This document shows positions 1-64,000 of a DNA stretch of 64,000 nucleotides, piece after piece. The notes under the pieces were generated by a model. That model had not been told where the DNA came from. It did no database searches and was given only the letters and a program-made list of their open reading frames with translations. A program made the translations under genes and the position numbers. How positions within the stretch are numbered: the first letter of the stretch is position 1; each line of letters opens with the position of its first letter. This DNA comes from Nocardiopsis algeriensis. GTDB lineage: Bacteria; Actinomycetota; Actinomycetes; Streptosporangiales; Streptosporangiaceae. The stretch lies in assembly GCF_014203695.1 (NCBI RefSeq), contig NZ_JACHJO010000011.1:124001-188000 (forward strand), in the 5' to 3' direction.

Positions 1-1
1 C

Positions 2-172
2 GTCGAGGTGTGGACGACCCTGTCGGTGCGCTGGCTGGACATGGAGCTGCACGCCAAGGCCGCCGACCACGAGCAGATCACCCGCGCTTTCCGTGAAGGG
101 GACCCGTCGGTCGGTGAGATGGTCAGCGACCACGTGCTCAACTACGTGGAGGCGGCCCTGCGGGCCCGGTGA
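2..172 (+). CDS. C-terminal end of a probable GntR-family regulator (FCD domain)
   Basis: Only the last 56 codons are in the window; the reading frame is open from base 2 to the TGA at 170-172. The visible residues form two helices, with a DHEQITRAFREGD segment followed by a hydrophobic amphipathic tail. This resembles the last helices of FCD effector domains (pattern H-x-x-I-x-x-A-x-x-x-G-D) found in FadR/PdhR-type GntR regulators. The gene precedes the pyruvate dehydrogenase operon in the same direction, and E. coli PdhR is an FCD protein controlling pdh, so a local regulatory role is plausible but inferred. The DNA-binding half is outside the window, so another all-helical regulator cannot be excluded. 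Confidence 0.45.
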   Translation, partial: VEVWTTLSVRWLDMELHAKAADHEQITRAFREGDPSVGEMVSDHVLNYVEAALRAR

Positions 173-220
173 GGAGGCACCCCTGCCGTGTCTTTTTCCG
201 GTATCTGCCGTAAAGTCGTA

Positions 221-249
221 TTGATCGATCATCGATCAGACCGTAGAGT
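221..249 (+). promoter_or_regulatory. Candidate pdh promoter overlapped by a 17-bp palindrome
   Basis: TTGATC (221-226) and TAGAGT (244-249) are separated by 17 bp and resemble -35 and -10 boxes. A perfect palindrome, TGATCGAT-C-ATCGATCA, lies at 222-238 and covers the -35 box and the first part of the spacer, the classic position for a repressor operator. It is the only strong palindrome between the upstream regulator and pdhA. That it controls pdhABC, and which protein binds it, are inferences. Confidence 0.45.
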
Positions 250-617
250 GTGCGCGACGCACGTCACACCCAGACGGACTCTTACGGGCGTCCGGAATCG
301 TTCATCCGGCCGGTGAACGAACCCGGGCACCGACCGCCGCCCCGCACGACACGGATGCATAGGGCGGAGGAGACCGGGAAGCATCCGGTCAGGGGTCCGG
401 GTGACAACCGCAGGCGAGATTCCGCCGGCCTTCGTGTCCCGGGGAGAACGAGCCACGCTCCCCGGGGCACACCCCGACAGCCACAGAGCGCCACCGTCGT
501 TCGAGCCCGGCGGCGGCGCGATCCGGGACCGTGCCCGACAGCGCGTTCCCGGCAGGCCTCGCGCTCCGGCCCACAGGCCGGGGGCGCGGGCCTCCTCGTA
601 CGCAAGAAAGGCAGACA
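250..617 (+). other. Long 5' leader of the pdh operon with a 13-bp hairpin
   Basis: If transcription starts near 256, about 360 nt precede pdhA. The leader contains a stem-loop at 434-470 with 13-bp arms (one G-U pair) and an 11-nt loop, without a following T-run. No convincing ORF with a ribosome binding site is seen. The hairpin could be a processing or attenuation element; no known riboswitch was recognised. Confidence 0.3.
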
Positions 618-1727
618 ATGGCTGACACGGCCAAGCCGAAGAGCGGCAGCGCCAGGTCCTCCGGTACCCGGCGCCGCACCAGCCGCAAGAACACCTCCTC
701 CGGCCTCGGCGGCGAGAAGCCCGAGGTCCTCCTCGACCACTACCGCCAGATGCTGTTCATCCGGCGCTTCGAGGAGCGCACGGCCCAGGCCTACACCCAG
801 GCCCGCATCGGCGGCTACTGCCACCTCAACCTCGGCGAGGAGGCCACGGTCGTCGGCCTGATGAGCGCGCTGAAGGAGACCGACTACCTCTTCACCAACT
901 ACCGCGACCACGGGTACGCCATCGGCAAGGGCATGGACCCCAAGCGCGTCATGGCCGAGCTCTACGGGCGCTCGGACGGCGTGGCCAAGGGCTGGGGCGG
1001 GTCCATGCACATGTACGACACCGCCACCCGGATGCTCGGCGGCTACGGCATCGTCGGCGGCCAGCTGCCGCTGGCCACCGGAGCCGCACTGGCCATCTCC
1101 TACCGCGGCGGCGACGAGGTCGTCATGTGCCAGATGGGCGACGGCACCACGAACATCGGCGCCTGGCACGAGTCCCTCAACATCGCCAAGCTGTGGAACC
1201 TGCCGGTCGTCTTCGTGGTGATCAACAACTTCACCGGCATGGGCACGACCGTCGAGATGTCCTCGGCCGAGCCCGACCTGTACAAGCGCGGCGCCGCCTT
1301 CCGCATCGAGGGCGAGCGGGTGGACGGCCGCGACGTGCTCGCGGTGCGCGAGGCCGCCTCGCGCCTCGTCGAACGCGCCCGCAAGGAGCAGACGCCGTTC
1401 CTGCTGGAGGCCTGGAGCTACCGCCAGAAGGGGCACTCGGTCGTCGACCCGGCCAAGTACCGCACCGACGAGCAGCGGGACGAGGCCCGGTCGGAGGAGA
1501 ACGACCCCATCCTCGTCTTCGACAGGCAGCTGACCGAGGCGGGAATCCTCACCGACGAGCTGCGCGACGAGATCGCCGCGTCGGTCAAGGCCGAGGTGGC
1601 CGAGGCCGCCGAGTTCGCCGAGAACAGCCCGCACCCCGACGTGTCGACGCTCTTCGACTACACATACGCCACCCCGGTCCCCAACGAGTCGCGGCGCATG
1701 CCTGCCGACCCGGTGTTCGCGGAGTAG
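618..1727 (+). CDS. pdhA: Pyruvate dehydrogenase E1 component, alpha subunit
   Basis: This is the alpha subunit of the heterotetrameric E1 that decarboxylates pyruvate (or a related 2-oxo acid) using thiamine diphosphate. The 369-residue protein starts at an ATG seven bases after AAAGG; open frame further upstream lacks a ribosome site. Residues 1-33 are a basic, probably disordered extension. The ThDP-binding motif begins with GDGTTN near residue 173 and closes with the NN pair near 203. The E1-alpha signature GGSMHMYD is present. pdhB follows after 15 bp and pdhC after a further 14 bp, so the three form one operon. A branched-chain 2-oxo acid substrate cannot be excluded from sequence alone. 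Confidence 0.93.
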   Translation: MADTAKPKSGSARSSGTRRRTSRKNTSSGLGGEKPEVLLDHYRQMLFIRRFEERTAQAYTQARIGGYCHLNLGEEATVVGLMSALKETDYLFTNYRDHGYAIGKGMDPKRVMAELYGRSDGVAKGWGGSMHMYDTATRMLGGYGIVGGQLPLATGAALAISYRGGDEVVMCQMGDGTTNIGAWHESLNIAKLWNLPVVFVVINNFTGMGTTVEMSSAEPDLYKRGAAFRIEGERVDGRDVLAVREAASRLVERARKEQTPFLLEAWSYRQKGHSVVDPAKYRTDEQRDEARSEENDPILVFDRQLTEAGILTDELRDEIAASVKAEVAEAAEFAENSPHPDVSTLFDYTYATPVPNESRRMPADPVFAE

Positions 1728-1742
1728 AGAAGGAAGTACGAC

Positions 1743-2756
1743 ATGTCTGTGATCACCTACCGCCAGGCACTGCGCGACACACTGCGCGCCGAGATGGTCC
1801 GCGACGAGAACGTCCTCGTCATGGGCGAGGAGATCGGCCTCTTCGAGGGCTCCTACAAGATCACCGAGGGCCTGCTCAAGGAGTTCGGCCCCCGCCGGGT
1901 CAAGGACACCCCGATCGCGGAGGAGGGCTTCGTCGGCGCGGCGATCGGCGCGGCCATGCTGGGACTGCGCCCGGTCGTCGAGCTGATGACCATCAACTTC
2001 TCGCTCATCGCCATCGACCAGATCGTCAACCACGCCGCCAAGATCTACGGCATGTTCGGCGGGCAGACGAGCGTGCCGATGGTCATCCGCACCCCGGGCG
2101 GCGGCGGCCAGCAGCTCGGGGCGACCCACTCCCAGAACATCGAGCTGTTCTACTCCTTCATCCCCGGCCTCAAGGTGCTGGCCCCCAGCACGCCGGCGGA
2201 GGCCTCGTCGATGCTGCGCGCGGCCATCCGGGACGACGACCCGGTCCTGTTCCTGGAGAACCTGGGCCTGTACAACTCCAAGGGCGAGGTCCCCGACGAC
2301 TACGCCGAGCCCGACAACGACAACACGGCGACCATCGGCCGCGCCGCGGTCACCCGCGAGGGCAGCGACATCACCCTGATCGGTTACTCGCGCATGGCCG
2401 CGGTGGCCACCCAGGTCGCCGAGAAGCTCGCCGAGGAGGACATCAGCGTCGAGGTCGTGGACCTGCGCAGCCTCCGCCCCCTCGACCGGCAGACCTTCGT
2501 CGACTCGGTCAAGAAGACCGGTGCCGCCGTGGTCTGCGAGGACGACTGGCTCACCTACGGCATCGGCGCGGAGATCGCCGCGTCCATCCAGGAGGGGGCC
2601 TTCGACTACCTCGACGCACCGGTTCGGCGGGTGGCCATGGCCGAGGTGCCGATGCCCTACGCCAAGCCCCTGGAGACCGCGGCCCTGCCGTCCGTCGAGT
2701 CGATCAGCACCGTCATCAAGGAGACCCTGAGCGCCGTCGGCAAGCGGGTCGGGTAG
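1743..2756 (+). CDS. pdhB: Pyruvate dehydrogenase E1 component, beta subunit
   Basis: This 337-residue protein is the beta subunit that completes the ThDP site of E1 and docks on E2. It starts at ATG after GAAGG. The family signatures are clear: MGEEIGLFEGSYK near the N-terminus, DTPIAEEGFVGAAIG, and the GGGGQQLGATHSQ loop. Length matches E1-beta subunits of actinobacteria and Bacillus. It sits between the alpha subunit and E2 genes with very short spacing, consistent with translation from a single pdhABC transcript. There is no dihydrolipoamide dehydrogenase (E3) gene nearby, so the complex must use an E3 encoded elsewhere. Confidence 0.93.
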   Translation: MSVITYRQALRDTLRAEMVRDENVLVMGEEIGLFEGSYKITEGLLKEFGPRRVKDTPIAEEGFVGAAIGAAMLGLRPVVELMTINFSLIAIDQIVNHAAKIYGMFGGQTSVPMVIRTPGGGGQQLGATHSQNIELFYSFIPGLKVLAPSTPAEASSMLRAAIRDDDPVLFLENLGLYNSKGEVPDDYAEPDNDNTATIGRAAVTREGSDITLIGYSRMAAVATQVAEKLAEEDISVEVVDLRSLRPLDRQTFVDSVKKTGAAVVCEDDWLTYGIGAEIAASIQEGAFDYLDAPVRRVAMAEVPMPYAKPLETAALPSVESISTVIKETLSAVGKRVG

Positions 2757-2770
2757 AGGGAGTTCATTCC

Positions 2771-4066
2771 ATGAGCGAGATCCACATGCCGCGCCTCTCC
2801 GACACCATGGAAGAGGGCGTGATCAGCACCTGGGTCAAGAAGGTGGGCGACAAGGTCGCCTCCGGTGACGTCCTGGTCGAGATCGAGACCGACAAGGCCG
2901 TCATGGAGTACGAGGCCTACGAGGACGGCTACCTGGTCCGGCAGTCGGTCTCCGAGGGCGAGACCGTGCCGATCGGCGCGGTCATCGGCGTGATCGCCGA
3001 CTCCCCCGACGCGGTGCCCGACGACTCGGGTCCCGAGGCCGGGGACGCGGAGGAGAAGGCCGCCGAGCCCGCCCCGAAGGAGGAGGCCGCTCCCTCCGGG
3101 GGGAAGCAGGAGAAGCAGGAGGAGCAGGAGGCGCCCGCCGCCGAAGCTCCTTCCGAGCGTCCGCGCACCTCTCCTCTGGCCCGCCGCCTGGCCAAGGAGT
3201 ACGGGCTGGACATCACCAAGATCAAGGGATCGGGCCCCAAGGGCCGGATCGTGCGCGCCGACATCGAGGCCGCCGCCAAGGAGGGGGCCGCCGCGCAGGA
3301 GGCGCCCGCTCCGGAGCCGGAGAAGGCCGCCGCGCCGGCCCCGCAGGAGAAGCAGGCTCCGTCCTTCGACGACGGCCGCGACTCCGAGGAGCTCCAGGTG
3401 AGCAACGTGCGCAAGGTGATCGCGCGCCGCCTGACCGAGAGCAAGCAGGAGGTGCCGCACTTCTACCTGCGCCGCACGATCGACGCCGAGGCACTCAGGG
3501 AATTCCGCTCCCGGGTCAACGAGCAGCTGGCGGGCACGGGCGTGAAGGTCAGCTTCAACGACCTCATCGTCAAGGCGAGTGCGACCGCGCTGAAGCTGAA
3601 CCCCGCGGTGAACGCCTCGTGGGTGGACGGCCGCCTGCTGCGGCACCGGCGGATCAACGTCGGTGTGGCCGTCGCGGTGGACGCCGGCCTGGTGGTCCCG
3701 GTCCTGCACGACACCGACAGGACCACCCTGTCGGAGATCTCCACGCGCACCCGCGAGCTGGCGGGCAAGGCCCGCGAGGGCAAGCTCAAGCCGCAGGAGA
3801 TGAGCGGCGGCACGTTCAGCGTGTCCAACCTGGGCATGTTCGGCGTGGACAGCTTCTCCGCGGTCATCAACCCGCCGGAGGCGGCGATCCTGGCGGTGGG
3901 CGCGATGCGCCAGGAGCCCGCGGTCGTGGACGGCGAGATCGTCCCCCGCCACCGGATCTCCCTGGAGCTGTCGGTGGACCACCGCGCGGTGGACGGTGCC
4001 GTGGGCGCCGCGTTCCTCAAGGACCTCGCGGAGATCCTCGAGGAGCCCATGCGGATCATCCTGTAG
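2771..4066 (+). CDS. pdhC: Dihydrolipoamide acetyltransferase (E2) of the pyruvate dehydrogenase complex
   Basis: E2 transfers the acyl group from E1 to CoA through a swinging lipoyl arm and forms the complex core. Start ATG at 2771 follows GAGGGAG. Residues 1-78 form one lipoyl domain with the target lysine in ETDKAVMEY (K42). A Pro/Ala/Glu-rich linker leads to a peripheral subunit-binding domain around residues 132-168 (TSPLARRLAKEYG, GPKGRI). A second flexible linker precedes the CAT-fold acyltransferase domain, which ends with the catalytic DHRAVDG motif (H404). Total length is 431 residues, typical for a single-lipoyl E2. A strong terminator follows directly, ending the operon. Confidence 0.93.
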   Translation: MSEIHMPRLSDTMEEGVISTWVKKVGDKVASGDVLVEIETDKAVMEYEAYEDGYLVRQSVSEGETVPIGAVIGVIADSPDAVPDDSGPEAGDAEEKAAEPAPKEEAAPSGGKQEKQEEQEAPAAEAPSERPRTSPLARRLAKEYGLDITKIKGSGPKGRIVRADIEAAAKEGAAAQEAPAPEPEKAAAPAPQEKQAPSFDDGRDSEELQVSNVRKVIARRLTESKQEVPHFYLRRTIDAEALREFRSRVNEQLAGTGVKVSFNDLIVKASATALKLNPAVNASWVDGRLLRHRRINVGVAVAVDAGLVVPVLHDTDRTTLSEISTRTRELAGKAREGKLKPQEMSGGTFSVSNLGMFGVDSFSAVINPPEAAILAVGAMRQEPAVVDGEIVPRHRISLELSVDHRAVDGAVGAAFLKDLAEILEEPMRIIL

Positions 4067-4081
4067 CCCTCCGCGTCTCCG

Positions 4082-4111
4082 AGGCGCCCCGGCCCTGCGG
4101 CCGGGGCGCCT
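4082..4111 (+). terminator. Hairpin terminator of the pdh operon
   Basis: A perfect 13-bp GC-rich stem (4082-4094 with 4099-4111) closes a CTGC loop 15 bp after the pdhC stop codon. It ends in TT with no long T-run, which is usual in high-GC actinomycetes. Confidence 0.75.
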
Positions 4112-4208
4112 TCGCGTCCGCGGCCTGTGGACGTCCGGCCACCCGCACGGCGGCGGCACCTTAACCTGGACCGGGGCATCGGCCGAGGAGACGGACGGGG
4201 ACACGGCA

Positions 4209-5264
4209 ATGGCACCGAACCTGGAGACACGGCTGGGACGCCGGGTGGCGGCGGCAGCGGCCGCCGCTGTCGAGCGGCGCGGAGCGGTGTCCGTGCTGGA
4301 CACCTTCACCGCCCTGGGATGGGTCACGGACAGAGCTCTCACATCGTGGCACCAGGGGCGCGCGGACTCCCTGGAGGAGCTGCTCCAGGCCCCGGCGGAG
4401 CGGCAGCGCGAGGCCGTCGCACTGCTGCGGGCCTGGGCTGAGTCCCGTTCCATGCGGTGCGAGGAGGGCGAGTACCGCGCCGCCTCGCGCGAGCGCCGCG
4501 AACTGAGGTTCACCGCCGGGGGCGGTGCCTCCGAGGAGCGGGCCTTCCGGACCCACTGGGTGTCGCCCGCAGCCACGGAGGCCCAGCGCAGGCGCGAGGA
4601 GCAGCGGCGCACCAAGGCGCCCGACCTCGTGGTCCTGGAGCCGTCGCGGCCGTGGAAGTGCGCCTCCTGCGGCGAGGAGGACACCGGCCTGCTGCAGATG
4701 GAGGGCGGTGAACCGCACTGCCTGGCCTGTGCCGACATGGACCACCTCGTCCTCCTCCCGGCGGGCGACGCCGCCCTCACCCGCCGGGCCAAGAAGGGGA
4801 GCCGCCTGTCGGCGGTGGTCATGCGCTGGGTCGCCTCCCGCCGGAAGTACCGCCGGACGGGCATCCTCGTGGAGGAGGCGGCACTGGAGGCGGCGGAGGA
4901 GCAGTGCCTGGCCGACGAGGACGCCCGGGCACGCCGGCGCGAGCGCGACGCGGAGCGCCGGGCCGCCCAGGACGTCGTGTTCCAGGAGCACTTCGCGCAG
5001 GAGGTCGTCCGCCAGTTCCCCGGCTGCCCCGTGGAACGGGCCCGGCGGATCGCGGAGCACGCGGGGGCGCGCGGCAGCGGAAGGGTCGGCCGCTCCGCGG
5101 CGGGCCGGGCCCTGGATCCGGGTGCGGTGCGCCGCGCGGTCGTCGCGTCGATCCGGCACGAGGACACCGACTACGACGACCTGCTCATGGCCGGGGTCCC
5201 CCGGGACGAGGCGCGCTCCCGCATCGCCGAGGACATCGACCGGGTCCTGGAGAAATGGGTCTGA
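4209..5264 (+). CDS. DUF2293 domain protein with a CxxC-type zinc ribbon
   Basis: The 351-residue protein is a member of an uncharacterised family as judged from its C-terminal segment. That segment, roughly residues 250-345, runs FPGCPVERARRIAEHA, then GSGRVGRS, then a DPGAVRRAVVASIRHEDTDYD stretch typical of DUF2293. The N-terminal half holds two Cys pairs, CASC and CLAC, about 25 residues apart near residues 157-180, suggesting a bound zinc. A helical, strongly charged stretch (RRERDAERRAAQ) lies between. The gene stands alone between the pdh terminator and a GntR gene. DUF2293 has no established biochemical function; a nucleic-acid role would be a guess based on the zinc ribbon and basic helices. 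Confidence 0.75.
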   Translation: MAPNLETRLGRRVAAAAAAAVERRGAVSVLDTFTALGWVTDRALTSWHQGRADSLEELLQAPAERQREAVALLRAWAESRSMRCEEGEYRAASRERRELRFTAGGGASEERAFRTHWVSPAATEAQRRREEQRRTKAPDLVVLEPSRPWKCASCGEEDTGLLQMEGGEPHCLACADMDHLVLLPAGDAALTRRAKKGSRLSAVVMRWVASRRKYRRTGILVEEAALEAAEEQCLADEDARARRRERDAERRAAQDVVFQEHFAQEVVRQFPGCPVERARRIAEHAGARGSGRVGRSAAGRALDPGAVRRAVVASIRHEDTDYDDLLMAGVPRDEARSRIAEDIDRVLEKWV

Positions 5265-5398
5265 GCCGGCGGATCGGGCCGCCCGGAGCAGAAAGGATGC
5301 TGCTGTTCCTCGGTAACGCCCCCCACCTGGGGTTTCCGCTGCTTTACTAAGAGCATGGGCGAGCTTCGGCGATCTGGCAGGTTCACTCCCCTCCCACC

Positions 5399-5436
5399 CG
5401 GCCGGCCCGCCGTCCGGGTCGACGGCGGGCCGGCCG
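5399..5436 (+). promoter_or_regulatory. Perfect 16-bp hairpin ahead of the GntR regulator
   Basis: Arms 5399-5414 and 5421-5436 are exactly complementary around a CGGGTC loop. The element lies about 135 bp after the DUF2293 stop and 70 bp before the GntR start. It may terminate the upstream transcript or act in the leader of the regulator; the lack of a T-run leaves both open. Confidence 0.5.
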
Positions 5437-5506
5437 CGCACGGGGAGGTCTCCCTTCCCCCCTGGCCCCGCAGAGCCCGGAGGGAGGCCACCGCGACCGG
5501 AGCGGT

Positions 5507-6229
5507 GTGACCGTGGACAGGCAACCCCGTTACCTGTGGCTGGCAGAACAGCTTCGCAAGCCGATCCTGCGCGGTGAGATGCCCCCCGGGACCCGGCTCC
5601 CCTCCCGCACACGCCTGGCCCGCACCTACCGGGTCAGCGAGCAGATCTCCCGTACCGCACTGAGACTCCTGGTCACCGAGGGGCTGGTCGAGGCCAGGCC
5701 CGGGTCGGGGTACTACGTGCGGTCCGCCCCCGAGGTGTTCCGGATCTGCCGCACCGACGGCAGCTCCGGTTCCGGTGTGGGGCTGCTCTCCCGCGAGCTC
5801 GTCGGCACCGAGCAGGAGCCCTGCGCACCGCCGCTGAGCAGGCGCCTCCGGCTGCGCGAGGGCGAACCGGTGTACCGCACGACCTCGCGCGGCCTGGCCT
5901 CGGACCGGCCGGTCACCCTGCACCGCTCGTGGGAGCCGGCCTCCCTCACCGCGGGCACGCTGCGCACCCCGTTCGACACCTCGCCCGGCTCCGGGCTGCT
6001 CGACCGCCTCTGCTCCGTCGGCCACCCCGTCGACCGCGTGATCGAGGAGGTGGGCGTGCGGGCCCTGCACGACTCCGAGGCGAGCCTGCTCGGTGCGGCC
6101 CCGGGCACACCCGTGCTGGTGGTGGAGCGCACCCACTTCAGCGGCAACCGCGCGGTGGAGACCTCCGACCTCATCGGCTCGGCCGAGCACTGCCGGCTCC
6201 TCTACCGGCTCGCCCTGGCCCGCCCCTGA
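5507..6229 (+). CDS. GntR-family transcriptional regulator with UTRA effector domain
   Basis: A 240-residue one-component regulator. Residues 1-75 form a winged helix-turn-helix of the GntR type, including PPGTRLPSRTRLARTYRVS and the LVTEGLVEARPGSGYYV wing. From about residue 95 to the end comes a UTRA-like ligand-binding domain (LREGEPVYRTTSRG, then GVRALHDSEASLLG and the closing LVVERTHF strand), as in HutC/FarR-type regulators. The start used is GTG at 5507; a second GTG six bases downstream is equally possible. No obvious target operon is adjacent: the next genes are convergent. The ligand is unknown. Confidence 0.82.
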   Translation: MTVDRQPRYLWLAEQLRKPILRGEMPPGTRLPSRTRLARTYRVSEQISRTALRLLVTEGLVEARPGSGYYVRSAPEVFRICRTDGSSGSGVGLLSRELVGTEQEPCAPPLSRRLRLREGEPVYRTTSRGLASDRPVTLHRSWEPASLTAGTLRTPFDTSPGSGLLDRLCSVGHPVDRVIEEVGVRALHDSEASLLGAAPGTPVLVVERTHFSGNRAVETSDLIGSAEHCRLLYRLALARP

Positions 6230-6239
6230 GAACACGGGA

Positions 6240-6271
6240 AGGGGCGGCCGCCCCGACGGGCGGCCGCCCCT
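6240..6271. terminator. Bidirectional terminator between the GntR gene and asd
   Basis: A perfect 14-bp stem (6240-6253 with 6258-6271) with a CGAC loop sits between two convergent genes, 11 bp after the regulator stop and 41 bp from the asd stop. It can serve both strands. Confidence 0.75.
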
Positions 6272-6311
6272 CACGATCCTGCCGTCCGCCGACCGGGCGG
6301 ACCAGGGCCCC

Positions 6312-7370
6312 CTAGGAGGTGAACTCCCGGGCCACGACCTCGGCGATCTGCGCGGTGTTGAGCGCGGCGCCCTTGCGCAGGTTGTCCCCGCACAGGAAGA
6401 GGTCCAGCGACCTCGGGTCGTCCAGGGACTGGCGGATGCGGCCCACCCAGGTCGGGTCGGTGCCCACCACGTCGGCGGGGGTCGGGAACTCGCCCTTGGC
6501 CGGGTCGTCCAGGACCTCGACGCCGTCGGCGGCGCCCAGAATCTTGCGGGCCGCGTCGGCGGTCACCTCCTGGGAGAAGGTGGCGTGCACGGTCAGCGAG
6601 TGGGTGGTGATGACCGGAACGCGGACGCAGGTCGCCGAGACGCGCAGGTCGGGCAGGCCCAGGATCTTGCGGGACTCGTTGCGGACCTTCAGCTCCTCCG
6701 AGGCCCAGCCGTCCTCCTTGAGCGAACCCGCCCACGGCACGACGTTGTAGGCCAGCGGCGCCGGGAAGGGGCCGAGCTCGCCGGCGGCGGCGCGCACGTC
6801 ACCCGCCTCGGTGCCGAGGGTGCGGTCGGCCGCGACCTTGGCCATCTGGTCGCGGAGGGTGTCGATGCCCTCCTGGCCGGCGCCCGAGGCGGCCTGGTAG
6901 GAGGAGACCACCAGGTCGGTGGCACCGAACTCGCGGTGCAGGGCGCCGATGGCGACGATCATCGACAGGGTGGTGCAGTTGGGGTTGCTGATGATGCCGC
7001 GCGGCCGGTTGCGGACCTGGTCGGCGTTGACCTCGGGCACCACGAGAGGGACGTCCGGGTCGAGGCGGAACGCGCCGGAGTTGTCGACGGCCACGGCGCC
7101 GCGGGCGGCGGCGACGGGCGCCCACTCCTTGGAGACCTCGTCGGGGACGTCGAACATGGCGACGTCGACGCCGTCGAAGACCTCGGGGGCCAGGGCCTGG
7201 ACCACGACGTCCTCGCCGCGGACCCGCAGCACCTTGCCCGCGCTGCGCGCGGAGGCCACCAGGCGGATCTCACCCCAGACGTTCTCGCGCCGGCTGAGGA
7301 TGTCCAGCATCACGGTGCCGACGGCGCCGGTGGCGCCGACGAGGGCGAGGGTGGGAAGACGGTTGCTCAT
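6312..7370 (-). CDS. asd: Aspartate-semialdehyde dehydrogenase
   Basis: This enzyme makes L-aspartate 4-semialdehyde from aspartyl phosphate with NADPH, the branch point to lysine/diaminopimelate, threonine and methionine. The 352-residue protein opens with the nucleotide-binding GATGAVG loop. The catalytic cysteine sits in SNPNCTT (C132), and the [10 protein letters not shown] loop and RVPV segment of the family are present. The ATG start overlaps the lysC stop in an ATGA arrangement, so the two are translationally coupled. The lysC-asd pairing is the normal actinobacterial arrangement. Confidence 0.95.
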
Positions 7371-8638
7371 CGGCCGGTACCTCCGTAGACGACAGCCTCG
7401 ACCTGGTCCGCGTCGAGCTGGAATTCGGTGTGGGCGGCCTGGACGGCCGCGTCGATCTGGTCCTCCTCGACGATGACCGAGATGCGGATCTCCGAGGTGG
7501 AGATCATCTCGACGTTCGTGCCGGACCCGGCGACGGCGTCGAAGAAGCGGGCGGTGACACCCGGGTAGGAACGCATCCCCGCGCCGATCAGGGAGACCTT
7601 GCCGATCTTGTCGTCGTAGCGCAGGGACTCGAAGCCGACCTTGTCCTGGACCTTCTTCAGCGCGGACAGGGCCTCCTTGCCCGAGTCCTTGGGAGCGGTG
7701 AAGGAGATGTCGGTGCGCGAGGTGGAGACGGCCGACACGTTCTGCACGATCATGTCGACGTTGATCTCGGCGTCGGCGAGCGCGCGGAAGATGGTCGCGG
7801 CCTCACCGATGCGGTCGGGCACGCCGACGACGGTGATCTTGGCTTCGCTCCGGTCGTGGGAGACCCCGGAGATGATCGGCTGTTCCATGCCTTCGCTTTC
7901 CTCGACTTCGGGAACGATCCAGGTCCCGGGCTTCTGGCTGAACGACGAACGGACGTGCAGCGGGATGTTGTAGCGCCGCGCGTACTCCACACAGCGCAGG
8001 TGCAGGATCTTCGTGCCGCAGGCGGCCATCTCCAGCATCTCCTCGTAGGAGATCTGCGGGATGCGGCGGGCGCCCGGGACGATGCGCGGGTCGGCGGTGA
8101 AGACGCCGTCCACGTCCGAGTAGATCTCGCAGGCGTCGGCCTCCAGCGCGGCGGCGAGCGCCACCGCGGTGGTGTCGGAGCCGCCCCGGCCGAGCGTGGT
8201 GATGTCCTTGGAGTCCTGGGAGACACCCTGGAAGCCGGCGACGATGCAGATCGCACCCTCGTCCACGGCCTCCTTGATCCGGCCCGGGGTCACATCGATG
8301 ATCTTGGCGTTGCCGTGCAGGGACGTGGTGATGACACCGGCCTGCGAACCGGTGAAGGAGCGGGCCTCGAACCCCAGGTTGGCGATGGCCATGGCGACCA
8401 GCGACATGGACATGCGTTCGCCTGCGGTGAGGAGCATGTCGAGCTCGCGCGCGGGCGGCATCGGGGACACCTGCTCGGCGAGGTCGATGAGTTCGTCGGT
8501 GGTGTCGCCCATTGCAGAAACGACGACGACGACGTCATATCCCGCTTTTTTCTGAGCGACGATCCGCTGGGCTACTCGCTTGATGGCTTCCGCGTCGGCG
8601 ACGGAAGACCCACCGTACTTCTGCACGATCAGGGCCAC
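7367..8638 (-). CDS. lysC: Aspartokinase
   Basis: Aspartokinase phosphorylates L-aspartate, the first committed step of the aspartate amino-acid family and of diaminopimelate supply. I place the start at the GTG giving [12 protein letters not shown], eight bases after AGGAG; 37 codons of open frame upstream do not resemble the family. The 423-residue product has the kinase signature KYGGSSVAD, the FQGVS and [11 protein letters not shown] catalytic segments, and two C-terminal ACT domains (about residues 265-423) for lysine/threonine feedback. An internal in-frame start for a separate ACT-only beta subunit, known in actinobacteria, may be present but was not assigned. It is coupled to asd by a 4-bp overlap. 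Confidence 0.94.
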
Positions 8639-8817
8639 GGTCGATGCTCCTGAGGAGTTGGGATCAGACAATGAAAGGAGTGTAGCCAGCGACGTCGTCG
8701 TCGACCCCGTCCGACCTGGGACGGGAGCACACGTATGTGCATGGCACACCAGCGGTCGGGCTTACCCGGTGCGCGGGAGAGTACTCGTCATCTCCGGCAG
8801 AAAAAGCCGAATGTGAG

Positions 8818-9417
8818 CTAGAACTCCAGACTGCGGCGCCCCTCGAAGGCGCGTCCCAGAGTGACTTCGTCGGCGTATTCGAGATCTCCGCCGACGGGCA
8901 GCCCACTGGCCAGCCGCGTCACTTTGAGACCCATGGGTTTGACGAGGCGGGCGAGATAGGTGGCTGTCGCCTCGCCCTCGAGGTTGGGGTCGGTGGCGAG
9001 GATCAGCTCGGTCACCTCGCCGTCGGACAGACGGGTCATGAGTTCCTTGACGCGCAGATCGTCGGGTCCGACGCCCTCGATGGGGCTGATGGCGCCGCCC
9101 AGCACGTGGTAGCGGCCGCGGAACTCACGCGTGCGCTCGATGGCGACGACGTCCTTGGACTCCTCGACGACGCAGATGACCGCGGCGTCGCGGCGGGGAT
9201 CGCGGCAGATCCGGCACTGCTCCTCCTCGGCGACGTTGCCGCAGACGGAGCAGAAGCGCACCCTCTCCTTGACCTCGACGAGCGCGTTCACGAGGCGTTT
9301 GACGTCCGCGTGCTCGGCGGACAGCAGATGGAAGGCGATGCGCTGCGCGCTTTTCGGACCGACGCCGGGCAGCCGCCCCAGCTCGTCGATCAGATTCTGC
9401 ACCGCGCCTTCGTACAT
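8818..9417 (-). CDS. recR: Recombination mediator protein RecR
   Basis: RecR works with RecO and RecF to load RecA on gapped DNA. The 199-residue protein has a helix-hairpin-helix ([14 protein letters not shown], residues 14-27), a four-cysteine zinc finger (C56, C59, C68, C71) and a Toprim domain from about residue 79 beginning CVVEESKDV. Length is canonical. It lies downstream of ybaB in the usual order, but a 331-bp gap holding a repeat element separates the two. lysC follows about 180 bp downstream in the same direction. Confidence 0.95.
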
Positions 9418-9540
9418 CGCCTGCCCATTCGGTTCGGACCGGATTCCTCACGGGCTCGGTCCTCAGCCCCGCACCTCCACCGTATAGGCAGCGACGGCCT
9501 CCCCGGCACACCGGGTCGGCCGCCGTCCGCCGTCTGCGGT

Positions 9541-9742
9541 GAAACAGGTTTCCGCAGCTCCAGGCCCTGTTGTTCGGATCACCCCGGACCGCAGGGCCGC
9601 CAGACGCCCCCTTGCCCCGCCGAAGAGCTTGCCGAGCCTCCCGGGCTGGGCCGCGCTCCCCGCCTCGCAGGGGAACGCCTGGCCGACCGTTCGCCGGGGA
9701 TCGGCTCCGCCGATGCGGCGAGAGCATCCGAAAACACGGTCC
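9541..9742. repeat. Dispersed intergenic repeat, copy A
   Basis: The core 9576-9731 is about 85-90% identical by eye to 57973-58129, starting GGATCA and ending GAGAGCATCC. The preceding stretch 9541-9575 (GAAACAGG through CAGGCCCTGTTGTT) corresponds to the unit junction seen at 58130-58155. The element fills the gap between recR and ybaB and begins right beside the ybaB stop codon. A single-base gap in this copy shifts the reading frame relative to the other, so it is probably not a coding sequence. No terminal inverted repeats or target-site duplication were recognised. The rest of the 9418-9748 gap shows nothing else. Confidence 0.75.
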
Positions 9743-9748
9743 AACGGC

Positions 9749-10099
9749 CTAGAAGCCGGGGAGTCCCGGCATCCCGCCGCCTCCGAGGCCCTGCGCGAGG
9801 GGGCCCATCTTCTCCTGCTGGATCCGCTCGACCTGGGCCTCCGCGTCGCGGATGGCGGCGAGCACGAGATCGGCGATCGTCTCGGCCGTGTCGGCGGCGT
9901 CGTCGGGGTCGACGGCCTCGGGGTCGATGGTGATGTCCTCGACCTGTCCGCGCCCACTCAGCTTGACCTTGACCAGGCCACCGCCGGAGGTGCCCTCCAC
10001 CTCGGTCTCGTCCAGGGCCTGCTGGGCCTGGACGAGCTGCTGCTGCATCTGCTGGGCCTGCTGGAGCAGCGCCTGCATGTCCATTCCGCCGGGGTTCAC
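9749..10099 (-). CDS. ybaB: YbaB/EbfC-family nucleoid-associated protein
   Basis: A 116-residue DNA-binding protein of the YbaB/EbfC family, a tweezers-shaped dimer often encoded between dnaX and recR. The N-terminal helix is glutamine-rich (LLQQAQQMQQQLVQAQQ). The core has the family segment GGGLVKVKLSGRGQVEDITIDPEAV written here across residues 39-63, and the C-terminus is Gly/Met-rich. ATG at 10099 is used; ATGs six and eight codons in are alternatives. It belongs to the recombination cluster with recR. Confidence 0.92.
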   Translation of the reverse strand: MNPGGMDMQALLQQAQQMQQQLVQAQQALDETEVEGTSGGGLVKVKLSGRGQVEDITIDPEAVDPDDAADTAETIADLVLAAIRDAEAQVERIQQEKMGPLAQGLGGGGMPGLPGF

Positions 10100-10373
10100 G
10101 GCCGCCTCCTCGCCGCACTCTCGGTGCGGGCGTCGCTGTCATGCCTTGCTCCGTGTGAGCGTAACCGGTCAGGGGCGGATGTGCGGGACAGCCTGGGCCG
10201 AAGGGGAAGGTCGGCCGGACAGCGGCGACTCTCCGGGCAGGAGGGCACACAAGGCATGAGCAGGGAGTAGCGATAAAATCACCGCTGGTGGACATGGGGT
10301 CTGGCGGGCACCGCCGTCGCGGCTGTGCGGGCAGGCCCCGCCGACAGCACCGACAGCACGGGGGTCCGGAAAA

Positions 10374-11573
10374 GTGTTGACCGCAGAGGAGCGCCATTCG
10401 GCATTGATCGAGGCGATGGTCGCGGACGGCACACTCGTCGACCCCGCACTCGTCGAGGCGTTCCGTGCCGTGCCCCGGCACCGCTTCATCCCCGAGACCG
10501 GCGCGCTGACCGCGCACGGAACCGCGCTCGACGCCACCGGCAACCACGAACTGTGGCTGTCGGCGGTCTACGCCGACGACGCCATCGTCACGCGTATGGA
10601 CGAGGCCGAGCCTCCGGGCGGACGCGAGGAATTGTTCGGGGAGGACCTTCCCGTCGCCCGCAGGTACCGGGCGCCGCAACCGCGCCGGGCGCAGCGGCAC
10701 CGGCCCGCCTCCTCCAGCACCGCGCCCACCGTCCTGGCCCGGATGCTGGAGCTGGCCGGGCTGAGACGCGGCCGGAGGGTGCTGGAGATCGGCACGGGGA
10801 CCGGATGGAACACGGCGCTGCTGTCGCACCGCGTGGGTAGCCGCTCCGTCATCTCGGTGGAGATCGACGAACACCTGGCGCGGGCCGCCGTCCAGACCCT
10901 GCGCGCCGAGGGGTACGAACCCGCCGTGCACACGGCCGACGGCTACGAGGGCTTCGCCCCGGAGTCTCCCTACGACCGGATCATCACGGCCTGCGGTGTA
11001 CGCCGGCTGCCTCCTTCCTGGCTCGAACAGCTGGAGCCGGACGGACGGGTCGTCTTTCCCTGGGGGCTGCTGGAGGGCGCCGGGGTGCTGGCGCGCGCGA
11101 CACGCCTCGACGACGGGTCGATGTGCGCGGACTTCCACGGCGGGGTGGGCTTCGTGCCGCTGCGGGTCCCCGGGCCGCCCCTGCCACCGGTACGGGACTC
11201 CGGCCAGCAGCCCGACGAGTACCGGCTCACGCAGACCGACCCCGTGGCTCCGCTGATGGCGTTCCCGTCGGCGTTCGCGCTGTCGGTGATGGTGCCCGAC
11301 TGGAGGGTGCGGCGGCGCTGGATCGGAACCGGTTCGGGCCTCTGGGTGTGCGACCGGACGCGCGAGTCGTGGGTGCGGATCTACCCCTACGGCACCTCGT
11401 GGATGGTCGAGCAGGGCGGCCCGCGCAGCATCTGGGACGAGTTCGAGGAGGCGCTGGAGGAGTGGAGGGGCCTGGGCTCCCCGGAGCCCGACCGGTTCGG
11501 TTTGTCGGTGGACCCCGACGGTGCGCACCGGGTGTGGCTCGACTCCCCGGAGGGACGTACGTGGCGGTGCTGA
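10374..11573 (+). CDS. PCMT-like SAM-dependent methyltransferase with C-terminal extension
   Basis: The 399-residue protein resembles protein-L-isoaspartate O-methyltransferases. The N-terminus has the PRHRFIPE motif typical of PCMT, and the SAM site reads VLEIGTGTGWNTALLSHRVG near residues 140-160, followed by an acidic SVEIDE ribose-binding strand and an ACGVRRLPPSW post-motif. About 170 residues beyond the methyltransferase fold form an extension without a recognised domain. PCMT relatives occur as repair enzymes and as tailoring enzymes of some peptide natural products. No precursor peptide gene was found around it, so the substrate is unknown. Start GTG 10374 is uncertain; a TTG is adjacent. 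It lies in the insertion that splits dnaX from ybaB. Confidence 0.72.
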   Translation: MLTAEERHSALIEAMVADGTLVDPALVEAFRAVPRHRFIPETGALTAHGTALDATGNHELWLSAVYADDAIVTRMDEAEPPGGREELFGEDLPVARRYRAPQPRRAQRHRPASSSTAPTVLARMLELAGLRRGRRVLEIGTGTGWNTALLSHRVGSRSVISVEIDEHLARAAVQTLRAEGYEPAVHTADGYEGFAPESPYDRIITACGVRRLPPSWLEQLEPDGRVVFPWGLLEGAGVLARATRLDDGSMCADFHGGVGFVPLRVPGPPLPPVRDSGQQPDEYRLTQTDPVAPLMAFPSAFALSVMVPDWRVRRRWIGTGSGLWVCDRTRESWVRIYPYGTSWMVEQGGPRSIWDEFEEALEEWRGLGSPEPDRFGLSVDPDGAHRVWLDSPEGRTWRC

Positions 11574-11603
11574 CCCCACCCGTCCCCCGGCCGGCGGCGG
11601 CCG

Positions 11604-11634
11604 GCGGGTCCCGGCCTCGGAGGCCGGGACCCGC
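11604..11634. terminator. Bidirectional terminator between methyltransferase and DUF6243 genes
   Basis: A perfect 14-bp stem (11604-11617 with 11621-11634) lies between the stop codons of two convergent genes. The CGG loop is only three bases, so the top pair is probably open. Confidence 0.7.
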
Positions 11635-11639
11635 TCCGC

Positions 11640-11834
11640 TCACTCCGCGGTGTTCTCGCCGGCCTCCTGGGCCTGGCTCTTCTCCTTGATCTTGCGCAGG
11701 AGCTCCTGCTTGCTCTGCCGGGCGTCGGCGCTGGGGCCGCCGGGAACGCTCCCCTTCCCTCCGCGGAGGGCGGAGCGGGAGAAGGTGCCGCGCTGGCCGC
11801 CGAGGCCGAGGAGGTTGTCGCTGTTTCTGGCCAT
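11640..11834 (-). CDS. Small basic DUF6243-like protein
   Basis: A 64-residue protein starting ARNSDNLLGLGGQRGTFSRS, then a Gly-rich RGGKGSVPGG stretch and a C-terminal charged helix (KQELLRKIKEKSQAQEAG). This NLLGxGGQR start followed by a Lys/Arg helix is the pattern I associate with DUF6243 proteins of actinomycetes. Function is unknown. It is transcribed alone, divergent from the TetR gene and convergent with the methyltransferase gene. Confidence 0.6.
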   Translation of the reverse strand: MARNSDNLLGLGGQRGTFSRSALRGGKGSVPGGPSADARQSKQELLRKIKEKSQAQEAGENTAE

Positions 11835-11901
11835 GAGGGCCCCCTTTTCGCGTGCGGGGCACCATGCCCCGCAACAACCGCTTCCTGGAGGGTAACCCCT
11901 C

Positions 11902-11918
11902 CGAGACGAAACGTCTCG
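11902..11918. promoter_or_regulatory. Likely TetR operator in the divergent control region
   Basis: CGAGACG-AAA-CGTCTCG is a perfect 7-3-7 inverted repeat 28 bp before the TetR start and about 68 bp before the DUF6243 start. TetR proteins commonly repress their own promoter through such a site, so this is the best operator candidate. It may also control the small divergent gene. Binding is inferred. Confidence 0.6.
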
Positions 11919-11945
11919 TCATTATCGAGCCGCTAACGTGTCGGT

Positions 11946-12566
11946 ATGGCAGAGCGCAGCGCCCCCACCGACGGCCCGGTCGGTCCCGATCCCCGCCGCC
12001 GCAGCGAGCGGGCCCGCCGGGCGGTTCTCACCGCCGCGGCGGAGCTGCTGGGCGAGGTGGGGTTCGCGAAGATGACGGTGGAGGCGATCGCCGCGCGGGC
12101 CGGGGTCGGCAAGCAGACGATCTACCGCTGGTGGCCCTCCAAGGCCGGGGTGCTCCTCGACGTGTTCACCGAGCTCACCGGCAGCGGCAGCGAGGAACGG
12201 CTGCCCGACACCGGGGACCTGGCCGCCGACCTCAAGGCGGTGCTGCGCGCCACCGTGGACGAGTTCAACGACCCTGTGATCGACCGCACCGCCCGGGCGT
12301 TCACCGCCGAGATCCAGCACGACTCGGCGTTCGCCGAGGCCGTCCGGGAACAGCAGCTGCGGCCGGGGCTGGAGGCGTACAAGGCCCGGCTGCGCAGCGC
12401 CCAGGAGGCAGGGGAGATCGATCCCGGTCTCGACCTGGACATCGCGGTGGAACTGCTCACGGGGCCGTTCCACCAGCGCTGGCTCCAGCGGACCGCGCCG
12501 TTGACCCACGGGTACGTGGACGCGCTCGTGGACACCGCGCTGCGCGGCATGCGGCCTCCGGGGTAG
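11946..12566 (+). CDS. TetR/AcrR-family transcriptional regulator
   Basis: A 206-residue repressor. The HTH occupies about residues 25-70, with AVLTAAAELLGEVGFAKMTV followed by the recognition segment IAARAGVGKQTIYRWWPSK, the best-conserved TetR signature. The C-terminal helical domain (ERLPDTGDLAADLKAVLRAT, GLDLDIAVELLTGPFHQRWL) is of the TetR_C type and is expected to bind a ligand and dimerise. A perfect palindrome lies just upstream. The only neighbours it could control are the small divergent gene and itself; no efflux pump is adjacent. It is convergent with dnaX, with 13 bp between stop codons. Confidence 0.88.
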   Translation: MAERSAPTDGPVGPDPRRRSERARRAVLTAAAELLGEVGFAKMTVEAIAARAGVGKQTIYRWWPSKAGVLLDVFTELTGSGSEERLPDTGDLAADLKAVLRATVDEFNDPVIDRTARAFTAEIQHDSAFAEAVREQQLRPGLEAYKARLRSAQEAGEIDPGLDLDIAVELLTGPFHQRWLQRTAPLTHGYVDALVDTALRGMRPPG

Positions 12567-12579
12567 GGGCTCCCCCGGA

Positions 12580-14688
12580 TCAGAGTCCGCTCGGGGCCTC
12601 GTGTTCGATCTCCTCGATCACCCGGCCGCCCAGCTCGGTCTCGATGAGGGCCGCTCCTGCTCCCGGGGGCAGAGGGGCGGAGTCCGGAGGTGCGGAGGCC
12701 GCGACGGGCTCCTGCGGCGCGGGAACGGAGCGCGGCGCCCGGTCCCGGGGCTCGCCGGGCTCCTCCGGCGGAGGGGCCGCGGCGGCGTCCTCGTAGGGGT
12801 CGGGCGGCGGCTCCTGGAGCCCCGTGACGATCCGGTCCGGCGGCGGGCCCGCCGGAGCCGGCTCGGGAGGCGCGGCGGGCTCGGGCCGGGGCGCGGCGGG
12901 GGGATGTGCGGCGGACGGCTGCGGCTCGGGCTGCTGCGGGGCGGGGGCGTCCCAGCCTGCCGGTTCCGCGACCGGAGCCGGCCGGCGCGGTGCGACGGCG
13001 GTGGCACCGCCCGCACCGGCGGCGACCACGCGCACGTCCACGCCGAAGACCTGCTGGATCGCGGCGGCGACCACCTGGTCGCTGCCGCTGTTGCCGAAGC
13101 CCTTGGCCTCCCCGGGGCGGGAGAAACCGAGCATGACGGTGTTGCCCTCCACACCGACCGGCTGGATGCTGCTGCCGACCAGGACCGACCACGTGAAGCG
13201 GCGCCGGCCCTTGACCGCCTCCAGGACCTGGGTCCAGGCTCCCTGGAGCCTTCCGAGGTCGAGAGCTCCGCCGGTCTGCACCGGGCGCTGCGCGGGGGCG
13301 GGGGCGGCCGCCGGGGCGGGAGCGTCCCAGCCGGCCGGATCGGCCTGGCGGGGCGGCTGCTGCGAGTTCCGGGGAGCCTGCCGCTCGACGGGGGCGGGCG
13401 CGGCGGGCCGGGCCTGCTCGGGCGGTGCGGGAGCCGGGGCCGCCTGCGCGGCGGGGGCCGCAGGTGCAGGAGGGGAGGCAGGGACCGCGGGAGCCGCGGC
13501 AGCCGCAGGGGCCGCGACCGCACCCGAGGCGATGCGGCGCTCCATCTGCTCCAGGCGGGCCAGCAGAGCGGTCCCCTGGTCCCCGTCGGCGGCGGGCAGC
13601 AGGATGCGCGAGCACATGAGCTCCAGCACCAGCCGGGGCGCGGTGGCACCGCGCATCTCCGTCAGACCCTGGTTGAGGATGTCGGCGGCCCGGGTCAGCT
13701 CGGCCGGCCCCAGCCGGGAGGCCTGGGCCTTCATCTGCTCCACCGCCTCGGGGGCGACGTTGATCAGTCCCTTGTCCAGCGCGTCGGGGACGGCCGCGAG
13801 CACGACCAGGTCGCGGAAGCGCTCGAGCAGGTCCGTGGCGAACCGGCGGGGATCGTGGCCGCCCTCCACCATGCGGTCGACCAGGCCGAACACGGCGGCG
13901 CCGTCGCGGGCGGCGAGGGCGTCGACCATCTCGCCGAGCAGGCTGGAGTCGGTGTACCCGAGCAGGGAGACGGCCCCCTCGCGGGTGATGCCCCCCTCGT
14001 CCGAGCCCGCGATGAGCTGGTCGAGGACGGACAGGGTGTCGCGCGCCGAGCCCGCGCCCGCGCGCACCACCAGCGGCAGGGCCGCCGGGTCGTAGGGGAC
14101 GCCCTCCTGCGCGAGGAGGTCCTCCATGAGCTCCTTGAGGGTGCTCGGCGGAATGAGTCGGAACGGGTAGTGGTGGGTCCGCGAGCGGATCGTGCCGATG
14201 ACCTTCTCGGGCTCGGTGGTCGCGAACACGAACTTCAGGTGCGGCGGGGGTTCCTCCACCAACTTGAGCAGCGCGTTGAAGCCCTCGCGGGTCACCATGT
14301 GCGCCTCGTCGATGATGTAGACCTTGTAGCGCGAGCTGACGGGCGCGAAGAAGGCGCGCTCGCGCAGGTCCCGGGCGTCGTCGACACCGCCGTGCGAGGC
14401 GGCGTCGATCTCGATCACATCGATGCTGCCGCCGCCGTCGGGGGCCAGCGCCACGCACGAGTCGCAGGTGCCGCAGGGGTCGGGGGTGGGACCCTCCGCG
14501 CAGTTGAGGGAGCGCGCGAGGATGCGGGCGCTGGTGGTCTTGCCGCAGCCGCGGGGGCCGCTGAAGAGATAGGCGTGGTTGATCCGTCCGCTGCGCAGCG
14601 CCTGGCGCAGCGGGTCGGTCACGTGTTCCTGGCCGCGCACCTCACCGAACGTCGCGGGGCGGTACTTGCGGTACAGCGCGATGCTCAC
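12580..14688 (-). CDS. dnaX: DNA polymerase III subunit gamma/tau
   Basis: This is the clamp-loader ATPase of the replicative polymerase. I use the GTG start giving VSIALYRKYRP, the invariant N-terminus of DnaX; 27 upstream codons do not match. The 702-residue protein has Walker A GPRGCGKTT (residues 44-52), a Cys-rich zinc module (NCAEGPTPDPCGTCDSC), Walker B-type IDEAH, the SRC-like AGSARD segment and domain III to about residue 360. The rest is a long Pro/Ala-rich linker with a small conserved fold (SVLVGSSIQPVGVEG) before an acidic tail. The SRP RNA gene lies directly upstream, as is usual in actinobacteria. Confidence 0.94.
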   Translation of the reverse strand: MSIALYRKYRPATFGEVRGQEHVTDPLRQALRSGRINHAYLFSGPRGCGKTTSARILARSLNCAEGPTPDPCGTCDSCVALAPDGGGSIDVIEIDAASHGGVDDARDLRERAFFAPVSSRYKVYIIDEAHMVTREGFNALLKLVEEPPPHLKFVFATTEPEKVIGTIRSRTHHYPFRLIPPSTLKELMEDLLAQEGVPYDPAALPLVVRAGAGSARDTLSVLDQLIAGSDEGGITREGAVSLLGYTDSSLLGEMVDALAARDGAAVFGLVDRMVEGGHDPRRFATDLLERFRDLVVLAAVPDALDKGLINVAPEAVEQMKAQASRLGPAELTRAADILNQGLTEMRGATAPRLVLELMCSRILLPAADGDQGTALLARLEQMERRIASGAVAAPAAAAAPAVPASPPAPAAPAAQAAPAPAPPEQARPAAPAPVERQAPRNSQQPPRQADPAGWDAPAPAAAPAPAQRPVQTGGALDLGRLQGAWTQVLEAVKGRRRFTWSVLVGSSIQPVGVEGNTVMLGFSRPGEAKGFGNSGSDQVVAAAIQQVFGVDVRVVAAGAGGATAVAPRRPAPVAEPAGWDAPAPQQPEPQPSAAHPPAAPRPEPAAPPEPAPAGPPPDRIVTGLQEPPPDPYEDAAAAPPPEEPGEPRDRAPRSVPAPQEPVAASAPPDSAPLPPGAGAALIETELGGRVIEEIEHEAPSGL

Positions 14689-14820
14689 GGTGTGATCACT
14701 CCCCTGGTCCCTGCCACGGGTCCATTCAACCCGCAAGCACCGACAGCCCGCGCCCCGTCTGCGGAACACGGCCTGGCCTCGGTGCCAGGGGGGCCGGACC
14801 GGGCCGGAGAAACAGAAAGG

Positions 14821-14904
14821 ACCCCCCGCGCACCCGCCAGAGCCTACTTATCCTTGCTGCCTTCCGGCCCTGGGGAGGTTCATAGGGTGACGCCGCACGA
14901 GGGG
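14821..14904 (-). ncRNA. ffs: Small signal recognition particle RNA (4.5S type)
   Basis: On the minus strand this stretch carries the SRP helix 8 hallmark: CCCCAGGGCCGGAAGGCAGC followed by AAGGATAAG, with the conserved GGAAG and GGCAGCAAGG asymmetric loops. The ends pair: cccctcgtgcg at the 5' side matches gcgcgggggg at the 3' side with G-U pairs, giving a hairpin of about 84 nt. Ends are estimated from pairing. It sits directly upstream of dnaX on the same strand, its usual actinobacterial place, and would bind Ffh to target membrane proteins. Confidence 0.88.
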
Positions 14905-15017
14905 TCTGCACAGAGTCTATCCGAAGCCGGGGGTGGTCTGGCAAGGCGCGGCGGAGGCGGGGAACACCCCCGTGAATCCGCGGAACTGGGAGGGGCCGCC
15001 GGAGCGTCCAAGAGGTC

Positions 15018-16358
15018 ATGTTCGACCTTCAGACCCCCGTCGACCGCTCTCCCGCCCGCCAGGAGCTCATCGTCTCCGTCCTGGACGACGCCTTCTCGGA
15101 GCTGATGTCCGAGGCTCCCTCGGCGTTCCGGGTGAAGTTCCGCAAGATGGCCGCCAACCCGTTCGCGTTCTACCGCGGCAGCGCCGCGCTGTTCTACGCG
15201 GACGTGGCCCCCCTGGAGGACCCCTGGGCCAACGCGCGCACCTCCCGCGTGTGGATCCAGGGCGACCTGCACGCCGAGAACTTCGGCACCTACATGGACT
15301 CCACCGGCCGCTTCGTCTTCGACGTCAACGACTTCGACGAGGCCTACCTCGGCCACTTCACCTGGGACGTGCTGCGCCTGTCGGCCAGCATCGCCCTGCT
15401 GGGGTGGCAGAAGGCCCTGTCCGACGAGGACATCAGCGCCCTGGTGGCCCGGTACGTGAACGCCTATGTCTCCCAGGTGGCGCAGTTCGCCGTGCACGGC
15501 GGCGACTCCGAGTTCTCGCTCAAGCTCGACACCACCGACGGCACCGTCCACGACGTCCTGCAGAGGGCCCGTCTCAACAGCCGTGCCGACATGCTCCTGT
15601 CGATGACCCGCAGCGAGGGCTACCGGCGCCTGTTCCGCGAGGGTCCCCGCGCCCGCCGTCTCGGCGACGAGGAGCGGGAGAAGGTCATGGCCGCCTACCG
15701 GCGGTACCTGGAGACCATTCCGCAGGACCAGCGGTACAGCTCGATGAGCTACGAGGTGAAGGACGTCGTGGGCAGCGGCGGCTTCGGCATCGGCTCGGCC
15801 GGCCTGCCCGCCTACACCTTCCTCGTGGAGGGGCAGTCCGAGGCCTGGGACAACGACCTGGTGCTGTCGATGAAGCAGGGCAACGTCGCCGCGCCGTCGC
15901 GGGTGGTCAAGGACCCCGAGATCATGGCGGCGTTCGAGCACCACGGGCACCGCACCGCCGTGTCCCAGCGCGCGTTGCAGGCCCACGCCGACCCGCTGCT
16001 CGGACACACCGAGATCGACGGCAAGGGCTTCGTGGTGAGCGAGGTCTCCCCGTACACCAACGACCTGGACTGGGGTGGGCTGACCGAGCCCGGTGACATC
16101 GCGCCGGTGCTGGACTACCTGGGCCGGGCCACGGCCAAGGCGCACTGCGTGTCCGACTCCCACGCGGACGACGCGCTGACCGGCAGCCAGGTCGAGGAGG
16201 CGCTGTCGGAGGTGCTCGCCGGGCGCGAGCAGGAGTTCGTCGACTGGTGCACGGCGTTCGCCCACGCCTATGCGGCCCAGGTCCGCACGGACTACGCGCT
16301 CTTCGTCGACGCCTTCCGCAACAACCGCATCGCGGGGGTGCGGTCCAGCCAGGGGTGA
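15018..16358 (+). CDS. DUF2252 family protein (kinase-like fold)
   Basis: A 446-residue protein of the DUF2252 family. Near residues 65-80 it has the N-terminal FYRGSAALFYAD segment. It then has IQGDLHAENFGTY with a downstream FDVNDFDEA, which mimic the catalytic H-x-D-x-x-x-x-N and D-F-D motifs of aminoglycoside-phosphotransferase-like enzymes. Conserved YSSMSYEVKDVVGSGGFGIG follows in the middle. The motifs suggest phosphotransfer, but no substrate is established for the family. The gene stands alone, downstream of the SRP RNA and divergent from it, and is followed by tRNA-Ser. Confidence 0.8.
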   Translation: MFDLQTPVDRSPARQELIVSVLDDAFSELMSEAPSAFRVKFRKMAANPFAFYRGSAALFYADVAPLEDPWANARTSRVWIQGDLHAENFGTYMDSTGRFVFDVNDFDEAYLGHFTWDVLRLSASIALLGWQKALSDEDISALVARYVNAYVSQVAQFAVHGGDSEFSLKLDTTDGTVHDVLQRARLNSRADMLLSMTRSEGYRRLFREGPRARRLGDEEREKVMAAYRRYLETIPQDQRYSSMSYEVKDVVGSGGFGIGSAGLPAYTFLVEGQSEAWDNDLVLSMKQGNVAAPSRVVKDPEIMAAFEHHGHRTAVSQRALQAHADPLLGHTEIDGKGFVVSEVSPYTNDLDWGGLTEPGDIAPVLDYLGRATAKAHCVSDSHADDALTGSQVEEALSEVLAGREQEFVDWCTAFAHAYAAQVRTDYALFVDAFRNNRIAGVRSSQG

Positions 16359-16412
16359 GCGTTCGGGGAAACCCGTTCGAAGCACCCTCTCCCGGCATGT
16401 ACAGTTGGTGGC

Positions 16413-16500
16413 GGAGGATTCGCCTAGTGGCCTAGGGCGCACGCTTGGAAAGCGTGTTGGTGGCAACGCCTCAGGGGTTCGAATCCCCTATCCTCCGCCA
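16413..16500 (+). tRNA. tRNA-Ser (anticodon GGA)
   Basis: An 88-nt cloverleaf with acceptor GGAGGAT pairing ATCCTCC, discriminator G and an encoded CCA. The anticodon arm is CACGC-TTGGAAA-GCGTG, giving anticodon GGA (reads UCC/UCU). A long variable arm (TTGGTGGCAACGCC) and GGTTCGAATC T-loop confirm a class II serine tRNA. Confidence 0.96.
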
Positions 16501-16591
16501 CAGAGGGGCTCGACCGCGGTGCGGTCGGGCCCTTCGGCATTCCGGGGGCCGGTGGAGCCGGCGGGTTTCCCCGGTCGCCTCCGACCCATTT

Positions 16592-18681
<2,090 letters not shown>

Positions 18682-18759
18682 CCCAAGCCGGGGCAAAGGA
18701 CACCTGACGCGTTCCCCGTCCGGGGCATGGCGGGGACGCGCCGGGGTAGCCGCACCAGC

Positions 18760-19632
18760 ATGAGATTCGGCGAACGCATACGCGACATCGAGCGCTCCGA
18801 GCGCCTCGACCCGGTGGTGGCCAAGTTCAAGAAGGCCGCGGGGCTGATTCCGTCGGGCAAGGTACGGGACCTGCTCCACGGCGTCCCGCTCGGCCATCCC
18901 CTCCACCCGATCGCCGTGCAGGTGCCGCTGGGCTCCTGGCTGTCGGCGGTGGTGCTCGACATGCTGCCCGGCGACCACCGGCGCAGCGCGCACACGCTGG
19001 TCAACGTCGGAATCCTGGCCTCGTTGCCCGCCGCCGTGTCGGGCCTGGCGGACTGGTCGCAGCAGCACGAGCGGCAGCAGCGCGTGGGCGTGGTCCACGC
19101 GGAGGCCAACACCGTCGCCCTGCTGCTGTTCGGGGCCTCGTCCCTGTACCGCGGCCGGGGCCGCCACGGGGTCGGGCGGGCCCTGGCCCTGGCCGGCATG
19201 GGGGTCGCGGCGCTGGGCGGCTCCCTCGGCGGGCACATCGCCTACTACCGGGCGGGCGGCGCCAACAGCGCCGACCACCACATCGACCTGTTTCCCCAGG
19301 GCTGGCAGGACGTCGGCCCCCTCGACGGCTTTCCCGACGGCGAGCCCGCGGCGGCCGAGGTCGGCGAGGTGCCGGTCGTGGTCGTGCGTGAGGGGGTCGC
19401 GGTGCGCGCCCTGCTCGGCACGTGCACCCACATGGGCGCCCCGCTCGCGGAGGGGGAGCTGGTGGACGGCTGTGTGCGCTGTCCGTGGCACGGCAGCGAG
19501 TTCCGCCTCGACGACGGCAGCGTGGCCCGCGGTCCGGCGACCGCCGGGGCCGAGCACCTGGAGTGCCGGGTGGACGGCGGCCGCGTGCAGGTCCGCCTCC
19601 GGGGCGAGGTGGCCAAGGGCAGGGCTTCCTAG
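18760..19632 (+). CDS. Rieske [2Fe-2S] protein with N-terminal DUF2231 membrane domain
   Basis: A 290-residue fusion. Residues 1-170 form a DUF2231-like membrane region that includes the HGVPLGHPLHPIAVQVPLGSW motif and several hydrophobic helices. The C-terminal 100 residues are a Rieske domain with CTHMG and CPWHGSEF, the Cys-x-His and Cys-x-x-His ligand pairs of a [2Fe-2S] cluster. It is probably a membrane-tethered electron carrier or oxidoreductase component; no partner oxygenase is adjacent. I chose the ATG giving MRFGERIRD; an ATG 33 bases upstream is an alternative. A PadR gene follows after 9 bp and is probably co-transcribed. Confidence 0.8.
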   Translation: MRFGERIRDIERSERLDPVVAKFKKAAGLIPSGKVRDLLHGVPLGHPLHPIAVQVPLGSWLSAVVLDMLPGDHRRSAHTLVNVGILASLPAAVSGLADWSQQHERQQRVGVVHAEANTVALLLFGASSLYRGRGRHGVGRALALAGMGVAALGGSLGGHIAYYRAGGANSADHHIDLFPQGWQDVGPLDGFPDGEPAAAEVGEVPVVVVREGVAVRALLGTCTHMGAPLAEGELVDGCVRCPWHGSEFRLDDGSVARGPATAGAEHLECRVDGGRVQVRLRGEVAKGRAS

Positions 19633-19641
19633 AATGCGCAC

Positions 19642-20175
19642 ATGTCACTGCCCCACGCCATCCTCACCGCGCTGCTGGAGAAACCGTCCTCGGGCCTCGA
19701 ACTGACCCGACGCTTCGACCGGTCGATCGGGTACTTCTGGTCGGCCACCCACCAGCAGATCTACCGGGAGCTGGGGAAGCTGGAGGAGTCGGGCCTCATC
19801 CGGGCGCTGCCCTCGGAGGTGCCCGCACGCGGTCGGCGCAAGGAGTACGAGGTGCTGCCGGAGGGCCGCCGGGAGCTGTGCCGCTGGGTGGAGCGGCGCG
19901 AGGACCCGAAGGTGGGACGCGACCCGCTGCCGCTGCGCCTGCGTGCGGCGGGAGTGGTGGGCCTGCGGAACCTGGTGCCGGAGCTGGCCCGCCACCGGGA
20001 CCTGCACCTGGCGCGGTTGCGGGAGTACGAGGAGTTCGAGAGGCGCGACTTCCCGGGCGGTGCGCTCACCGAACAGCAGCGGGTGCAGCTGCTCGTCCTG
20101 CGCGGCGGCATCGACATGGAGCGGGGCTGGGTCTCCTGGCTCACGCGGGCCGTCGACGAGCTCGGCGGAGGCTGA
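19642..20175 (+). CDS. PadR-family transcriptional regulator
   Basis: A 177-residue regulator. The winged helix spans residues 1-75 with the PadR pattern ILTALLEKPSSGLELTRRF, ATHQQIYRELGKLEESGLI and a GRRKEYEVLPEGRREL wing. A C-terminal helical dimerisation domain (Vir-like) follows. PadR repressors often respond to phenolic or other small hydrophobic compounds. It is tightly linked to the Rieske gene, which it may control. It is convergent with the ROK gene. Confidence 0.86.
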   Translation: MSLPHAILTALLEKPSSGLELTRRFDRSIGYFWSATHQQIYRELGKLEESGLIRALPSEVPARGRRKEYEVLPEGRRELCRWVERREDPKVGRDPLPLRLRAAGVVGLRNLVPELARHRDLHLARLREYEEFERRDFPGGALTEQQRVQLLVLRGGIDMERGWVSWLTRAVDELGGG

Positions 20176-20193
20176 CGGGACCGCGACCGCGGG

Positions 20194-21378
20194 TCAGGAG
20201 CCCGGGACCGCCTCGGAGATGTCGTCGGGCAGGTGCAGGCCCGGCGGGTGGAACGGGACGAGCCGGGACCGCAGCACCATCGCCGCCGCGCCGATGGCGG
20301 GGGCGGTGGAGGCCGAGGTGGACATGCGCACCCGGACGGGACGGCGGCCGCGCGCGGAGAGCGCCCGGCCGAGCTCGTGCTCTATCGCGGGCAGGTAGAC
20401 CGGGGCCGCCACCGCCAGGCTGGAACCGGTGAGGACGATCAGCTCCGGGTCCATGAGGTTGGCGAGGGTGCGCACCGCCACCGCCAGGTGCCGGGCCGAG
20501 CGCTCCAGGAGGACGCGGGCCCCGGTCCGTCCCGCCCGGGCCGCGCGGACCACGGACGTGAACTGCGCGGCCACCGAGGGCCCCGACAGCTCCCCGCGCA
20601 GGACGGCGTCCTCACGGGCCGCCGCCACGACGGCCGCGGGTCCGGCCACGGCCTCGGCGCAGCCGCGGGCCCCGCACCAGCACACCGGGCCGTCGGGGTC
20701 CAGGCACACGTGGCCGATCTCGCCGGCACCGCCCGCCCCTTGGTAGGGGATGCCGTTGACCAGGACACCCGCGCCGATACCGGTGCCCATGTAGACGGTG
20801 GCGAAGACCGAGGCGCGGCCCGCCTCCCCCGACCAGTACTCGCCGAGGGCCGCGGCCGCCGCGTCCCGGCCGAGGACGACGGGCAGGCCGAGGGCGCGTT
20901 CGAGGTCTCCGGTGCCGGGGAGGGCGGTCCCCGGGGGAGCCACGACCCCGGCTCCGAGGACCCGGTCGCGGTCGACCCCCGCGCCCGCGACCAGGACACC
21001 GATCCGGTCGGCCGCCTCCGCGGCGGTGACGGAGGGCTCGGCGCGGCCCGCGCGGGTCAGGCGCGAGACCACCGCGCCGGTGAGGTCGGTGAGCACGTAC
21101 GAGGTCCGGATCGGGTCCAGGTGGACACCCACGGCGTAGCGCGCGTCCCCGTTGAGGCGCAGCAGCACGCGCGGCTTGCCGCCGGTGGACTCGGCGCGCC
21201 CGGTCTCCACGACCAGCCCGTCCCGCAGGAGCCCCCGGACCACGTTGGAGATCGTCGCCGCCGTGAATCCGGTGGCGCGGACCAGGCCGGCCCGGCTGAT
21301 GGTGCCCGCCGCCCGGATGACGTCGAGGATCGCCCCCCTGCTCGTCGCGTGGGTGGCGGCGCGCGCCGAACCGCTCAA
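20194..21378 (-). CDS. ROK-family transcriptional repressor
   Basis: A sugar-responsive repressor (394 residues). The N-terminal winged HTH covers about residues 10-70 (SRGAILDVIRAAG, ISRAGLVRATGFTAATISN). The ROK sugar-kinase-like domain follows, including TVYMGTGIGAGVLVNG and the zinc-binding C-x-C-G-x-x-G-C motif seen as CWCGARGC with H in GEIGHVCLD. I place the start at a TTG that follows GGAGG by five bases; the longer frame to 21459 would begin inside the promoter/operator. It is divergent from the beta-mannosidase gene, which it most likely represses in the absence of mannoside-derived sugar. Confidence 0.88.
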   Translation of the reverse strand: MSGSARAATHATSRGAILDVIRAAGTISRAGLVRATGFTAATISNVVRGLLRDGLVVETGRAESTGGKPRVLLRLNGDARYAVGVHLDPIRTSYVLTDLTGAVVSRLTRAGRAEPSVTAAEAADRIGVLVAGAGVDRDRVLGAGVVAPPGTALPGTGDLERALGLPVVLGRDAAAAALGEYWSGEAGRASVFATVYMGTGIGAGVLVNGIPYQGAGGAGEIGHVCLDPDGPVCWCGARGCAEAVAGPAAVVAAAREDAVLRGELSGPSVAAQFTSVVRAARAGRTGARVLLERSARHLAVAVRTLANLMDPELIVLTGSSLAVAAPVYLPAIEHELGRALSARGRRPVRVRMSTSASTAPAIGAAAMVLRSRLVPFHPPGLHLPDDISEAVPGS

Positions 21379-21441
21379 GGGAACCTCCGCCGACTCGTGG
21401 CCGCACAGCGCGTACCAGCGTACCCACGAGGATAAGGGGCG

Positions 21442-21470
21442 TTGACTTAGTTTGTTCACTTAAGTAAGAA
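21442..21470 (+). promoter_or_regulatory. Beta-mannosidase promoter with overlapping ROK-type operator
   Basis: TTGACT (21442-21447) and TAAGAA (21465-21470) are spaced by 17 bp, a good sigma-70-type promoter. The AT-rich spacer and flanks form an imperfect inverted repeat, ACTTA-N11-TAAGT, typical of ROK-repressor operators. It lies between the divergent ROK and mannosidase genes. Negative control by the ROK protein is inferred from position. Confidence 0.6.
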
Positions 21471-21521
21471 TCTCGTGCCAAGGCGCACGGTGCGCCGGCC
21501 CCGCTTTCCGAGAGGCTGAGG

Positions 21522-23978
21522 ATGATCCGCCACACCCTGCACGACGGCTGGCGCCTGACCGCCACCGCCGGCCCCGTCCCCGAGAACATCGCCGGCCGCG
21601 AGATCCCCGCCCAGGTCCCCGGCAGCACCCACACGGACCTGCTCGCCGCCGACCTGATCCCCGACCCGTACCTGGACACCGCCGAGACCGAGCTGGCCTG
21701 GATCCACCGCACGGACTGGCGCTACACCCTCGTCTTCGACGCCGAGGCCGCCGGCGGGGGCGAGCGCGTCGACCTGGCCTTCGACGGCCTGGACACCGTC
21801 GCGACCATCGAGCTCAACGGCCGGGAGCTGGGCCGCACCGCCAACATGCACCGCGGCCACCGGTTCGACGTGCGCGAGGCCCTGCGCACGGGCTCCAACG
21901 AGCTCACCGTCTCCTTCCGCTCCGCCCTGGAGCACGCCGAGGAGACCCGTGAGCGCCTCGGCGCCCGACCGCACGTCAACACCCACCCGTTCAACATGAT
22001 CCGCAAGATGGCCTGCTCCTTCGGCTGGGACTGGGGGCCCGACCTCCAGACCGCCGGGATCTGGAAGCCCGTCCGCCTGGAGCGCTGGACCAAGGCCCGG
22101 CTCGCGCAGGTACGCACGCTCGTCACCGTCGGTGAGGACGGCACCGGCCGCGTCGAGGTCCACGCCGACATCGAGCGCGACGGCGGAGCCGAGCTGCTGC
22201 TGACCGCCGAGGTCGCCGGGCGCAGGGCCGAGGCCCGTGTCGACGGCGACAGCGGGACCGTCGTGGTGGAGGTGCCCGACGCGCGGCTGTGGTGGCCCGC
22301 GGGCCACGGCGAGCAGCCCCTCTACGACCTCTCCGTCTCCCTCACCGGCGGCGGCGCGATCCTGGACTCCGCCGAGCGCCGCATCGGTTTCCGCACCGTC
22401 GAGGTCGACACCACCCCCGACGAGCACGGCACGCCGTTCACCGTGACCGTCAACGACAAGCCGATCTTCGTCAAGGGCGCCAACTGGATCCCCGACGACC
22501 ACTTCCTCACCCGCATCACCCGCGACCGCCTCGCCCGCCGCGTCGACCAGGCCCTGGGTGCCCACATGAACATGCTCCGCGTGTGGGGCGGGGGCATCTA
22601 CGAGTCCGAGGACTTCTACGACGTCTGCGACGAGCGCGGTGTCCTCGTCTGGCAGGACTTCCTCCTGGCCTGCGCGGCCTACCCCGAGGAGGAACCGCTG
22701 TGGAGCGAGTTCGAGGCCGAGGCCCGCGAGAACGTCGCCCGCCTCAGCTCGCACGCCTCCCTCGCCCTGTGGAACGGCGGCAACGAGAACCTGTGGGGCC
22801 ACGAGGACTGGGGCTGGAAGGAGCAGCTGGGCGACCTCACCTGGGGACACCGCTACTACACCGAGCTCTTCCCGTCCGTCGTCGCCGAACTCGACCCCAC
22901 CCGCTTCTACTCCGACGGCAGCCCCTACTCACCGGGCCTGCCCGCCTCTGAGGTCCACCCCAACGACGAGGCGCACGGCACCCGCCACGAGTGGGTCGTG
23001 TGGAACCAGACCGACTACCGCGCCTACCAGGACCACGTCCCGCGGTTCTGCTCCGAGTTCGGCTTCCAGGGCCCACCCACCTGGTCCACCCTCACGGCGT
23101 GGGTGCACGACGAGCCGATGACCCCGACCTCGCCGGCCTTCCTGCTGCACCAGAAGGCCGAGGACGGCAACGGCAAGCTCGACCGCGGCTTCTCCGCCCA
23201 CCTGCGCGCACCGCAGAACTTCGCGGACTGGCACTGGGCCACCCAGCTCAACCAGGCCCGCGCCGTGGCCTTCGGCGTCGAGCACTTCCGCTCCTGGTGG
23301 CCCCGCACCGCGGGTTCGCTGGTGTGGCAGCTCAACGACTGCTGGCCGGTCACCTCCTGGGCGGCCGTCGACGGCGACGAGCGCCCCAAGCCCCTGTGGT
23401 ACGCGCTGCGGGACGCCTACGCCCCCCGCCTGCTCACCGTGCAGCCCCGCGACGGGAGACTCGTCCTCGTCGCGGTCAACGACACCGACGAGGAGTGGGC
23501 CGACGAGGTCCGGCTGGAGCGCACCACCTTCACCGGCGAGACCCTGCACACCGACACGGCGGCGCTCTCCGTCCCGCCGCGCGCGGTGGGCGAGTACGAG
23601 CTGCCCCGGGAACTGCTCGCGCCCGCCGACGACCGCAGGGAGGTGCTCACGGCGACCGCCTCCGGCGTCCGTACCGTGCGGCCCTTCCGCGAGGACCGCC
23701 ACCTCGCCTACGACCCCGAGCCGCTGACCGCGAAGGTCACCGACACGCCCGACGGCTGCTCGGTGGAGGTCAGCGCCACCTCGTTCGCCCGCGACGTCTC
23801 CCTCCTGGTCGACCGGCTCGACCCCGGCGCCGAGGTCGACGACATGCTCGTCGACCTGCTCCCGGGAGAGCGGCACACCTTCACCGTGAGGTCCGGCACG
23901 AAGCTCGACCACGCCGCACTCACCTCCCGCGAGGTGCTGCGCACCGCCAATTCCCTGCACGGCTCCGGAGGGGAGTGA
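21522..23978 (+). CDS. Beta-mannosidase, glycoside hydrolase family 2
   Basis: An 818-residue intracellular glycosidase that releases mannose from beta-mannosides. It has the GH2 order: sugar-binding jelly roll (residues 1-200), an Ig-like domain, and a TIM barrel from about 300. The acid/base glutamate is in WNGGNENLWG and the nucleophile in CSEFGFQGPP. The substrate-specific MNMLRVWGGGIYE and FLLACAAYP motifs are of the mannosidase type. There is no signal peptide. The ATG follows GAGAGGCTGAGG. The LacI-like gene starts 6 bp downstream, so they form an operon opposite the ROK repressor. Confidence 0.9.
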   Translation: MIRHTLHDGWRLTATAGPVPENIAGREIPAQVPGSTHTDLLAADLIPDPYLDTAETELAWIHRTDWRYTLVFDAEAAGGGERVDLAFDGLDTVATIELNGRELGRTANMHRGHRFDVREALRTGSNELTVSFRSALEHAEETRERLGARPHVNTHPFNMIRKMACSFGWDWGPDLQTAGIWKPVRLERWTKARLAQVRTLVTVGEDGTGRVEVHADIERDGGAELLLTAEVAGRRAEARVDGDSGTVVVEVPDARLWWPAGHGEQPLYDLSVSLTGGGAILDSAERRIGFRTVEVDTTPDEHGTPFTVTVNDKPIFVKGANWIPDDHFLTRITRDRLARRVDQALGAHMNMLRVWGGGIYESEDFYDVCDERGVLVWQDFLLACAAYPEEEPLWSEFEAEARENVARLSSHASLALWNGGNENLWGHEDWGWKEQLGDLTWGHRYYTELFPSVVAELDPTRFYSDGSPYSPGLPASEVHPNDEAHGTRHEWVVWNQTDYRAYQDHVPRFCSEFGFQGPPTWSTLTAWVHDEPMTPTSPAFLLHQKAEDGNGKLDRGFSAHLRAPQNFADWHWATQLNQARAVAFGVEHFRSWWPRTAGSLVWQLNDCWPVTSWAAVDGDERPKPLWYALRDAYAPRLLTVQPRDGRLVLVAVNDTDEEWADEVRLERTTFTGETLHTDTAALSVPPRAVGEYELPRELLAPADDRREVLTATASGVRTVRPFREDRHLAYDPEPLTAKVTDTPDGCSVEVSATSFARDVSLLVDRLDPGAEVDDMLVDLLPGERHTFTVRSGTKLDHAALTSREVLRTANSLHGSGGE

Positions 23979-23984
23979 ACGCCC

Positions 23985-24842
23985 GTGGGAAAACGCGAAC
24001 CCGCCGGAGCGGTCGGGCTGGTCCTGGCCCGGCCGAGCCGCCTCCTGAGCGCGGAGCCGTTCTTCATGGAGTTCATCGCGGGGATCGAGGAACGGCTGGC
24101 CGAGCGCGACATGTCGGTCCTGCTCCAGCTGGTGACCACCGCCGAGGCGGAGGAGGAGGCCTACCGCCGCTGGGCGGAGAGCCGCCTGGTCGACGCCGTG
24201 GCCGTGGTCAACCCGGCCGTCGACGACACCCGTCCCGCCCTGCTGCGTGAGCTCCGGCTGCCCTTCGTGGTGGCCGGGGCCCACGAGGGCTCCGACGCCC
24301 CGGCGGTGTACACCGACAACACCGCCCCGGTCCGCGAGGTGCTGTCGCGGCTCCTGGAGCTGGGGCACCGGCGCATCGCCCGGGTGAGCGGTCCCGCGCA
24401 GCTGCTGCACACCCGCGCACGCACCGAGGCGCTCGCCGAGGGCTGCCGCGAGGCGGGGCTCCCCGCGCCGGTGGTCCTGGAGGGCGACTACTCCCGCGAG
24501 TCGGGCGCCCGGCGCACCGCCGAGCTGCTCGGACTCGACCACCCGCCCACGGCGGTCCTGTACGACAACGACGTGATGGCGGTGGCGGGGCTGGACACCG
24601 CTCGGGAGCTCGGCGTCGCCGTCCCCGGGCGGTTGAGCCTCATCGCCTGGGACGACTCGACGCTGTGCCGGCTGGCCTCGCCCACCCTCACCGCCATGAG
24701 CGTGGACGTCCACCGGTACGGCACCTCGGTCGCCGAGGCGGCCCTGGAGTGCGCCGACGGCCACCCCGCCACCGAGCGCTGGTCCCCCACCGCCCGCCTC
24801 GTCTCCCGCGGCAGCACGGGCCCCGCCCCGGCCGAGGGGTGA
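23985..24842 (+). CDS. LacI-type ligand-binding protein lacking the DNA-binding domain
   Basis: This 285-residue protein aligns with the periplasmic-binding-protein-like effector half of LacI regulators: AGAVGLVLARPS at the N-terminus, FMEFIAGIEERLAERD, the TDNTAPVREVLSRLLELGHRRIARVSG core and WDDSTLCRLASPTLTAMSVD near the end. The usual 55-residue HTH and hinge are absent; the upstream bases are the end of the mannosidase gene, with a GGAGGGGAG ribosome site before the GTG. It therefore probably cannot bind DNA alone. It could be a decayed regulator, a partner of another repressor, or a cytosolic sugar sensor. Confidence 0.75.
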   Translation: MGKREPAGAVGLVLARPSRLLSAEPFFMEFIAGIEERLAERDMSVLLQLVTTAEAEEEAYRRWAESRLVDAVAVVNPAVDDTRPALLRELRLPFVVAGAHEGSDAPAVYTDNTAPVREVLSRLLELGHRRIARVSGPAQLLHTRARTEALAEGCREAGLPAPVVLEGDYSRESGARRTAELLGLDHPPTAVLYDNDVMAVAGLDTARELGVAVPGRLSLIAWDDSTLCRLASPTLTAMSVDVHRYGTSVAEAALECADGHPATERWSPTARLVSRGSTGPAPAEG

Positions 24843-24854
24843 CATCGGGACACG

Positions 24855-24886
24855 AAAAAGCCGCCCCCGGCGATGCCGGGGGCGGC
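24855..24886 (-). terminator. Rho-independent terminator of tRNA-Ser(CGA)
   Basis: A perfect 12-bp stem (24860-24871 with 24875-24886) is followed on the minus strand by CTTTTT. It lies a few bases after the tRNA 3' end and also faces the end of the LacI-like gene. Confidence 0.85.
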
Positions 24887-24889
24887 TGG

Positions 24890-24977
24890 TGGCGGTGGAG
24901 GAGGGATTTGAACCCTCGAAGGGTTGCCCCTTACCCGCTTTCGAGGCGGGCGCCATCGGCCACTAGGCGACTCCACC
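24890..24977 (-). tRNA. tRNA-Ser (anticodon CGA)
   Basis: An 88-nt class II cloverleaf on the minus strand: acceptor GGTGGAG pairing CTCCACC, then G and encoded CCA. The anticodon arm is CCCGC-CTCGAAA-GCGGG, giving anticodon CGA (reads UCG). A long variable arm and GGTTCAAATC T-loop are present. It shares the CGCCTAGTGGCC D-arm with the GGA tRNA-Ser at 16413. Confidence 0.96.
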
Positions 24978-25103
24978 GCGGACAACTCTACCGGATCCTG
25001 GGGAGTGCGGAAAACCGGCGGGGCGCCGAGGACGGATCCTGCGACCGCAGGCCGCCGGTCGGGGGCGGGAGCGGGCGGCGGAGGAAGGACTCCGGTCGGA
25101 GGG

Positions 25104-25577
25104 TCAGGGCCCCCGGCGCTCGGTGAAGAAGCGGGTGAGGAGGGCCGCGCACTCCTCGGCGACCTCGGTGCCGACCATGTCGGGCGGAACGACCTCCGGG
25201 CGGTGGTTGAGACGGGGGTCGCGGACCAGGTCCCACAGGGAACCGGCCGCACCCGCCTTGGCGTCGCGGGCGCCGTAGACGAGGCGGTCCACCCGCGAGA
25301 GCACGATCGCGCCCGCGCACATCACGCAGGGCTCGAGGGTGACCACCAGCGTGCAACCGGTCAGCCGCCATTCGCCGCGGACCACGGCGGCGGCGCGCAG
25401 GGCGAGCAGCTCGGCATGGGCGGTGGGATCGCCCCCGGCCTCGCGTGCGTTGTGGCCGCGGCCGATGACGGTGCCCGCGGGATCGAGCACGACGGCGCCC
25501 ACAGGGACGTCACCGGTGGCCAGGGCCAGCTCGGCCTCGGCGACCGCCGTTCTCAGGGGGGTGTCGTAGGAGGTCAC
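25104..25577 (-). CDS. tadA: tRNA-specific adenosine deaminase
   Basis: TadA converts A34 to inosine in tRNA-Arg(ACG), allowing wobble reading. The 157-residue protein has the deaminase zinc site: HAE (H54, catalytic E56) and PCVMC (C84, C87). The tRNA-recognition segment with GARDAKAGAAGSLWDLV is also visible. Its start overlaps the upstream gene by 4 bp, so the two are coupled. Length is standard for bacterial TadA. Confidence 0.93.
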   Translation of the reverse strand: MTSYDTPLRTAVAEAELALATGDVPVGAVVLDPAGTVIGRGHNAREAGGDPTAHAELLALRAAAVVRGEWRLTGCTLVVTLEPCVMCAGAIVLSRVDRLVYGARDAKAGAAGSLWDLVRDPRLNHRPEVVPPDMVGTEVAEECAALLTRFFTERRGP

Positions 25578-26059
25578 AGCCTCATGCTGTCGAGGAGGTC
25601 GCCGAAGCCGGCCCGTTCGGCCACGGCCGCGAGGACGTCGCTCGGCAGCACTCCGCTGCTGTCGTGGGACAGCGACCGCAGCTCGTCCGCGGTCACTCCC
25701 AGGTCGGTGAGCAGTCCGGCGTCACCGTCGGGCGAGGGGTCGGGGCGGGAGCCCGCCCCCTCCGCGGGGGGAGCTCCGGCCACTCCCGCCTCGGAGAGCA
25801 CCTCGGCCAGGTGATGGTCCTCCACCACGCGGGCGTCGGACAGGAACACCCGGGGCTCACCGCCGTCGTCCGTGCGCACGATGGCGAACCACTCGTCGTC
25901 GACCTCCAGCAGGAGGACGGCGAGATCGCTTCCCGATTCGGCAGCGTGGTCGAGCATCAGGTCGGTGACGTCGTCGATGACGTTCACCTCCCCGAGCTCG
26001 ACCTCGGCTCCACGCCACGCCTTCCCGTCGGGAGCGAAGACAGCTGCGAAGGTGGGCAC
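25574..26059 (-). CDS. tRNA adenosine deaminase-associated protein, copy 1
   Basis: A 161-residue acidic protein of the actinobacterial family found beside tadA. It begins PTFAAVFAPDG, has a beta-rich core (AVLLLEVDDEWFAIVRTDDGGEPRVFLSD written here across residues 46-74) and ends with a helical LPSDVLAAVAERAGF segment. A Pro/Gly/Asp-rich linker joins the two halves. It overlaps tadA by 4 bp. The family has no proven activity; coupling suggests a partner or regulator of TadA. It is clearly related to the next gene upstream. Confidence 0.75.
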   Translation of the reverse strand: MPTFAAVFAPDGKAWRGAEVELGEVNVIDDVTDLMLDHAAESGSDLAVLLLEVDDEWFAIVRTDDGGEPRVFLSDARVVEDHHLAEVLSEAGVAGAPPAEGAGSRPDPSPDGDAGLLTDLGVTADELRSLSHDSSGVLPSDVLAAVAERAGFGDLLDSMRL

Positions 26060-26101
26060 CGCTTGCTCTCCTTGTTCTCCGGGGTGACTTCCCAGGTGTC
26101 C

Positions 26102-26605
26102 CTACCCCAGAGAGTCGAGGACACGCTGGAACGACTGTGCGAATCCCAGACGCTCGGAGACGCTGGCCAGCACCTCGTCCGGATACAGGTCGAGGTCGCC
26201 GGCGAGGGCACCGAGCTCCATCTCGTCCAGGCCGAGATCGGCGAGGATGGAGAGGTCGCCGGCGGGCAGCACCTGGTCCAGGTCGTCGTCGGGCAGGTCG
26301 ATGTCCAGGTGGTCGAGGACGTCCCGGGCGACCTGCCACTCGACGGAGGCGGTGACGTCGGAGAGGAAGAGGGACACCTCGCCGCCGTACACCCGGACGA
26401 GGACGAAGAAGTCGTCGCCGACCGAGACCAGGCCGATGGAGCCGCTGATGCTCGGCTGCTGGCGCAGGGCGTGGATCAGGCCCTTGACGTCGTGCGCCAG
26501 GGCCACTGGGAGGAGGTCCACCTCCCAGTACTCCTCTTCCCGGTACGCGACGGCCGCGAAGTCACCGGAGTCGTCGTCACCATGATCGAGCACTGTCATC
26601 GCCAC
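26102..26605 (-). CDS. tRNA adenosine deaminase-associated protein, copy 2
   Basis: A 167-residue acidic paralogue of the gene just downstream. The same order is seen: FAAVAYREE, a core with DDFFVLVRVYGGEVSLFLSD, then GDLSILADLGLDEMELGALA and DEVLASVSERLGF. The match in both halves shows a tandem duplication rather than a split gene. The ATG at 26605 is used; a second ATG two codons in is equally good. It is the first gene of a three-gene unit with copy 1 and tadA, 42 bp apart. Confidence 0.72.
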   Translation of the reverse strand: MAMTVLDHGDDDSGDFAAVAYREEEYWEVDLLPVALAHDVKGLIHALRQQPSISGSIGLVSVGDDFFVLVRVYGGEVSLFLSDVTASVEWQVARDVLDHLDIDLPDDDLDQVLPAGDLSILADLGLDEMELGALAGDLDLYPDEVLASVSERLGFAQSFQRVLDSLG

Positions 26606-26882
26606 CCCAACCCGGCCGGTGTATCGGTGCGGACGAAGGAACCGCCCGTGCGAGTGACATGGTAACGATCACTCCGGTCCCGGTCCGCTTCAGTTCCGCA
26701 CAACGCTCTCACGACTCCGGCTCGGCGTGCTCCACCGAGCTCCCCACGACGGGTGTGCGCCTCTCCCGCCCGTCCTCCGGACGCGGTCCGAGGCACCCGG
26801 CGGAGGATCCGGGCACGACTAGACTCTGCCTGGCCCAGCTCCCCAGCCACCGTCCGTTGTCCCAGCTCATCCGGAGACTGTC

Positions 26883-27536
26883 TTGGAAACCCTGGTCGTC
26901 GACCATCCCTTGGTCGCGCACAAGCTGACCACCCTGCGCGATGTGCAGACCGACTCGCCCACCTTCCGCCGACTGACCGACGAGCTGGTGACCCTGCTCG
27001 CCTACGAGGCGACCCGCGACGTGCGAGTGACGGACGTCACCGTCAGGACCCCGCTGACGGAGACCACCGGGACGCAGCTGAGCCGCCCCACCCCGCTGGT
27101 GGTGCCGATCCTGCGCGCCGGCCTGGGCATGCTCGACGGGATGACGCGCCTGCTCCCGACGGCCGAGGTGGGATTCCTGGGGATGGCCCGGGACGAGGAG
27201 ACGCTCCAGCCCGCCACGTACGCCGACCGGCTGCCCCAGGACCTCTCGGGCCGCCAGTGCTACGTGCTCGACCCCATGCTGGCCACCGGGGGCACCCTGG
27301 CCGCCGCACTCAAGCTCCTGGTGGAGCGCGGCGCCGACCACATCACCGCGATCTGCCTTCTCGCGGCCCCCGAGGGCCTGGAGGCTCTCGAGCGGAAACT
27401 GTCCGAAACCCTGGAGCCGGACCACGGCGCGACCATGCGCGTGGTGACCGCGGCCGTGGACGAGCGGCTGGACGAGAACAGCTTCATCCTGCCCGGGCTC
27501 GGGGATGCCGGCGACCGCCTGTACGGCTGCACCTGA
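26883..27536 (+). CDS. upp: Uracil phosphoribosyltransferase
   Basis: Upp salvages uracil to UMP using PRPP. The 217-residue protein has the PRPP loop in the [17 protein letters not shown] segment and the uracil-binding flexible end ([14 protein letters not shown]). [13 protein letters not shown] is also diagnostic. The start is TTG at 26883 with GGAG seven bases upstream and no better ATG or GTG nearby. It is divergent from the tadA unit and ends at a clear terminator. Confidence 0.94.
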
Positions 27537-27562
27537 TTCTCCCCCCTTCGCGACAGACGCCG

Positions 27563-27595
27563 GCGCCCGACTGGATCACCAGTCGGGCGCTTTTT
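27563..27595 (+). terminator. Rho-independent terminator of upp
   Basis: A 10-bp stem GCGCCCGACT / AGTCGGGCGC with an 8-nt loop is followed by TTTTT, 27 bp after the upp stop. This is the most canonical terminator in the window. Confidence 0.92.
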
Positions 27596-27928
27596 CGGCT
27601 CATTTCAGCACAGAGTGAATGAACGTCCGAAAAGCGGGCATGCATCTACAGTGGCGATATCATCACCCCAGGTGGTAGCCCGAGATGGACCACTGATCGG
27701 CATTATCCGAATTCATTTCGAGATGAGAACGTAACCGACAGCAGTGATCATGGTTCATGACGGCCCGTAACAGGGCAGAGATCTCAGACCGAAACCAACC
27801 CCGCGGTTCACCGACACCGAATCCCCACACCCACCCCCGGTGCGGTCGTCCGGAGAACCGGCAGGAATCACCGAACGCCCTTGACCGGGCACCCTGCGCC
27901 ACCACCCCTGCGACCTCCAAGGAGCGAG
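27596..27928. other. Gene-free stretch between upp and a small gene
   Basis: About 330 bp, noticeably less GC-rich at 27600-27780 than its surroundings. No ORF with a ribosome site, no repeat and no tRNA were seen. It must contain the promoter of the small gene at 27929, but I could not pick a convincing -35/-10 pair. Confidence 0.4.
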
Positions 27929-28162
27929 ATGCCCGAGACCACGTCCTCCTCGACCATCGCCGATCCCCGCTTCTCCCCGGTCGTCGAGCGACTGACGTCG
28001 GAGTTCGCCGCGGTGCACCACGAGGCCACCGTGGCCCGGTGCGTGGACGCGGCCAGGCACGGCGCCCTGGAGGTCACCGGTCGCGCCACCCCCGACCTGG
28101 TGGAGCGGATCGCCCGCCAGCACCTCCAGGTGCTCGCGATGGCTTTTGCCGAACGCCGCTGA
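27929..28162 (+). CDS. Small helical protein of unknown function
   Basis: A 77-residue protein starting at an ATG eight bases after AAGGAGCG. The sequence predicts three helices: SPVVERLTSEFAAVHH, EATVARCVDAARHGALEVTG, and DLVERIARQHLQVLAMAFAERR. The SxxxVxRxVDAARHxxxxVTGR pattern recalls small helical-bundle dimerisation proteins common in actinomycetes, but I cannot name the family securely. There are no cysteines forming a metal site and no membrane segment. It stands alone. Confidence 0.65.
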   Translation: MPETTSSSTIADPRFSPVVERLTSEFAAVHHEATVARCVDAARHGALEVTGRATPDLVERIARQHLQVLAMAFAERR

Positions 28163-28510
28163 CGGACGGGCACCCGGACACCGTGCCTGTTCAGTTTTTC
28201 TGAATTCGACCTGTACAGAGCTCGATTTTCGGCCTGTCCGACACTTTCTTCGGCGTTTCGGTTCCCACCCCTTCCCCAGGACACCCCGACACCGGCCCCC
28301 AACCACCCTGACCTGCGCTCGGGGATATCCGTATTGCAATCACCAAACGCTGTGGCACCAACAGCAACGGAACCGGACACAACCCGCAAGCACGGAAGTC
28401 CCGACATACCGCCACGCCGGAAGTACCTGGCAGGCTTTACGGGGCAGCATTCCCAATGCGACAATCACTCTTGGGTTGGTGGGTCAGGTGGATTCCCAGA
28501 GGAGTCAGTC
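28163..28510. other. Gene-free stretch before the small membrane protein gene
   Basis: About 350 bp without a supported gene. Several short open frames lack ribosome sites. The last 150 bp are moderately AT-rich and presumably hold the promoter of the 28511 gene; no clear pair of boxes was found. Confidence 0.35.
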
Positions 28511-28675
28511 GTGGCGAAGTTGAAGAAATGGGGCGGCTACGCGCTCATCGGGTTCGTGGCGTTCTATCTGCTCACGCAACCCGAGAGCGCGGCAGGCGTG
28601 ATCCAGAGTGCGCTGGGCGGCCTGGTCGGCGGTGCGGAATCGATGTCCCGCTTCGTCAACGCCCTGCTGCCGTAG
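28511..28675 (+). CDS. Small single-span membrane protein
   Basis: A 54-residue protein too short for usual gene callers. GTG at 28511 follows GAGGAGTC. A basic start (VAKLKKW) leads into GGYALIGFVAFYLLTQ, a membrane helix, then a second less hydrophobic amphipathic helix. It lies 8 bp before the PH-domain gene, so the two are almost certainly co-translated. Similar small genes precede the equivalent PH-domain gene in Streptomyces as far as I recall. Function unknown; a partner of the PH-domain protein is the natural guess. Confidence 0.65.
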   Translation: MAKLKKWGGYALIGFVAFYLLTQPESAAGVIQSALGGLVGGAESMSRFVNALLP

Positions 28676-28683
28676 GCGGACAC

Positions 28684-29193
28684 ATGCGGCTCGTGGCCTC
28701 GAGTAACAGCGCTCCGGCGTCGGTCAACCGCTACCTGCTCCCGCACGAGCAGGACGTGGTGACCATCCGCCGGCATCCCGCGATCCTGATCGGCCCGGTG
28801 GGTGCGGTCCTCGGGGCACTGATCCTCGCGGGAATCCTCAGCAACACCCAGATCGCGGATACCGCCGCGGCGGTGGCCATCATCTGGTGGCTCTGGCTGC
28901 TGGTGCTGGTGTGGTTCGTGTGGAAGGTCGCGGAGTGGTCGGTCGACTACTTCGTCATCACCTCCGCCCGGCTGCTGCTGACGACCGGACTGATCACCCG
29001 CCAGGTCAACATGATGCCGCTCGGCAAGGTCACCGACATGAGGTTCGAGCGCACCCTCCTGGGGCGCTTCCTCGGCTACGGAACCTTCGTGATGGAGTCG
29101 GCCGGTCAGGACCAGGCCCTGAGCAAGATCGACTTCATCCCCTATCCCGAACAGCTCTACCTGGAGGTCGTGGGGCTCATCTTCAAGGAGTAG
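28684..29193 (+). CDS. PH-domain (bPH2-type) membrane protein
   Basis: A 169-residue protein with two close membrane helices (PAILIGPVGAVLGALILAGIL and AAAVAIIWWLWLLVLVWFVW, about residues 34-80) followed by a bacterial PH-like domain: SVDYFVITSARLLLTTGL, NMMPLGKVTDMRFERT, LGRFLGYGTFVMESAGQDQ. The DYFVIT...R..L..G pattern is characteristic of YdbS/bPH2 proteins. Function is not established; the domain usually faces the cytoplasm. It is preceded by a small membrane protein and closed by a strong terminator. Confidence 0.85.
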   Translation: MRLVASSNSAPASVNRYLLPHEQDVVTIRRHPAILIGPVGAVLGALILAGILSNTQIADTAAAVAIIWWLWLLVLVWFVWKVAEWSVDYFVITSARLLLTTGLITRQVNMMPLGKVTDMRFERTLLGRFLGYGTFVMESAGQDQALSKIDFIPYPEQLYLEVVGLIFKE

Positions 29194-29208
29194 CCCTCCC
29201 TGCCTCCG

Positions 29209-29248
29209 ACGGAGAGCACCCGCCCCCGGGCGGGTGCTCTCCGTTTTC
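29209..29248 (+). terminator. Terminator after the PH-domain gene
   Basis: Arms 29209-29225 and 29228-29244 are perfectly complementary over 17 bases (effectively 15 bp plus loop) and are followed by TTTCC. It starts 16 bp after the stop codon. Confidence 0.88.
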
Positions 29249-29444
29249 CCGTCTGTCCCGCCACCTCCACCGGCCCCGGATTCCCCGCTCGTTCACCTTC
29301 TGTTCACCTTGCTCCCGAGCCACTCGCCGCGCGTCCCCCGGCCCGGGCGAGCCCCACGCCTCCGACCCCGCCTTCTCCTGGGGTTTCAACCGGCCCTCCG
29401 GGGGCAGCTGAGCACCCATGCACCGAACCGCGTCACGGCGAGGT

Positions 29445-29473
29445 TTGACTTCAAGGTGAACATAGGGTTAACT
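29445..29473 (+). promoter_or_regulatory. Strong-looking promoter of the 76-residue gene
   Basis: TTGACT (29445-29450), 17-bp spacer, TTAACT (29468-29473). The stretch from 29440 to 29495 is strikingly AT-rich for this genome. It leaves a leader of about 25 nt with GAGGAGGG before the ATG at 29506. Between the preceding terminator and this promoter (29249-29440) nothing else was seen. Confidence 0.6.
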
Positions 29474-29505
29474 CATATCATCTGATAAGGAAACGAGGAG
29501 GGCAC

Positions 29506-29736
29506 ATGGCACACCACATCGAGCGTGCGGTGCATCCCACTCGCTCCCCCCAGGCCGGCCGGACCGTCCGCACCCCCGAAGAGGCCCTTCGCCTCTCCGG
29601 CGTGGCGGCGGAGCCCGTGCACGTTCCCCGGCCCCGCGAGGACGCCGACACCATCAGCTCTCAGCACCCGATCATGCACTGGGTGCTGGTCACCGACGAG
29701 AACGGGCGCACGCGACCCGAGGCTCGCTGGCTCTAG
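29506..29736 (+). CDS. Small conserved-looking protein of unknown function
   Basis: A 76-residue soluble protein, hydrophilic at the start (AHHIERAVHPTRSPQAGR) with RTPEEALRLSGVAAEPVHVPRP in the middle and a compact end MHWVLVTDENGRTRPEARWL. There is no signal peptide, cysteine or membrane helix. The gene is supported by an excellent ribosome site (GAGGAGGG seven bases before ATG) and a good promoter. I do not recognise the family. The C-terminal beta-strand/turn pattern looks conserved rather than random, but that needs a search. Confidence 0.65.
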   Translation: MAHHIERAVHPTRSPQAGRTVRTPEEALRLSGVAAEPVHVPRPREDADTISSQHPIMHWVLVTDENGRTRPEARWL

Positions 29737-30226
29737 GCCGCGACTTCTCGCGATCTCCGGCGGAGCCGAGAATCTGCGAGCAGCGGTTCAGGCGTCTCCG
29801 CGCAGGGCGCGGCGTCTTCCTGGCCCGCTGTACGAGAGTCCCGCTCCGCGAGGAGCGTCCGCCCACGACGTGCCACCCGCGGCACGCCCTCGCCGAACGG
29901 TTCGGTGAGGAGTCCCGGACGACCGAGCAACCGAGGGGCCGCCCCACCAGGGGCGGCCCCTCACGCATGTCCTGGCCATGTCGACAAATCGGCTTGACGA
30001 TAAAGGGATATAAGGGCCAACCGATAAGTGCCCTGCCGCTCCCGCCCCAGCCGCACCGCCCGAAAGGGCGGACCAGCGGCGGACGGCAGCATCCCCTTCA
30101 GGGACCCGGCCTCCCCGTACCGCACCACCACGGTGCGGGAACACCCCCGCCACCCGCCCCCGGCGGCCAGGGGGCCTGACTTTCCGGTCACCGTGCCAGA
30201 ACATGTGCGCCGACCGCCCGGGGCGC
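29737..30226. other. Gene-free stretch with one terminator
   Basis: About 490 bp between the 76-residue gene and the ABC-F promoter. Apart from the hairpin at 29933-29962 no gene, tRNA or repeat was recognised. Several antisense open frames here lack ribosome sites. Confidence 0.4.
29933..29962. terminator. Hairpin terminator downstream of the 76-residue gene
   Basis: A perfect 13-bp stem (29933-29945 with 29950-29962) with an ACCA loop, about 200 bp after the stop codon. No T-run. It insulates the ABC-F unit from upstream transcription. Confidence 0.65.
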
Positions 30227-30258
30227 TTGACACCACGTGAGACGGAACGTATCGTCTC
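30227..30258 (+). promoter_or_regulatory. ABC-F promoter with overlapping inverted repeat
   Basis: TTGACA (30227-30232), 17-bp spacer, TATCGT (30250-30255). The expected start point is at or next to the A of an ATG at 30263, giving a leaderless transcript. An inverted repeat GAGACG-N8-CGTCTC (30239-30258) covers spacer and -10 box and may be an operator. Its half-site is the same as in the TetR operator at 11902, but with different spacing. Confidence 0.65.
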
Positions 30259-30262
30259 GCTC

Positions 30263-30286
30263 ATGAGGCTCTACTTCTTCCTGTGA
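30263..30286 (+). CDS. Leader peptide MRLYFFL upstream of the ABC-F gene
   Basis: Seven codons plus TGA encode M-R-L-Y-F-F-L. The ATG sits seven bases after the -10 box, so the mRNA would begin with the start codon and be translated leaderless, as is common in actinobacteria. Short hydrophobic, aromatic leader peptides are the sensor of ribosome-mediated attenuation in front of antibiotic-resistance genes such as erm and ABC-F genes: a drug-stalled ribosome changes downstream RNA folding. The position, size and adjacent structured leader fit that model. Translation itself is inferred. Confidence 0.65.
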   Translation: MRLYFFL

Positions 30287-30522
30287 ATCCCGCGCTCCGC
30301 ACCCGCGTCGAGTTCCGCGCCGCACGTACGTGCCGCGCCGCTCCGCGGGTACTCTCCGCCGCGGTCGATCCGGAAGGGGCCTCGCGCGGGAGCGTGCACA
30401 TCCGTGCCGCTCCCCGACGGCAGTCCGCAACCTCGCATTCCTGTGTCCGCAAGGACCGTTCCGAGGTGCCCTCTCCGGACAACCGCGGCCCACCACCCCC
30501 TTTCAGAGACAGGAGGCCGCGC
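30287..30522 (+). promoter_or_regulatory. Structured leader (putative attenuator) of the ABC-F mRNA
   Basis: The 236-nt leader has several stems. A long hairpin spans 30301-30350 (outer ACCCGCG/CGCGGGT, inner GCGC-C-GCACG with a C-C mismatch). Another is 30388-30414 (GGGAGCG/CGCTCCC). A GTCC-GCAA-GGAC tetraloop hairpin lies at 30445-30456, whose 5' arm can instead pair with CGGAC at 30476-30480. Finally CGCGGCC (30484-30490) pairs with GGCCGCG (30515-30521), burying part of the AGGAGG ribosome site at 30511-30516. There is no T-run, so translational control is favoured over intrinsic termination. Confidence 0.5.
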
Positions 30523-32187
30523 ATGAGCACCGCCCGACCGCTTTCCCGTTCCCAGATCACCCTGGCCGAGGTCACCAAGCGCTACGGGGACCGCACCGTC
30601 CTCGACCGCGTCACTTTCACCATCGGCCCCGGCGAACGCGTCGGCATCATCGGCGACAACGGCTCGGGCAAGAGCACGCTGCTGCGCCTGCTCGCCGGCG
30701 AGGAGAAGGCCGACAACGGAGATGTCCTGGTCCGAGCCCCCGGTGGTATCGGCCACCTGCCCCAGACCCTGGAACACGTCGGTGTCGCGACCGGGACCGT
30801 GGGCGACGCCATCGACGACGCGCTGTACGACCTGAGGGAGCTGGAGGAGCGGATCCGCACCGCCGAGGCCTGCCTCGGCACCGCCCGCCCCGACCAGCTG
30901 AACGCCTACGGGGACCTGCTGTCCGAGTTCGAGGCCCGGGGCGGATACGACGCCGACGCCCGGGTGGAGGCCGGGCTGTACGCGCTCGGCCTGCCCGGCC
31001 TCGACCGGTCCCGTCCGCTCCACACACTCTCGGGCGGCGAGCGCTCACGCCTTGCCCTGGCATCGGTGCTGGCCGCCTCGCCCGAACTGCTCCTGCTCGA
31101 CGAACCCACCAACGACCTGGACGACCGGGCCGTCGCCTGGCTGGAGGAGCGCCTGCGCGGCCACCGCGGCACGGTCGTGGCCGTCACACACGACCGCGCG
31201 TTCCTGGCCGCGGTGACCGACACCGTTCTCGAGGTCGACCGCGACCTGCACCGGGTCCACCGGTACGGCAACGGCTACGACGGCTTCCTCGCGGCCAAGG
31301 CCGCCGAGCGCACCCGTTGGATCAGGGAGTACGACGCATGGTGCCGGGAGAGGGAGCGCTCGCGCAGGCTCGCCGAGAACAACGTCCGGCGTCTGGAGGC
31401 CGTTCCCCGCAAGATGGAGAAGGCCATTTTCGGGTCGGGAGCCTTCCGGGCCCGGGGGCGGGCGCACGGAGCGATGAGCCGGATCCGCCAGGCCAAGGAA
31501 AGGCTGGAACGGCTCACCGCCGATCCGGTCCCTCCCCCGCCGGTACCGCTGCGGATGACCGCGGCCTTCCACGGGGAGGAGCGGACGGAAGGGAACGTGT
31601 CCGCCGCGGAGCTGGAGGGGGTGCGTGTCGGCGGTCGGCTCGACGTTCCCGCGCTGCGCATCGCCCCGGGAGAGCGCGTGGTGGTCACGGGTCCCAACGG
31701 CGCCGGCAAGACGACGCTCCTGCGCGTCCTCGCCGGTGAACTGGCCCCCGACACGGGCCGTGTGTCCGTACCCGTCCGGGTCGGCCACCTGCGCCAGGAG
31801 GACGGCGACGCACCCGCCGGGCGGACCGTGCTCCAGGCCTACGCCGCCGGGCGCCTCGAGCCGGCCGAGGAGTACCGGGACGAGCTCGCTTCATTGGGAC
31901 TGTTCCGGCCCGGAGAACTGGACCAGCCTGTGGCCCACCTTTCGGTCGGCCAGCGGCGGCGTATCGAGGTCGCCCGGCTGACCTCGGGTGTGTACGGACT
32001 GCTCCTGCTGGACGAGCCGACCAACCACCTCGCCCCCGGGCTCATCGAAGAGATGGAGGAAGCGTTGTCGCACTACACCGGAGCCGTGGTGATCGTGACC
32101 CACGACCGGACGATGCGGCGCCGCCTTTCCGGCCGCCGCCTGGCGATGCACGGAGGCCGTCTGGTCGACGTCATGAACATGAAGTGA
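30523..32187 (+). CDS. ABC-F family ATPase, antibiotic-resistance (ribosomal protection) type
   Basis: A 554-residue protein with two ABC domains and no membrane segment. Domain 1 has Walker A GDNGSGKST, signature LSGGERSRLAL and Walker B LLLDEPTNDLD; domain 2 has GPNGAGKTT, LSVGQRRRIEV and LLLDEPTNHLAP. A charged inter-domain linker of about 80 residues (REYDAWCRERERSRRLAENN) would reach the tRNA site of the ribosome. This layout matches actinomycete ABC-F factors that displace ribosome-targeting drugs. I start it at ATG 30523, six bases after AGGAGG; the open frame further upstream is leader. The regulated leader supports a drug-inducible resistance role. The drug class cannot be read from sequence. 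Confidence 0.88.
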   Translation: MSTARPLSRSQITLAEVTKRYGDRTVLDRVTFTIGPGERVGIIGDNGSGKSTLLRLLAGEEKADNGDVLVRAPGGIGHLPQTLEHVGVATGTVGDAIDDALYDLRELEERIRTAEACLGTARPDQLNAYGDLLSEFEARGGYDADARVEAGLYALGLPGLDRSRPLHTLSGGERSRLALASVLAASPELLLLDEPTNDLDDRAVAWLEERLRGHRGTVVAVTHDRAFLAAVTDTVLEVDRDLHRVHRYGNGYDGFLAAKAAERTRWIREYDAWCRERERSRRLAENNVRRLEAVPRKMEKAIFGSGAFRARGRAHGAMSRIRQAKERLERLTADPVPPPPVPLRMTAAFHGEERTEGNVSAAELEGVRVGGRLDVPALRIAPGERVVVTGPNGAGKTTLLRVLAGELAPDTGRVSVPVRVGHLRQEDGDAPAGRTVLQAYAAGRLEPAEEYRDELASLGLFRPGELDQPVAHLSVGQRRRIEVARLTSGVYGLLLLDEPTNHLAPGLIEEMEEALSHYTGAVVIVTHDRTMRRRLSGRRLAMHGGRLVDVMNMK

Positions 32188-32256
32188 TTTGTCGACAAGT
32201 CGACATGACCGCAAAGCGCCAGAGAAGCCGACCGAAAATGTCCGAATGCAGCGCAT

Positions 32257-32290
32257 CCGCCGGGTGCTTCCGCACCCGGCGGGCGTGCTT
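32257..32290. terminator. Terminator between the ABC-F gene and dnaB
   Basis: An 11-bp stem (32257-32267 with 32272-32282) with a TTCC loop, followed by GCGTGCTTT on the plus strand. The genes on either side are convergent and the hairpin directly abuts the dnaB stop codon. Confidence 0.7.
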
Positions 32291-35200
32291 TATCCGGGTG
32301 CCATGTCGACGAAGCGGCTGTAGTGCCCCTGGAAGGCCACCGTGACGTCGGCGGTGGGACCGTTGCGGTGCTTGGCGAGAATCAGGTCCGCCTCACCGGC
32401 GCGCGGCGACTCCTTGTCGTGCACGTCCTCGCGGTAGAGCAGGATGACCATGTCGGCGTCCTGCTCGATGGAGTTGTGGACACTGATCCCGTTGGCCACG
32501 AAGTTGTGGGTCCCGGGCACGGTCGCGTCGAAGACCTCCTGATCCCCGAGGGGCTCGATCTCCGCGATCTCGTCCCAGAAGACATCGTTGGTGGCCACCA
32601 GGTCGAGTTCGGCGTCATCCAGGACCCGGGCCACACGCACCAGCACGTCCTTGTCCGCGACCGCGGTACGCACTCTCTCCCGAACCTCAAGGGGAACGGT
32701 GTCCGTGGTCGTGCAGGCCGTGCTCTCGGCAAGGCCGGTGCCGCAGCTTCTCGGGCTCACCGCGCGGGCTCCGTGGTGTCCCACGGCCCCGGACTCCGGC
32801 CACGGTTCTGTCTCCCGGGGCTCCGGCACGTGCCTGGGGACGGCGACCCTGTCGCCGGGTTCCAGCTTCTCCAGGGCGCGCCAGCCGTCGAGGGCGAGGA
32901 AGGGATGGTTCCCCGAGGCCGTGACCTCCTTTCCCGACCGGAGGCGGAGCCGGAAGACCTGCTTCACCCCGCTGGAGAAGACATGGGTCATGGTCCGGGG
33001 CACGAGGCGGAGCTTGTCGTCCAGGGACCACACGGGGATGTCCCTCTCCCCTGCCTCGTACAGCTCTCCCAACGTGGTCTCGGCACCGGTGTCGGCCCGC
33101 AGCACGCGGGTGTCGGCCGTCAGGCAGCCCGACTCCCGCAGGTCCGACACCTGGGGGCGTTTGTCGGTGCGCTGTTCGGGGCCTCGGTTGAGCTGGGAGA
33201 GCGCCACCACCGGTACCTCGAGCTCCTTGGCCAGGAGCTTGAGCGACCGGGACATCTCCGAGACCTCCTGCTGGCGGCTCTCCACCCGACCGGGCGAACT
33301 CATCAGCTGGAGGTAGTCGACGATGACCAGCTTGAGGTCGTGCTGCTGCTTGAGTCTTCGGCACTTGGCCCGGATCTCCATCATCGACATGTTGGGCGAG
33401 TCGTCGATGAACAGCGGAGCGTTGGCCACCTCGCCCATCCGCCGGGCCAGCCGCGCCCAGTCGTCGTCGGTCATCAGACCCGAGCGCATGGTGTGCAGCG
33501 GTACCCGCGCCTCCGCCGACAGCAGGCGCATGACGATCTCGTTGCGCCCCATCTCCAGACTGAAGAAGACCGACGTCATGTCGTTCTTGATCGACGCCGC
33601 ACGGGCGAAGTCCAAGGCCAGGGTCGAGTTGTGGGTGGGCACCATGGAACGGGTCGCGAGGAACAGGTGGCCCGGATGGTCCACCTGCACACAGCGGACC
33701 GGAACGCTCTCGACCGGGCGGACAGCGGTGATGAAGCGGGAACCGGTTCTCCTGCGGCTGCGGCCCGCGCTCCGCTCCTCGTGCGCTCCGCGCCCGAGGT
33801 CGGGCCCGAACATCTCCTGCTCCGGCTCGAAGGTGACCGTGTAGCGGGTGGAGGGCGCCTCGGGCCGGCCCGCCGGCCGCCTCGTCGACATGTCGGTGCG
33901 GTACCCCAGGCTGTGCACCAGCTCCCGGAAGCCGTTCGCCAGACGTTCGTCGGCCACCTCGAACCGGACCGACCCGTCGGCGTCCACCGTTCCGCCGGTG
34001 TCCAGCAAGCCGGCCAGGAGCTTCCTGCGCTGTTCCGCCGAGCCGCGCAGACAGGCCGGAGGAATGTGCTTGTCCCCCAGCACCCCGAGCGTACGCAGCA
34101 GGGCCCGGACACCGCCGTGGCGGCCTGTGCGCTCCCGCGCGTCGTTCCCGGGCTCCTCCTGGGGGAGGAAGACACTGTGAGCGGCGCGGTCGGTACCGAC
34201 GGGCTTGACCACCAGTCCCTCGGACTCGATGCCGAGCAGGACCTCGGGGTCCGTGGTCGTGATCCGGGCCTCTCCGGCGTCCCCGGCACCGAGCCAGGCA
34301 CCCAGGAAGTAGGGCGGCAGGAGGAGATCCTGTTCGGGCAGGTCCAGCGGCTCGGTGGTGGGTACCCAGTGGTTCGGCCCGTGGTCGGCCCCGGGCGTGC
34401 TCAGGGTACGGGCGATCTCGCTCGTGGTACGCATCTCGGGAAGGCAGGGGGCTCCGCCATGAGTCCCCGCCTCCTGCCCGGCCCGCCGCGAGGCCCTCGT
34501 GTGGGTCGGCCACCGGTGCTCCGCGTCGGCGACGACGGTGGTGCCGTCGTCGAAGGTGATCTCGTAGCAGGGGCGCCCGGTCATCACCTCGGTGGCGGCC
34601 ACCACCCGGGTCGGGGTCCCGTCCGCGGCGAGCAGTTCGCTGCCGACCTCCACCTCTCCCATCGTGGTCCAGCCCTGAGGGGTGGGCAGCGGTGTGTCCA
34701 GGGCGAGGGCCTTTCCGACAGCGGGTCGGGCGGCGATGATGATCATCTGGCCGGGGTGGAGGCCGTTGGTGAGGGCGTCGAAGTCGGCGAAGCCGGTGGG
34801 AACGCCCGTGAGGGTTCCGTCGTGGGTGGAGATGGCCTCGATCTCGTCCAGGGCGCCCGGCATGATGTCGGAGAGGGGGAGGTAGTCCTCTCCGGTGCGC
34901 TTCTCGGCGACCTTGTAGATCTCTGCCTGGGCGATGTCGACGAGGTCGTCCACCTCCCCGTCGCCCGAGTAGCCGATCTGGGCGATGCGGGTGCCGACCT
35001 CCACGAGGCGGCGCAGAACGGCCCGGTCGGAGACGATCTTGGCGTAGTAGCCCGCGTTGGCCGCGGTGGGGATGGACTCGGTGAGGGTGTGGAGGTAGAG
35101 GGCACCGCCCGCCCGGGTGGCCTCGCCGCGCTTGGTCAGCTCGGCGTTGACCGAGATGACGTCGACGGGTTCGCCCCGGGAGAAGAGGTCGACGACCGCG

Positions 35201-35379
35201 TCGTAGATGATCTGGTGGGCCGGCCGGTAGAAGTCGGCGGACCGGACGATCTCCACGACCTGCGTGATGGCGTCCTTGGAGAGGAGCATGCCGCCCAGCA
35301 CGCTCTGCTCCGCCTGGATGTCGTGGGGCGGTGTGCGCTCGTATCCGACCTCTTCGGGTGGCTCTTCGGCGACACTCAC
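32290..35379 (-). CDS. dnaB: Replicative DNA helicase DnaB with two inteins
   Basis: DnaB is the hexameric fork helicase. The 1029-codon gene encodes a 450-residue helicase once two inteins (361 and 218 residues) are removed. Start GTG at 35379 follows GGGAG; 85 codons of upstream open frame run through DnaA boxes and are not coding. Extein 1 (1-223) has the N-terminal DnaB domain and ends at the Walker A loop ARPAVGK. Extein 2 (585-751) begins STLALDFARA and carries VIVDYLQLM and the SQLNRGPEQR arginine-sensor region. Extein 3 (970-1029) holds the SIEQDADMV segment and C-terminus. Both insertions lie in motifs needed for ATPase action, so helicase activity depends on splicing. Confidence 0.95.
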   Translation of the reverse strand: MSVAEEPPEEVGYERTPPHDIQAEQSVLGGMLLSKDAITQVVEIVRSADFYRPAHQIIYDAVVDLFSRGEPVDVISVNAELTKRGEATRAGGALYLHTLTESIPTAANAGYYAKIVSDRAVLRRLVEVGTRIAQIGYSGDGEVDDLVDIAQAEIYKVAEKRTGEDYLPLSDIMPGALDEIEAISTHDGTLTGVPTGFADFDALTNGLHPGQMIIIAARPAVGKALALDTPLPTPQGWTTMGEVEVGSELLAADGTPTRVVAATEVMTGRPCYEITFDDGTTVVADAEHRWPTHTRASRRAGQEAGTHGGAPCLPEMRTTSEIARTLSTPGADHGPNHWVPTTEPLDLPEQDLLLPPYFLGAWLGAGDAGEARITTTDPEVLLGIESEGLVVKPVGTDRAAHSVFLPQEEPGNDARERTGRHGGVRALLRTLGVLGDKHIPPACLRGSAEQRRKLLAGLLDTGGTVDADGSVRFEVADERLANGFRELVHSLGYRTDMSTRRPAGRPEAPSTRYTVTFEPEQEMFGPDLGRGAHEERSAGRSRRRTGSRFITAVRPVESVPVRCVQVDHPGHLFLATRSMVPTHNSTLALDFARAASIKNDMTSVFFSLEMGRNEIVMRLLSAEARVPLHTMRSGLMTDDDWARLARRMGEVANAPLFIDDSPNMSMMEIRAKCRRLKQQHDLKLVIVDYLQLMSSPGRVESRQQEVSEMSRSLKLLAKELEVPVVALSQLNRGPEQRTDKRPQVSDLRESGCLTADTRVLRADTGAETTLGELYEAGERDIPVWSLDDKLRLVPRTMTHVFSSGVKQVFRLRLRSGKEVTASGNHPFLALDGWRALEKLEPGDRVAVPRHVPEPRETEPWPESGAVGHHGARAVSPRSCGTGLAESTACTTTDTVPLEVRERVRTAVADKDVLVRVARVLDDAELDLVATNDVFWDEIAEIEPLGDQEVFDATVPGTHNFVANGISVHNSIEQDADMVILLYREDVHDKESPRAGEADLILAKHRNGPTADVTVAFQGHYSRFVDMAPG
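32473..33126 (-). mobile_element. Class 1 mini-intein at the DnaB RESG|S site
   Basis: This encodes 218 residues (DnaB 752-969) inserted between RESG and SIEQD. It starts with Cys (CLTADTRVL), has block B GNHPFLALDGW with the conserved His, block F EVFDATVPGTHNFVANG and ends SVHN before Ser +1. These are all the residues of a standard class 1 intein. The central 80 residues (about 98-178) lack any LAGLIDADG or HNH motif, so this is a mini-intein without endonuclease. The insertion site is one known for DnaB inteins in cyanobacteria and mycobacteria. Confidence 0.9.
33628..34710 (-). mobile_element. Class 3 intein in DnaB Walker A with a degenerate LAGLIDADG endonuclease
   Basis: This encodes 361 residues (DnaB 224-584) between GK and S of the Walker A loop. 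The first residue is Ala, not Cys or Ser. The W-C-T marker of class 3 inteins is present: Trp in EHRW (block B), Cys in VPVRC (block F) and Thr in PTHN (block G), with C-terminal His-Asn and Ser +1. Splicing would use the block F Cys for the first branched intermediate. A homing endonuclease domain is recognisable by LGAWLGAG and LAGLLDTGG, but the catalytic Asp of each motif is replaced (Ala and Gly). DNA cleavage is therefore probably lost while splicing residues remain intact. Confidence 0.9.
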
Positions 35380-35581
35380 GAACAATCTCCCTGGACCGTG
35401 CTCCGTGTCGGCCCAGGCGTGGACCGACCTTTCCAGGATGCCCCATGGCAGGTGCCCGACCGGCCGGGGGCGGACGGGCTGTGGATCACGCACCGACGCC
35501 GGAACACGGGTTTCGGACGGGCTTTTACCACTCGCCGGAGGTCTTTGCAGGGCAGAGGGACCACAAGTTGTACACATCACC

Positions 35582-35716
35582 TGTGGATAACTTTCACGCA
35601 ACCTGTGGATATATGGCCTGACCTGCGAAGACAACCCTTGCGACAGGTGCGTGCGGGATGCCTCACAGGGCCCGCCAGACCGAGTTATCCACAGGCTTTC
35701 AGGGGCCTGTGGATAA
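35582..35716. promoter_or_regulatory. DnaA-box cluster between dnaB and the MATE gene
   Basis: Three perfect DnaA boxes (TGTGGATAA at 35582, TTATCCACA at 35685, TGTGGATAA at 35708) and one near-match (TGTGGATAT at 35604) lie in the intergenic region, with weaker TGTGGA sites at 35480 and 35729. Spacings of 22-23 bp within each pair suggest same-face binding. Neighbouring sequence 35560-35625 is AT-rich for this genome. The site could let DnaA regulate dnaB and the divergent transporter, or titrate DnaA. It is not the main oriC, which should lie beyond 64000. The rest of 35380-35760 has no gene. Confidence 0.8.
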
Positions 35717-35760
35717 CTTCACACGCCCTGTGGACGCCTGTCCGATACGGTGACCTCGAC

Positions 35761-37110
35761 ATGCGCAGACTTCTCTCCGCCGCCCCGTTCCGGCACCGCC
35801 ACGACCGCGAGATCCTCGCGCTGGCGGTGCCGAGCTTCTTCGCGCTCGTCAGCGAACCGCTCTTCCTGCTGACCGACTCCGCGATCGTGGGCACCCTCGG
35901 CACCCACGCGCTCGGCGGCCTCGGCGTGGCCGGGCAGGTCCTGCTCACCCTGGCCGCCGTCTGCATCTTCCTCGCCTACGGAACCACCGCCGCGGTCGCC
36001 CGCAGGTTCGGAGCCGGTGACATCGCGGGAGGCATCCGCGACGGTGTCGACGGTCTCTGGCTCGCCGCCGTCCTCGGGGCCGCCGCGATCGCGATCGGCT
36101 GGCCCCTGGGACCCGCGATGGTGGAGGTCCTCGGCGCCTCGTCCGACGTGGCACCCTACGCCGTGGCCTACCTGCGCGTCAGCCTCCTGAGCACGCCCTT
36201 CCTCCTCGTCGTCATGGCGGGCACCGGAGTGCTGCGCGGTCTCCAGGACGCCCGCACGCCCCTGGTCGTGGCGGTCGCCTCCTTCGCCGGCAACGCCGTC
36301 CTGTGCGCGCTGTTCGTCCTGGTGCTCGACTGGGGTATCACCGGTTCGGCGTGGGCGACGGTGGCCGCACAGGGCGGCGGAGCGTTCTGGTACATCGCGG
36401 TGATCATCCGCCGGGCCCGGGCCGAGGGCGTGTCCCTCGCCCCCAGCGCCGCGGGCCTGCGCGCGTCGGCATCGGCGGGGTTCGCCCTGTTCCTTCGCAG
36501 CGTCTCGATGCGTGTGGTGGCTCTGGTGACCACGGCCGTAGCCGCCCGCCTGGGTGACGCCCCGATCGCCGCACACCAGGTCAGCAACAACATCTGGGCC
36601 CTGCTGGTGTTCGCCATGGACGCGATCGCCATCGCCGGGCAGGCCATCGTCGGCCGCTACCTGGGCGCGGGCGACGCCCGGGGGGCACGGGAGTCCACAC
36701 GCCGCATGGTCGAGTGGGGCGTGGGCCTCGGGTTCGTGTTCACCGTGCTGGTGCTGGCGGTGCTGCCGTGGGCGTGGGTCCCCTTCACCTCCGACCCGCA
36801 GGTGCGCCTGCTCATCACGGCGTCCCTGGTCGTGGTCGCCCTGCTGCAACCGCTGAGCGGGGTGACCATGGTCCTGGACGGGGTGCTCATGGGCGCCGGG
36901 GACCAGCGCTACCTCGCCTGGGCCTCCCTGTGGACGATGCTGGTCTTCCTGCCGTTCGCCGTGGCCCTGCCCGCCCTCGCGAACTCCGCGATGTGGGGAC
37001 TGGTCGGTCTGTGGGCCGCCTTCGGCGTGTGGATCCTGGCACGGGCCGTCGCACTGGGCGTCCGGGCCCGGGGAAGCGCCTGGCTCGTCACCGGGGCGAT
37101 CCGCAGCTGA
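35761..37110 (+). CDS. MATE-family efflux transporter (DinF-like)
   Basis: A 449-residue inner-membrane antiporter with twelve predicted membrane helices. Family features include REILALAVPSFFALVSEPLFLLTDSAIVG near the N-terminus (given here in two halves: residues 16-30 and 31-44), the GVLRGLQDARTPLVVA loop and the IAAHQVSNNIWALLVFAMDAIAIAGQ region (about residues 265-290). The ATG at 35761 is preceded by DnaA boxes. It is divergent from dnaB, an arrangement shared with Streptomyces. DinF-type MATE proteins export drugs or oxidised compounds; substrate unknown here. Confidence 0.87.
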   Translation: MRRLLSAAPFRHRHDREILALAVPSFFALVSEPLFLLTDSAIVGTLGTHALGGLGVAGQVLLTLAAVCIFLAYGTTAAVARRFGAGDIAGGIRDGVDGLWLAAVLGAAAIAIGWPLGPAMVEVLGASSDVAPYAVAYLRVSLLSTPFLLVVMAGTGVLRGLQDARTPLVVAVASFAGNAVLCALFVLVLDWGITGSAWATVAAQGGGAFWYIAVIIRRARAEGVSLAPSAAGLRASASAGFALFLRSVSMRVVALVTTAVAARLGDAPIAAHQVSNNIWALLVFAMDAIAIAGQAIVGRYLGAGDARGARESTRRMVEWGVGLGFVFTVLVLAVLPWAWVPFTSDPQVRLLITASLVVVALLQPLSGVTMVLDGVLMGAGDQRYLAWASLWTMLVFLPFAVALPALANSAMWGLVGLWAAFGVWILARAVALGVRARGSAWLVTGAIRS

Positions 37111-37140
37111 GCGGCGCCTCGGCCGGGAGGAGGCCCCCGG

Positions 37141-37950
37141 TCAGAGCGAGGTGTCCCGCTCCCCGATGGCCGGACCGTGGTAGAAGTTCGCCACCCGTTC
37201 CGAGGCAGGCCGGGGCGGGTGGTCGGGCAGCTGCTCCAGGCTGAGTTCGGTGCCCGCCGGCTCGCTGAGGTGGTCGAGCTGCTTGCGGAGCCGCGCAGTG
37301 ACGTCGTCACGCAGCTTCGGGAGCATCGAGTACAGCTTGTCGCCCGGACAGCTGGTCGAGTTGAAGTCGCGGTGCCCGACGATGGCCTCCTCCGGGTGGA
37401 GGCGGTACACCAGGCAGAGCCAGGCGCAGGTCTCCACGAGAGACGTCATGAGTTCCGCGGGAGGAGCCACCGTGGCGTAGGTCCCCTCGTTCTCGATTCC
37501 GATGGTGTGCGAGTTGTGGTCCGCGGTGTGCGCGCCGATCACGTGCCTGCCTTCGCGGATCGCCTGGATCGTCCTGTCCCGGCCCTCCATGACGTGGCCG
37601 CCCCTGCTGATGGTCAGCTGCTGTCCGGCGTCGCTCCAGCCGTTGGAGTCCATGTGGTAGCTCTGGATGATGCGGGACAGCTCTCCGGCGTGTTCGGCCG
37701 AGGTGTCGTAGGAGTTCTGCGTGGCGGTGTGGTGCACGACGATGTGGGTGGGCCCCCTGTCCAGGACCTGGATCGTGTGGCGCGGGGAGCGCGCCTTCCA
37801 CTCCTCCCGCGTGTAGACCCTGGGAATCACGGCGGCGGAGGCCGGCCCCGGTAACCCGGCCGGCCCGCCGAGAAGCAGCCCTCCCGCGACGAGCACCGCC
37901 CCCCGGAGAACCGTCCTGCGGTCCGGAACGTATTCCTGCCGTCCAGCCAT
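37141..37950 (-). CDS. Tat-exported N-acetylmuramoyl-L-alanine amidase (PGRP-like)
   Basis: A 269-residue cell-wall hydrolase. The start ATG gives a Tat signal peptide: DRRTVLRGAV, a hydrophobic stretch (LVAGGLLLGGPAGLPG) and an ASA cleavage site near residue 40. The mature part is an amidase_2/PGRP fold with zinc ligands in HIVVHHTAT and GHRDFNSTSCPG and the conserved IGIENEG strand. It should cleave the bond between muramic acid and the stem peptide. A 14-codon longer frame exists but would spoil the signal peptide. It lies between the MATE gene and rplI as an independent unit. Confidence 0.88.
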   Translation of the reverse strand: MAGRQEYVPDRRTVLRGAVLVAGGLLLGGPAGLPGPASAAVIPRVYTREEWKARSPRHTIQVLDRGPTHIVVHHTATQNSYDTSAEHAGELSRIIQSYHMDSNGWSDAGQQLTISRGGHVMEGRDRTIQAIREGRHVIGAHTADHNSHTIGIENEGTYATVAPPAELMTSLVETCAWLCLVYRLHPEEAIVGHRDFNSTSCPGDKLYSMLPKLRDDVTARLRKQLDHLSEPAGTELSLEQLPDHPPRPASERVANFYHGPAIGERDTSL

Positions 37951-38077
37951 GGTTCTGTCGTCCTCTCCGCGCGACATCAACACAGAGAACACGATAAGTT
38001 ACAAAGAGTTACCAAACGGGCTGTCGGAACATCTCGGCGTGTCCGGCTCCCCCCGTTCCTCCCCGGAAGTCTCCCCG

Positions 38078-38118
38078 GAAAAGGGAACGGTCCCGCCTCT
38101 CCGAGGAGAGACGGGACC
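38078..38118 (-). terminator. Terminator of the rpsF-ssb-rpsR-rplI operon
   Basis: On the minus strand a 13-bp stem (38118-38106 with 38101-38089, one G-U pair) with a CTCG loop is followed by GTTCCCTTTT. It starts 23 bp after the rplI stop. Confidence 0.88.
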
Positions 38119-38140
38119 GGACCGGTGCTGTGTGCCGGAC

Positions 38141-38587
38141 TCAGGAGCCGACGACGTCCAGCTTGATCGTCGCGGCGACCTCCGGGTGCAGGCGGACCTG
38201 CGCCTTGTGGCTGCCGACCGACTTGATCGGGTTCTTGACCTCGATGCGGCGCTTGTCCAGCTCGGGACCGCCGGCGGCCTTGACGGCCTCGGCGATGTCG
38301 GCGGGCGTCACCGAACCGAACAGGCGGCCACCCTCGCCGGCGCGCTGCTTGAGACGCACGGTGAGCGCGTTGACCTGGCCGGCGACCTGACGGGCCTCGT
38401 CCAGGGACCGGATGTCACGCGCGGCACGCGCACGCTGGATCAGGTCGATCTGCTTCTGGCCGCCGCGCGTCCACCGGATGGCGAACCCGCGGGGAAGCAG
38501 GTAGTTGCGGCCGTAGCCGTTCTTCACCTCGACGACATCGCCAGGGGCTCCGAGACCGTTGACCTCGTGGGTCAGGATCAGCTTCAT
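38141..38587 (-). CDS. rplI: 50S ribosomal protein L9
   Basis: A 148-residue protein with the L9 N-terminal fold [31 protein letters not shown] (residues 2-32, PROSITE-like core GxGDVVEVKxGYxRNYLxP), a long connecting helix and the C-terminal RNA-binding domain ([14 protein letters not shown]). It is the last gene of the rpsF-ssb-rpsR-rplI cluster, with a terminator directly after. Start ATG and length are canonical. Confidence 0.97.
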
Positions 38588-38615
38588 GACAAAAACCTCC
38601 CTCGGAGAATCCCCG

Positions 38616-38852
38616 CTAGCGAGCGGTGCTGGTGTAGGGCAGCAGGGCCACCTCGCGCGCGTTCTTGATCGCGGTCGCGACGTCGCGCTGGTGCTGCGTG
38701 CAGTTACCCGTCACGCGGCGGGCGCGGATCTTGCCGCGCTCGGAGATGAACTTGCGGAGAAGCGTGGTGTCCTTGTAGTCGATGTAGGACTGCTTCTCCT
38801 GGCAGAAGAGGCAAACCTTCTTCTTGGGCTTACGCACTGCCGGCTTCGCCAT
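38616..38852 (-). CDS. rpsR: 30S ribosomal protein S18 (zinc-binding form)
   Basis: A 78-residue S18. The ATG follows AAGGAGC; 28 upstream open codons are not S18. Near the N-terminus CLFC gives a cysteine pair, and a third Cys is in TGNCTQHQ with a following His, which suggests the zinc-binding C+ paralogue class. Core [24 protein letters not shown] is typical. Genomes of this group often have a second, zinc-free S18 under Zur control; it is not in the window. Confidence 0.95.
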
Positions 38853-38984
38853 CGTGGTGCTCCTTCGCAAGAGCCCCGGGGTCCTCCCGGGGATGGTCTG
38901 AGGACAAGTGGACATCGGCTCGGCGCCACGGGGCACCGGGCCGTTTTGCTGCGTGGTGCGCTCCGGGGAGCGGACCCTGGCGGC

Positions 38985-39557
38985 CTAGAAGGGCGGGTCG
39001 TCGAACGATCCGCCGCCGAAGCCCCCGCCGCCACCGGCGCCGCCGCCGGTCGCCCACGGGTCGTCGGCGGGAGGACGCCCTCCGCCCTGCTGGCCGCCGA
39101 AGCCACCACCCTGGTTCCCGTAGCCGCCGCCCTGGGGCTGGCCGCCACCGAAACCGCCGCCCTGCTGGCCGCCGAAGCCGCCGCCGCCCTGGCGCTGCGT
39201 CTTGGTCACCTTCGCGGTGGCGCTGCGCAGGGCCGGGCCGACCTCCTCGACGTCGATCTCGAAGACGGTGCGCTTCTCACCCTGCTGCGTCTCGTACGAG
39301 CGCTGCTTGAGCCGCCCCTGGACGATGACGCGCATGCCGCGCTGGAGGCTCTCGGCGACGTTCTCCGCGTACTGCCGCCAGACGGTGCAGGTGAGGAACA
39401 TGGACTCGCCGTCCTTCCACTCCCCCGACTGCCGGTCGAAGGTGCGCGGCGTCGAGGCCACTCGGAAGTTGGCGACCGCGGCTCCACTGGGCGTGAAGCG
39501 CAGCTCAGGGTCGTCGACAAGGTTGCCGACGAGCGTGATCTGGGTTTCGCCTGCCAT
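38985..39557 (-). CDS. ssb: Single-stranded DNA-binding protein
   Basis: A 190-residue SSB. Residues 1-115 are the OB fold ([42 protein letters not shown]). A long Gly/Gln-rich disordered tail of short GGGFGGQQ-type repeats leads to the acidic C-terminal tip DDPPF, which docks partner proteins such as PriA and RecO. It lies between rpsF and rpsR, its standard genomic place. Confidence 0.97.
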
Positions 39558-39677
39558 GTACGGGCTCCGGTTCGAGATAGTCGGGCTCAGGCGGTTTCGC
39601 CTGCTTCCCCGATCATCCGTGTCGGTTCTGACAAAAGCGGATGTCTCGGGGGCAGGGGATCGCGGGCGCGGGGACCG

Positions 39678-39968
39678 CTAGCGGGCCTCGGGCCGGATCA
39701 CCTTGGTGCGGAGCACCGCCTCGGCGAGGCCGAGCTGGCGGTCGAGCTCCTTGACGGTGGCGGGCTCGGCCGACAGGTCGATGACGGCGTAGATGCCCTC
39801 GTCGTTCTTCTCGATGTCGTAGGCGAGGCGGCGCTTGCCCCAGATGTCGACCTTCTCGACCGAACCGCCGTCGTTGCGGACGACGGCGAGGAAGTTCTCC
39901 AGCGACGGGGCGACGGTGCGCTCGTCGAGGCTGGGGTCGAGGATGACCATGATTTCGTAACGACGCAT
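39678..39968 (-). CDS. rpsF: 30S ribosomal protein S6
   Basis: A 96-residue S6 starting [13 protein letters not shown] after GAGGAACG. The core includes [18 protein letters not shown] and ends [14 protein letters not shown]. Thirty-four further open codons upstream are not part of S6. It is the first gene of the operon with ssb, rpsR and rplI; S6 pairs with S18 on the ribosome. Confidence 0.97.
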
Positions 39969-40162
39969 AGGCGTACGTTCCTCCTCTGGACTGTCGCGGC
40001 CATGGAATCTCCATGGCAGGAGGGCAGGAGCCCTGGTCCTTGCCGCACCGAGGGGCGCGGGGTCTCCCACGGGCTCTGAGCCATACGGGAGCCAAGATTA
40101 CCAGCAGCCCGGGACCGGAACAGGCGGCGGCGGAAACCTGTGGACGGAAGGCCGCACGCGGA

Positions 40163-40207
40163 AGGGGCCGGCACCCCCGGGGCGGAACCCCGGGCGCACC
40201 GGCCCCT
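40163..40207 (-). terminator. Hairpin terminator after the penicillin-binding protein gene
   Basis: Outer arms 40163-40171 and 40199-40207 pair perfectly over 9 bp and an inner GC-rich stem extends the hairpin. It begins 16 bp past the stop codon on the minus strand and ends in CCTTCC rather than a T-run. Confidence 0.6.
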
Positions 40208-40222
40208 CGGCCGTGTCGGCGG

Positions 40223-43054
40223 TCAGTCGTCGCGGCTGCCGAGAACCGCGGCCCGGCTGTTGTCCTGCGTACCGAAACCGCCACCGCCGCCGGCGCCGCC
40301 ACCGCCGGCGCCGCCCTCACCGCCGCCGTTCCCGACACAGGACGGGTCGTACGGCCACTGCTCGCAGTCCACCGGGGCGGTCGGCTCCTCCGGGCTGTCC
40401 TCGCAGCCCAGGCCGAAGGGACCGCAGTCGGGTGACTCCGAGTCCTCCGGCACGCAGCCCTCCCCCGTCCACGGGTTGCACTCGATCTCCTCCGGCACCT
40501 CGGCGGAGGGCTCCTCGGACGGTTCCTCGGAGGGCTCCTCGGAGGGTTCGGCGGACGGGCTCGGCGTGGGCGCGAAGTTCTGGTCCATACCGACCGAGGC
40601 CCGCGGCGGGAACTGCTCGATGGGCTGGCCCTCGGTCGCCTGGACCATGAACTCGCGCCACACCTTGGCCGAGGTCGTACCACCGAAGATCTCGTTCTCG
40701 GACTGTCCCTCGAACTGCAAGGAGTCCTCGGCCGACGCCCGGCTCAGGCCGACCGCGACCGACAGCTGCGGGGTGTATCCCACGAACCACGCGGAGACCG
40801 CGCCGCTGGAGGTACCGGTCTTGCCGGCGACGGGGCGGCCGTCGGGCAGGGCGGCGCTGCTGCCACCGCCGGCCTCGACCACCTGGGTCAGGGCGTAGGT
40901 GACGTCCGCGGCGATGTCGGAGCTGATGACCTGCTCGCCGCCGGCCAGCTGGTCGGCGTCGTTGGGCTCCACGACATCGCCTTCGGCGGTCTGCACCTCG
41001 ACGACCATGTGCGCCGGGTAGCGGACGCCGCCGGAGGCGAAGGTCGCGTAGGCGGTGGCCTGGTCCAGGGAGCTGACCTGGTGGGTGCCGAGAGCGACCA
41101 GCGGACCCTGCGCGGAGGTGGTCGTCTGCTCCTGGGCCACGCCGAGGTTCACCGCCATGTCGTCGACGACCGCCGGGGTGAGGTCCGAGGCCAGCTGCAC
41201 GAACGGGGTGTTGACCGAGTCCGCGGTGGAGTCGATCAGGTTGACCGGGCCGTAACTCGCGTTGCCCGCGTTCTGGACCGGACTCTGCAGGCCGGGGAAC
41301 TCCTGGGGGGAGTCACCGTCGAAGATGCTCTCCAGGCTGATGTTGGCCTGGAGGGCCGCCGCGAGCACGTACGGCTTGTAGGACGAACCCGCCTGGGTCC
41401 GGTGCGTCAGCGAGTTGTTGAGGTCGATCGCCACGTCGTCACCGCCGTGGAAGGCGATGATCCGCCCGGTCTTGGGGTCGATGGCGGTCAGGCCCATCAT
41501 CGTGTCTTCCGGGGTGCCCGGCAGGACGTCGAAGGCCGCACGCGCCGCGTCCATCAGAGCGGGGTCGAGGGAGGTCTTGACGACGTAGCCCTCCGTGGCG
41601 ATCTCGGAGGCGGTGATGTCGTAGCGCCGCTCGACCTCCTCGATGACCGCGGTGCGCACGTACCCGAACTTGGGGTCGAACGCCTCTTCCTCACCGTCCT
41701 CGGTGCTGCCGTAGGGGACCCGCTCGGGAATCTCCAGGGCCTCGGCCTCGGACCTGGGCATGCCCCGCTCCCCACCGGTCTCCTCGTGCATGAGCGCGAG
41801 CTGGTTCTGGATGTAGGGCCAGCGCTCCTTGTTGAGGTAGGTCTCGGTCCAGGGGCCCATCTCGCCCTCGAAGTTGGCGGGCATCTGGATGATGACCCCG
41901 AGGAAGGCCCCCTCCTCGGGGGTCAGGTCGCCGACGCTCTTGTCGAAGTACGCCTGGGCGGCCATCTCGATCCCCAGGGCGCCGCGGCCGAAGTAGATCG
42001 TGTTGAGGTAGTCGGTGAGGATCTTGTCGTGGTCCTCCTGCTGGCCGAGCTTGATGGAGATGAAGATCTCGCGGACCTTGCGGACGTAGGGGTTCTGCCC
42101 GTCGAGGTCGCTGTAGTAGTTGCGCGCCATCTGTTGGGTGATGGTGGAACCGCCGCCCGCCTCACCGCCGGTGACGACCGCGCGGGCGATACCCATGAGG
42201 TTGATGCCGGGGTCGTCGTAGAAGGTGCGCTGCTCCGCGGCCAGGACGCCGTCGACGACGTGCTCGGGAATGTCCTCGCGCTGGACCTCGATGCGCTGGA
42301 CCTCGCCCGTGGTGATCGCGGTCTCGCCGTTCTCCCAGAGGATCTGGCTGGCCGACATGGTGCTCTCGGCCTTGGCGTCGAGCTCGTCCGCGTCTGGAGC
42401 CTGTGCGTACAGGACCGCGAAGGCGGCCACGCCGCCGATGATCATGAGGCCGAACACGGCCAGGGCGGGCTTCCAGGCCTTGGCGAGGAACCGCTTCCAC
42501 CACGGACGGTCGTCGGGCTCCTCCTCGCGGGAGCGGCGGCGACCGCCGCCGCCTCCGCCGCGTCCCCCGGCCGCCGCACGCGTCCCCCGGCCGCCGCGCC
42601 GGGCCTCGGAGCGTGAGGCGTGCTCCCGGTCGCGGGGGTCGCGCGGGCCGTCGGGTCGGCGGCGGCCTCCGGGGCGTTCACCGCCCTCGGGGCGCCGGCG
42701 GGGGGCACCGCCCTCCTCGGGACGCCTGCGCTGACCTTCCGGACGGCGCCGGGGCTCCTCCTCGGGGGGCCTGCGCCGGCCCTCCGGGCGGCGCGGGCGG
42801 TCGTCCTCCGCACGGCGGCGGCCGCCGCCCCCGGAGCGCGCCTCGCTCGCCGGGGGCCGGGGACGGCGCGGGCGCTCCTGGCCCTCGTCACCCCAGAATC
42901 CGCTGTCCGCTTCCGGACGTCGGCGCCCTCCGGCACGTTCGTCCCGGGGCGGGCCGTCGGCCCGGCGCCTTCCGCCGTTGCCGCGCGGACCGTCGACCGG
43001 GCCCTCGGCCCGGCGACGGCCGCCGTCGGCATTCCGTCGTCTTTCGGTACTCAC
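40223..43054 (-). CDS. ponA: Class A penicillin-binding protein (transglycosylase/transpeptidase)
   Basis: A 943-residue bifunctional peptidoglycan synthase. Residues 1-185 are an extreme Arg/Pro/Glu/Gly-rich cytosolic tail with repeated RRRPEG/RRRPEE units. One membrane helix follows (about 195-218). The glycosyltransferase has the catalytic Glu in AAEQRTFYDDPG near residue 271 and GGSTITQQMARNYY. The transpeptidase has SSYK (nucleophile Ser near 558), SVN and KTGT (near 744). The C-terminal 130 residues are a Ser/Glu/Pro linker with SEEP repeats, then three Cys pairs (CNPWTGEGC, CGPFGLGC, CEQWPYDPSC) and a Gly-rich end. The tail outside the cell is unusual. GTG start at 43054 after a gap of 860 bp. 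Confidence 0.92.
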   Translation of the reverse strand: MSTERRRNADGGRRRAEGPVDGPRGNGGRRRADGPPRDERAGGRRRPEADSGFWGDEGQERPRRPRPPASEARSGGGGRRRAEDDRPRRPEGRRRPPEEEPRRRPEGQRRRPEEGGAPRRRPEGGERPGGRRRPDGPRDPRDREHASRSEARRGGRGTRAAAGGRGGGGGGRRRSREEEPDDRPWWKRFLAKAWKPALAVFGLMIIGGVAAFAVLYAQAPDADELDAKAESTMSASQILWENGETAITTGEVQRIEVQREDIPEHVVDGVLAAEQRTFYDDPGINLMGIARAVVTGGEAGGGSTITQQMARNYYSDLDGQNPYVRKVREIFISIKLGQQEDHDKILTDYLNTIYFGRGALGIEMAAQAYFDKSVGDLTPEEGAFLGVIIQMPANFEGEMGPWTETYLNKERWPYIQNQLALMHEETGGERGMPRSEAEALEIPERVPYGSTEDGEEEAFDPKFGYVRTAVIEEVERRYDITASEIATEGYVVKTSLDPALMDAARAAFDVLPGTPEDTMMGLTAIDPKTGRIIAFHGGDDVAIDLNNSLTHRTQAGSSYKPYVLAAALQANISLESIFDGDSPQEFPGLQSPVQNAGNASYGPVNLIDSTADSVNTPFVQLASDLTPAVVDDMAVNLGVAQEQTTTSAQGPLVALGTHQVSSLDQATAYATFASGGVRYPAHMVVEVQTAEGDVVEPNDADQLAGGEQVISSDIAADVTYALTQVVEAGGGSSAALPDGRPVAGKTGTSSGAVSAWFVGYTPQLSVAVGLSRASAEDSLQFEGQSENEIFGGTTSAKVWREFMVQATEGQPIEQFPPRASVGMDQNFAPTPSPSAEPSEEPSEEPSEEPSAEVPEEIECNPWTGEGCVPEDSESPDCGPFGLGCEDSPEEPTAPVDCEQWPYDPSCVGNGGGEGGAGGGGAGGGGGFGTQDNSRAAVLGSRDD

Positions 43055-43913
43055 GTGGTCCTCGATTGCCTTTCACGGCCGGTCGGCCTGACGATTCCTT
43101 GGTGGAGACGGGGGTGGCTCCCCCGGGGGGATCGGTGATCCGCGATCTGTCCTCTTCGCCCGGCCCTCGGAGCGGGCGGGCGGTACGGCCGCCTCCACCG
43201 TCGTGCCTGTCGTTCAGGACTCCCGGAGAAGGACGCTCAGCCGCGGGCAGAGGTTTTCAGACAGACCGCGAAGACGTTGGCCGCTTCTTCCTCCTGATCG
43301 TTGGCCTGGGGAACAAGGGCCCCGTCACCGCCCTGTCGGCGCGAACGCCGCGGCGGGGCATCATCCGGGAGCTCTACCGGCTACGCACGCAAATCACAGG
43401 TCACGTTAAAGCGATCGGACGGTATAGCACAACCCACGCGTGAGCGTATCGCGTGTGATAGGACACTTTGCCATCCTCTGTCAAGAACCGCCCGCCACGC
43501 CTGCCCCTCAGAGCTCGGACATGTACTGATGTGTCCACCGACGGACGTACAGCACCAGCTCACCGGCGGGTCGGCCGACGTGGTGTGTGACATTCCGCGC
43601 TCATCGGCGCACGTACTCTTGGGCAGCGCATGGAAGCACAGGCAACCGGCGTCCCCGGGGACTCAGGAGCGGACGTCGATCCCACGACGCCCAGGGATAG
43701 AGTCATACCCGAACAAACCAGCCATACATGCACGTTCCACTCGCTGTCCCGACATGCGGCCGACCGCTCCGGGTGGGAACAGAAACGCCCGGCAAGCTGC
43801 TGATCACATACGGAAAACGAAAGCAGAACGGCACTCCCCGCACCGGCCCCGGTACGGGACCGCCGCCGTGCGCCGTGGAATCCACGTTCGCGAAGAAGAA
43901 GGAGCAAGAACCA
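43055..43913. other. Long gene-free region between ponA and the inositol synthase gene
   Basis: About 860 bp between divergent genes. Frames on both strands are open only by virtue of high GC and lack ribosome sites or recognisable proteins. Base composition falls around 43380-43500 and 43690-43830, which probably mark the two promoters. In related genomes a regulator gene sits hereabouts, but I see no remnant of one. Confidence 0.4.
43455..43484 (-). promoter_or_regulatory. Candidate promoter of the penicillin-binding protein gene
   Basis: On the minus strand TTGACA (43484-43479) and TATCAC (43460-43455) are 18 bp apart. If used, the mRNA leader would be about 390 nt. The -35 box is perfect; the -10 box is moderate. 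Confidence 0.35.
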
Positions 43914-44984
43914 ATGGGTTCGGTACGTGTAGCCGTCGTGGGTGTCGGCAACTGCGCTGCGTCTCTCGTGCAGGGAGTGCACTACTACAAGGACGCAGAC
44001 CCCGAGTCCCGGGTACCGGGCCTGATGCATGTCCAGTTCGGCCAGTACCACGTGCGCGACGTCGAGTTCGTCGCGGCCTTCGACGTGGACGCCAAGAAGG
44101 TCGGGCACGACCTCGCCGACGCCATCACGGCGAGCGAGAACAACACCATCAAGATCTGCGACGTACCGCCCACGGGCGTCACCGTCATGCGCGGCCCCAC
44201 CTACGACGGTCTCGGCAAGTACTACCAGGAGATCATCCAGGAGTCTCCCGAGGACGCGGTGGACGTGGTCGCCGTCCTCAAGCAGACCAAGGCCGACGTC
44301 CTCGTCTCCTACCTCCCCGTGGGCTCGGAGGAGGCCGACAAGTTCTACGCCCAGTGCGCGATCGACGCCGGGGTGGCCTTCGTCAACGCCCTCCCCGTGT
44401 TCATCGCCTCCGACCCCGAGTGGGCGCAGAAGTTCGCCGACGCGGGCGTCCCGATCATCGGTGACGACATCAAGTCCCAGGTGGGCGCGACCATCACCCA
44501 CCGCGTGCTGTCGAAGCTGTTCGAGGACCGCGGCGTGATCGTGGACCGCACGTACCAGCTGAACTTCGGCGGCAACATGGACTTCAAGAACATGCTCGAG
44601 CGCGAGCGCCTGGAGTCCAAGAAGATCTCCAAGACCCAGTCGGTCACCTCGCAGATCCCCCACGAGCTCAATGCCGGCGCCGTCCACATCGGCCCCTCGG
44701 ACCACGTGCCGTGGCTCGACGACCGCAAGTGGGCCTACATCCGCCTGGAGGGCCGCGCGTTCGGCGACGTGCCGCTGAACCTGGAGTACAAGCTGGAGGT
44801 CTGGGACTCCCCCAACTCCGCCGGCATCATCATCGACGCGGTGCGCGCCGCCAAGATCGCCAAGGACCGCGGCATCGGCGGTCCGATCCTGGCCCCCTCC
44901 TCCTACTTCATGAAGTCGCCGCCCGAGCAGTACAGCGACGCCGAGGCGCACGAGGCGGTCGAGCGCTTCATCGCGGGAGAGTAG
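43914..44984 (+). CDS. ino1: Inositol-3-phosphate synthase
   Basis: This enzyme makes 1D-myo-inositol 3-phosphate from glucose 6-phosphate with NAD+, feeding phosphatidylinositol and mycothiol in actinobacteria. The 356-residue protein starts [17 protein letters not shown] (Rossmann loop) after AAGGAGC. It has the family segments [29 protein letters not shown] and [13 protein letters not shown], with catalytic lysines in the KSQ and later K-containing regions. Longer upstream frame is non-coding. Mycothiol use fits the SigR-like control seen at trxBA. A terminator follows. Confidence 0.95.
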
Positions 44985-45028
44985 GCACCGCCCGGCCCGC
45001 ACCGGCGGGCCCTCCCCCGAGGTCTCCC

Positions 45029-45053
45029 GCCCGGGGCCGCTCCGGCCCCGGGC
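45029..45053 (+). terminator. Hairpin terminator after ino1
   Basis: A perfect 10-bp stem GCCCGGGGCC / GGCCCCGGGC with a GCTCC loop lies 45 bp after the ino1 stop and 22 bp before the MFS gene. Confidence 0.65.
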
Positions 45054-45074
45054 GCCCCCCTCTACCCTGGTGGA

Positions 45075-46367
45075 ATGTCCTTCTTCGGCGATCTGCGGAC
45101 GGTCCTCCGGGGACCCCGGTTCCGCCGCCTCTTCGGCACCCGGCTGGCCTCCCAGTTCTCCGACGGGGTCTACCAGGCGGGCCTGGCCGGATTCGTCTTC
45201 TTCAACCCCGAGCAGCACACGAGCGCCGGCGCCGTCGCGATGGCCTTCGCCGTGCTGCTCCTGCCGTTCTCGGTGGTGGCGCCGTTCGCCGGGGTCCTGA
45301 TCGACCGGTGGCCGCGCCGCCAGGTCCTCCTCCTCTCCTCCCTGGCCAAGGCCGGGCTCACCCTGGCCTGCGCCGCGCTGGTGTACGACGGCGAGGGCCC
45401 CGCGTTCTTCGCGGTCGCCCTGGTGGCGCTGAGCGTCAACCGGTTCTTCCTGTCCGGACTGTCGGCAGGGCTGCCCTACGTGGTGCCGCGGCAGCAGCTG
45501 ATGATGGCCAACGCGGTCACGCCGACCTGCGGCACGGTGGCCTCCTCGCTGGGCACGGGGGCGGGCCTGGCGATCGGTCTGCTGGTCGGCACGGGCCCCC
45601 TGGGCACCGCGGGGATTCTGACGGCCGCCGCGCTGGGCTTCGCCGCGGCAGGCCTGGTCTCGCTCTCGCTGGGCCGCCGGGAACTGGGTCCGCACCTGGA
45701 GGAGGAGCCCGAGGAGGTACGGGCAGCGGTCGGCGACGTCGTCCGGGGCATGGTCTCGGGCGTCCGGCACATCTGGTCGCGTCCCCCGGCCCGGGACGGC
45801 CTGGCCACGATCGGCGCGCACCGGGTCCTCTTCGGGATCTCCTCGCTCCTGACACTGCTGCTGTACAACAACACGTTCACCGGCGGAGGTGTGGCCGGGC
45901 TGGCGGGGTTCTCCGTGTCGGCGGGGCTGCTGGCCGCCGGGTTCTTCCTCGGTGCGGTGGCCACTCCATGGGCGACGGCGCGGATGTCCCCCGGCGCCTG
46001 GATCCGCCTCCAGCTCCTGGTGGCCGCGGCGGCCCTGGCGGGGTTCGCGCTGCCGTTCTCCCCGGCGCTGTTCCCCGCGGCGGCGTTCGTGCTCGGCTTC
46101 GTCTCCCAGGGCGTGAAGGTCACCGTGGACACGCTGGTCCAGCGCCATGTCGACGACGCCTTCCGGGGGCGGGTGTTCTCCGTGTACGACGTGCTCTTCA
46201 ACGCGACGTTCGTCCTCGGGGCGGCCCTGGTGGCCCTCCTCGTCCCACCGTCCGGGGTCAGTGTCCCCGTGGTGGCGGGCATGGTCGCCGCCTACCTGCT
46301 GCTGGGAGCGGCGTGGGCGGTGCGCGAGCGGCGCACCGCCCTCCCCGCTCCGGGGATCCCCGTCTAG
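45075..46367 (+). CDS. MFS transporter
   Basis: A 430-residue major facilitator protein with about twelve membrane helices. It begins with a cytosolic helix SFFGDLRTVLRGPRFRRLF, then LASQFSDGVYQAGLAG. The MFS loop 2-3 motif appears as GVLIDRWPRRQVLLLSS. A second half motif, VDDAFRGRVFSVYDV, is shared with the enterobactin/multidrug MFS-3 subgroup. The substrate is unknown. It overlaps nothing, and ends 4 bp from the convergent pcnA stop. In Streptomyces a similar transporter occupies this place between ino1 and the CCA enzyme, which suggests conserved synteny. Confidence 0.85.
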   Translation: MSFFGDLRTVLRGPRFRRLFGTRLASQFSDGVYQAGLAGFVFFNPEQHTSAGAVAMAFAVLLLPFSVVAPFAGVLIDRWPRRQVLLLSSLAKAGLTLACAALVYDGEGPAFFAVALVALSVNRFFLSGLSAGLPYVVPRQQLMMANAVTPTCGTVASSLGTGAGLAIGLLVGTGPLGTAGILTAAALGFAAAGLVSLSLGRRELGPHLEEEPEEVRAAVGDVVRGMVSGVRHIWSRPPARDGLATIGAHRVLFGISSLLTLLLYNNTFTGGGVAGLAGFSVSAGLLAAGFFLGAVATPWATARMSPGAWIRLQLLVAAAALAGFALPFSPALFPAAAFVLGFVSQGVKVTVDTLVQRHVDDAFRGRVFSVYDVLFNATFVLGAALVALLVPPSGVSVPVVAGMVAAYLLLGAAWAVRERRTALPAPGIPV

Positions 46368-46371
46368 GCGG

Positions 46372-47850
46372 TCAGCCCGCGAGGTGTTCGGCGGCCCAGG
46401 CGCGGAGCGCCTCGGTCGCGGCCTCCTTGCCCATGGGACCGTTCTCCAGGCGCAGCTCCAGCAGGTGGCGGTAGGCCTTGCCGACGTCGGGCCCCGGCCC
46501 GATGTCCAGGATCTCCTGGATCTCGTTGCCGTCGAGGTCGGGCCGGATGCGGTCCAGCTCCTCCTGTTCGGCGAGCTCGGCGATGCGCCGCTCGATGTCG
46601 TCGTAGGAGCGGGACAGCGCGGCCGCCTTGCGCTTGTTGCGCGTGGTGCAGTCGGCTCGCGTGAGGATGTGCAGCCGCTCCAGCAGGGGACCGGCGTCGC
46701 GCGCGTAGCGGCGGACCGCGGAGTCGGTCCACTCCCCCCGGCCGTAGCCGTGGAACCGCAGGTGCAGGGCGACCAGGCTGCTGACGTCGGACACCACGTC
46801 CTTGGGGAAGCGCAGCGCGGTGAGCCTCTTGCGGCTCATCGAGGCGCCCACGACCTCGTGGTGGTGGAAGGTGACCCGGCCGGCGCCCTCGAAGGCACGG
46901 GTCCTGGGCTTGCCGATGTCGTGCAGCAGGGCCGCCAGGCGCAGCACCAGATCGGGCTCGTGGCCGCGTGACCTCTCCAGTCCGATGGCCTGGTCCAGCA
47001 CCGTGAGCGAGTGCTCGTAGACGTCCTTGTGCCGGTGATGCTCGTCGATCTCCAGGCGCAGCTTGGGGATCTCGGGCAGCACGTACGGGGCGATGCCCAG
47101 CTCGACCATCAGCTCGATGCCGCGGCGCGGGTCGGGGCTGAGCAGGAGCTTGACCAGTTCGTCGCGGATGCGCTCGGCGGAGACGATGGACAGCCGCTCC
47201 GCCATGTCCCGAGCCGCCTCGGCGACCTCCGGGGCGAGGGAGAAGCCCAGCTGCGCGGCGAAGCGGACCGCCCGCATGATGCGCAGGGGGTCGTCGCTGA
47301 AGGAGTCCTCGGGCCGGCCGGGGGTGCGCAGCACGCCGGCCCGCAGATCGGCCAGACCGCCGAAGGGGTCGACGAACTCACCTTCGGGCAGGCGCACCGC
47401 CATGGCGTTGACGGTGAAGTCCCGCCGCACGAGGTCGTCCTCGATGTCGGTGCCGTAGGCCACCTCGGGCTTGCGGGACTTGGGCGAGTAGGACTCGCTG
47501 CGGTAGGTGGTGACCTCGAGCTGGAGGTTCTTCTTGCGCAGGCCGACGGTGCCGAAGTCGATGCCCACCGTCCACACGGAGTCGGCCCACCCCTCGACGA
47601 GTTCGAGGATGCGCTGGGGCACCGCGTCGGTCGTCAGGTCCACGTCGTGGGCCGGTCTTCCGAGCAGGGCGTCGCGTACGGGTCCCCCCACGAGGGCGAG
47701 CTCCTGGCCCTCCGCGGCGAAGATTCCACCCAGCCCCTCGGAGACGGTGCGCACGGAATCGACCAGCGCGCTGATCGACGCCCGCTGCTCAGGCGTCGGC
47801 TCCTCCACCGGGGAGTCGTCACTTCCACTCGAAAACTCTGTGTTCGGCAC
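46372..47850 (-). CDS. cca: CCA tRNA nucleotidyltransferase
   Basis: A 492-residue enzyme that adds or repairs the 3' CCA of tRNAs. The nucleotidyltransferase head has [10 protein letters not shown] and the metal-binding DVDLTTD, followed by [14 protein letters not shown], the class II motif C. The RNA-binding domain has [17 protein letters not shown]. An HD domain near residue 290 ([14 protein letters not shown], then HHHEVVGA) makes this the HD-containing form found in actinobacteria. A hydrophilic 35-residue N-terminal extension is present. It is divergent from the MurJ cluster. Confidence 0.93.
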
Positions 47851-48192
47851 ACACGCAGGTTAGGGGCCGCGAAGTGCAATCGGCGAATCGTGCGGGACGG
47901 CGGCTCCGAAGCGGCCGTACGGTGACAGCTCGTCGGCGGGCCCCGCCTCAGGCGCCCGTTCCCTGGAGAAACATCCCCTTCCGCACGCCACACGGAGGTC
48001 TTCCCCGACTCCGGGGCCGGGGAAGGCGGTATCTTCGGGTGCAGTAGTGGTAGGACGCTGCGATTGCCCCGTGTCCTCCCGGCCCGCGAACGCCGTGTAC
48101 GCCGTGCGGGCACTGCCGACCGCTCCCGCCCCTCGGCACCGCATCCGCGGCGGGACGTCCATACGGACCCGAATCAGGAAACCGGTCAAGCG
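47851..48192. other. Divergent control region between cca and the DUF6049/MurJ cluster
   Basis: About 340 bp. The DUF6049 frame is open through the second half, so part may be coding if an upstream start is used. No convincing -35/-10 pair, repeat or RNA gene was identified. Confidence 0.3.
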
Positions 48193-50706
48193 TTGCGTCG
48201 AATTGCCTCCGTACCGGCGGCCATGGCCGTGGCCGCCGCGCTGCTGCCGTTCCCGGCCCCGCCCGCGTCCGCCGAGCCCGACGAGGGGCAGGCCGAACCT
48301 CTCGTCGTCGAACAGATCACCCCGGAGGCGATCGACGAGGACAGCACCCTGAAGGTGTCCGGAGAGGTGACCAACACCACCTCGGAGAGCATCTCCGACG
48401 TCACGGTCCGGATGCGCTACTCGCGGCACCCCTTCACCAGCCGGGACGAGCTGGACGAGTTCGCCTCCGGCGACGGCTGGCAGCCCAGCGCCTCGGGGCC
48501 CGACGACAGGATCACCGCCGAACTCCCGCCCGGCACCAGGCAGTCCTACACACTGAGTGTCCCGGCGGAGGATCTCGGACTCGAGTCCTACGGCGTGTAC
48601 CCGCTGGTGGTCGAGGCGGTCGACGCCGACGGCGCCGTGGTGGGGGCCCAGTACACCTTTCTCCCCTACACGGGGAACGGCAAGGACGTTCCCTCCGTCG
48701 ACATCGCGTGGGTGTGGCCGCTGATGGAATCCCCCCAGCGGGCGGACGACGGCACCTTCCTCGGCGGCGGTCTGGAGGACGCCGTCTCGGAGGAGGGCCG
48801 CCTGGCCCGCCTCCTGGCCGCAGGTGCGGGGGCCGAGGTGTCCTTCGAGCCCGGCGAGGAGGACCTGGTCGAGCTCCTCGGCCTGGACGAGGACCCGGAG
48901 GCGACCGGCGAGGAGGAATCGGCCGCCGCGGAGGAGAGCGCTTCTCCTCTGCCCTCGGACGGGCCCTCCGAGGCGCCCTCGGAGGACGGTGGGGACGAGG
49001 AGGGCGAGGAGACCGGGGAACCCTCCGACGAGGCCGAGAAGAAGGACTCCGAGGCCTCCGGCGGCGAGGGGGTGCCCGTCACCTGGGCCGTGGACCCCGG
49101 CACCCTCGACGACATCCTGCGCATGGCGTCGGAGGAGTACGAGGTGGTCGACGACGCCCTCGCGGTCCCTGCCGAGTCCGAGCCCTCCCGTGAGGAGCGG
49201 GAGGCCTCCGTCGCGGCCCAGGTGTGGCTGCGTGAGGCACGCCGGGTCCTGGCCGGCGACACCGTCGTGGCCGCCCCCTACGCCAACGCCGACCTGGCGG
49301 CACTGCTGCGCAACGACATGGGCGGCGATGCCGAGGCCGCCGTCCGCATCGGCCGTGAGGCCGTGCTGCGCGCCCTGGAGCTGGAGGCCGACGAGTCCTA
49401 CGCCCTGCCGCCCGGCGGGTTGATGGACCAGAATGTCCACGGTCTGCTCTCCGAGAGCGGCGCCACCCGCTTCCTCCTCTCCGAGGGGTCCCTGCCCGCC
49501 GTGTCGTGGCTGTCCACGACCCCGACCGCCCAGGCGCCGCTGCCTTCCGCCGACGGGGAGTCCGAGGCCCTCGCCCTGGTCGCCGACGCAGGCATCAGCG
49601 GTGTCCTCTCCGCACCGACCCGGGGAGCGGGGCAGACCGAGCTGGCGCTCCAGCGCTTCGCCGCCGAAACCGCGATGATCGCCGGGGAGAACGCGGGGGA
49701 CGACCGGGTCGTCGTCGCCCTTCCCGACTCCGGATGGGATCCGAGCCCCGAATTCGCCTCGGGTGTGCTGGAGTCGTCCGAGGAGCTTCCGTGGCTGTCC
49801 GCGACCTCCCTCGACGACGTCGAGCTGCCCGCGGAGGAGGACCGCGAGAACACCCGCCGGCGGCTCACCTACCCCGACGGCGCCCGCGGTGAGGAGCTCA
49901 GCTCCACCTATCTCGCCCTGGTCGAGGACGTCGGCCGCGACGTGCGCCTGTTCAACAGCATCCTGGTGGACGACGACGACCCGTTCCGACGGGCACTGCT
50001 GCGGCTGGAGACGGCGTACTGGCGGGAGGAGGAGGTGCTTGCGGGCGCCGCTCGCTCCCTCGTCTCGGACGAGGTGGAGGCCCGCCTCTCGGACGTGCGC
50101 GTCATCCCCGCCGACGAGATCACCCTGGTCAGCCGGGAGGGGACCACCGGGATCCTGGTCGCCAACGACCTCGAGGACGAGGCCGTCTTCGTCCACCTGT
50201 CGGTGTTCTCCGAGAACTCGGGCCGGCTGAGCATCGGCGACTACAACGTCACCTTCGAGATCGAGCCCGGTGCCAAGACCACGGTGTACGTCCCCCTGTC
50301 GGCCCGCATCAACGGCCGCACGGTGGTGCACGCCAGCCTCCACAACGCCGACGGCGAACCGATCAACGCCCAGACCGTCCAGATCCCCGTGAACGCCACG
50401 GGTCTGGGCACCCAGGCACTTCTCATCAGCGGCGTCGGCGCACTGATCCTGATTGCCGCGCTGGCCCCGCGCGCACTGCGCAAGTGGGTCCGCCGCAAGA
50501 GGGGCGAGGCGATCCTGGAGGCCGAGGCGGCCGGACCGTCCGAGGCCGCGGAGGACACCGGACCGGCGGAGGACGCCGGTGCGTCGGAAGCCGCAGGGAA
50601 CACCGAGGCGGCGGAAACGGCAGGAGCGGCGGAGGACACCGCCGAAGACGACGGAGACGTCCCCGCGACCACCGCGGAGCCCGAACCGAAGGGCACGGGA
50701 AAGTGA
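48193..50706 (+). CDS. DUF6049 family exported membrane-anchored protein
   Basis: An 837-residue protein (from the TTG chosen) facing the outside of the cell. A signal peptide is clear: LRRIASVPAAMAVAAALLPFPAPPASA. A long extracellular part follows, with an N-terminal Ig-like domain (LKVSGEVTNTTSESISDVTVRMRYS region), an acidic low-complexity stretch around residues 230-300 (Glu/Ser/Pro-rich) and a large conserved domain. One membrane helix near the C-terminus (LLISGVGALILIAALAP) precedes a short basic then acidic Ala/Glu tail. The family is conserved upstream of murJ in actinobacteria and is presumed to act in envelope assembly. The start is uncertain; the frame is open 43 codons further up. 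Confidence 0.75.
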   Translation: MRRIASVPAAMAVAAALLPFPAPPASAEPDEGQAEPLVVEQITPEAIDEDSTLKVSGEVTNTTSESISDVTVRMRYSRHPFTSRDELDEFASGDGWQPSASGPDDRITAELPPGTRQSYTLSVPAEDLGLESYGVYPLVVEAVDADGAVVGAQYTFLPYTGNGKDVPSVDIAWVWPLMESPQRADDGTFLGGGLEDAVSEEGRLARLLAAGAGAEVSFEPGEEDLVELLGLDEDPEATGEEESAAAEESASPLPSDGPSEAPSEDGGDEEGEETGEPSDEAEKKDSEASGGEGVPVTWAVDPGTLDDILRMASEEYEVVDDALAVPAESEPSREEREASVAAQVWLREARRVLAGDTVVAAPYANADLAALLRNDMGGDAEAAVRIGREAVLRALELEADESYALPPGGLMDQNVHGLLSESGATRFLLSEGSLPAVSWLSTTPTAQAPLPSADGESEALALVADAGISGVLSAPTRGAGQTELALQRFAAETAMIAGENAGDDRVVVALPDSGWDPSPEFASGVLESSEELPWLSATSLDDVELPAEEDRENTRRRLTYPDGARGEELSSTYLALVEDVGRDVRLFNSILVDDDDPFRRALLRLETAYWREEEVLAGAARSLVSDEVEARLSDVRVIPADEITLVSREGTTGILVANDLEDEAVFVHLSVFSENSGRLSIGDYNVTFEIEPGAKTTVYVPLSARINGRTVVHASLHNADGEPINAQTVQIPVNATGLGTQALLISGVGALILIAALAPRALRKWVRRKRGEAILEAEAAGPSEAAEDTGPAEDAGASEAAGNTEAAETAGAAEDTAEDDGDVPATTAEPEPKGTGK

Positions 50707-50890
50707 CCCCTCTCTTCCGCGCGGGCCGGCCGGCATGATCCCCTACCGACGGGGTGCCGTGTCGACACATCCGAACATCTCCACGCCGGCGCGCGCGGCA
50801 GGCCGCGGCGCATCCGGCCCGTCCGGCCGGATGCCGGACCCCGGCTCCGCCGGCCCATCCCCAGTCGGACGAAAGGAAGCCTGATCCCAG

Positions 50891-52729
50891 GTGGTCAACG
50901 AATCCCCGTACACGGGCGGAAGGCACCGCCGCCCCGCCCAGCCAGAAGGCCCCCTGCCGGGTGAGGCCCCCCTGCGTCCCACCGGCGGTCCGGTGCCCTC
51001 CTACGAGGAGGGTCAGCTCCCCGAGGCCCCGCCCGCCGAGGAGGTGCGCGGGACCTCCGCGGACGGGACGGGCTCCGGCGACCCCGACGGCGGCGGCGGT
51101 GGCGGTGGCGGTGGCGGCATGATGCGCTCCAGCGCGATCATGGCCGTGGGCACCATGGCATCACGCCTCACCGGCTTCGTCCGCACCATCGTGCTGGGTG
51201 CCGCCATCGGTACCCATCTGCTCGGCGACGCCTACAACACGGCGCACACCATCCCCTTCATCCTCAACGACCTGCTCATCGGCGGCCTGATGGCCAGCGT
51301 CGTCGTCCCCTTCCTGGTCAAGCGCCGCAAGCGCGACGCGGACGGGGGCAAGGCCACCGAGGACCGGCTGTTCACCGCCACGGCGCTGGGGCTGTTCGTC
51401 ATCACCGCGATCGCGGTGGCGGGCGCCGAGTTCCTCATCTGGCTGTACGGGTCCCAGTTCACGGCGGACCAGTTCGAGGTCTCCGTCTACCTGGCCCGCT
51501 ACCTGATGACCCAGATCTTCTTCGTCGGCCTGAGCGGCCTGCTGAGCGCCATGCTCAACACCCGCGGCTACTTCGGCGCGGCCGTGTGGGCACCGGTGCT
51601 CAACAACCTGGTCATCATGACCGTGTTCGGGATGTTCCTGTGGGTCGCGGGCGCGAACCAGACCCCGAGCACCGTCACCGAGGGCCAGCTGACCCTCCTG
51701 GGAGCGGGCACGGCGGGCGGCATGGCCCTGCAGGCCCTGGTGCTGTTCGCCGCGCTGTACCGCACCGGCTACCGCTGGCGCCCCCGTCTGGACCTGCGCG
51801 GTTCGGGCCTGGGCCAGGCCGTCGGGACCGCCGGCTGGATGATGCTCTACACCCTGCTCACCCAGGCGGGCCTGTGGATCACCACCAACATCGCCAACGC
51901 CGCCAACGTGTCGGCCATCGCCGAGGGCCGCGAGGTCGGTGCCGGCATCAGCGCCTACAACCTCTCCTACCAGCTGTTCCAGCTCCCGTACGCGATCATC
52001 GCGGTCTCACTGATCACCGTGCTGCTGCCCCGGATGAGCGCACACGCGGACGACCGCAACTGGGAGGCGGTGCGCTTCGACTTCTCGCGTACCCTGCGGA
52101 TCTCCGCGTTCGTGCTGGTGCCGCTGTCCTTCGCGATCGCGCTGTTCGCCGAGCACGTCGCCGTCCTGGCCTTCGCCCGCGGTTCGATCTCCGTGGCCGA
52201 CGCCGCCAACATCGGCCAGATCCTCGCCGTGATGTCGCTCGGCCTGGTGCCGTTCACGATCTTCCAGCTCATGCTGCGCGTGTTCTTCGCCATGGGCGAC
52301 ACCCGTACCCCGGCGCTCATCGGCATCGCGAACCTGGCCGTGCACAGCGCGCTGGCCTTCACCTCCTACATGCTGCTCCCGCCCGAGCGGGTGGTCGTGG
52401 GCATCGCCGCGGGGTTCATGTTCTCGTTCCTCGTCGGTCTGACCATCGCCGGCCTGGTGCTCAGCCGGCGCCTCGGCGGCCTCGACGGCAGGAACATCCT
52501 CGGTACCCTGCTGCGCCTGTACCTGGCCGTCGTCCCGAGCGTCGCGGCGGGCATCGGTGTGAACCTGCTCTTCGACGCCTACGTCGGCCCGGGTCTGGTG
52601 TCCTACATCGGGGCGCCCGTGGCGGGCGGCCTCGTCGGTGCACTCCTCTTCCTCGGAGCCGCGCGCCTGCTGCGGGTACCCGAACTCGGCGCCGCCACGG
52701 AACTGATCCGGGGACGCCTGCGTCGTTAG
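50891..52729 (+). CDS. murJ: MurJ-type lipid II flippase, first copy
   Basis: A 612-residue polytopic membrane protein of the MviN/MurJ family that flips lipid II to the outer face. A Pro/Gly-rich cytosolic N-terminus of about 75 residues, ending in a ten-glycine run, precedes 14 helices. Family features include MASRLTGFVRTIVLGAAIG, GDAYNTAHTIPFILNDLLIGG, the loop PFLVKRRKRDADGG and MGDTRTPALIG. GTG at 50891 is used. It shares clear similarity along its whole length with the next gene, so the pair is a tandem duplication. Confidence 0.88.
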   Translation: MVNESPYTGGRHRRPAQPEGPLPGEAPLRPTGGPVPSYEEGQLPEAPPAEEVRGTSADGTGSGDPDGGGGGGGGGGMMRSSAIMAVGTMASRLTGFVRTIVLGAAIGTHLLGDAYNTAHTIPFILNDLLIGGLMASVVVPFLVKRRKRDADGGKATEDRLFTATALGLFVITAIAVAGAEFLIWLYGSQFTADQFEVSVYLARYLMTQIFFVGLSGLLSAMLNTRGYFGAAVWAPVLNNLVIMTVFGMFLWVAGANQTPSTVTEGQLTLLGAGTAGGMALQALVLFAALYRTGYRWRPRLDLRGSGLGQAVGTAGWMMLYTLLTQAGLWITTNIANAANVSAIAEGREVGAGISAYNLSYQLFQLPYAIIAVSLITVLLPRMSAHADDRNWEAVRFDFSRTLRISAFVLVPLSFAIALFAEHVAVLAFARGSISVADAANIGQILAVMSLGLVPFTIFQLMLRVFFAMGDTRTPALIGIANLAVHSALAFTSYMLLPPERVVVGIAAGFMFSFLVGLTIAGLVLSRRLGGLDGRNILGTLLRLYLAVVPSVAAGIGVNLLFDAYVGPGLVSYIGAPVAGGLVGALLFLGAARLLRVPELGAATELIRGRLRR

Positions 52730-52795
52730 ACACGAGTTCCGAGACCCACCCTCCACCGGGCCCAGGCCCCGTACAAGAGAAGGACGGATCCGACG

Positions 52796-54661
52796 GTGTC
52801 CATCGATCCCCCCAGAGAACAGGACTCCGCCTCCGGGTCCGGGCCCGGTGAGAAGGCGCGGCGTCCCCAGATGGTGATGCCCGACGACGTCCTGGACCTC
52901 TACGAGCGCCAGGAGCCCGAGGGCGAGCCCGAAACGGGCCTGCGCACGCTCCGGGACCCCAGTGACATCGGTGACGCGGGCACCGCCGACCGGGCCGGTC
53001 TGGAGGACGGCGACGAGATCGGCGGCAGCGCGCACACCGCTCCCGGCAACCTCGCCAGGAACAGCGCGGTGATGGCGCTGGGCACCATCTTCTCCCGCGT
53101 CACCGGGTTCGTGCGGACCATCGTCCTGGCGGCGGCGATCGGCACGCAGATGCTGGGCGATGCCTACCAGGTGGCGGGCATGGTCCCGTACATGGTCTAC
53201 GACCTGCTCATCGGCGGTCTGCTGGCGAGCGTCTTCGTGCCGTTCCTGGTCAAGAGGCGCAAGCTGGACGCCGACGGCGGGGACCGGACCGAGCAGCGCC
53301 TGTTCACGCTGATGCTGACGGCGCTCCTGGTCATCACCCTGGCCTCCCTCCTCCTGGCGGAGTGGTTCATCCGGATCTACGCGGGCGGGTTCTCCGGGGC
53401 CCAGTTCGACGTCTCGGTGGTCCTGGCCCGCTACCTGGTCACCCAGATCTTCTTCATCGGTGCGAGCGGTGTGGCCGGTGCCATGCTGAACGCACGGGGG
53501 AAGTTCGGCGCGCCCATGTGGGCACCGGTGCTGAACAACCTCGTGATCATCGGTGTCGGAGCCTGGTTCCTGGCGATCGCCGGGCCGGGGAGCACCCCCG
53601 AGTCGGTGACCGACGTCCAGGTGATGCTGCTCGGCCTGGGCACGGCCGCGGGACAGGTCGTCCAGGCCGCGGTACTGCTGTGGGCGCTGGCCGCGGCGGG
53701 ATTCCGCTGGCGCCCGCGTCTGGACCTGCGGGGGTCGGGCCTGGGCGAGGCGGCCGGTGCCGCGTCGTGGATGATGCTGTACATCGTCGTCGCGCAGTTC
53801 GGCGCGCTCGTCTCCACCAACGTGGCGAGCCGGGCGGGCGCCCGTGCCGCCGAACTGGGCTTCGAGTCGGGGTCCGGCATCGCGGCGTACAAGTTCGCGT
53901 CGATGCTCTTCCAGCTCCCGTACGCCGTGATCGCGGTGTCGGTGATCACCGCCCTTCTGCCGCGGATGAGCGAGCACGTCGCGGCGGGCCGCAAGGACCA
54001 GGTGCGCAGCGACTTCTCCCGGGGCTTCCGCCTCTCCTCGGCGCTGATCGCGCCGATCTCGGTGGCGATGATCGTCTTCGCGATCCCGTTCTGCGTGCTC
54101 ATCTACGCGCAGGGCAGCACCGGTGAGGAGGACGCCGCGGCGATCGGGCGTATCCTCATGGTGTTCTGCCTGATGCTCATCCCGTTCACGCTGTTCCAAC
54201 TCCAGATGCGCGTGTTCTACGCTCTCGGTGACACCCGGACCCCGGCCCTGGTGTCGATCCCCTCCGAGATCGCCCACGCGGTCACCGCGATCGGTCTCCT
54301 CTTCGTCGTGGAACCCCAGCACGTGGTGGTCTGGCTCCCGGTGCCCTACGGTCTGTACTACATCGTGGGCTCGGTCATCATGTGGTTCCTGCTCCGGCGC
54401 AGGCTCAACGGCCTGGACGGTCGCCGCACCGCACTCACGCTGTTCAAGCTCCACCTGGCCACCGTGCCCTCCGCCGTCTTCGGGGTGGCGATGATCCACC
54501 TCTTCGACAACCTGCCCGGAAGTATGTGGCCGGGGCTCGCGTCGATGGCGGCAGGAGGCGTCGGAGGTGCTGTGCTGTTCCTTGTCAGCGCCAAGCTGTT
54601 GAATGTGTCCGAAGTCACATCTTTCGTCGAATTGATCAAGAGCCGCCTACGACGTCGCTGA
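52796..54661 (+). CDS. murJ: MurJ-type lipid II flippase, second copy
   Basis: A 621-residue paralogue of the preceding gene. The N-terminal 85 residues are hydrophilic and unrelated to copy 1 (QMVMPDDVLDLYERQEPEGE). The membrane part matches closely: FSRVTGFVRTIVLAAAIGTQ, GDAYQVAGMVPYMVYDLLIGG, FLVKRRKLDADGGDRTEQR and LGDTRTPALVS. Which copy provides the essential flippase is not evident. The start GTG at 52796 follows GAAGGAC. The pseudokinase gene, which in mycobacteria is fused to MurJ, follows after 276 bp. Confidence 0.88.
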   Translation: MSIDPPREQDSASGSGPGEKARRPQMVMPDDVLDLYERQEPEGEPETGLRTLRDPSDIGDAGTADRAGLEDGDEIGGSAHTAPGNLARNSAVMALGTIFSRVTGFVRTIVLAAAIGTQMLGDAYQVAGMVPYMVYDLLIGGLLASVFVPFLVKRRKLDADGGDRTEQRLFTLMLTALLVITLASLLLAEWFIRIYAGGFSGAQFDVSVVLARYLVTQIFFIGASGVAGAMLNARGKFGAPMWAPVLNNLVIIGVGAWFLAIAGPGSTPESVTDVQVMLLGLGTAAGQVVQAAVLLWALAAAGFRWRPRLDLRGSGLGEAAGAASWMMLYIVVAQFGALVSTNVASRAGARAAELGFESGSGIAAYKFASMLFQLPYAVIAVSVITALLPRMSEHVAAGRKDQVRSDFSRGFRLSSALIAPISVAMIVFAIPFCVLIYAQGSTGEEDAAAIGRILMVFCLMLIPFTLFQLQMRVFYALGDTRTPALVSIPSEIAHAVTAIGLLFVVEPQHVVVWLPVPYGLYYIVGSVIMWFLLRRRLNGLDGRRTALTLFKLHLATVPSAVFGVAMIHLFDNLPGSMWPGLASMAAGGVGGAVLFLVSAKLLNVSEVTSFVELIKSRLRRR

Positions 54662-54937
54662 TTACCAGGAATGGATGACGTTGGGTAACCGGACACCTCT
54701 ACGTCCCGAAAGACGGATCTCTCTTCCGTGTCCTCCAAAGTTGCTGTTCAGGCGTCCTAGCATGGACAGGCAAAGCTTTACCGTCACAGCATTGTTCAAC
54801 CGAGCTGCCCGAAGGGAGGCTGGGGACAGCAAGCAGGGCCGATTTCCTCATGCGCACCCCGAGAAGTCCCGGACCACGGCGGTCCGGCACATCGCCGCGC
54901 GCGGAGGACACCGGCACTGGCGCCCGTCACTCCCATC

Positions 54938-56476
54938 ATGAGCACCTTCTTGATCGAGCCCGGGGCGAAGCTGGCCAACCGGTACCGCCTTGACCAGGTG
55001 GTGAGCGAAACCGGCGGGGCGACCCGCTGGAAGGCCACCGACGAGACCCTCGCCCGGCCCGTGGCGGTGTGGACCTTCGCCGAGGGCTTCCCCCGCACCT
55101 CCGAGGTCGTACGCGCGGCACGAGCCACCAGCCGCGTCACCGACGCACGCGTCACCCAGGTCTTCGACGCCGACGACACCTCTTCCATCCCCTACGTGGT
55201 CGAGGAGTGGGTCGTCGGCTCCTCCCTGGCCGACCTGCTCCGGCAGGGCCCCCTCGAGCCCGAGCGCGCGGCCGGCCTGGTCGCCGAGGCCGCCGAGGCG
55301 ATCGCAGCCGCGCACGCGAGCGGGCTCCACCACCTGTGCCTGACCCCGAGCAAGCTCATGTGGAGCAACGGCGGAGCGGTCAAGGTGACCGGTATCGGCG
55401 TGGACGCCGCCCTCCAGGGTGTCAGCAGCGCCGACCCGGCCGCGAGCGACGCCCAGGGGCTGGGCAACCTGCTCTACGCGGCCCTCACCGGCCTGTGGCC
55501 CGGCGGCCCCGCGAACGGCCTTCCGGCGGCTCCCCAGGGCCCCGCCGGCGCCTACCCGCCGGGGCAGATCCGCCAGGGTGTCAACGAACCCCTGTCCACC
55601 ATCACCATCCGGTCCGCCCTGCCCCACCTCGTCGGCCAGATGGTCCCCGGACCGGCCATCACCTCACCCGCCGAGTTCTGCGCCGCCATGGCGGAGGTCC
55701 CCAGGATCATCCCCCTGCCGGTGGCGCCCACCGAGACGGTGCCGCCGCCCGAGCCCGGCACCTCCCGGCGCACCGGTGAGTTCGGGAGCACCGGCCCCCG
55801 ACGCAGTGCACGTTCCTCCCAGGCCCGGGACCAGCGCGCCGAGCCCTCCCGGACGGAGCGGCGCGCCACCGGCGGCCGTGTGTCGCCGCGGCAGATCGCC
55901 GTCGGCGCGATGGCGGTCGTCCTGTTCGCGGCCGTGATCATCGGTGCCTGGACCGTCGGCAGCATGATCAGCGGTGCCGGAGACGAGGAGGACCCGACCG
56001 GCACGGAGACCGCCCAGCCCTCCGAGGAACCCGTCGAACTGGAGACCGTGGCGATCCAGGCGTCCGCCGGACTGAACCCGCACGGCAACACCGACGAGCA
56101 CAGCGACACCGCCCCCCGCTCCTACGACGGCGATCCGTCGTCCGCCTGGAAGACCCAGGGGTACCGCGACCCGCTCAGCATCATCAAACCGGGGGTGGGC
56201 CTGCGGCTCGACCTCGGTGAGAGCTATGAGATCGGGGAGATCGTCCTGGACATGGGCGGCGAGGGCTACGAGTTCGACATCCGGGTCGGTGACGTCGAGG
56301 GAGCGTCCGAGAACGACTTCGAGGTCGTCCAGCAGGCCTCCGGCGGCTCGCAGACGATCGAGTTGGAGGAGCCCGCCAGCGGACGCTACCTCCTGATCTG
56401 GTTCACTGAACTGCCACAGCAGAGTGACGGGGACTACCGGGGTCTGGTCAACGAGATCGAGGTACGCGGTTCCTAG
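54938..56476 (+). CDS. Membrane pseudokinase with extracellular discoidin-like domain
   Basis: A 512-residue protein. Residues 1-230 are related to Ser/Thr protein kinases but catalytically dead: the VAIK lysine is replaced (VAVWTF), the HRD loop reads HHLCLTPSKLM and no DFG is present. A Pro/Arg-rich linker, one membrane helix (about 320-342) and an extracellular beta-sandwich (SYDGDPSSAWKTQGY, GLRLDLGESYEIGEIVLD) follow. The latter resembles F5/8-type discoidin domains. In Mycobacterium tuberculosis the equivalent pseudokinase is the C-terminal part of MviN and recruits FhaA; here it is a separate gene behind two murJ copies. It probably gates MurJ by phosphorylation-dependent contacts. Confidence 0.85.
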   Translation: MSTFLIEPGAKLANRYRLDQVVSETGGATRWKATDETLARPVAVWTFAEGFPRTSEVVRAARATSRVTDARVTQVFDADDTSSIPYVVEEWVVGSSLADLLRQGPLEPERAAGLVAEAAEAIAAAHASGLHHLCLTPSKLMWSNGGAVKVTGIGVDAALQGVSSADPAASDAQGLGNLLYAALTGLWPGGPANGLPAAPQGPAGAYPPGQIRQGVNEPLSTITIRSALPHLVGQMVPGPAITSPAEFCAAMAEVPRIIPLPVAPTETVPPPEPGTSRRTGEFGSTGPRRSARSSQARDQRAEPSRTERRATGGRVSPRQIAVGAMAVVLFAAVIIGAWTVGSMISGAGDEEDPTGTETAQPSEEPVELETVAIQASAGLNPHGNTDEHSDTAPRSYDGDPSSAWKTQGYRDPLSIIKPGVGLRLDLGESYEIGEIVLDMGGEGYEFDIRVGDVEGASENDFEVVQQASGGSQTIELEEPASGRYLLIWFTELPQQSDGDYRGLVNEIEVRGS

Positions 56477-56500
56477 TTGTGAGGTATGTGATCGGCGCTG

Positions 56501-57127
56501 ATGGAAGCGGTCCACGAGCTTCCTGACAAGGAGCTCCTCGAGAGGCATGCTCAGGGTGACGAACAGGCCTTCGCGGTCCTGGTGAAACGTCACCGTGAGC
56601 GCCTCTGGGCTGTCGCGATGCGCATGACGGGCGATCGCGAGGAGGCCTCGGACGCCCTTCAGGACGCCTTCCTGTCCGCGTTCCGCGCCGCCGACCGCTT
56701 CCGCGGGGAGTCCCAGGTCACGACCTGGCTGCACCGCATCGTGGTCAACGCCTGCCACGACCGCCTGCGCCGACGCAAGGTGCGGCCCGCGACACCGACC
56801 GAGGACGACACCCTCGACGTGCTGTCCAACGAGCGTCTGGGCCGCTCCGGCGGGGCGCCCGACCACGCCTCGCAGACCGAGGCACGCCTGGACGTGCACG
56901 CCGCCCTCGACACCCTGCCCCTGGACCAGCGCATGGCTCTGACCCTCGTGGACATGCTCGGCTACCGGGTGGAGGAGGCCGCGCGGATCCTGGACGTGGC
57001 GACCGGCACGGTCAAGAGCAGGTGTGCTCGAGGTCGCGCCAAACTTCTGCCGTCTCTGGCTCATCTGAGGAACCCTCATCATCCCCCAGACGTCACAAGT
57101 GGGAGAGGAGGTGCCAACCCATCGTGA
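56501..57127 (+). CDS. sigM: ECF RNA polymerase sigma factor SigM
   Basis: A 208-residue extracytoplasmic-function sigma factor. Region 2 covers about residues 20-90 (FAVLVKRHRERLWAVAMRMTGDREEASDALQDAFLSAF region, with the -10 recognition helix FRGESQVTTWLHRIVVN). Region 4 is near residues 130-185 (LDTLPLDQRMALTLVDMLGYRVEEAARILDVATGTVKSR as separate helices). Start ATG at 56501, 24 bp after the pseudokinase gene. Its stop overlaps the anti-sigma gene start. Synteny with trxB places it as SigM, a stress and envelope sigma factor. Confidence 0.9.
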   Translation: MEAVHELPDKELLERHAQGDEQAFAVLVKRHRERLWAVAMRMTGDREEASDALQDAFLSAFRAADRFRGESQVTTWLHRIVVNACHDRLRRRKVRPATPTEDDTLDVLSNERLGRSGGAPDHASQTEARLDVHAALDTLPLDQRMALTLVDMLGYRVEEAARILDVATGTVKSRCARGRAKLLPSLAHLRNPHHPPDVTSGRGGANPS

Positions 57128-57960
57128 CGTCCCACCCTGATGTGGAGGCACTCGCGTTCTTCGCCGAGGAGCTGTTGGAGCCCGCTGAGGAACGCACCGT
57201 GGCCGACCACCTGCAGACCTGCACGGCCTGCGCCACCGCCCTGGACGAGCTCTCCGAGGTGAGCCGCGCCCTGGCCGACGTGCCGCTGCCGTCGCTGCCC
57301 CAGGACGTCGCCGACCTCCTCGACCAGCGGGTGGCGACCGCCGTGCGCGAGCGCTCGGCGCAGCGCACCGAGGAGGGGCGCGCTCCTGCCGGACCGCCGC
57401 CCGCCGAAAGGCCGGGCGGTGCGACCGTGGTCCCGATCTCCCGTGCCCGGCGGCGCGGGTTCCACATGCCCGGCCTGCTGCTGGTCGCCGCGGCGGCGGT
57501 CGTCGTGGGCGGTGGCGGAGCCATGTTGTACAACGGCGTCCTGGCCGACCGGGGAGCCGAGACCGGTGCCGCCGCGCCGCTGATGGAGAGCAGTCCCGAG
57601 CACAGCGAGCCGGACACGGCCCAGTCCTACAGACCGGTGGTCGTCGGCAGCGGTACCGCCTACACCGAGGCCGGGCTGGCCGACCAGGCCGCCGAGGTGC
57701 TGGCCGCCGGCACAGCGTTCGAGCAGGGGCCCGGCATCCAGGAGAACACCCGGTACTCCCCCGAGGGCTGCGCCGCCGCCCTCGGCGAGCAACTCGGCAC
57801 CCGTTTCACCCTGGTCGACGACGCCGGCTACGAGGGTGCCCCGGCATGGGTCCTCTTCGCCCCCGAGGGCGAGAAGGTGGACGTGTACGTGGTCGGGACG
57901 GACTGCACGGGCGACGCCAACACCGACGTCCTCGCCTTCGAGACCGTCGAGGCTCCCTAG
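57124..57960 (+). CDS. Anti-sigma factor of SigM (ZAS-domain membrane protein)
   Basis: A 278-residue protein with an N-terminal zinc-finger-type anti-sigma domain: HLQTCTAC gives the H-x3-C-x2-C motif near residues 30-38. A Pro/Arg-rich stretch leads to one membrane helix (about 112-137) and an extracellular domain of 130 residues with a Cys pair (EGCAAAL ... GTDCTGD). GTG at 57124 overlaps the sigM stop by four bases, so both are co-translated. It should hold SigM at the membrane until a signal releases it. Confidence 0.86.
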   Translation: MTSHPDVEALAFFAEELLEPAEERTVADHLQTCTACATALDELSEVSRALADVPLPSLPQDVADLLDQRVATAVRERSAQRTEEGRAPAGPPPAERPGGATVVPISRARRRGFHMPGLLLVAAAAVVVGGGGAMLYNGVLADRGAETGAAAPLMESSPEHSEPDTAQSYRPVVVGSGTAYTEAGLADQAAEVLAAGTAFEQGPGIQENTRYSPEGCAAALGEQLGTRFTLVDDAGYEGAPAWVLFAPEGEKVDVYVVGTDCTGDANTDVLAFETVEAP

Positions 57961-57972
57961 ACCCTCTTTTTT

Positions 57973-58184
57973 GGATCATCTCGGGCTGCACGACCGCCAG
58001 GCGCCCCCTTGCCGCGTCGGAGAGCTTGCGAAGCCTCCCGGACTGAGCTGCGCTCCCCGCCTCGCAAGGGAACACCTGGCCGGCCGTTCGCCGGGGAATC
58101 GGCTCCGCCGATACGGCGAGAGCATCCACGAAACAGGGCCCCGGCCCTGCTTCCCGGATCATCTCGGGCTGCACGGCCGCCAGG
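57973..58184. repeat. Dispersed intergenic repeat, copy B (one full unit plus start of a second)
   Basis: The 29-bp head starting GGATCATCTCGGGCTGCACG occurs at 57973 and again at 58156 with one mismatch, giving a 183-bp period. The unit body (57973-58129) is the homologue of 9576-9731. At the junction GAAACAGGGCCCCGGCCCTG (58130-58149) can form a short hairpin. The second unit breaks off after 29 bp. It follows the anti-sigma stop codon by 12 bp. The 183-bp period is a multiple of three. The rest of 57961-58418 holds the trxB promoter. Confidence 0.75.
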
Positions 58185-58324
58185 AGATCCTCAGCACCCG
58201 CGCTCCCCCACCGACGCCCGCCCGCCACTCCGGCCGTCTCGCACCGGCCCGCCGCCGCACGGCCGAGGACCTCGGGTCCGCAGCAGCGGCAGGGCCTCGG
58301 CGTAGGCGACGGGCTGCGGGGCAG

Positions 58325-58350
58325 GGAATGCGCGGCACCTACCATCGGTT
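58325..58350 (+). promoter_or_regulatory. SigR-type promoter of trxBA
   Basis: GGAAT (58325-58329), exactly 18 bp, then GTT (58348-58350): the GGAAT-N18-GTT consensus of the oxidative-stress sigma factor SigR known from Streptomyces, where trxBA is a classic target. It lies about 70 bp before the trxB start. Confidence 0.7.
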
Positions 58351-58418
58351 GTGGTTAACCGACTCCCCCGCTGGCCACATCTCGTGGCCCGGGCAGCAAT
58401 CGTGAAGGGCCAACGAGC

Positions 58419-59351
58419 GTGAGTGACGTCCGCAATGTCATCATCATCGGTTCGGGACCGGCGGGATATACCGCCGCGGTCTACGCCGCCCGGGCCGAGC
58501 TTCGCCCCCTGGTGTTCGAGGGTTCCATCACCGCGGGCGGTGCCCTCATGAACACGACAGAGGTGGAGAACTTCCCCGGCTTCCCCGACGGCATCATGGG
58601 CCCCGACCTCATGGACAACATGCGCAAGCAGGCCGAGCGTTTCGGCGCCGAGCTGGTTCCCGAGGACGTCACCTCCGTGAACCTGTCCGCACCGGTCAAG
58701 GAGGTGACCGCGGGCGGCGAGACCTTCCGCGCGCACACCGTCATCGTCGCCACCGGCTCCGGCTACCGCGAGTTGGGTGTGCCCGGTGAGAAGGAACTGT
58801 CCGGGCGCGGCACGTCCTGGTGCGCCACCTGCGACGGCTTCTTCTTCCGCGACCAGGACATCGCGGTGGTCGGCGGCGGCGACACCGCCATGGAGGAGGC
58901 CCTCTTCCTCACCCGCTTCGCCAGGTCCGTGACGGTGATCCACCGCCGCGACGAGCTGCGCGCCAGCCGCATCATGGCCGAGCGCGCCTTCGCCAACGAG
59001 AAGATCTCGTTCCTGTGGAACACCGAGGTCGTCAAGGTCCTGGGCGAGGAGCGCGTGAGCGGCCTGAAGGTCGTGAACAACCAGACCCAGGAGTCCAGCA
59101 CCCTGGACGTCACCGGTGTGTTCGTCGCGATCGGCCACGACCCCCGGGTCGACCTGTTCCGCGACCAGCTGGAGCTGGACGACGAGGGCTACCTGAAGGT
59201 CGACCACCCCTCGACCCGGACCAGCGTCGCGGGCGTCTTCGCCGCCGGCGACGTGGTGGACCACCAGTACCGCCAGGCGATCACCGCGGCCGGTACCGGA
59301 TGCGCCGCCGCCCTGGACGCCGAGCGCTACCTCGCCGACATCGGCAACTGA
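58419..59351 (+). CDS. trxB: Thioredoxin reductase
   Basis: A 310-residue flavoprotein that reduces thioredoxin with NADPH. It has the FAD loop [16 protein letters not shown], the redox-active CATC (C135, C138), the NADPH-binding [11 protein letters not shown] and the C-terminal [20 protein letters not shown] motif. The GTG start follows GAGCG weakly but gives the canonical [10 protein letters not shown] start. trxA follows 65 bp downstream. A SigR-like promoter precedes it. Confidence 0.95.
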
Positions 59352-59416
59352 AATTCCGGGGCCGCCGTACAGCGGCCCCGATCCCGCATCCCGCTTGCTT
59401 CGAACCAAGGAGAAGA

Positions 59417-59740
59417 ATGTCTGCTGTCAAGACCGTGACCGACGCGACTTTCAAGGACGAGGTCCTCACCAGTGACAAGCCCGTCCTGGTGGACTTCTGG
59501 GCCGACTGGTGCGGTCCCTGCAAGCAGATGGCCCCCATCCTGGACAAGATGGCGGAGGAGTACGGCGACAAGATCCAGATCGTCAAGCTCAACACCGACC
59601 AGAACCCGGAGACCCCCCGCTCCTACAACGTCATGTCGCTGCCGACCATGAACGTCTACAAGGGCGGTGAGGTCGTCAAGCAGCTGATCGGCGCCAAGCC
59701 CAAGCGCGTCCTGGAGAAGGAACTGGCCGAGTTCCTGTAA
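59417..59740 (+). CDS. trxA: Thioredoxin
   Basis: A 107-residue thioredoxin with the active site WADWCGPCK (C32, C35) and the cis-proline loop MSLPTMNVYKGG. ATG after AAGGAGAAG. It is the second gene of the trxBA unit and is closed by a strong hairpin. Reduced by TrxB, it serves general disulfide reduction in the cytoplasm. Confidence 0.96.
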   Translation: MSAVKTVTDATFKDEVLTSDKPVLVDFWADWCGPCKQMAPILDKMAEEYGDKIQIVKLNTDQNPETPRSYNVMSLPTMNVYKGGEVVKQLIGAKPKRVLEKELAEFL

Positions 59741-59760
59741 CCAGGCACACAGGTACATGT

Positions 59761-59795
59761 GAGAGGCCCCCGGAGTCCGGGGGCCTCTCGTCTTC
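59761..59795 (+). terminator. Terminator of trxBA
   Basis: Arms 59761-59774 and 59776-59789 are complementary over 14 bases (about 12 bp plus loop) and are followed by GTCTTC. It lies 20 bp after the trxA stop, between convergent trxA and parB. Confidence 0.75.
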
Positions 59796-59805
59796 TCCGC
59801 TGCGG

Positions 59806-59821
59806 TGTTTCACGTGAAACG
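59806..59821. promoter_or_regulatory. parS site 1 (15/16 match)
   Basis: TGTTTCACGTGAAACG differs from the parS consensus TGTTTCACGTGAAACA only at the last base. It lies between the trxBA terminator and the parB stop codon. Confidence 0.85.
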
Positions 59822-59838
59822 CCGCCGTCGGCGCACCG

Positions 59839-60825
59839 TCAGGCGGAGTGCCCGCCCATCTGCTCGATGATCCGCTCCAGGTCCTCGACCGAGGCGAACT
59901 CCACCACGATCTTGCCCTTGCGCTTGCCGATGTCCACCTTGACGGTGGTGTCCAGCCGGTCCGCCAGACGTGAGGCCCAGTCCTCGACATGCGGAGGGTT
60001 GACCGCCTTGAGGGAGGTACGGCGCTTGCGCTCGGCCTCCTCGATCTCGTGGCCCTTCGCGTGGAGGGCCACGATCTCCTCCAGGGAGCGGACCGACAGC
60101 CCCTCCGTGTTCACGCGTGTGGCGAGGCGCTCCATGAGCTCCGGGTCGTCCTTGACCCGCAGCAGGGCCCGCGCGTGCCCGGCGCTCAGCACACCGGACG
60201 CCACCCTCGGCTGGATCGAGGCGGGGAGCTGGAGCAGGCGCAGCATGTTGCCGACGTACTCACGGGACTTGCCGACCTGCTGGGCCAGTTCGGCGTGGGT
60301 GGTCCCGAAGTCGTCCAGCATCTGCTGATAGGCGGCGGCCTCCTCCAGGGGGTTGAGCTGCTGGCGGTGCAGATTCTCCAGCAGCGCCTCACGCAGCAGC
60401 TGGTCGTCCTCGGTACCGCGGACGATGGCGGGGATACGCTCCAGGTCGGCCAACTGGCTCGCCCGGAAGCGGCGCTCTCCCATGATCAGCTCGTAGCCGA
60501 CCTCCTGCCCGGGCGGCAGCTTGCGCACCACCACGGGCTGCAGGACACCGACCTCGACGATCGAGTCCCGAAGCTCCTCCAGGGCCTGCTCGTCGAAGTG
60601 GACACGCGGCTGGCGGGGGTTGGGGCGGATGTCGGTGAGCGCGACCTCCTCCAGGTACGTCCCGTCCGGCAGGGGCAGCGGGCCCGGAGGCTCGTCCCGC
60701 ACGCCCACATCCGCTGTCCCGTTCGCGGCCGACCCGACCGCGCTGCCAGGGGCCACCGGGGCCGGAGGCCCCTGAGGTATGAGCGCGCCCAGTCCCTTGC
60801 CCAGTCCGCGCCGTGGCTGACTCAC
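59839..60825 (-). CDS. parB: Chromosome-partitioning protein ParB
   Basis: A 328-residue ParB/Spo0J-type CTPase that binds parS and spreads along DNA to load SMC and organise origins. Start GTG gives VSQPRRGLGKGLGALIP after GGAAGGGA. The N-terminal CTP-binding region has IRPNPRQPR and GERRFRA (with ENLHRQQLNPLEEA), the central HTH reads TTHAELAQQVGKSREYVGN and a C-terminal dimerisation domain ends IIEQMGGHSA. parA lies 74 bp upstream. Seven parS-like sites lie within 3.2 kb. Confidence 0.96.
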   Translation of the reverse strand: MSQPRRGLGKGLGALIPQGPPAPVAPGSAVGSAANGTADVGVRDEPPGPLPLPDGTYLEEVALTDIRPNPRQPRVHFDEQALEELRDSIVEVGVLQPVVVRKLPPGQEVGYELIMGERRFRASQLADLERIPAIVRGTEDDQLLREALLENLHRQQLNPLEEAAAYQQMLDDFGTTHAELAQQVGKSREYVGNMLRLLQLPASIQPRVASGVLSAGHARALLRVKDDPELMERLATRVNTEGLSVRSLEEIVALHAKGHEIEEAERKRRTSLKAVNPPHVEDWASRLADRLDTTVKVDIGKRKGKIVVEFASVEDLERIIEQMGGHSA

Positions 60826-60899
60826 CGGCAATTCCCTTCCACACTTCTCAGAACTTCGTCCGGCGGCACCTGCCGGGAGGCCGCGATCGCGGCGCGCCC

Positions 60900-61883
60900 T
60901 CAGTGCCGCTTCGCCCGGTGGGCGATCTCCCGAGCCGCCTCCAGATAGGCGAGGGCGCCGCTGGATCCCGGGTCGTAGGTCATCACCGACTGGCCGTAGC
61001 TGGGCGCCTCGGAGACGCGGACGCTCCGCGGGATCAGCGTCTTCAGCACCGTGTCTCCGAAGTGGGAGCGCACCTCGTCGGCCACCTGCTGGGAGAGGCG
61101 GGTGCGACCGTCGTACATCGTCAGCAGGATGGTGCTGACCGCCAGCCCCGGGTTGAGGTGGGACTGGACGAGCTCGACGTTGCGCAGCAGCTGCCCCAGG
61201 CCCTCCAGCGCGTAGTACTCGCACTGGATCGGGATCATGACCTCGTCGCACGCCACCATCGCGTTGACCGTGAGCAGGCCGAGCGACGGCGGGCAGTCGA
61301 TGAGGATGTAGTCGAGGTCGGAGGTGTCGTAGGCGGCGAAGGCGCGCTTGAGACGGGCCTCGCGCGCCACGAGCGAGACCAACTCGATCTCCGCCCCCGC
61401 CAGGTCGATGGTCGCCGGGGCACACCACAGGTTGGGGATGTCCGGCACCGGCTGGGCGAGCTTGCGGATCTCCTCGTCCTCGACCAAGCAGTGGTAGATG
61501 GAGCGGGTCCGGTTGTCGCGCTCCATGCTGAGCGCCGTGGAGGCGTTGCCCTGAGGGTCCAGGTCGACGACGAGGACACGCTGGCCGTGCATCGCCAGGG
61601 CTGCGGCGATGTTGACCGTCGTCGTGGTCTTGCCGACGCCGCCCTTCTGGTTGGCGACGCTGATCACCCGGCACGACTCCGGCCGGGGCCAGACCTCCTC
61701 CTGTCCACGGGAGGACATCGCGGCGCGGGCAGCGCGGGCGAGCGGTGTGTCGGGGGCGCCGCTGTAGGAGCCGGATGTCGATGTTTCACGTGAAACATCG
61801 AGGAGGTCTCCGTAGGCACCCGCGGATGTTTCACGTGAAACATCGAAGTTGTCGGCTGGGTTCTGGGACACGAATGAGTTCAC
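60900..61883 (-). CDS. parA: Chromosome-partitioning ATPase ParA
   Basis: A 327-residue Walker-type ATPase that moves the ParB-parS complex. The deviant Walker A is KGGVGKTTT near residue 80, Walker B-like DYILIDCPPS near 192. The first 70 residues are an extension in which two copies of DVSRETS are simply the translation of the two parS sites inside the gene. ATG at 61883 overlaps the rsmG stop by four bases. A shorter protein starting after the parS sites is conceivable, for example at the ATG giving MSSRGQEEVW. Confidence 0.95.
   Translation of the reverse strand: MNSFVSQNPADNFDVSRETSAGAYGDLLDVSRETSTSGSYSGAPDTPLARAARAAMSSRGQEEVWPRPESCRVISVANQKGGVGKTTTTVNIAAALAMHGQRVLVVDLDPQGNASTALSMERDNRTRSIYHCLVEDEEIRKLAQPVPDIPNLWCAPATIDLAGAEIELVSLVAREARLKRAFAAYDTSDLDYILIDCPPSLGLLTVNAMVACDEVMIPIQCEYYALEGLGQLLRNVELVQSHLNPGLAVSTILLTMYDGRTRLSQQVADEVRSHFGDTVLKTLIPRSVRVSEAPSYGQSVMTYDPGSSGALAYLEAAREIAHRAKRH
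61782..61797. promoter_or_regulatory. parS site 2, inside the parA coding region
   Basis: Perfect TGTTTCACGTGAAACA, in a 22-bp palindrome (61779-61800). On the minus strand it reads as D-V-S-R-E-T-S of the ParA N-terminal extension. Confidence 0.95.
61827..61842. promoter_or_regulatory. parS site 3, inside the parA coding region
   Basis: Perfect TGTTTCACGTGAAACA within a 20-bp palindrome (61825-61844), 45 bp from site 2 and in the same reading phase, again giving D-V-S-R-E-T-S. Confidence 0.95.
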
Positions 61884-62611
61884 CTCTTCCGTCCGCGCTT
61901 CTTCTTGCCGCCCCCGGTCTTCTTCTGGGAACCAGCGGACGGGGGCGGACCACCGTCGGATGTCACCGTGACGCGAACGACCGTGGTAGCGGGTTCGACT
62001 TTACCCCGCCCGACCCGGATCACATCGCTGACGCCAGGACGCAGTTTCGAAACGTCTTTCTCCGCGGCGGCGAGTTCGGCCTCCGCCTGCTCACCCTTGA
62101 GCGCCAGAAGACTGCCGCCCTTGCGCAGGAGCGGCAGCGCCCAGCCGGCCAGGCGGGGCAGCGGTGCCACGGCCCGCGCGGTCACGAAGTCGGTGAACAG
62201 CTCCCCGTGGACCTCCTCGGCCCTCCCCCGACGCACCTCCACATTGGGCAGGTCCAGGAGGGCGACCGCCTCGTCGAGGAAGACGGTCCGTCGGAGCAGC
62301 GGCTCCAGCAGGACCATCCGGATGTCCGGACGCATCAGGCCGAGCACCAGGCCCGGGAGGCCCGCCCCCGAACCGATGTCGACCACCTCCGCCCCCTCGG
62401 GCAGGAGCTCCTCGACGACCGCGCAGTTGATGAGGTGCCGCTCCCACAGACGGGGCACCTCACGCGGCCCGATCAAGCCACGTCGCACACCGTCGTCGGC
62501 GAGCAGTTCGGCGTAGCGCCGGGCCTTCGGCAGGAACTCGCCGAAGACCTCCTCCGCGGCTGCCGAGGGTGCGGGCGGGACAGCTCCGGCTTCCTCAGTC
62601 CCCGAGGTCAT
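61880..62611 (-). CDS. rsmG: 16S rRNA (guanine-527 N7)-methyltransferase
   Basis: A 243-residue SAM methyltransferase (GidB). It has the rRNA-recognition LWERHLINCAVV, the SAM loop VDIGSGAGLPGLVLGL near residue 78, the EPLLRRTVFLDE segment and FVTARAVAPLPRLAGWALPLL. The C-terminus is a Lys/Arg/Gly tail (KKTGGGKKKRGRKR). Loss of the orthologue gives low-level streptomycin resistance in other bacteria. Its stop overlaps the parA start, so the three genes rsmG-parA-parB form one unit. Confidence 0.94.
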   Translation of the reverse strand: MTSGTEEAGAVPPAPSAAAEEVFGEFLPKARRYAELLADDGVRRGLIGPREVPRLWERHLINCAVVEELLPEGAEVVDIGSGAGLPGLVLGLMRPDIRMVLLEPLLRRTVFLDEAVALLDLPNVEVRRGRAEEVHGELFTDFVTARAVAPLPRLAGWALPLLRKGGSLLALKGEQAEAELAAAEKDVSKLRPGVSDVIRVGRGKVEPATTVVRVTVTSDGGPPPSAGSQKKTGGGKKKRGRKR

Positions 62612-62804
62612 GGGTCACCACCTGTCGGAACTCGTCCATCTTCACTTCCAAGCTCAGCTCACCGGCGGGCCCGCGGTGCGGTCCTTCACTCCTCCGAAGG
62701 AGCGTTCCACCGCACCGGCCGGCGAAGGGATGCCCGCACCGGCCGGATGAACGCCGCGCGGGACAGGAAAGGCCCTCCCCGATCCTACGCGCACGGCCTG
62801 TCGA

Positions 62805-62820
62805 TGTTTCACGTGAAACA
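62805..62820. promoter_or_regulatory. parS site 4
   Basis: Perfect TGTTTCACGTGAAACA in the jag-rsmG gap. Confidence 0.95.
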
Positions 62821-62842
62821 GGCGCCCTCCCCGATCCCCCGG

Positions 62843-62858
62843 TGTTTCACGTGAAACA
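62843..62858. promoter_or_regulatory. parS site 5
   Basis: Perfect TGTTTCACGTGAAACA, extended to a 24-bp palindrome (62839-62862) by CCGG/CCGG arms; 38 bp from site 4. Confidence 0.95.
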
Positions 62859-62878
62859 CCGGCGAGAGCCGACGGCCG

Positions 62879-62894
62879 CGTTTCACGTGAAACA
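62879..62894. promoter_or_regulatory. parS site 6 (15/16 match)
   Basis: CGTTTCACGTGAAACA differs from consensus only at the first base; 36 bp from site 5. Confidence 0.88.
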
Positions 62895-62949
62895 TCGCGT
62901 GCGCACGCCCCCCGCGGCCCGGCGAGGGTTCCGCCCCGGGCACACAGAA

Positions 62950-62987
62950 AGGGGCGGCGGTGTTTCACGTGAAACACCGCCGCCCCT
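62950..62987. promoter_or_regulatory. parS site 7 embedded in the jag terminator hairpin
   Basis: A perfect parS (62961-62976) forms the centre of a 38-bp perfect palindrome whose outer arms are AGGGGCGGCGG and its complement. On the minus strand it lies 20 bp after the jag stop and is followed by TTTCTG, so the RNA would form a long GC-based hairpin suitable as an intrinsic terminator. The same DNA can thus be a ParB binding site and a terminator. Confidence 0.85.
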
Positions 62988-63006
62988 CGGCCCGGGACTC
63001 CGCCCC

Positions 63007-63522
63007 TCAGGAGGCGGGGTGGACCACCACGTAGCGGTGGGGCTCCTCGCCCTCCGACTCGCTGCGCAGGCCCGCCGCGGCGACCGCGTCGTGGACGACC
63101 TTGCGCTCGAACGGGGTCATCGGCTCCAGCTCGTAGGCGTCACCGGATGCCTTGACCTTCTTCGCCGCCTCGGCGCCGACCTGGAAGAGCTCCTTGCGCC
63201 GCCCCTCCCGGTAACCGCCGATGTCGAGCATCAGACGGCTGCGCTCCCCCGTGGCCCGGTGCACGGCCAGTCGGGTCAGCTCCTGGAGCGCCTCCAGCAC
63301 CTCCCCGTTCTCTCCGATGAGCTCGTCGAGTGTGGCTCCGACGACGGACACCAGCGCCCGGTCCCCCTCGACGTCCATGTCGATGTCACCGTCGAAGTCC
63401 GCGATGTCGAGGAGCCCCTCGATGTAGTCCGCGGCGATGTCGCCCTCGTTCTCCAGGGCCTCGATGTCGATAGGCGCCTCAGCCACCGCTACTCCACCGC
63501 TTCCTTCCTCGCTAGCTGCCAC
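63007..63522 (-). CDS. jag: KhpB/Jag-type RNA-binding protein (KH and R3H domains)
   Basis: A 171-residue RNA-binding protein. After a short acidic start (IDIEALENEGDIAADYIEGLLD) comes a KH-like domain with the VGATLDELIGENGEVLEALQELTRLAVHR core (residues 61-89) and an R3H domain with MTPFERKVVHDAVA near residue 133, ending HRYVVVHP. GTG start after GAGACGGGAT. The yidC-jag-rsmG-parA-parB order is standard. KhpB partners with KhpA in cell elongation control in Gram-positives. Confidence 0.93.
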   Translation of the reverse strand: MAASEEGSGGVAVAEAPIDIEALENEGDIAADYIEGLLDIADFDGDIDMDVEGDRALVSVVGATLDELIGENGEVLEALQELTRLAVHRATGERSRLMLDIGGYREGRRKELFQVGAEAAKKVKASGDAYELEPMTPFERKVVHDAVAAAGLRSESEGEEPHRYVVVHPAS

Positions 63523-63663
63523 AGCGATCCCGTCTCCTCATTCTCACGCATCGGTACGCCACGGAGGCGTCTGCACACTCGGACGCCGAACCCGAGGCCT
63601 CGGTTGCCGACGCAGGCACCCGTCCCAGGCCGTGTCCCACCGAAATGGTCCAAAGAACAGGGC

Positions 63664-64000
63664 CTAACGGGATCCGCCACCGGAACGCTTGGAGCGGGGC
63701 TGCTTCTTCGGCTGCTTGCGTTCGATCTTAGGCTGTTCCACCGGCTTCGGCGCGGATTCCGCTTCCTTCTTCTTGCGGCCGAGCATGCCCTTGGCGGGGG
63801 CGACGGCAGAGGCGCCCTTCGCCTCCTCACCGGGGACCGGCTGGTTGCGGTAGAGGAAGTGCTGCTGCCCCATCGTCCAGACGTTGGAGGTGACCCAGTA
63901 GACGAGCACACCCACCGGCATCATGAGACCGAAGAGCCCGAAGAGGGGCGCCATGTACATCATGATCTTCTGGGTCTGCATCATCGGGTTGTCAGGCATC
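63664..64000 (-). CDS. yidC: Membrane protein insertase YidC (C-terminal part)
   Basis: Only the last 112 or so codons are inside the window; the gene continues past 64000. The visible part contains the final membrane region (MMYMAPLFGLFGLMMPVGVLVYWVTSN), the conserved QQHFLYR that follows TM5, and a basic cytosolic tail rich in Lys/Gln/Pro (KIERKQPKKQPRSKRSGGGSR end) which helps contact the ribosome. YidC inserts membrane proteins alone or with SecYEG. A 141-bp gap separates it from jag; nothing was recognised in it. Confidence 0.93.
   Translation of the reverse strand, partial: MPDNPMMQTQKIMMYMAPLFGLFGLMMPVGVLVYWVTSNVWTMGQQHFLYRNQPVPGEEAKGASAVAPAKGMLGRKKKEAESAPKPVEQPKIERKQPKKQPRSKRSGGGSR

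Follow-up and report, generated by a model that had tools for sequence, protein, structure and literature searches.

A short ORF, a covarying hairpin and a TetR-type operator ahead of an ABC-F gene in Nocardiopsis suggest two-layer inducible control

Organization of the ABC-F locus

The window, i.e., the whole 64,000-nt stretch of Nocardiopsis algeriensis DNA analysed here, carries on its forward strand a gene (P0001; 30523..32187) for a 554-aa ABC-F protein of the ribosomal-protection type. The protein scored 401.6 bits against NF000355, the model of the ribosomal protection-like ABC-F family (curated cut-off 380), thus supporting the identity assigned in a first-pass annotation of the same DNA. 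The top-scoring model was NF000171 (TlrC/CarA/OleB/SrmB, ARE4) with 775.3 bits, below its curated cut-off of 800; P0001 appears to be a near relative of this family, its nearest group, standing outside its membership. The gene is preceded by the Shine-Dalgarno (SD) sequence AGGAGG (30511..30516). Farther upstream on the same strand lie the promoter of the leader transcript, TTGACA-N17-TATCGT (30227..30255; TTGACA at 30227-30232, TATCGT at 30250-30255), and, 7 bases after the −10 box, a mini-ORF, MRLYFFL-TGA (30263..30286), the proposed sensor, whose stop is separated from the ABC-F ATG at 30523 by 236 nt. With 10/12 matches, the promoter is the single sigma-70-like site found in 29501-32600, shuffles giving a mean of 0.1. 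The positions of promoter, mini-ORF and ABC-F start in the first-pass annotation all proved correct on re-reading. The transcript is predicted to start at or beside 30263, the A of the ATG. Rfam 15 gave no leader match: at gathering scores, the whole window yielded just one SRP RNA and two tRNAs, and a scan of 10 loci bearing the leader returned nothing at E ≤ 0.5.

A predicted TetR-type operator overlaps the −10 box

A degenerate TetR-type operator, ACGGAACGTATCGTCTCG, is predicted across the −10 box (30242..30259, forward strand), with 3 mismatches to ACGAGACGTATCGTCTTG. Another predicted operator, ACGAGACGTTTCGTCTCG (11902..11919, reverse strand; 2 mismatches to the consensus), contains a perfect CGAGACG-N3-CGTCTCG palindrome and stands before the gene of a 206-aa regulator, P0002 (11946..12566, forward strand), about 18 kb from the ABC-F gene. 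Both domains of P0002 exceed their gathering scores (TetR_N, PF00440, 54.4 bits, cut-off 24; TetR_C_11, PF16859, 109.2 bits, cut-off 32), which places it in the TetR family. At up to 3 mismatches, the window contains 2 operator sites vs. 0.02 expected. Across 40 genomes, 37 sites were found in 25 (control, 0), and all 20 non-leader sites that were fetched adjoin a P0002 orthologue. In the window's own genome with one mismatch allowed, the operator occurs 3 times forward and once in reverse vs. 5 and 3 for the reversed-pattern control, so there is no excess. In 4 loci outside the genus, a P0002 relative (54–63% identity) is encoded in the opposite orientation no more than 1.5 kb upstream of the ABC-F gene. 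P0002 is likely autoregulated and a repressor of the ABC-F promoter, and the operator over the −10 box would form a second layer of control, absent from the first-pass annotation.

Two genomes (G006 and G014) have the TetR gene and the operator, and no close ABC-F orthologue was found in them. A 19-nt spacing was seen in 8 of 17 cases.

The mini-ORF is conserved in the genus and varies beyond it

In all 29 loci of the genus whose upstream DNA could be read, a tiny ORF follows the −10 box, at a distance of 7 nt in 27 loci and 8 nt in two (L021, L030), and none of the 29 has GGAG, GAGG or AGGA at −16 to −5 of it; L028, at a contig end, was excluded from every leader count. This geometry agrees with the leaderless arrangement suggested earlier, and the short ORF is conserved in orthologues, a point the first-pass annotation had named for checking. 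The strict pattern (promoter, exactly 7 nt, ATG and an ORF of 3–9 codons) was present in 27/29 genus loci and in none of 50 shuffled sets, and TANCGT-N7-ATGAGGCT gave one match per genome in 24 of 40 genomes, the reversed-pattern control giving 0.

The mini-ORF start is constant and its length varies, owing to in-frame 3-nt deletions (L005, L006, L010) and new stops (L007, L008, L021). None of the genus mini-ORFs exceeds seven codons; a first stop at codon 4–9 is encountered from 129 of 4640 leader positions (2.8%). The codon following M-R-L is Y, F, T, I, H, Q or stop. The mini-ORFs MRL, MRLI, MLL, MLP, MGSL and MGTL are free of aromatic codons, which does not support the earlier idea that the drug-stalled ribosome halts on such codons: the aromatic codons are dispensable and a closing Leu codon is the rule.

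It is scarcely credible that the element is functionless, its ATG and stop being by-products of the conserved promoter and operator. ATGAGG does adjoin the strongly conserved −10 box and operator, but ATGAGG is missing behind every one of the 20 copies of the operator that adjoin TetR genes, the stop shifts yet is always early, and the hairpin described below covaries. A sensor of general translation stress or of amino acids (through the rare AGG codon and Leu) instead of a drug is very improbable: codon 2 is indeed AGG in 27/29 genus loci with codon 3 alternating between CTG, CTC and CTT; outside the genus, however, codon 2 is mostly GGN, and the gene downstream encodes an ABC-F protein of the ribosomal-protection type.

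Homologues in other families are preceded by different mini-ORFs (MGSL, MGTL, MRYFL and others), mostly 7 nt after the −10 box. The strict pattern was matched in 10 of 42 loci outside the genus, one match (L126, MSH) being doubtful; these are 42 of 45 loci, since the gene start was not placeable in L125, L137 and L140. Many homologues have the operator alone, the mini-ORF alone or neither. The paralogue loci of the window's own genome (L032-L035) gave no leaderless mini-ORF candidate, the one listed in L035 being spurious.

This distribution bears on a reading in which TetR is the sole drug sensor, and the mini-ORF and hairpin are constitutive, e.g., fixing the transcript start or stabilising the 5′ end. 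The operator copies are rare and placed, TetR relatives occur near ABC-F genes in other genomes, and at several homologues with an operator the scans found no mini-ORF, all of which suits this reading. It leaves unexplained, however, why the start and the early stop are conserved with a varying peptide, and the same element occurs in four loci (L039, L040, L101, L128) with no operator seen within 900 nt. We consider TetR as sole sensor distinctly unlikely.

A covarying hairpin follows the mini-ORF

The hairpin (helix 1:2; 30290..30364, forward strand) lies 3 nt past the mini-ORF stop and comprises the pairs 30290-30293/30361-30364, 30299-30302/30349-30352 (one mismatch in the window) and 30305-30307/30344-30346. 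Set A1 included 25 of the 29 genus leaders, the long ones with duplications near the gene start (L007, L011, L012, L015) being dropped; set A2 included 13 of the 16 loci then known, with L104, L139 and L140 dropped. The hairpin starts 0–3 nt after the stop in 22 of 25 leaders. It shows 22 double changes vs. 6.7 in shuffles, and its score was matched by 0 of 500 shuffles, the covariation being counted on the same sequences from which the hairpin was predicted. One of five hairpin measures, further pair types, was not above shuffles (405/500), and the RNAalifold covariation term is small (−0.2 kcal/mol). Compensatory pairs, a further check named in the first-pass annotation, are thus present behind the mini-ORF stop; the promoter-ORF-hairpin architecture is conserved, as are the operators.

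The leaders consist of 45% C and 27% G, and the leader fold in the window has a z-score of −3.24, with 1 of 200 shuffles equally good. The window's minimum-energy fold includes an alternative helix (2:3; 30359..30488, forward strand) pairing CCGCGG at 30359-30364 with CCGCGG at 30483-30488; this helix and the base of the hairpin 30290-30364 exclude each other. Over 25 leaders, 87.5% of its cells are paired, its covariation is not above shuffles, and it is not among the RNAalifold predictions; we keep helix 2:3 as a proposal. No T-run terminator-like site was found within the 236-nt leader, one weak candidate (30254-30269) lying over the mini-ORF itself.

A covariance model built from other genera only, excluding that of the window (R1), matches the window element at 30263-30353 (E = 6.4e-5), beginning exactly at the mini-ORF AUG. 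In 65 sources, R1 gave 12 matches with E < 0.01, every one a mini-ORF preceding an ABC-F gene; genus leaders account for nine, that of the window among them. In a whole-genome scan, the top 13 matches (E ≤ 5.4e-7) all lay before ABC-F genes, 4 at non-training loci. The model recovers just 13/29 genus leaders at E ≤ 1, and the whole-genome scan found the leader at E ≤ 0.001 in only 1 of 10 genus genomes with an orthologue. Among the loci of weak R1 matches, 16 of the 30 examined were not before ABC-F genes; these matches were judged to be chance, and most resemble coding sequence.

Accessibility of the ABC-F Shine-Dalgarno sequence

Under pure translational attenuation, the ABC-F SD would be masked either by the stem 30484-30490 (CGCGGCC)/30515-30521 (GGCCGCG) put forward in the first-pass annotation or by the mini-ORF 3′ end (CUUCCUGU, 30277-30284, pairing with ACAGGAGG), and stalling of the ribosome would expose it; the available part of a report on E. 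coli toiL-topAI proposes such a mechanism there (PMC12121999). In the minimum-energy fold of the window, the SD is paired to the end of the mini-ORF, covering the mini-ORF in the window lifts the SD accessibility from 0.03 to 0.23–0.28 (stall at codon 3, 5 or 7; 0.04 at the AUG), and the CUUCCU element is kept behind the stop in shorter ORFs (L007, L023; partly L021, L027). However, when the masking by a ribosome was simulated for 28 of the 29 leaders (L007 left out), covering the mini-ORF had a mean effect of +0.01 to +0.03 vs. −0.004 to +0.06 for control masks; there was no general release of the SD. Moreover, duplexes between mini-ORF and SD show no clear gain in strength over those of shuffled mini-ORFs (29 loci, lowest p 0.075), and covariation is not above shuffles for either pairing. 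As for the SD-masking stem of the first-pass annotation, its 7 pairs can form, but it is absent from the minimum-energy fold and not conserved (in the 25 leaders, 68% of its cells are paired), so that it is not supported. We regard pure SD masking as unlikely.

Proposed mechanism

We read the locus, with a probability of about 0.6, as an ABC-F ribosome-protection gene under inducible control in two layers. In the first layer, the TetR protein encoded 18 kb away would bind two palindromes, one covering the −10 box and one ahead of the TetR gene itself. In the second, transcription would begin at the A of AUG 30263, as the promoter geometry suggests, and therefore the ribosome would load at the 5′ end without an SD and make the 7-residue peptide. 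Undisturbed, it would terminate and leave, the hairpin 30290-30364 would form and ABC-F expression would be attenuated; early termination of transcription within the C-rich leader is the more probable route for this, rather than plain masking of the SD. A drug that binds the tunnel or the PTC, of the same kind as those on which the ABC-F protein acts (our guess is a macrolide type), would slow the ribosome, which would stop either on the final Leu codon/stop or on M-R-L. The stalled ribosome would cover the hairpin's 5′ arm (30290-30293), 30359-30364 would be freed to pair with 30483-30488, and ABC-F would be made. It is from the sequence that we infer mini-ORF translation, stalling, drug identity, termination, and TetR binding with its ligand.

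The same arrangement is found again in related actinobacteria; it probably serves as a switch that senses a drug, with its promoter controlled by a repressor. More tentatively, at odds short of even for the whole, we suggest a recurring, undescribed actinobacterial RNA element (a leaderless AUG, a 3–8-codon ORF usually ending Leu-stop, and a GAC.GCG-U[AC]-GAGC..GCUC hairpin) that would sense the drug for a group of macrolide-type ABC-F genes. With the ribosome loading at nucleotide 1 right after promoter escape, the sensor would be read with RNA polymerase only a few tens of bases ahead, replacing the pause sites of such attenuators in Bacillus, and TetR gating the same promoter would make the control AND-type.

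Comparison with known systems

One close parallel is MsrDL (MYLIFM) of the Streptococcus msrD leader, where a macrolide ABC-F gene is likewise preceded by a hydrophobic leader peptide of very few residues; according to the available text, a ribosome with bound drug is arrested there at the stop codon, and the intrinsic terminator is bypassed (PMC10314930). In contrast to MsrDL, with its ribosome-binding site and intrinsic terminator, the window leader has no SD, and no T-run terminator was seen in it; the last residue here is usually Leu, a TetR-type operator is present, and no sequence relation is shown. Minimal uORFs before ABC-F genes, with attenuation, are also described in the accessible parts of the papers on VmlR (MIN), CplR (MR[I/M]), are5sc (MLV), tiaA (MVGDDDISG) and lmrC, the 5′UTRs of tiaA and are5sc being 194 and 232 nt long (PMC9226507, PMC10201436, PMC12421871, PMC8546547). 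For VmlR, are5sc and tiaA, these texts describe SD or ribosome-binding sites, unlike the mini-ORF of the window, and the word ‘leaderless’ is absent from the available parts of the MsrD and LmrC papers. VmlR is assigned to ARE2 and LmrC to ARE5 in the part available (PMC6723617), P0001 being nearest ARE4. In ErmDL, as far as the accessible account goes, the ribosome stalls at R-L-R, Leu occupying the P site; the ErmDL arrest sequence includes M-R-L, but the Arg/Lys acceptor of its +X+ motif is absent in the mini-ORFs here (PMC8298421).

A leaderless sensor was considered an unusual variant in the first-pass annotation. Leaderless leader peptides are known for Streptomyces amino-acid attenuators (leuL, trpL, ilvL, metL, thrL; reported in S. 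lividans), with hairpins behind them and several without a U-rich terminator; these, as excerpted, are assigned to amino acids, have 12–29 codons and precede biosynthesis, uptake or aminoacyl-tRNA synthetase genes (PMC8079986). Our literature searches found no leaderless leader peptide for a drug-responsive ABC-F gene. The same source, in its available part, gives for leaderless transcripts a mean distance from the −10 box to the start of 6.3 nt (88.7% at 5–7) and a share of 17–21% of mapped transcripts in two Streptomyces (PMC8079986).

If the proposed mechanism is true, leader-peptide antibiotic sensing can operate from leaderless mRNAs, and one group of ABC-F genes can be recognized by an RNA signature suited to searches. 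To our knowledge, few regulatory roles have been assigned to leaderless mRNAs. We collected about 36 distinct natural peptides of 3–8 codons, from MRLYFFL down to MRL, MLL and MGSL, with which, on the same condition, the shortest drug-arrest peptide could be probed.

Mini-ORF Upstream of the ABC-F Gene in Nocardiopsis

The elements described in the first-pass annotation were reproduced in the sequence at the same coordinates: a putative forward-strand promoter (TTGACA at 30227-30232, a 17-nt spacer and TATCGT at 30250-30255), a mini-ORF that starts seven bases after the TATCGT (ATG AGG CTC TAC TTC TTC CTG TGA, 30263-30286, forward strand), and, after a 236-nt leader, the ABC-F gene (30523-32187, forward strand) with AGGAGG at 30511-30516 (forward strand) as its Shine-Dalgarno (SD) sequence. 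The TTGACA-TATCGT pair was the sole promoter-like site in 29501-32600, where shuffled sequences gave a mean of 0.1. The ABC-F protein (P0001) scored above the cut-off of the NCBI ribosomal protection-like ABC-F family (401.6 vs. 380 bits); its best-scoring model was TlrC/CarA/OleB/SrmB, yet it remained below that cut-off (775.3 vs. 800 bits). TlrC, CarA, OleB and SrmB are all assigned to ARE4, a macrolide-resistance class (PMC6723617, in excerpt).

Some P0001 match was present in 40/40 genomes of the genus, ABC paralogues counted in, with close orthologues (67-76% identity, whole or partial) in at least 30 of them besides the window's own. Thirty loci were fetched (L002-L031, own included), 29 of them readable, L028 lying at a contig edge. 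The short ORF expected in orthologues was indeed conserved: a tiny ORF was found in all 29, 7 nt past a TANNNT box in 27 and 8 nt past it in L021 and L030, with a TTG-containing -35 region upstream of the box. The strict 7-nt gap retained 27/29 loci vs. 0 in 50 shuffled sets. SD-like GGAG, GAGG or AGGA at -16 to -5 of the mini-ORFs was seen in 0/29. The encoded peptides were MRLYFFL, MRLYIFL, MRLFIFL, MRLTFL, MRLIFL, MRLYFL, MRLYHFL, MRLYHSL, MRMYHSL, MRLQIFL, MRLYIHL, MRLHIHL, MRLYYFL, MRLYFHL, MRLYF, MRLI, MRL, MLL (L023) and MLP (L027), with AGG as codon 2 in 27/29, Leu as codon 3 in 27/29 (CTG 19, CTC 4, CTT 4) and Leu as the final codon in 26/29. Across the 40 genomes, TANCGT-N7-ATGAGGCT gave 24 matches, a single one in each of 24 genomes (reversed pattern, 0); judged by position, 23 of them preceded an ABC-F orthologue and one an ABC-F fragment. 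The latter (G022:C11:67530) has the exact leader pattern followed, at 67922-68392, only by the C-terminal fragment of a close ABC-F match, which looks like a decayed gene. In L007, L011, L012 and L015, the SD-plus-start region is duplicated before the ABC-F start, giving leaders of 322-448 nt.

Mini-ORFs Outside the Genus

ABC-F homologues of other genera and families (roughly 50-66% identity) are preceded by mini-ORFs with different peptides: MGSL, MGTL, GTG-GTL, MGYCFL, MGYRFL, MGYLFL, MRYFL, MGSLFL, MGFGIIYL, MARHYYFL, MGSYYFFR, MGTLIYS, MGTLIFQ, MGTLV, MHYFFFV, MGTLLILL and MGTLLFFL. These homologues include two named Streptomyces records, S. colonosanans (L039) and S. fragilis (L040). For the 22 tabulated cases, the gap from the TANNNT box was 7 nt in 16, 6 nt in 2 and 10 nt in 3, one having no box in register; an SD-like sequence accompanied one (L104). 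Leu was final in 18/23 (the 22 and L130). Only 10/42 non-genus loci passed the automatic criteria, so many homologues have no such element or another form of it. In three genomes (G383, G401, G354), the ABC-F homologues are listed with one in-frame TGA inside the match.

Conserved Hairpin behind the Stop Codon

RNAalifold on an alignment of 25 of the 29 genus leaders (L007, L011, L012 and L015 left out) yielded a hairpin pairing columns 28-45 with 121-144, with a consensus energy of -5.2 kcal/mol and a covariation term of just -0.2. It starts 0-3 nt past the stop codon in 22/25 leaders and 7-11 nt past it in L021, L023 and L027, the three with 3-4-codon ORFs. Paired cells amounted to 93.3%, and double changes to 22 vs. 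6.7 in shuffles, which supports the compensatory pairs that the first-pass annotation had proposed to look for in an alignment. The covariation score was equalled by 0/500 shuffles and the number of pairs with double changes by 6/500; further pair types were not above shuffles (405/500 reached the value). With the partner slid, pairing fell to 17-50%, a control biased in favour of the hairpin, whose structure was derived from the same 25 sequences.

A hairpin of the form GAC.GCG-U[AC]-GAGC..GCUC-CGC.GUC follows the mini-ORF in 13 non-genus loci. In 8 of the 17 loci listed, the last sense codon begins 19 nt before the base of this hairpin; the other distances were 11, 20, 21, 25 and 31 (L157 mis-scored). 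In L099 and L100, the mini-ORF end is duplicated (TTCCTGTGATCG in L099, imperfectly in L100), which shifts the hairpin downstream by 12 nt relative to L146.

A covariance model (R1) trained on these 13 loci, with no genus sequence, gave a match at 30263-30353 of the window (E = 6.4e-5) and, at E <= 1, in 12/28 other genus leaders, every match beginning at the mini-ORF AUG. In 65 sources, 12/12 matches with E < 0.01 were mini-ORFs before ABC-F genes. Whole-genome scanning of 394 genomes gave a match at E <= 0.001 in 60; the top 13 (E <= 5.4e-7) all preceded ABC-F genes (9 training loci, 4 new), and among 30 inspected loci, 14 preceded an ABC-F and 16 did not. The window element was the single match in its own genome (E = 8.7e-4), the only one of 10 scanned genus genomes with an orthologue to have the leader at E <= 0.001. 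Rfam gave no match in the leader.

Output of the Leader and Likely Mode of Action

The window leader folds better than shuffled sequences (z -3.24); in the best fold, the mini-ORF end is paired with the SD. SD masking is nevertheless not supported as the output: covariation was not above shuffles either for this pairing or for the stem of the first-pass annotation, mini-ORF:SD duplexes were not clearly stronger than shuffled ones, and setting the mini-ORF as ribosome-covered changed SD accessibility by +0.01 to +0.03 (mean, 28 leaders) vs. -0.004 to +0.06 with control masks. A helix of 30359-30364 with 30483-30488 (87.5% of cells paired; covariation not beyond shuffles) would compete with pairing at the base of the hairpin. 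Each of the 25 leaders is rich in C and poor in G, with 45% C and 27% G overall and a skew between -0.17 and -0.32; among 230-nt stretches of the window, 3.3% match the skew of the window's own leader. Such a composition would fit Rho-type termination.

Among the precedents (all in excerpt), MsrDL (MYLIFM) stalls the ribosome at its own stop codon, with RF1/RF2 blocked (PMC10314930), arrest on ErmDL occurs at R-L-R, when Leu occupies the P site (PMC8298421), and toiL base-pairs with the topAI SD (PMC12121999). Because the mini-ORFs here, unlike ErmDL, are devoid of the basic acceptor of its motif, an MsrDL-like stop at Leu-stop would fit better than ErmDL-type arrest. Given that some ORFs are no longer than MRL or MLL, the inducing drugs may act on very short chains; minimal uORFs are MIN for VmlR (PMC9226507), MR[I/M] for CplR (PMC10201436) and MLV for are5sc (PMC12421871), again in excerpt. 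A tentative guess at the inducer, from the ABC-F's relatives, would be a macrolide-type drug.

Leaderless leader peptides already have precedents: in S. lividans, where leaderless transcripts make up 17%, several amino-acid leader peptides are of this kind (PMC8079986, in excerpt). As to a leaderless sensor ORF being unusual, in what was covered of a mostly open-access literature, preprints excluded, we found no leaderless leader peptide for an ABC-F or as an antibiotic sensor. In the main text of the srmB paper (PMC8388888), "leader" and "attenuat" are absent.

Putative TetR Operator at the Promoter

In most genus leaders, ACGAGACGTATCGTCTYG encloses the -10 box. Exact copies of ACGAGACGTANCGTCTYG numbered 37 in 25/40 genomes (control, 0). 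Ten of the 30 fetched sites are ABC-F leaders, and 20 adjoin orthologues (60-72% identity) of the window ORF 11946-12566, which encodes a TetR protein carrying TetR_C_11 (P0002); of the 7 unfetched, 4 match ABC-F leaders by position, which leaves 3 unassigned. G006 and G014 have the TetR gene and operator site, and the search for P0001 matches gave no close ABC-F orthologue there. The window holds two copies of the putative operator, at 11902-11919 (2 mismatches) and 30242-30259 (3 mismatches), with 0.02 expected. A search of the window's own genome for CGAGACG-N3-CGTCTYG, tolerating one mismatch, gave 3 matches forward and 1 in reverse (reversed-pattern control, 5 and 3). Only the TetR site is an exact palindrome, and none of the matches is the ABC-F site. 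Outside the genus, a copy with <=4 mismatches lies within 900 nt upstream in 14/46 loci, the others having 5-8 mismatches, and it runs into the -35 in some loci (TCTTGCCA). In L103, L106, L108 and L120, a P0002 relative (54-63% identity) is encoded on the opposite strand, no more than 1.5 kb upstream of the ABC-F gene; 9 further loci have more distantly related TetR genes (30-44% identity). Repressor and operator are thus likely to be linked in the genus, with a weaker case for this window.

The putative operator separates the TetR gene from a small divergent gene at 11639-11834 (reverse strand, starting MARNSDNLLGLGG), which may be under the same control. In L069, L074, L076, L077, L090, L093 and L098, a second operator-like palindrome is present ~50 bp past the first, on its TetR-distal side. 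Most genus leaders also conserve, ~12 nt upstream of the -35, a GTGA[TC]-N3/4-GTCTCAC block (a GTGA-N8-TCAC type palindrome), degenerate in the window near 30186-30198, which may be bound by another regulator. Convergent to the ABC-F gene is a gene at 32290-35634 (reverse strand) whose translated sequence resembles dnaB split by intein-like insertions.
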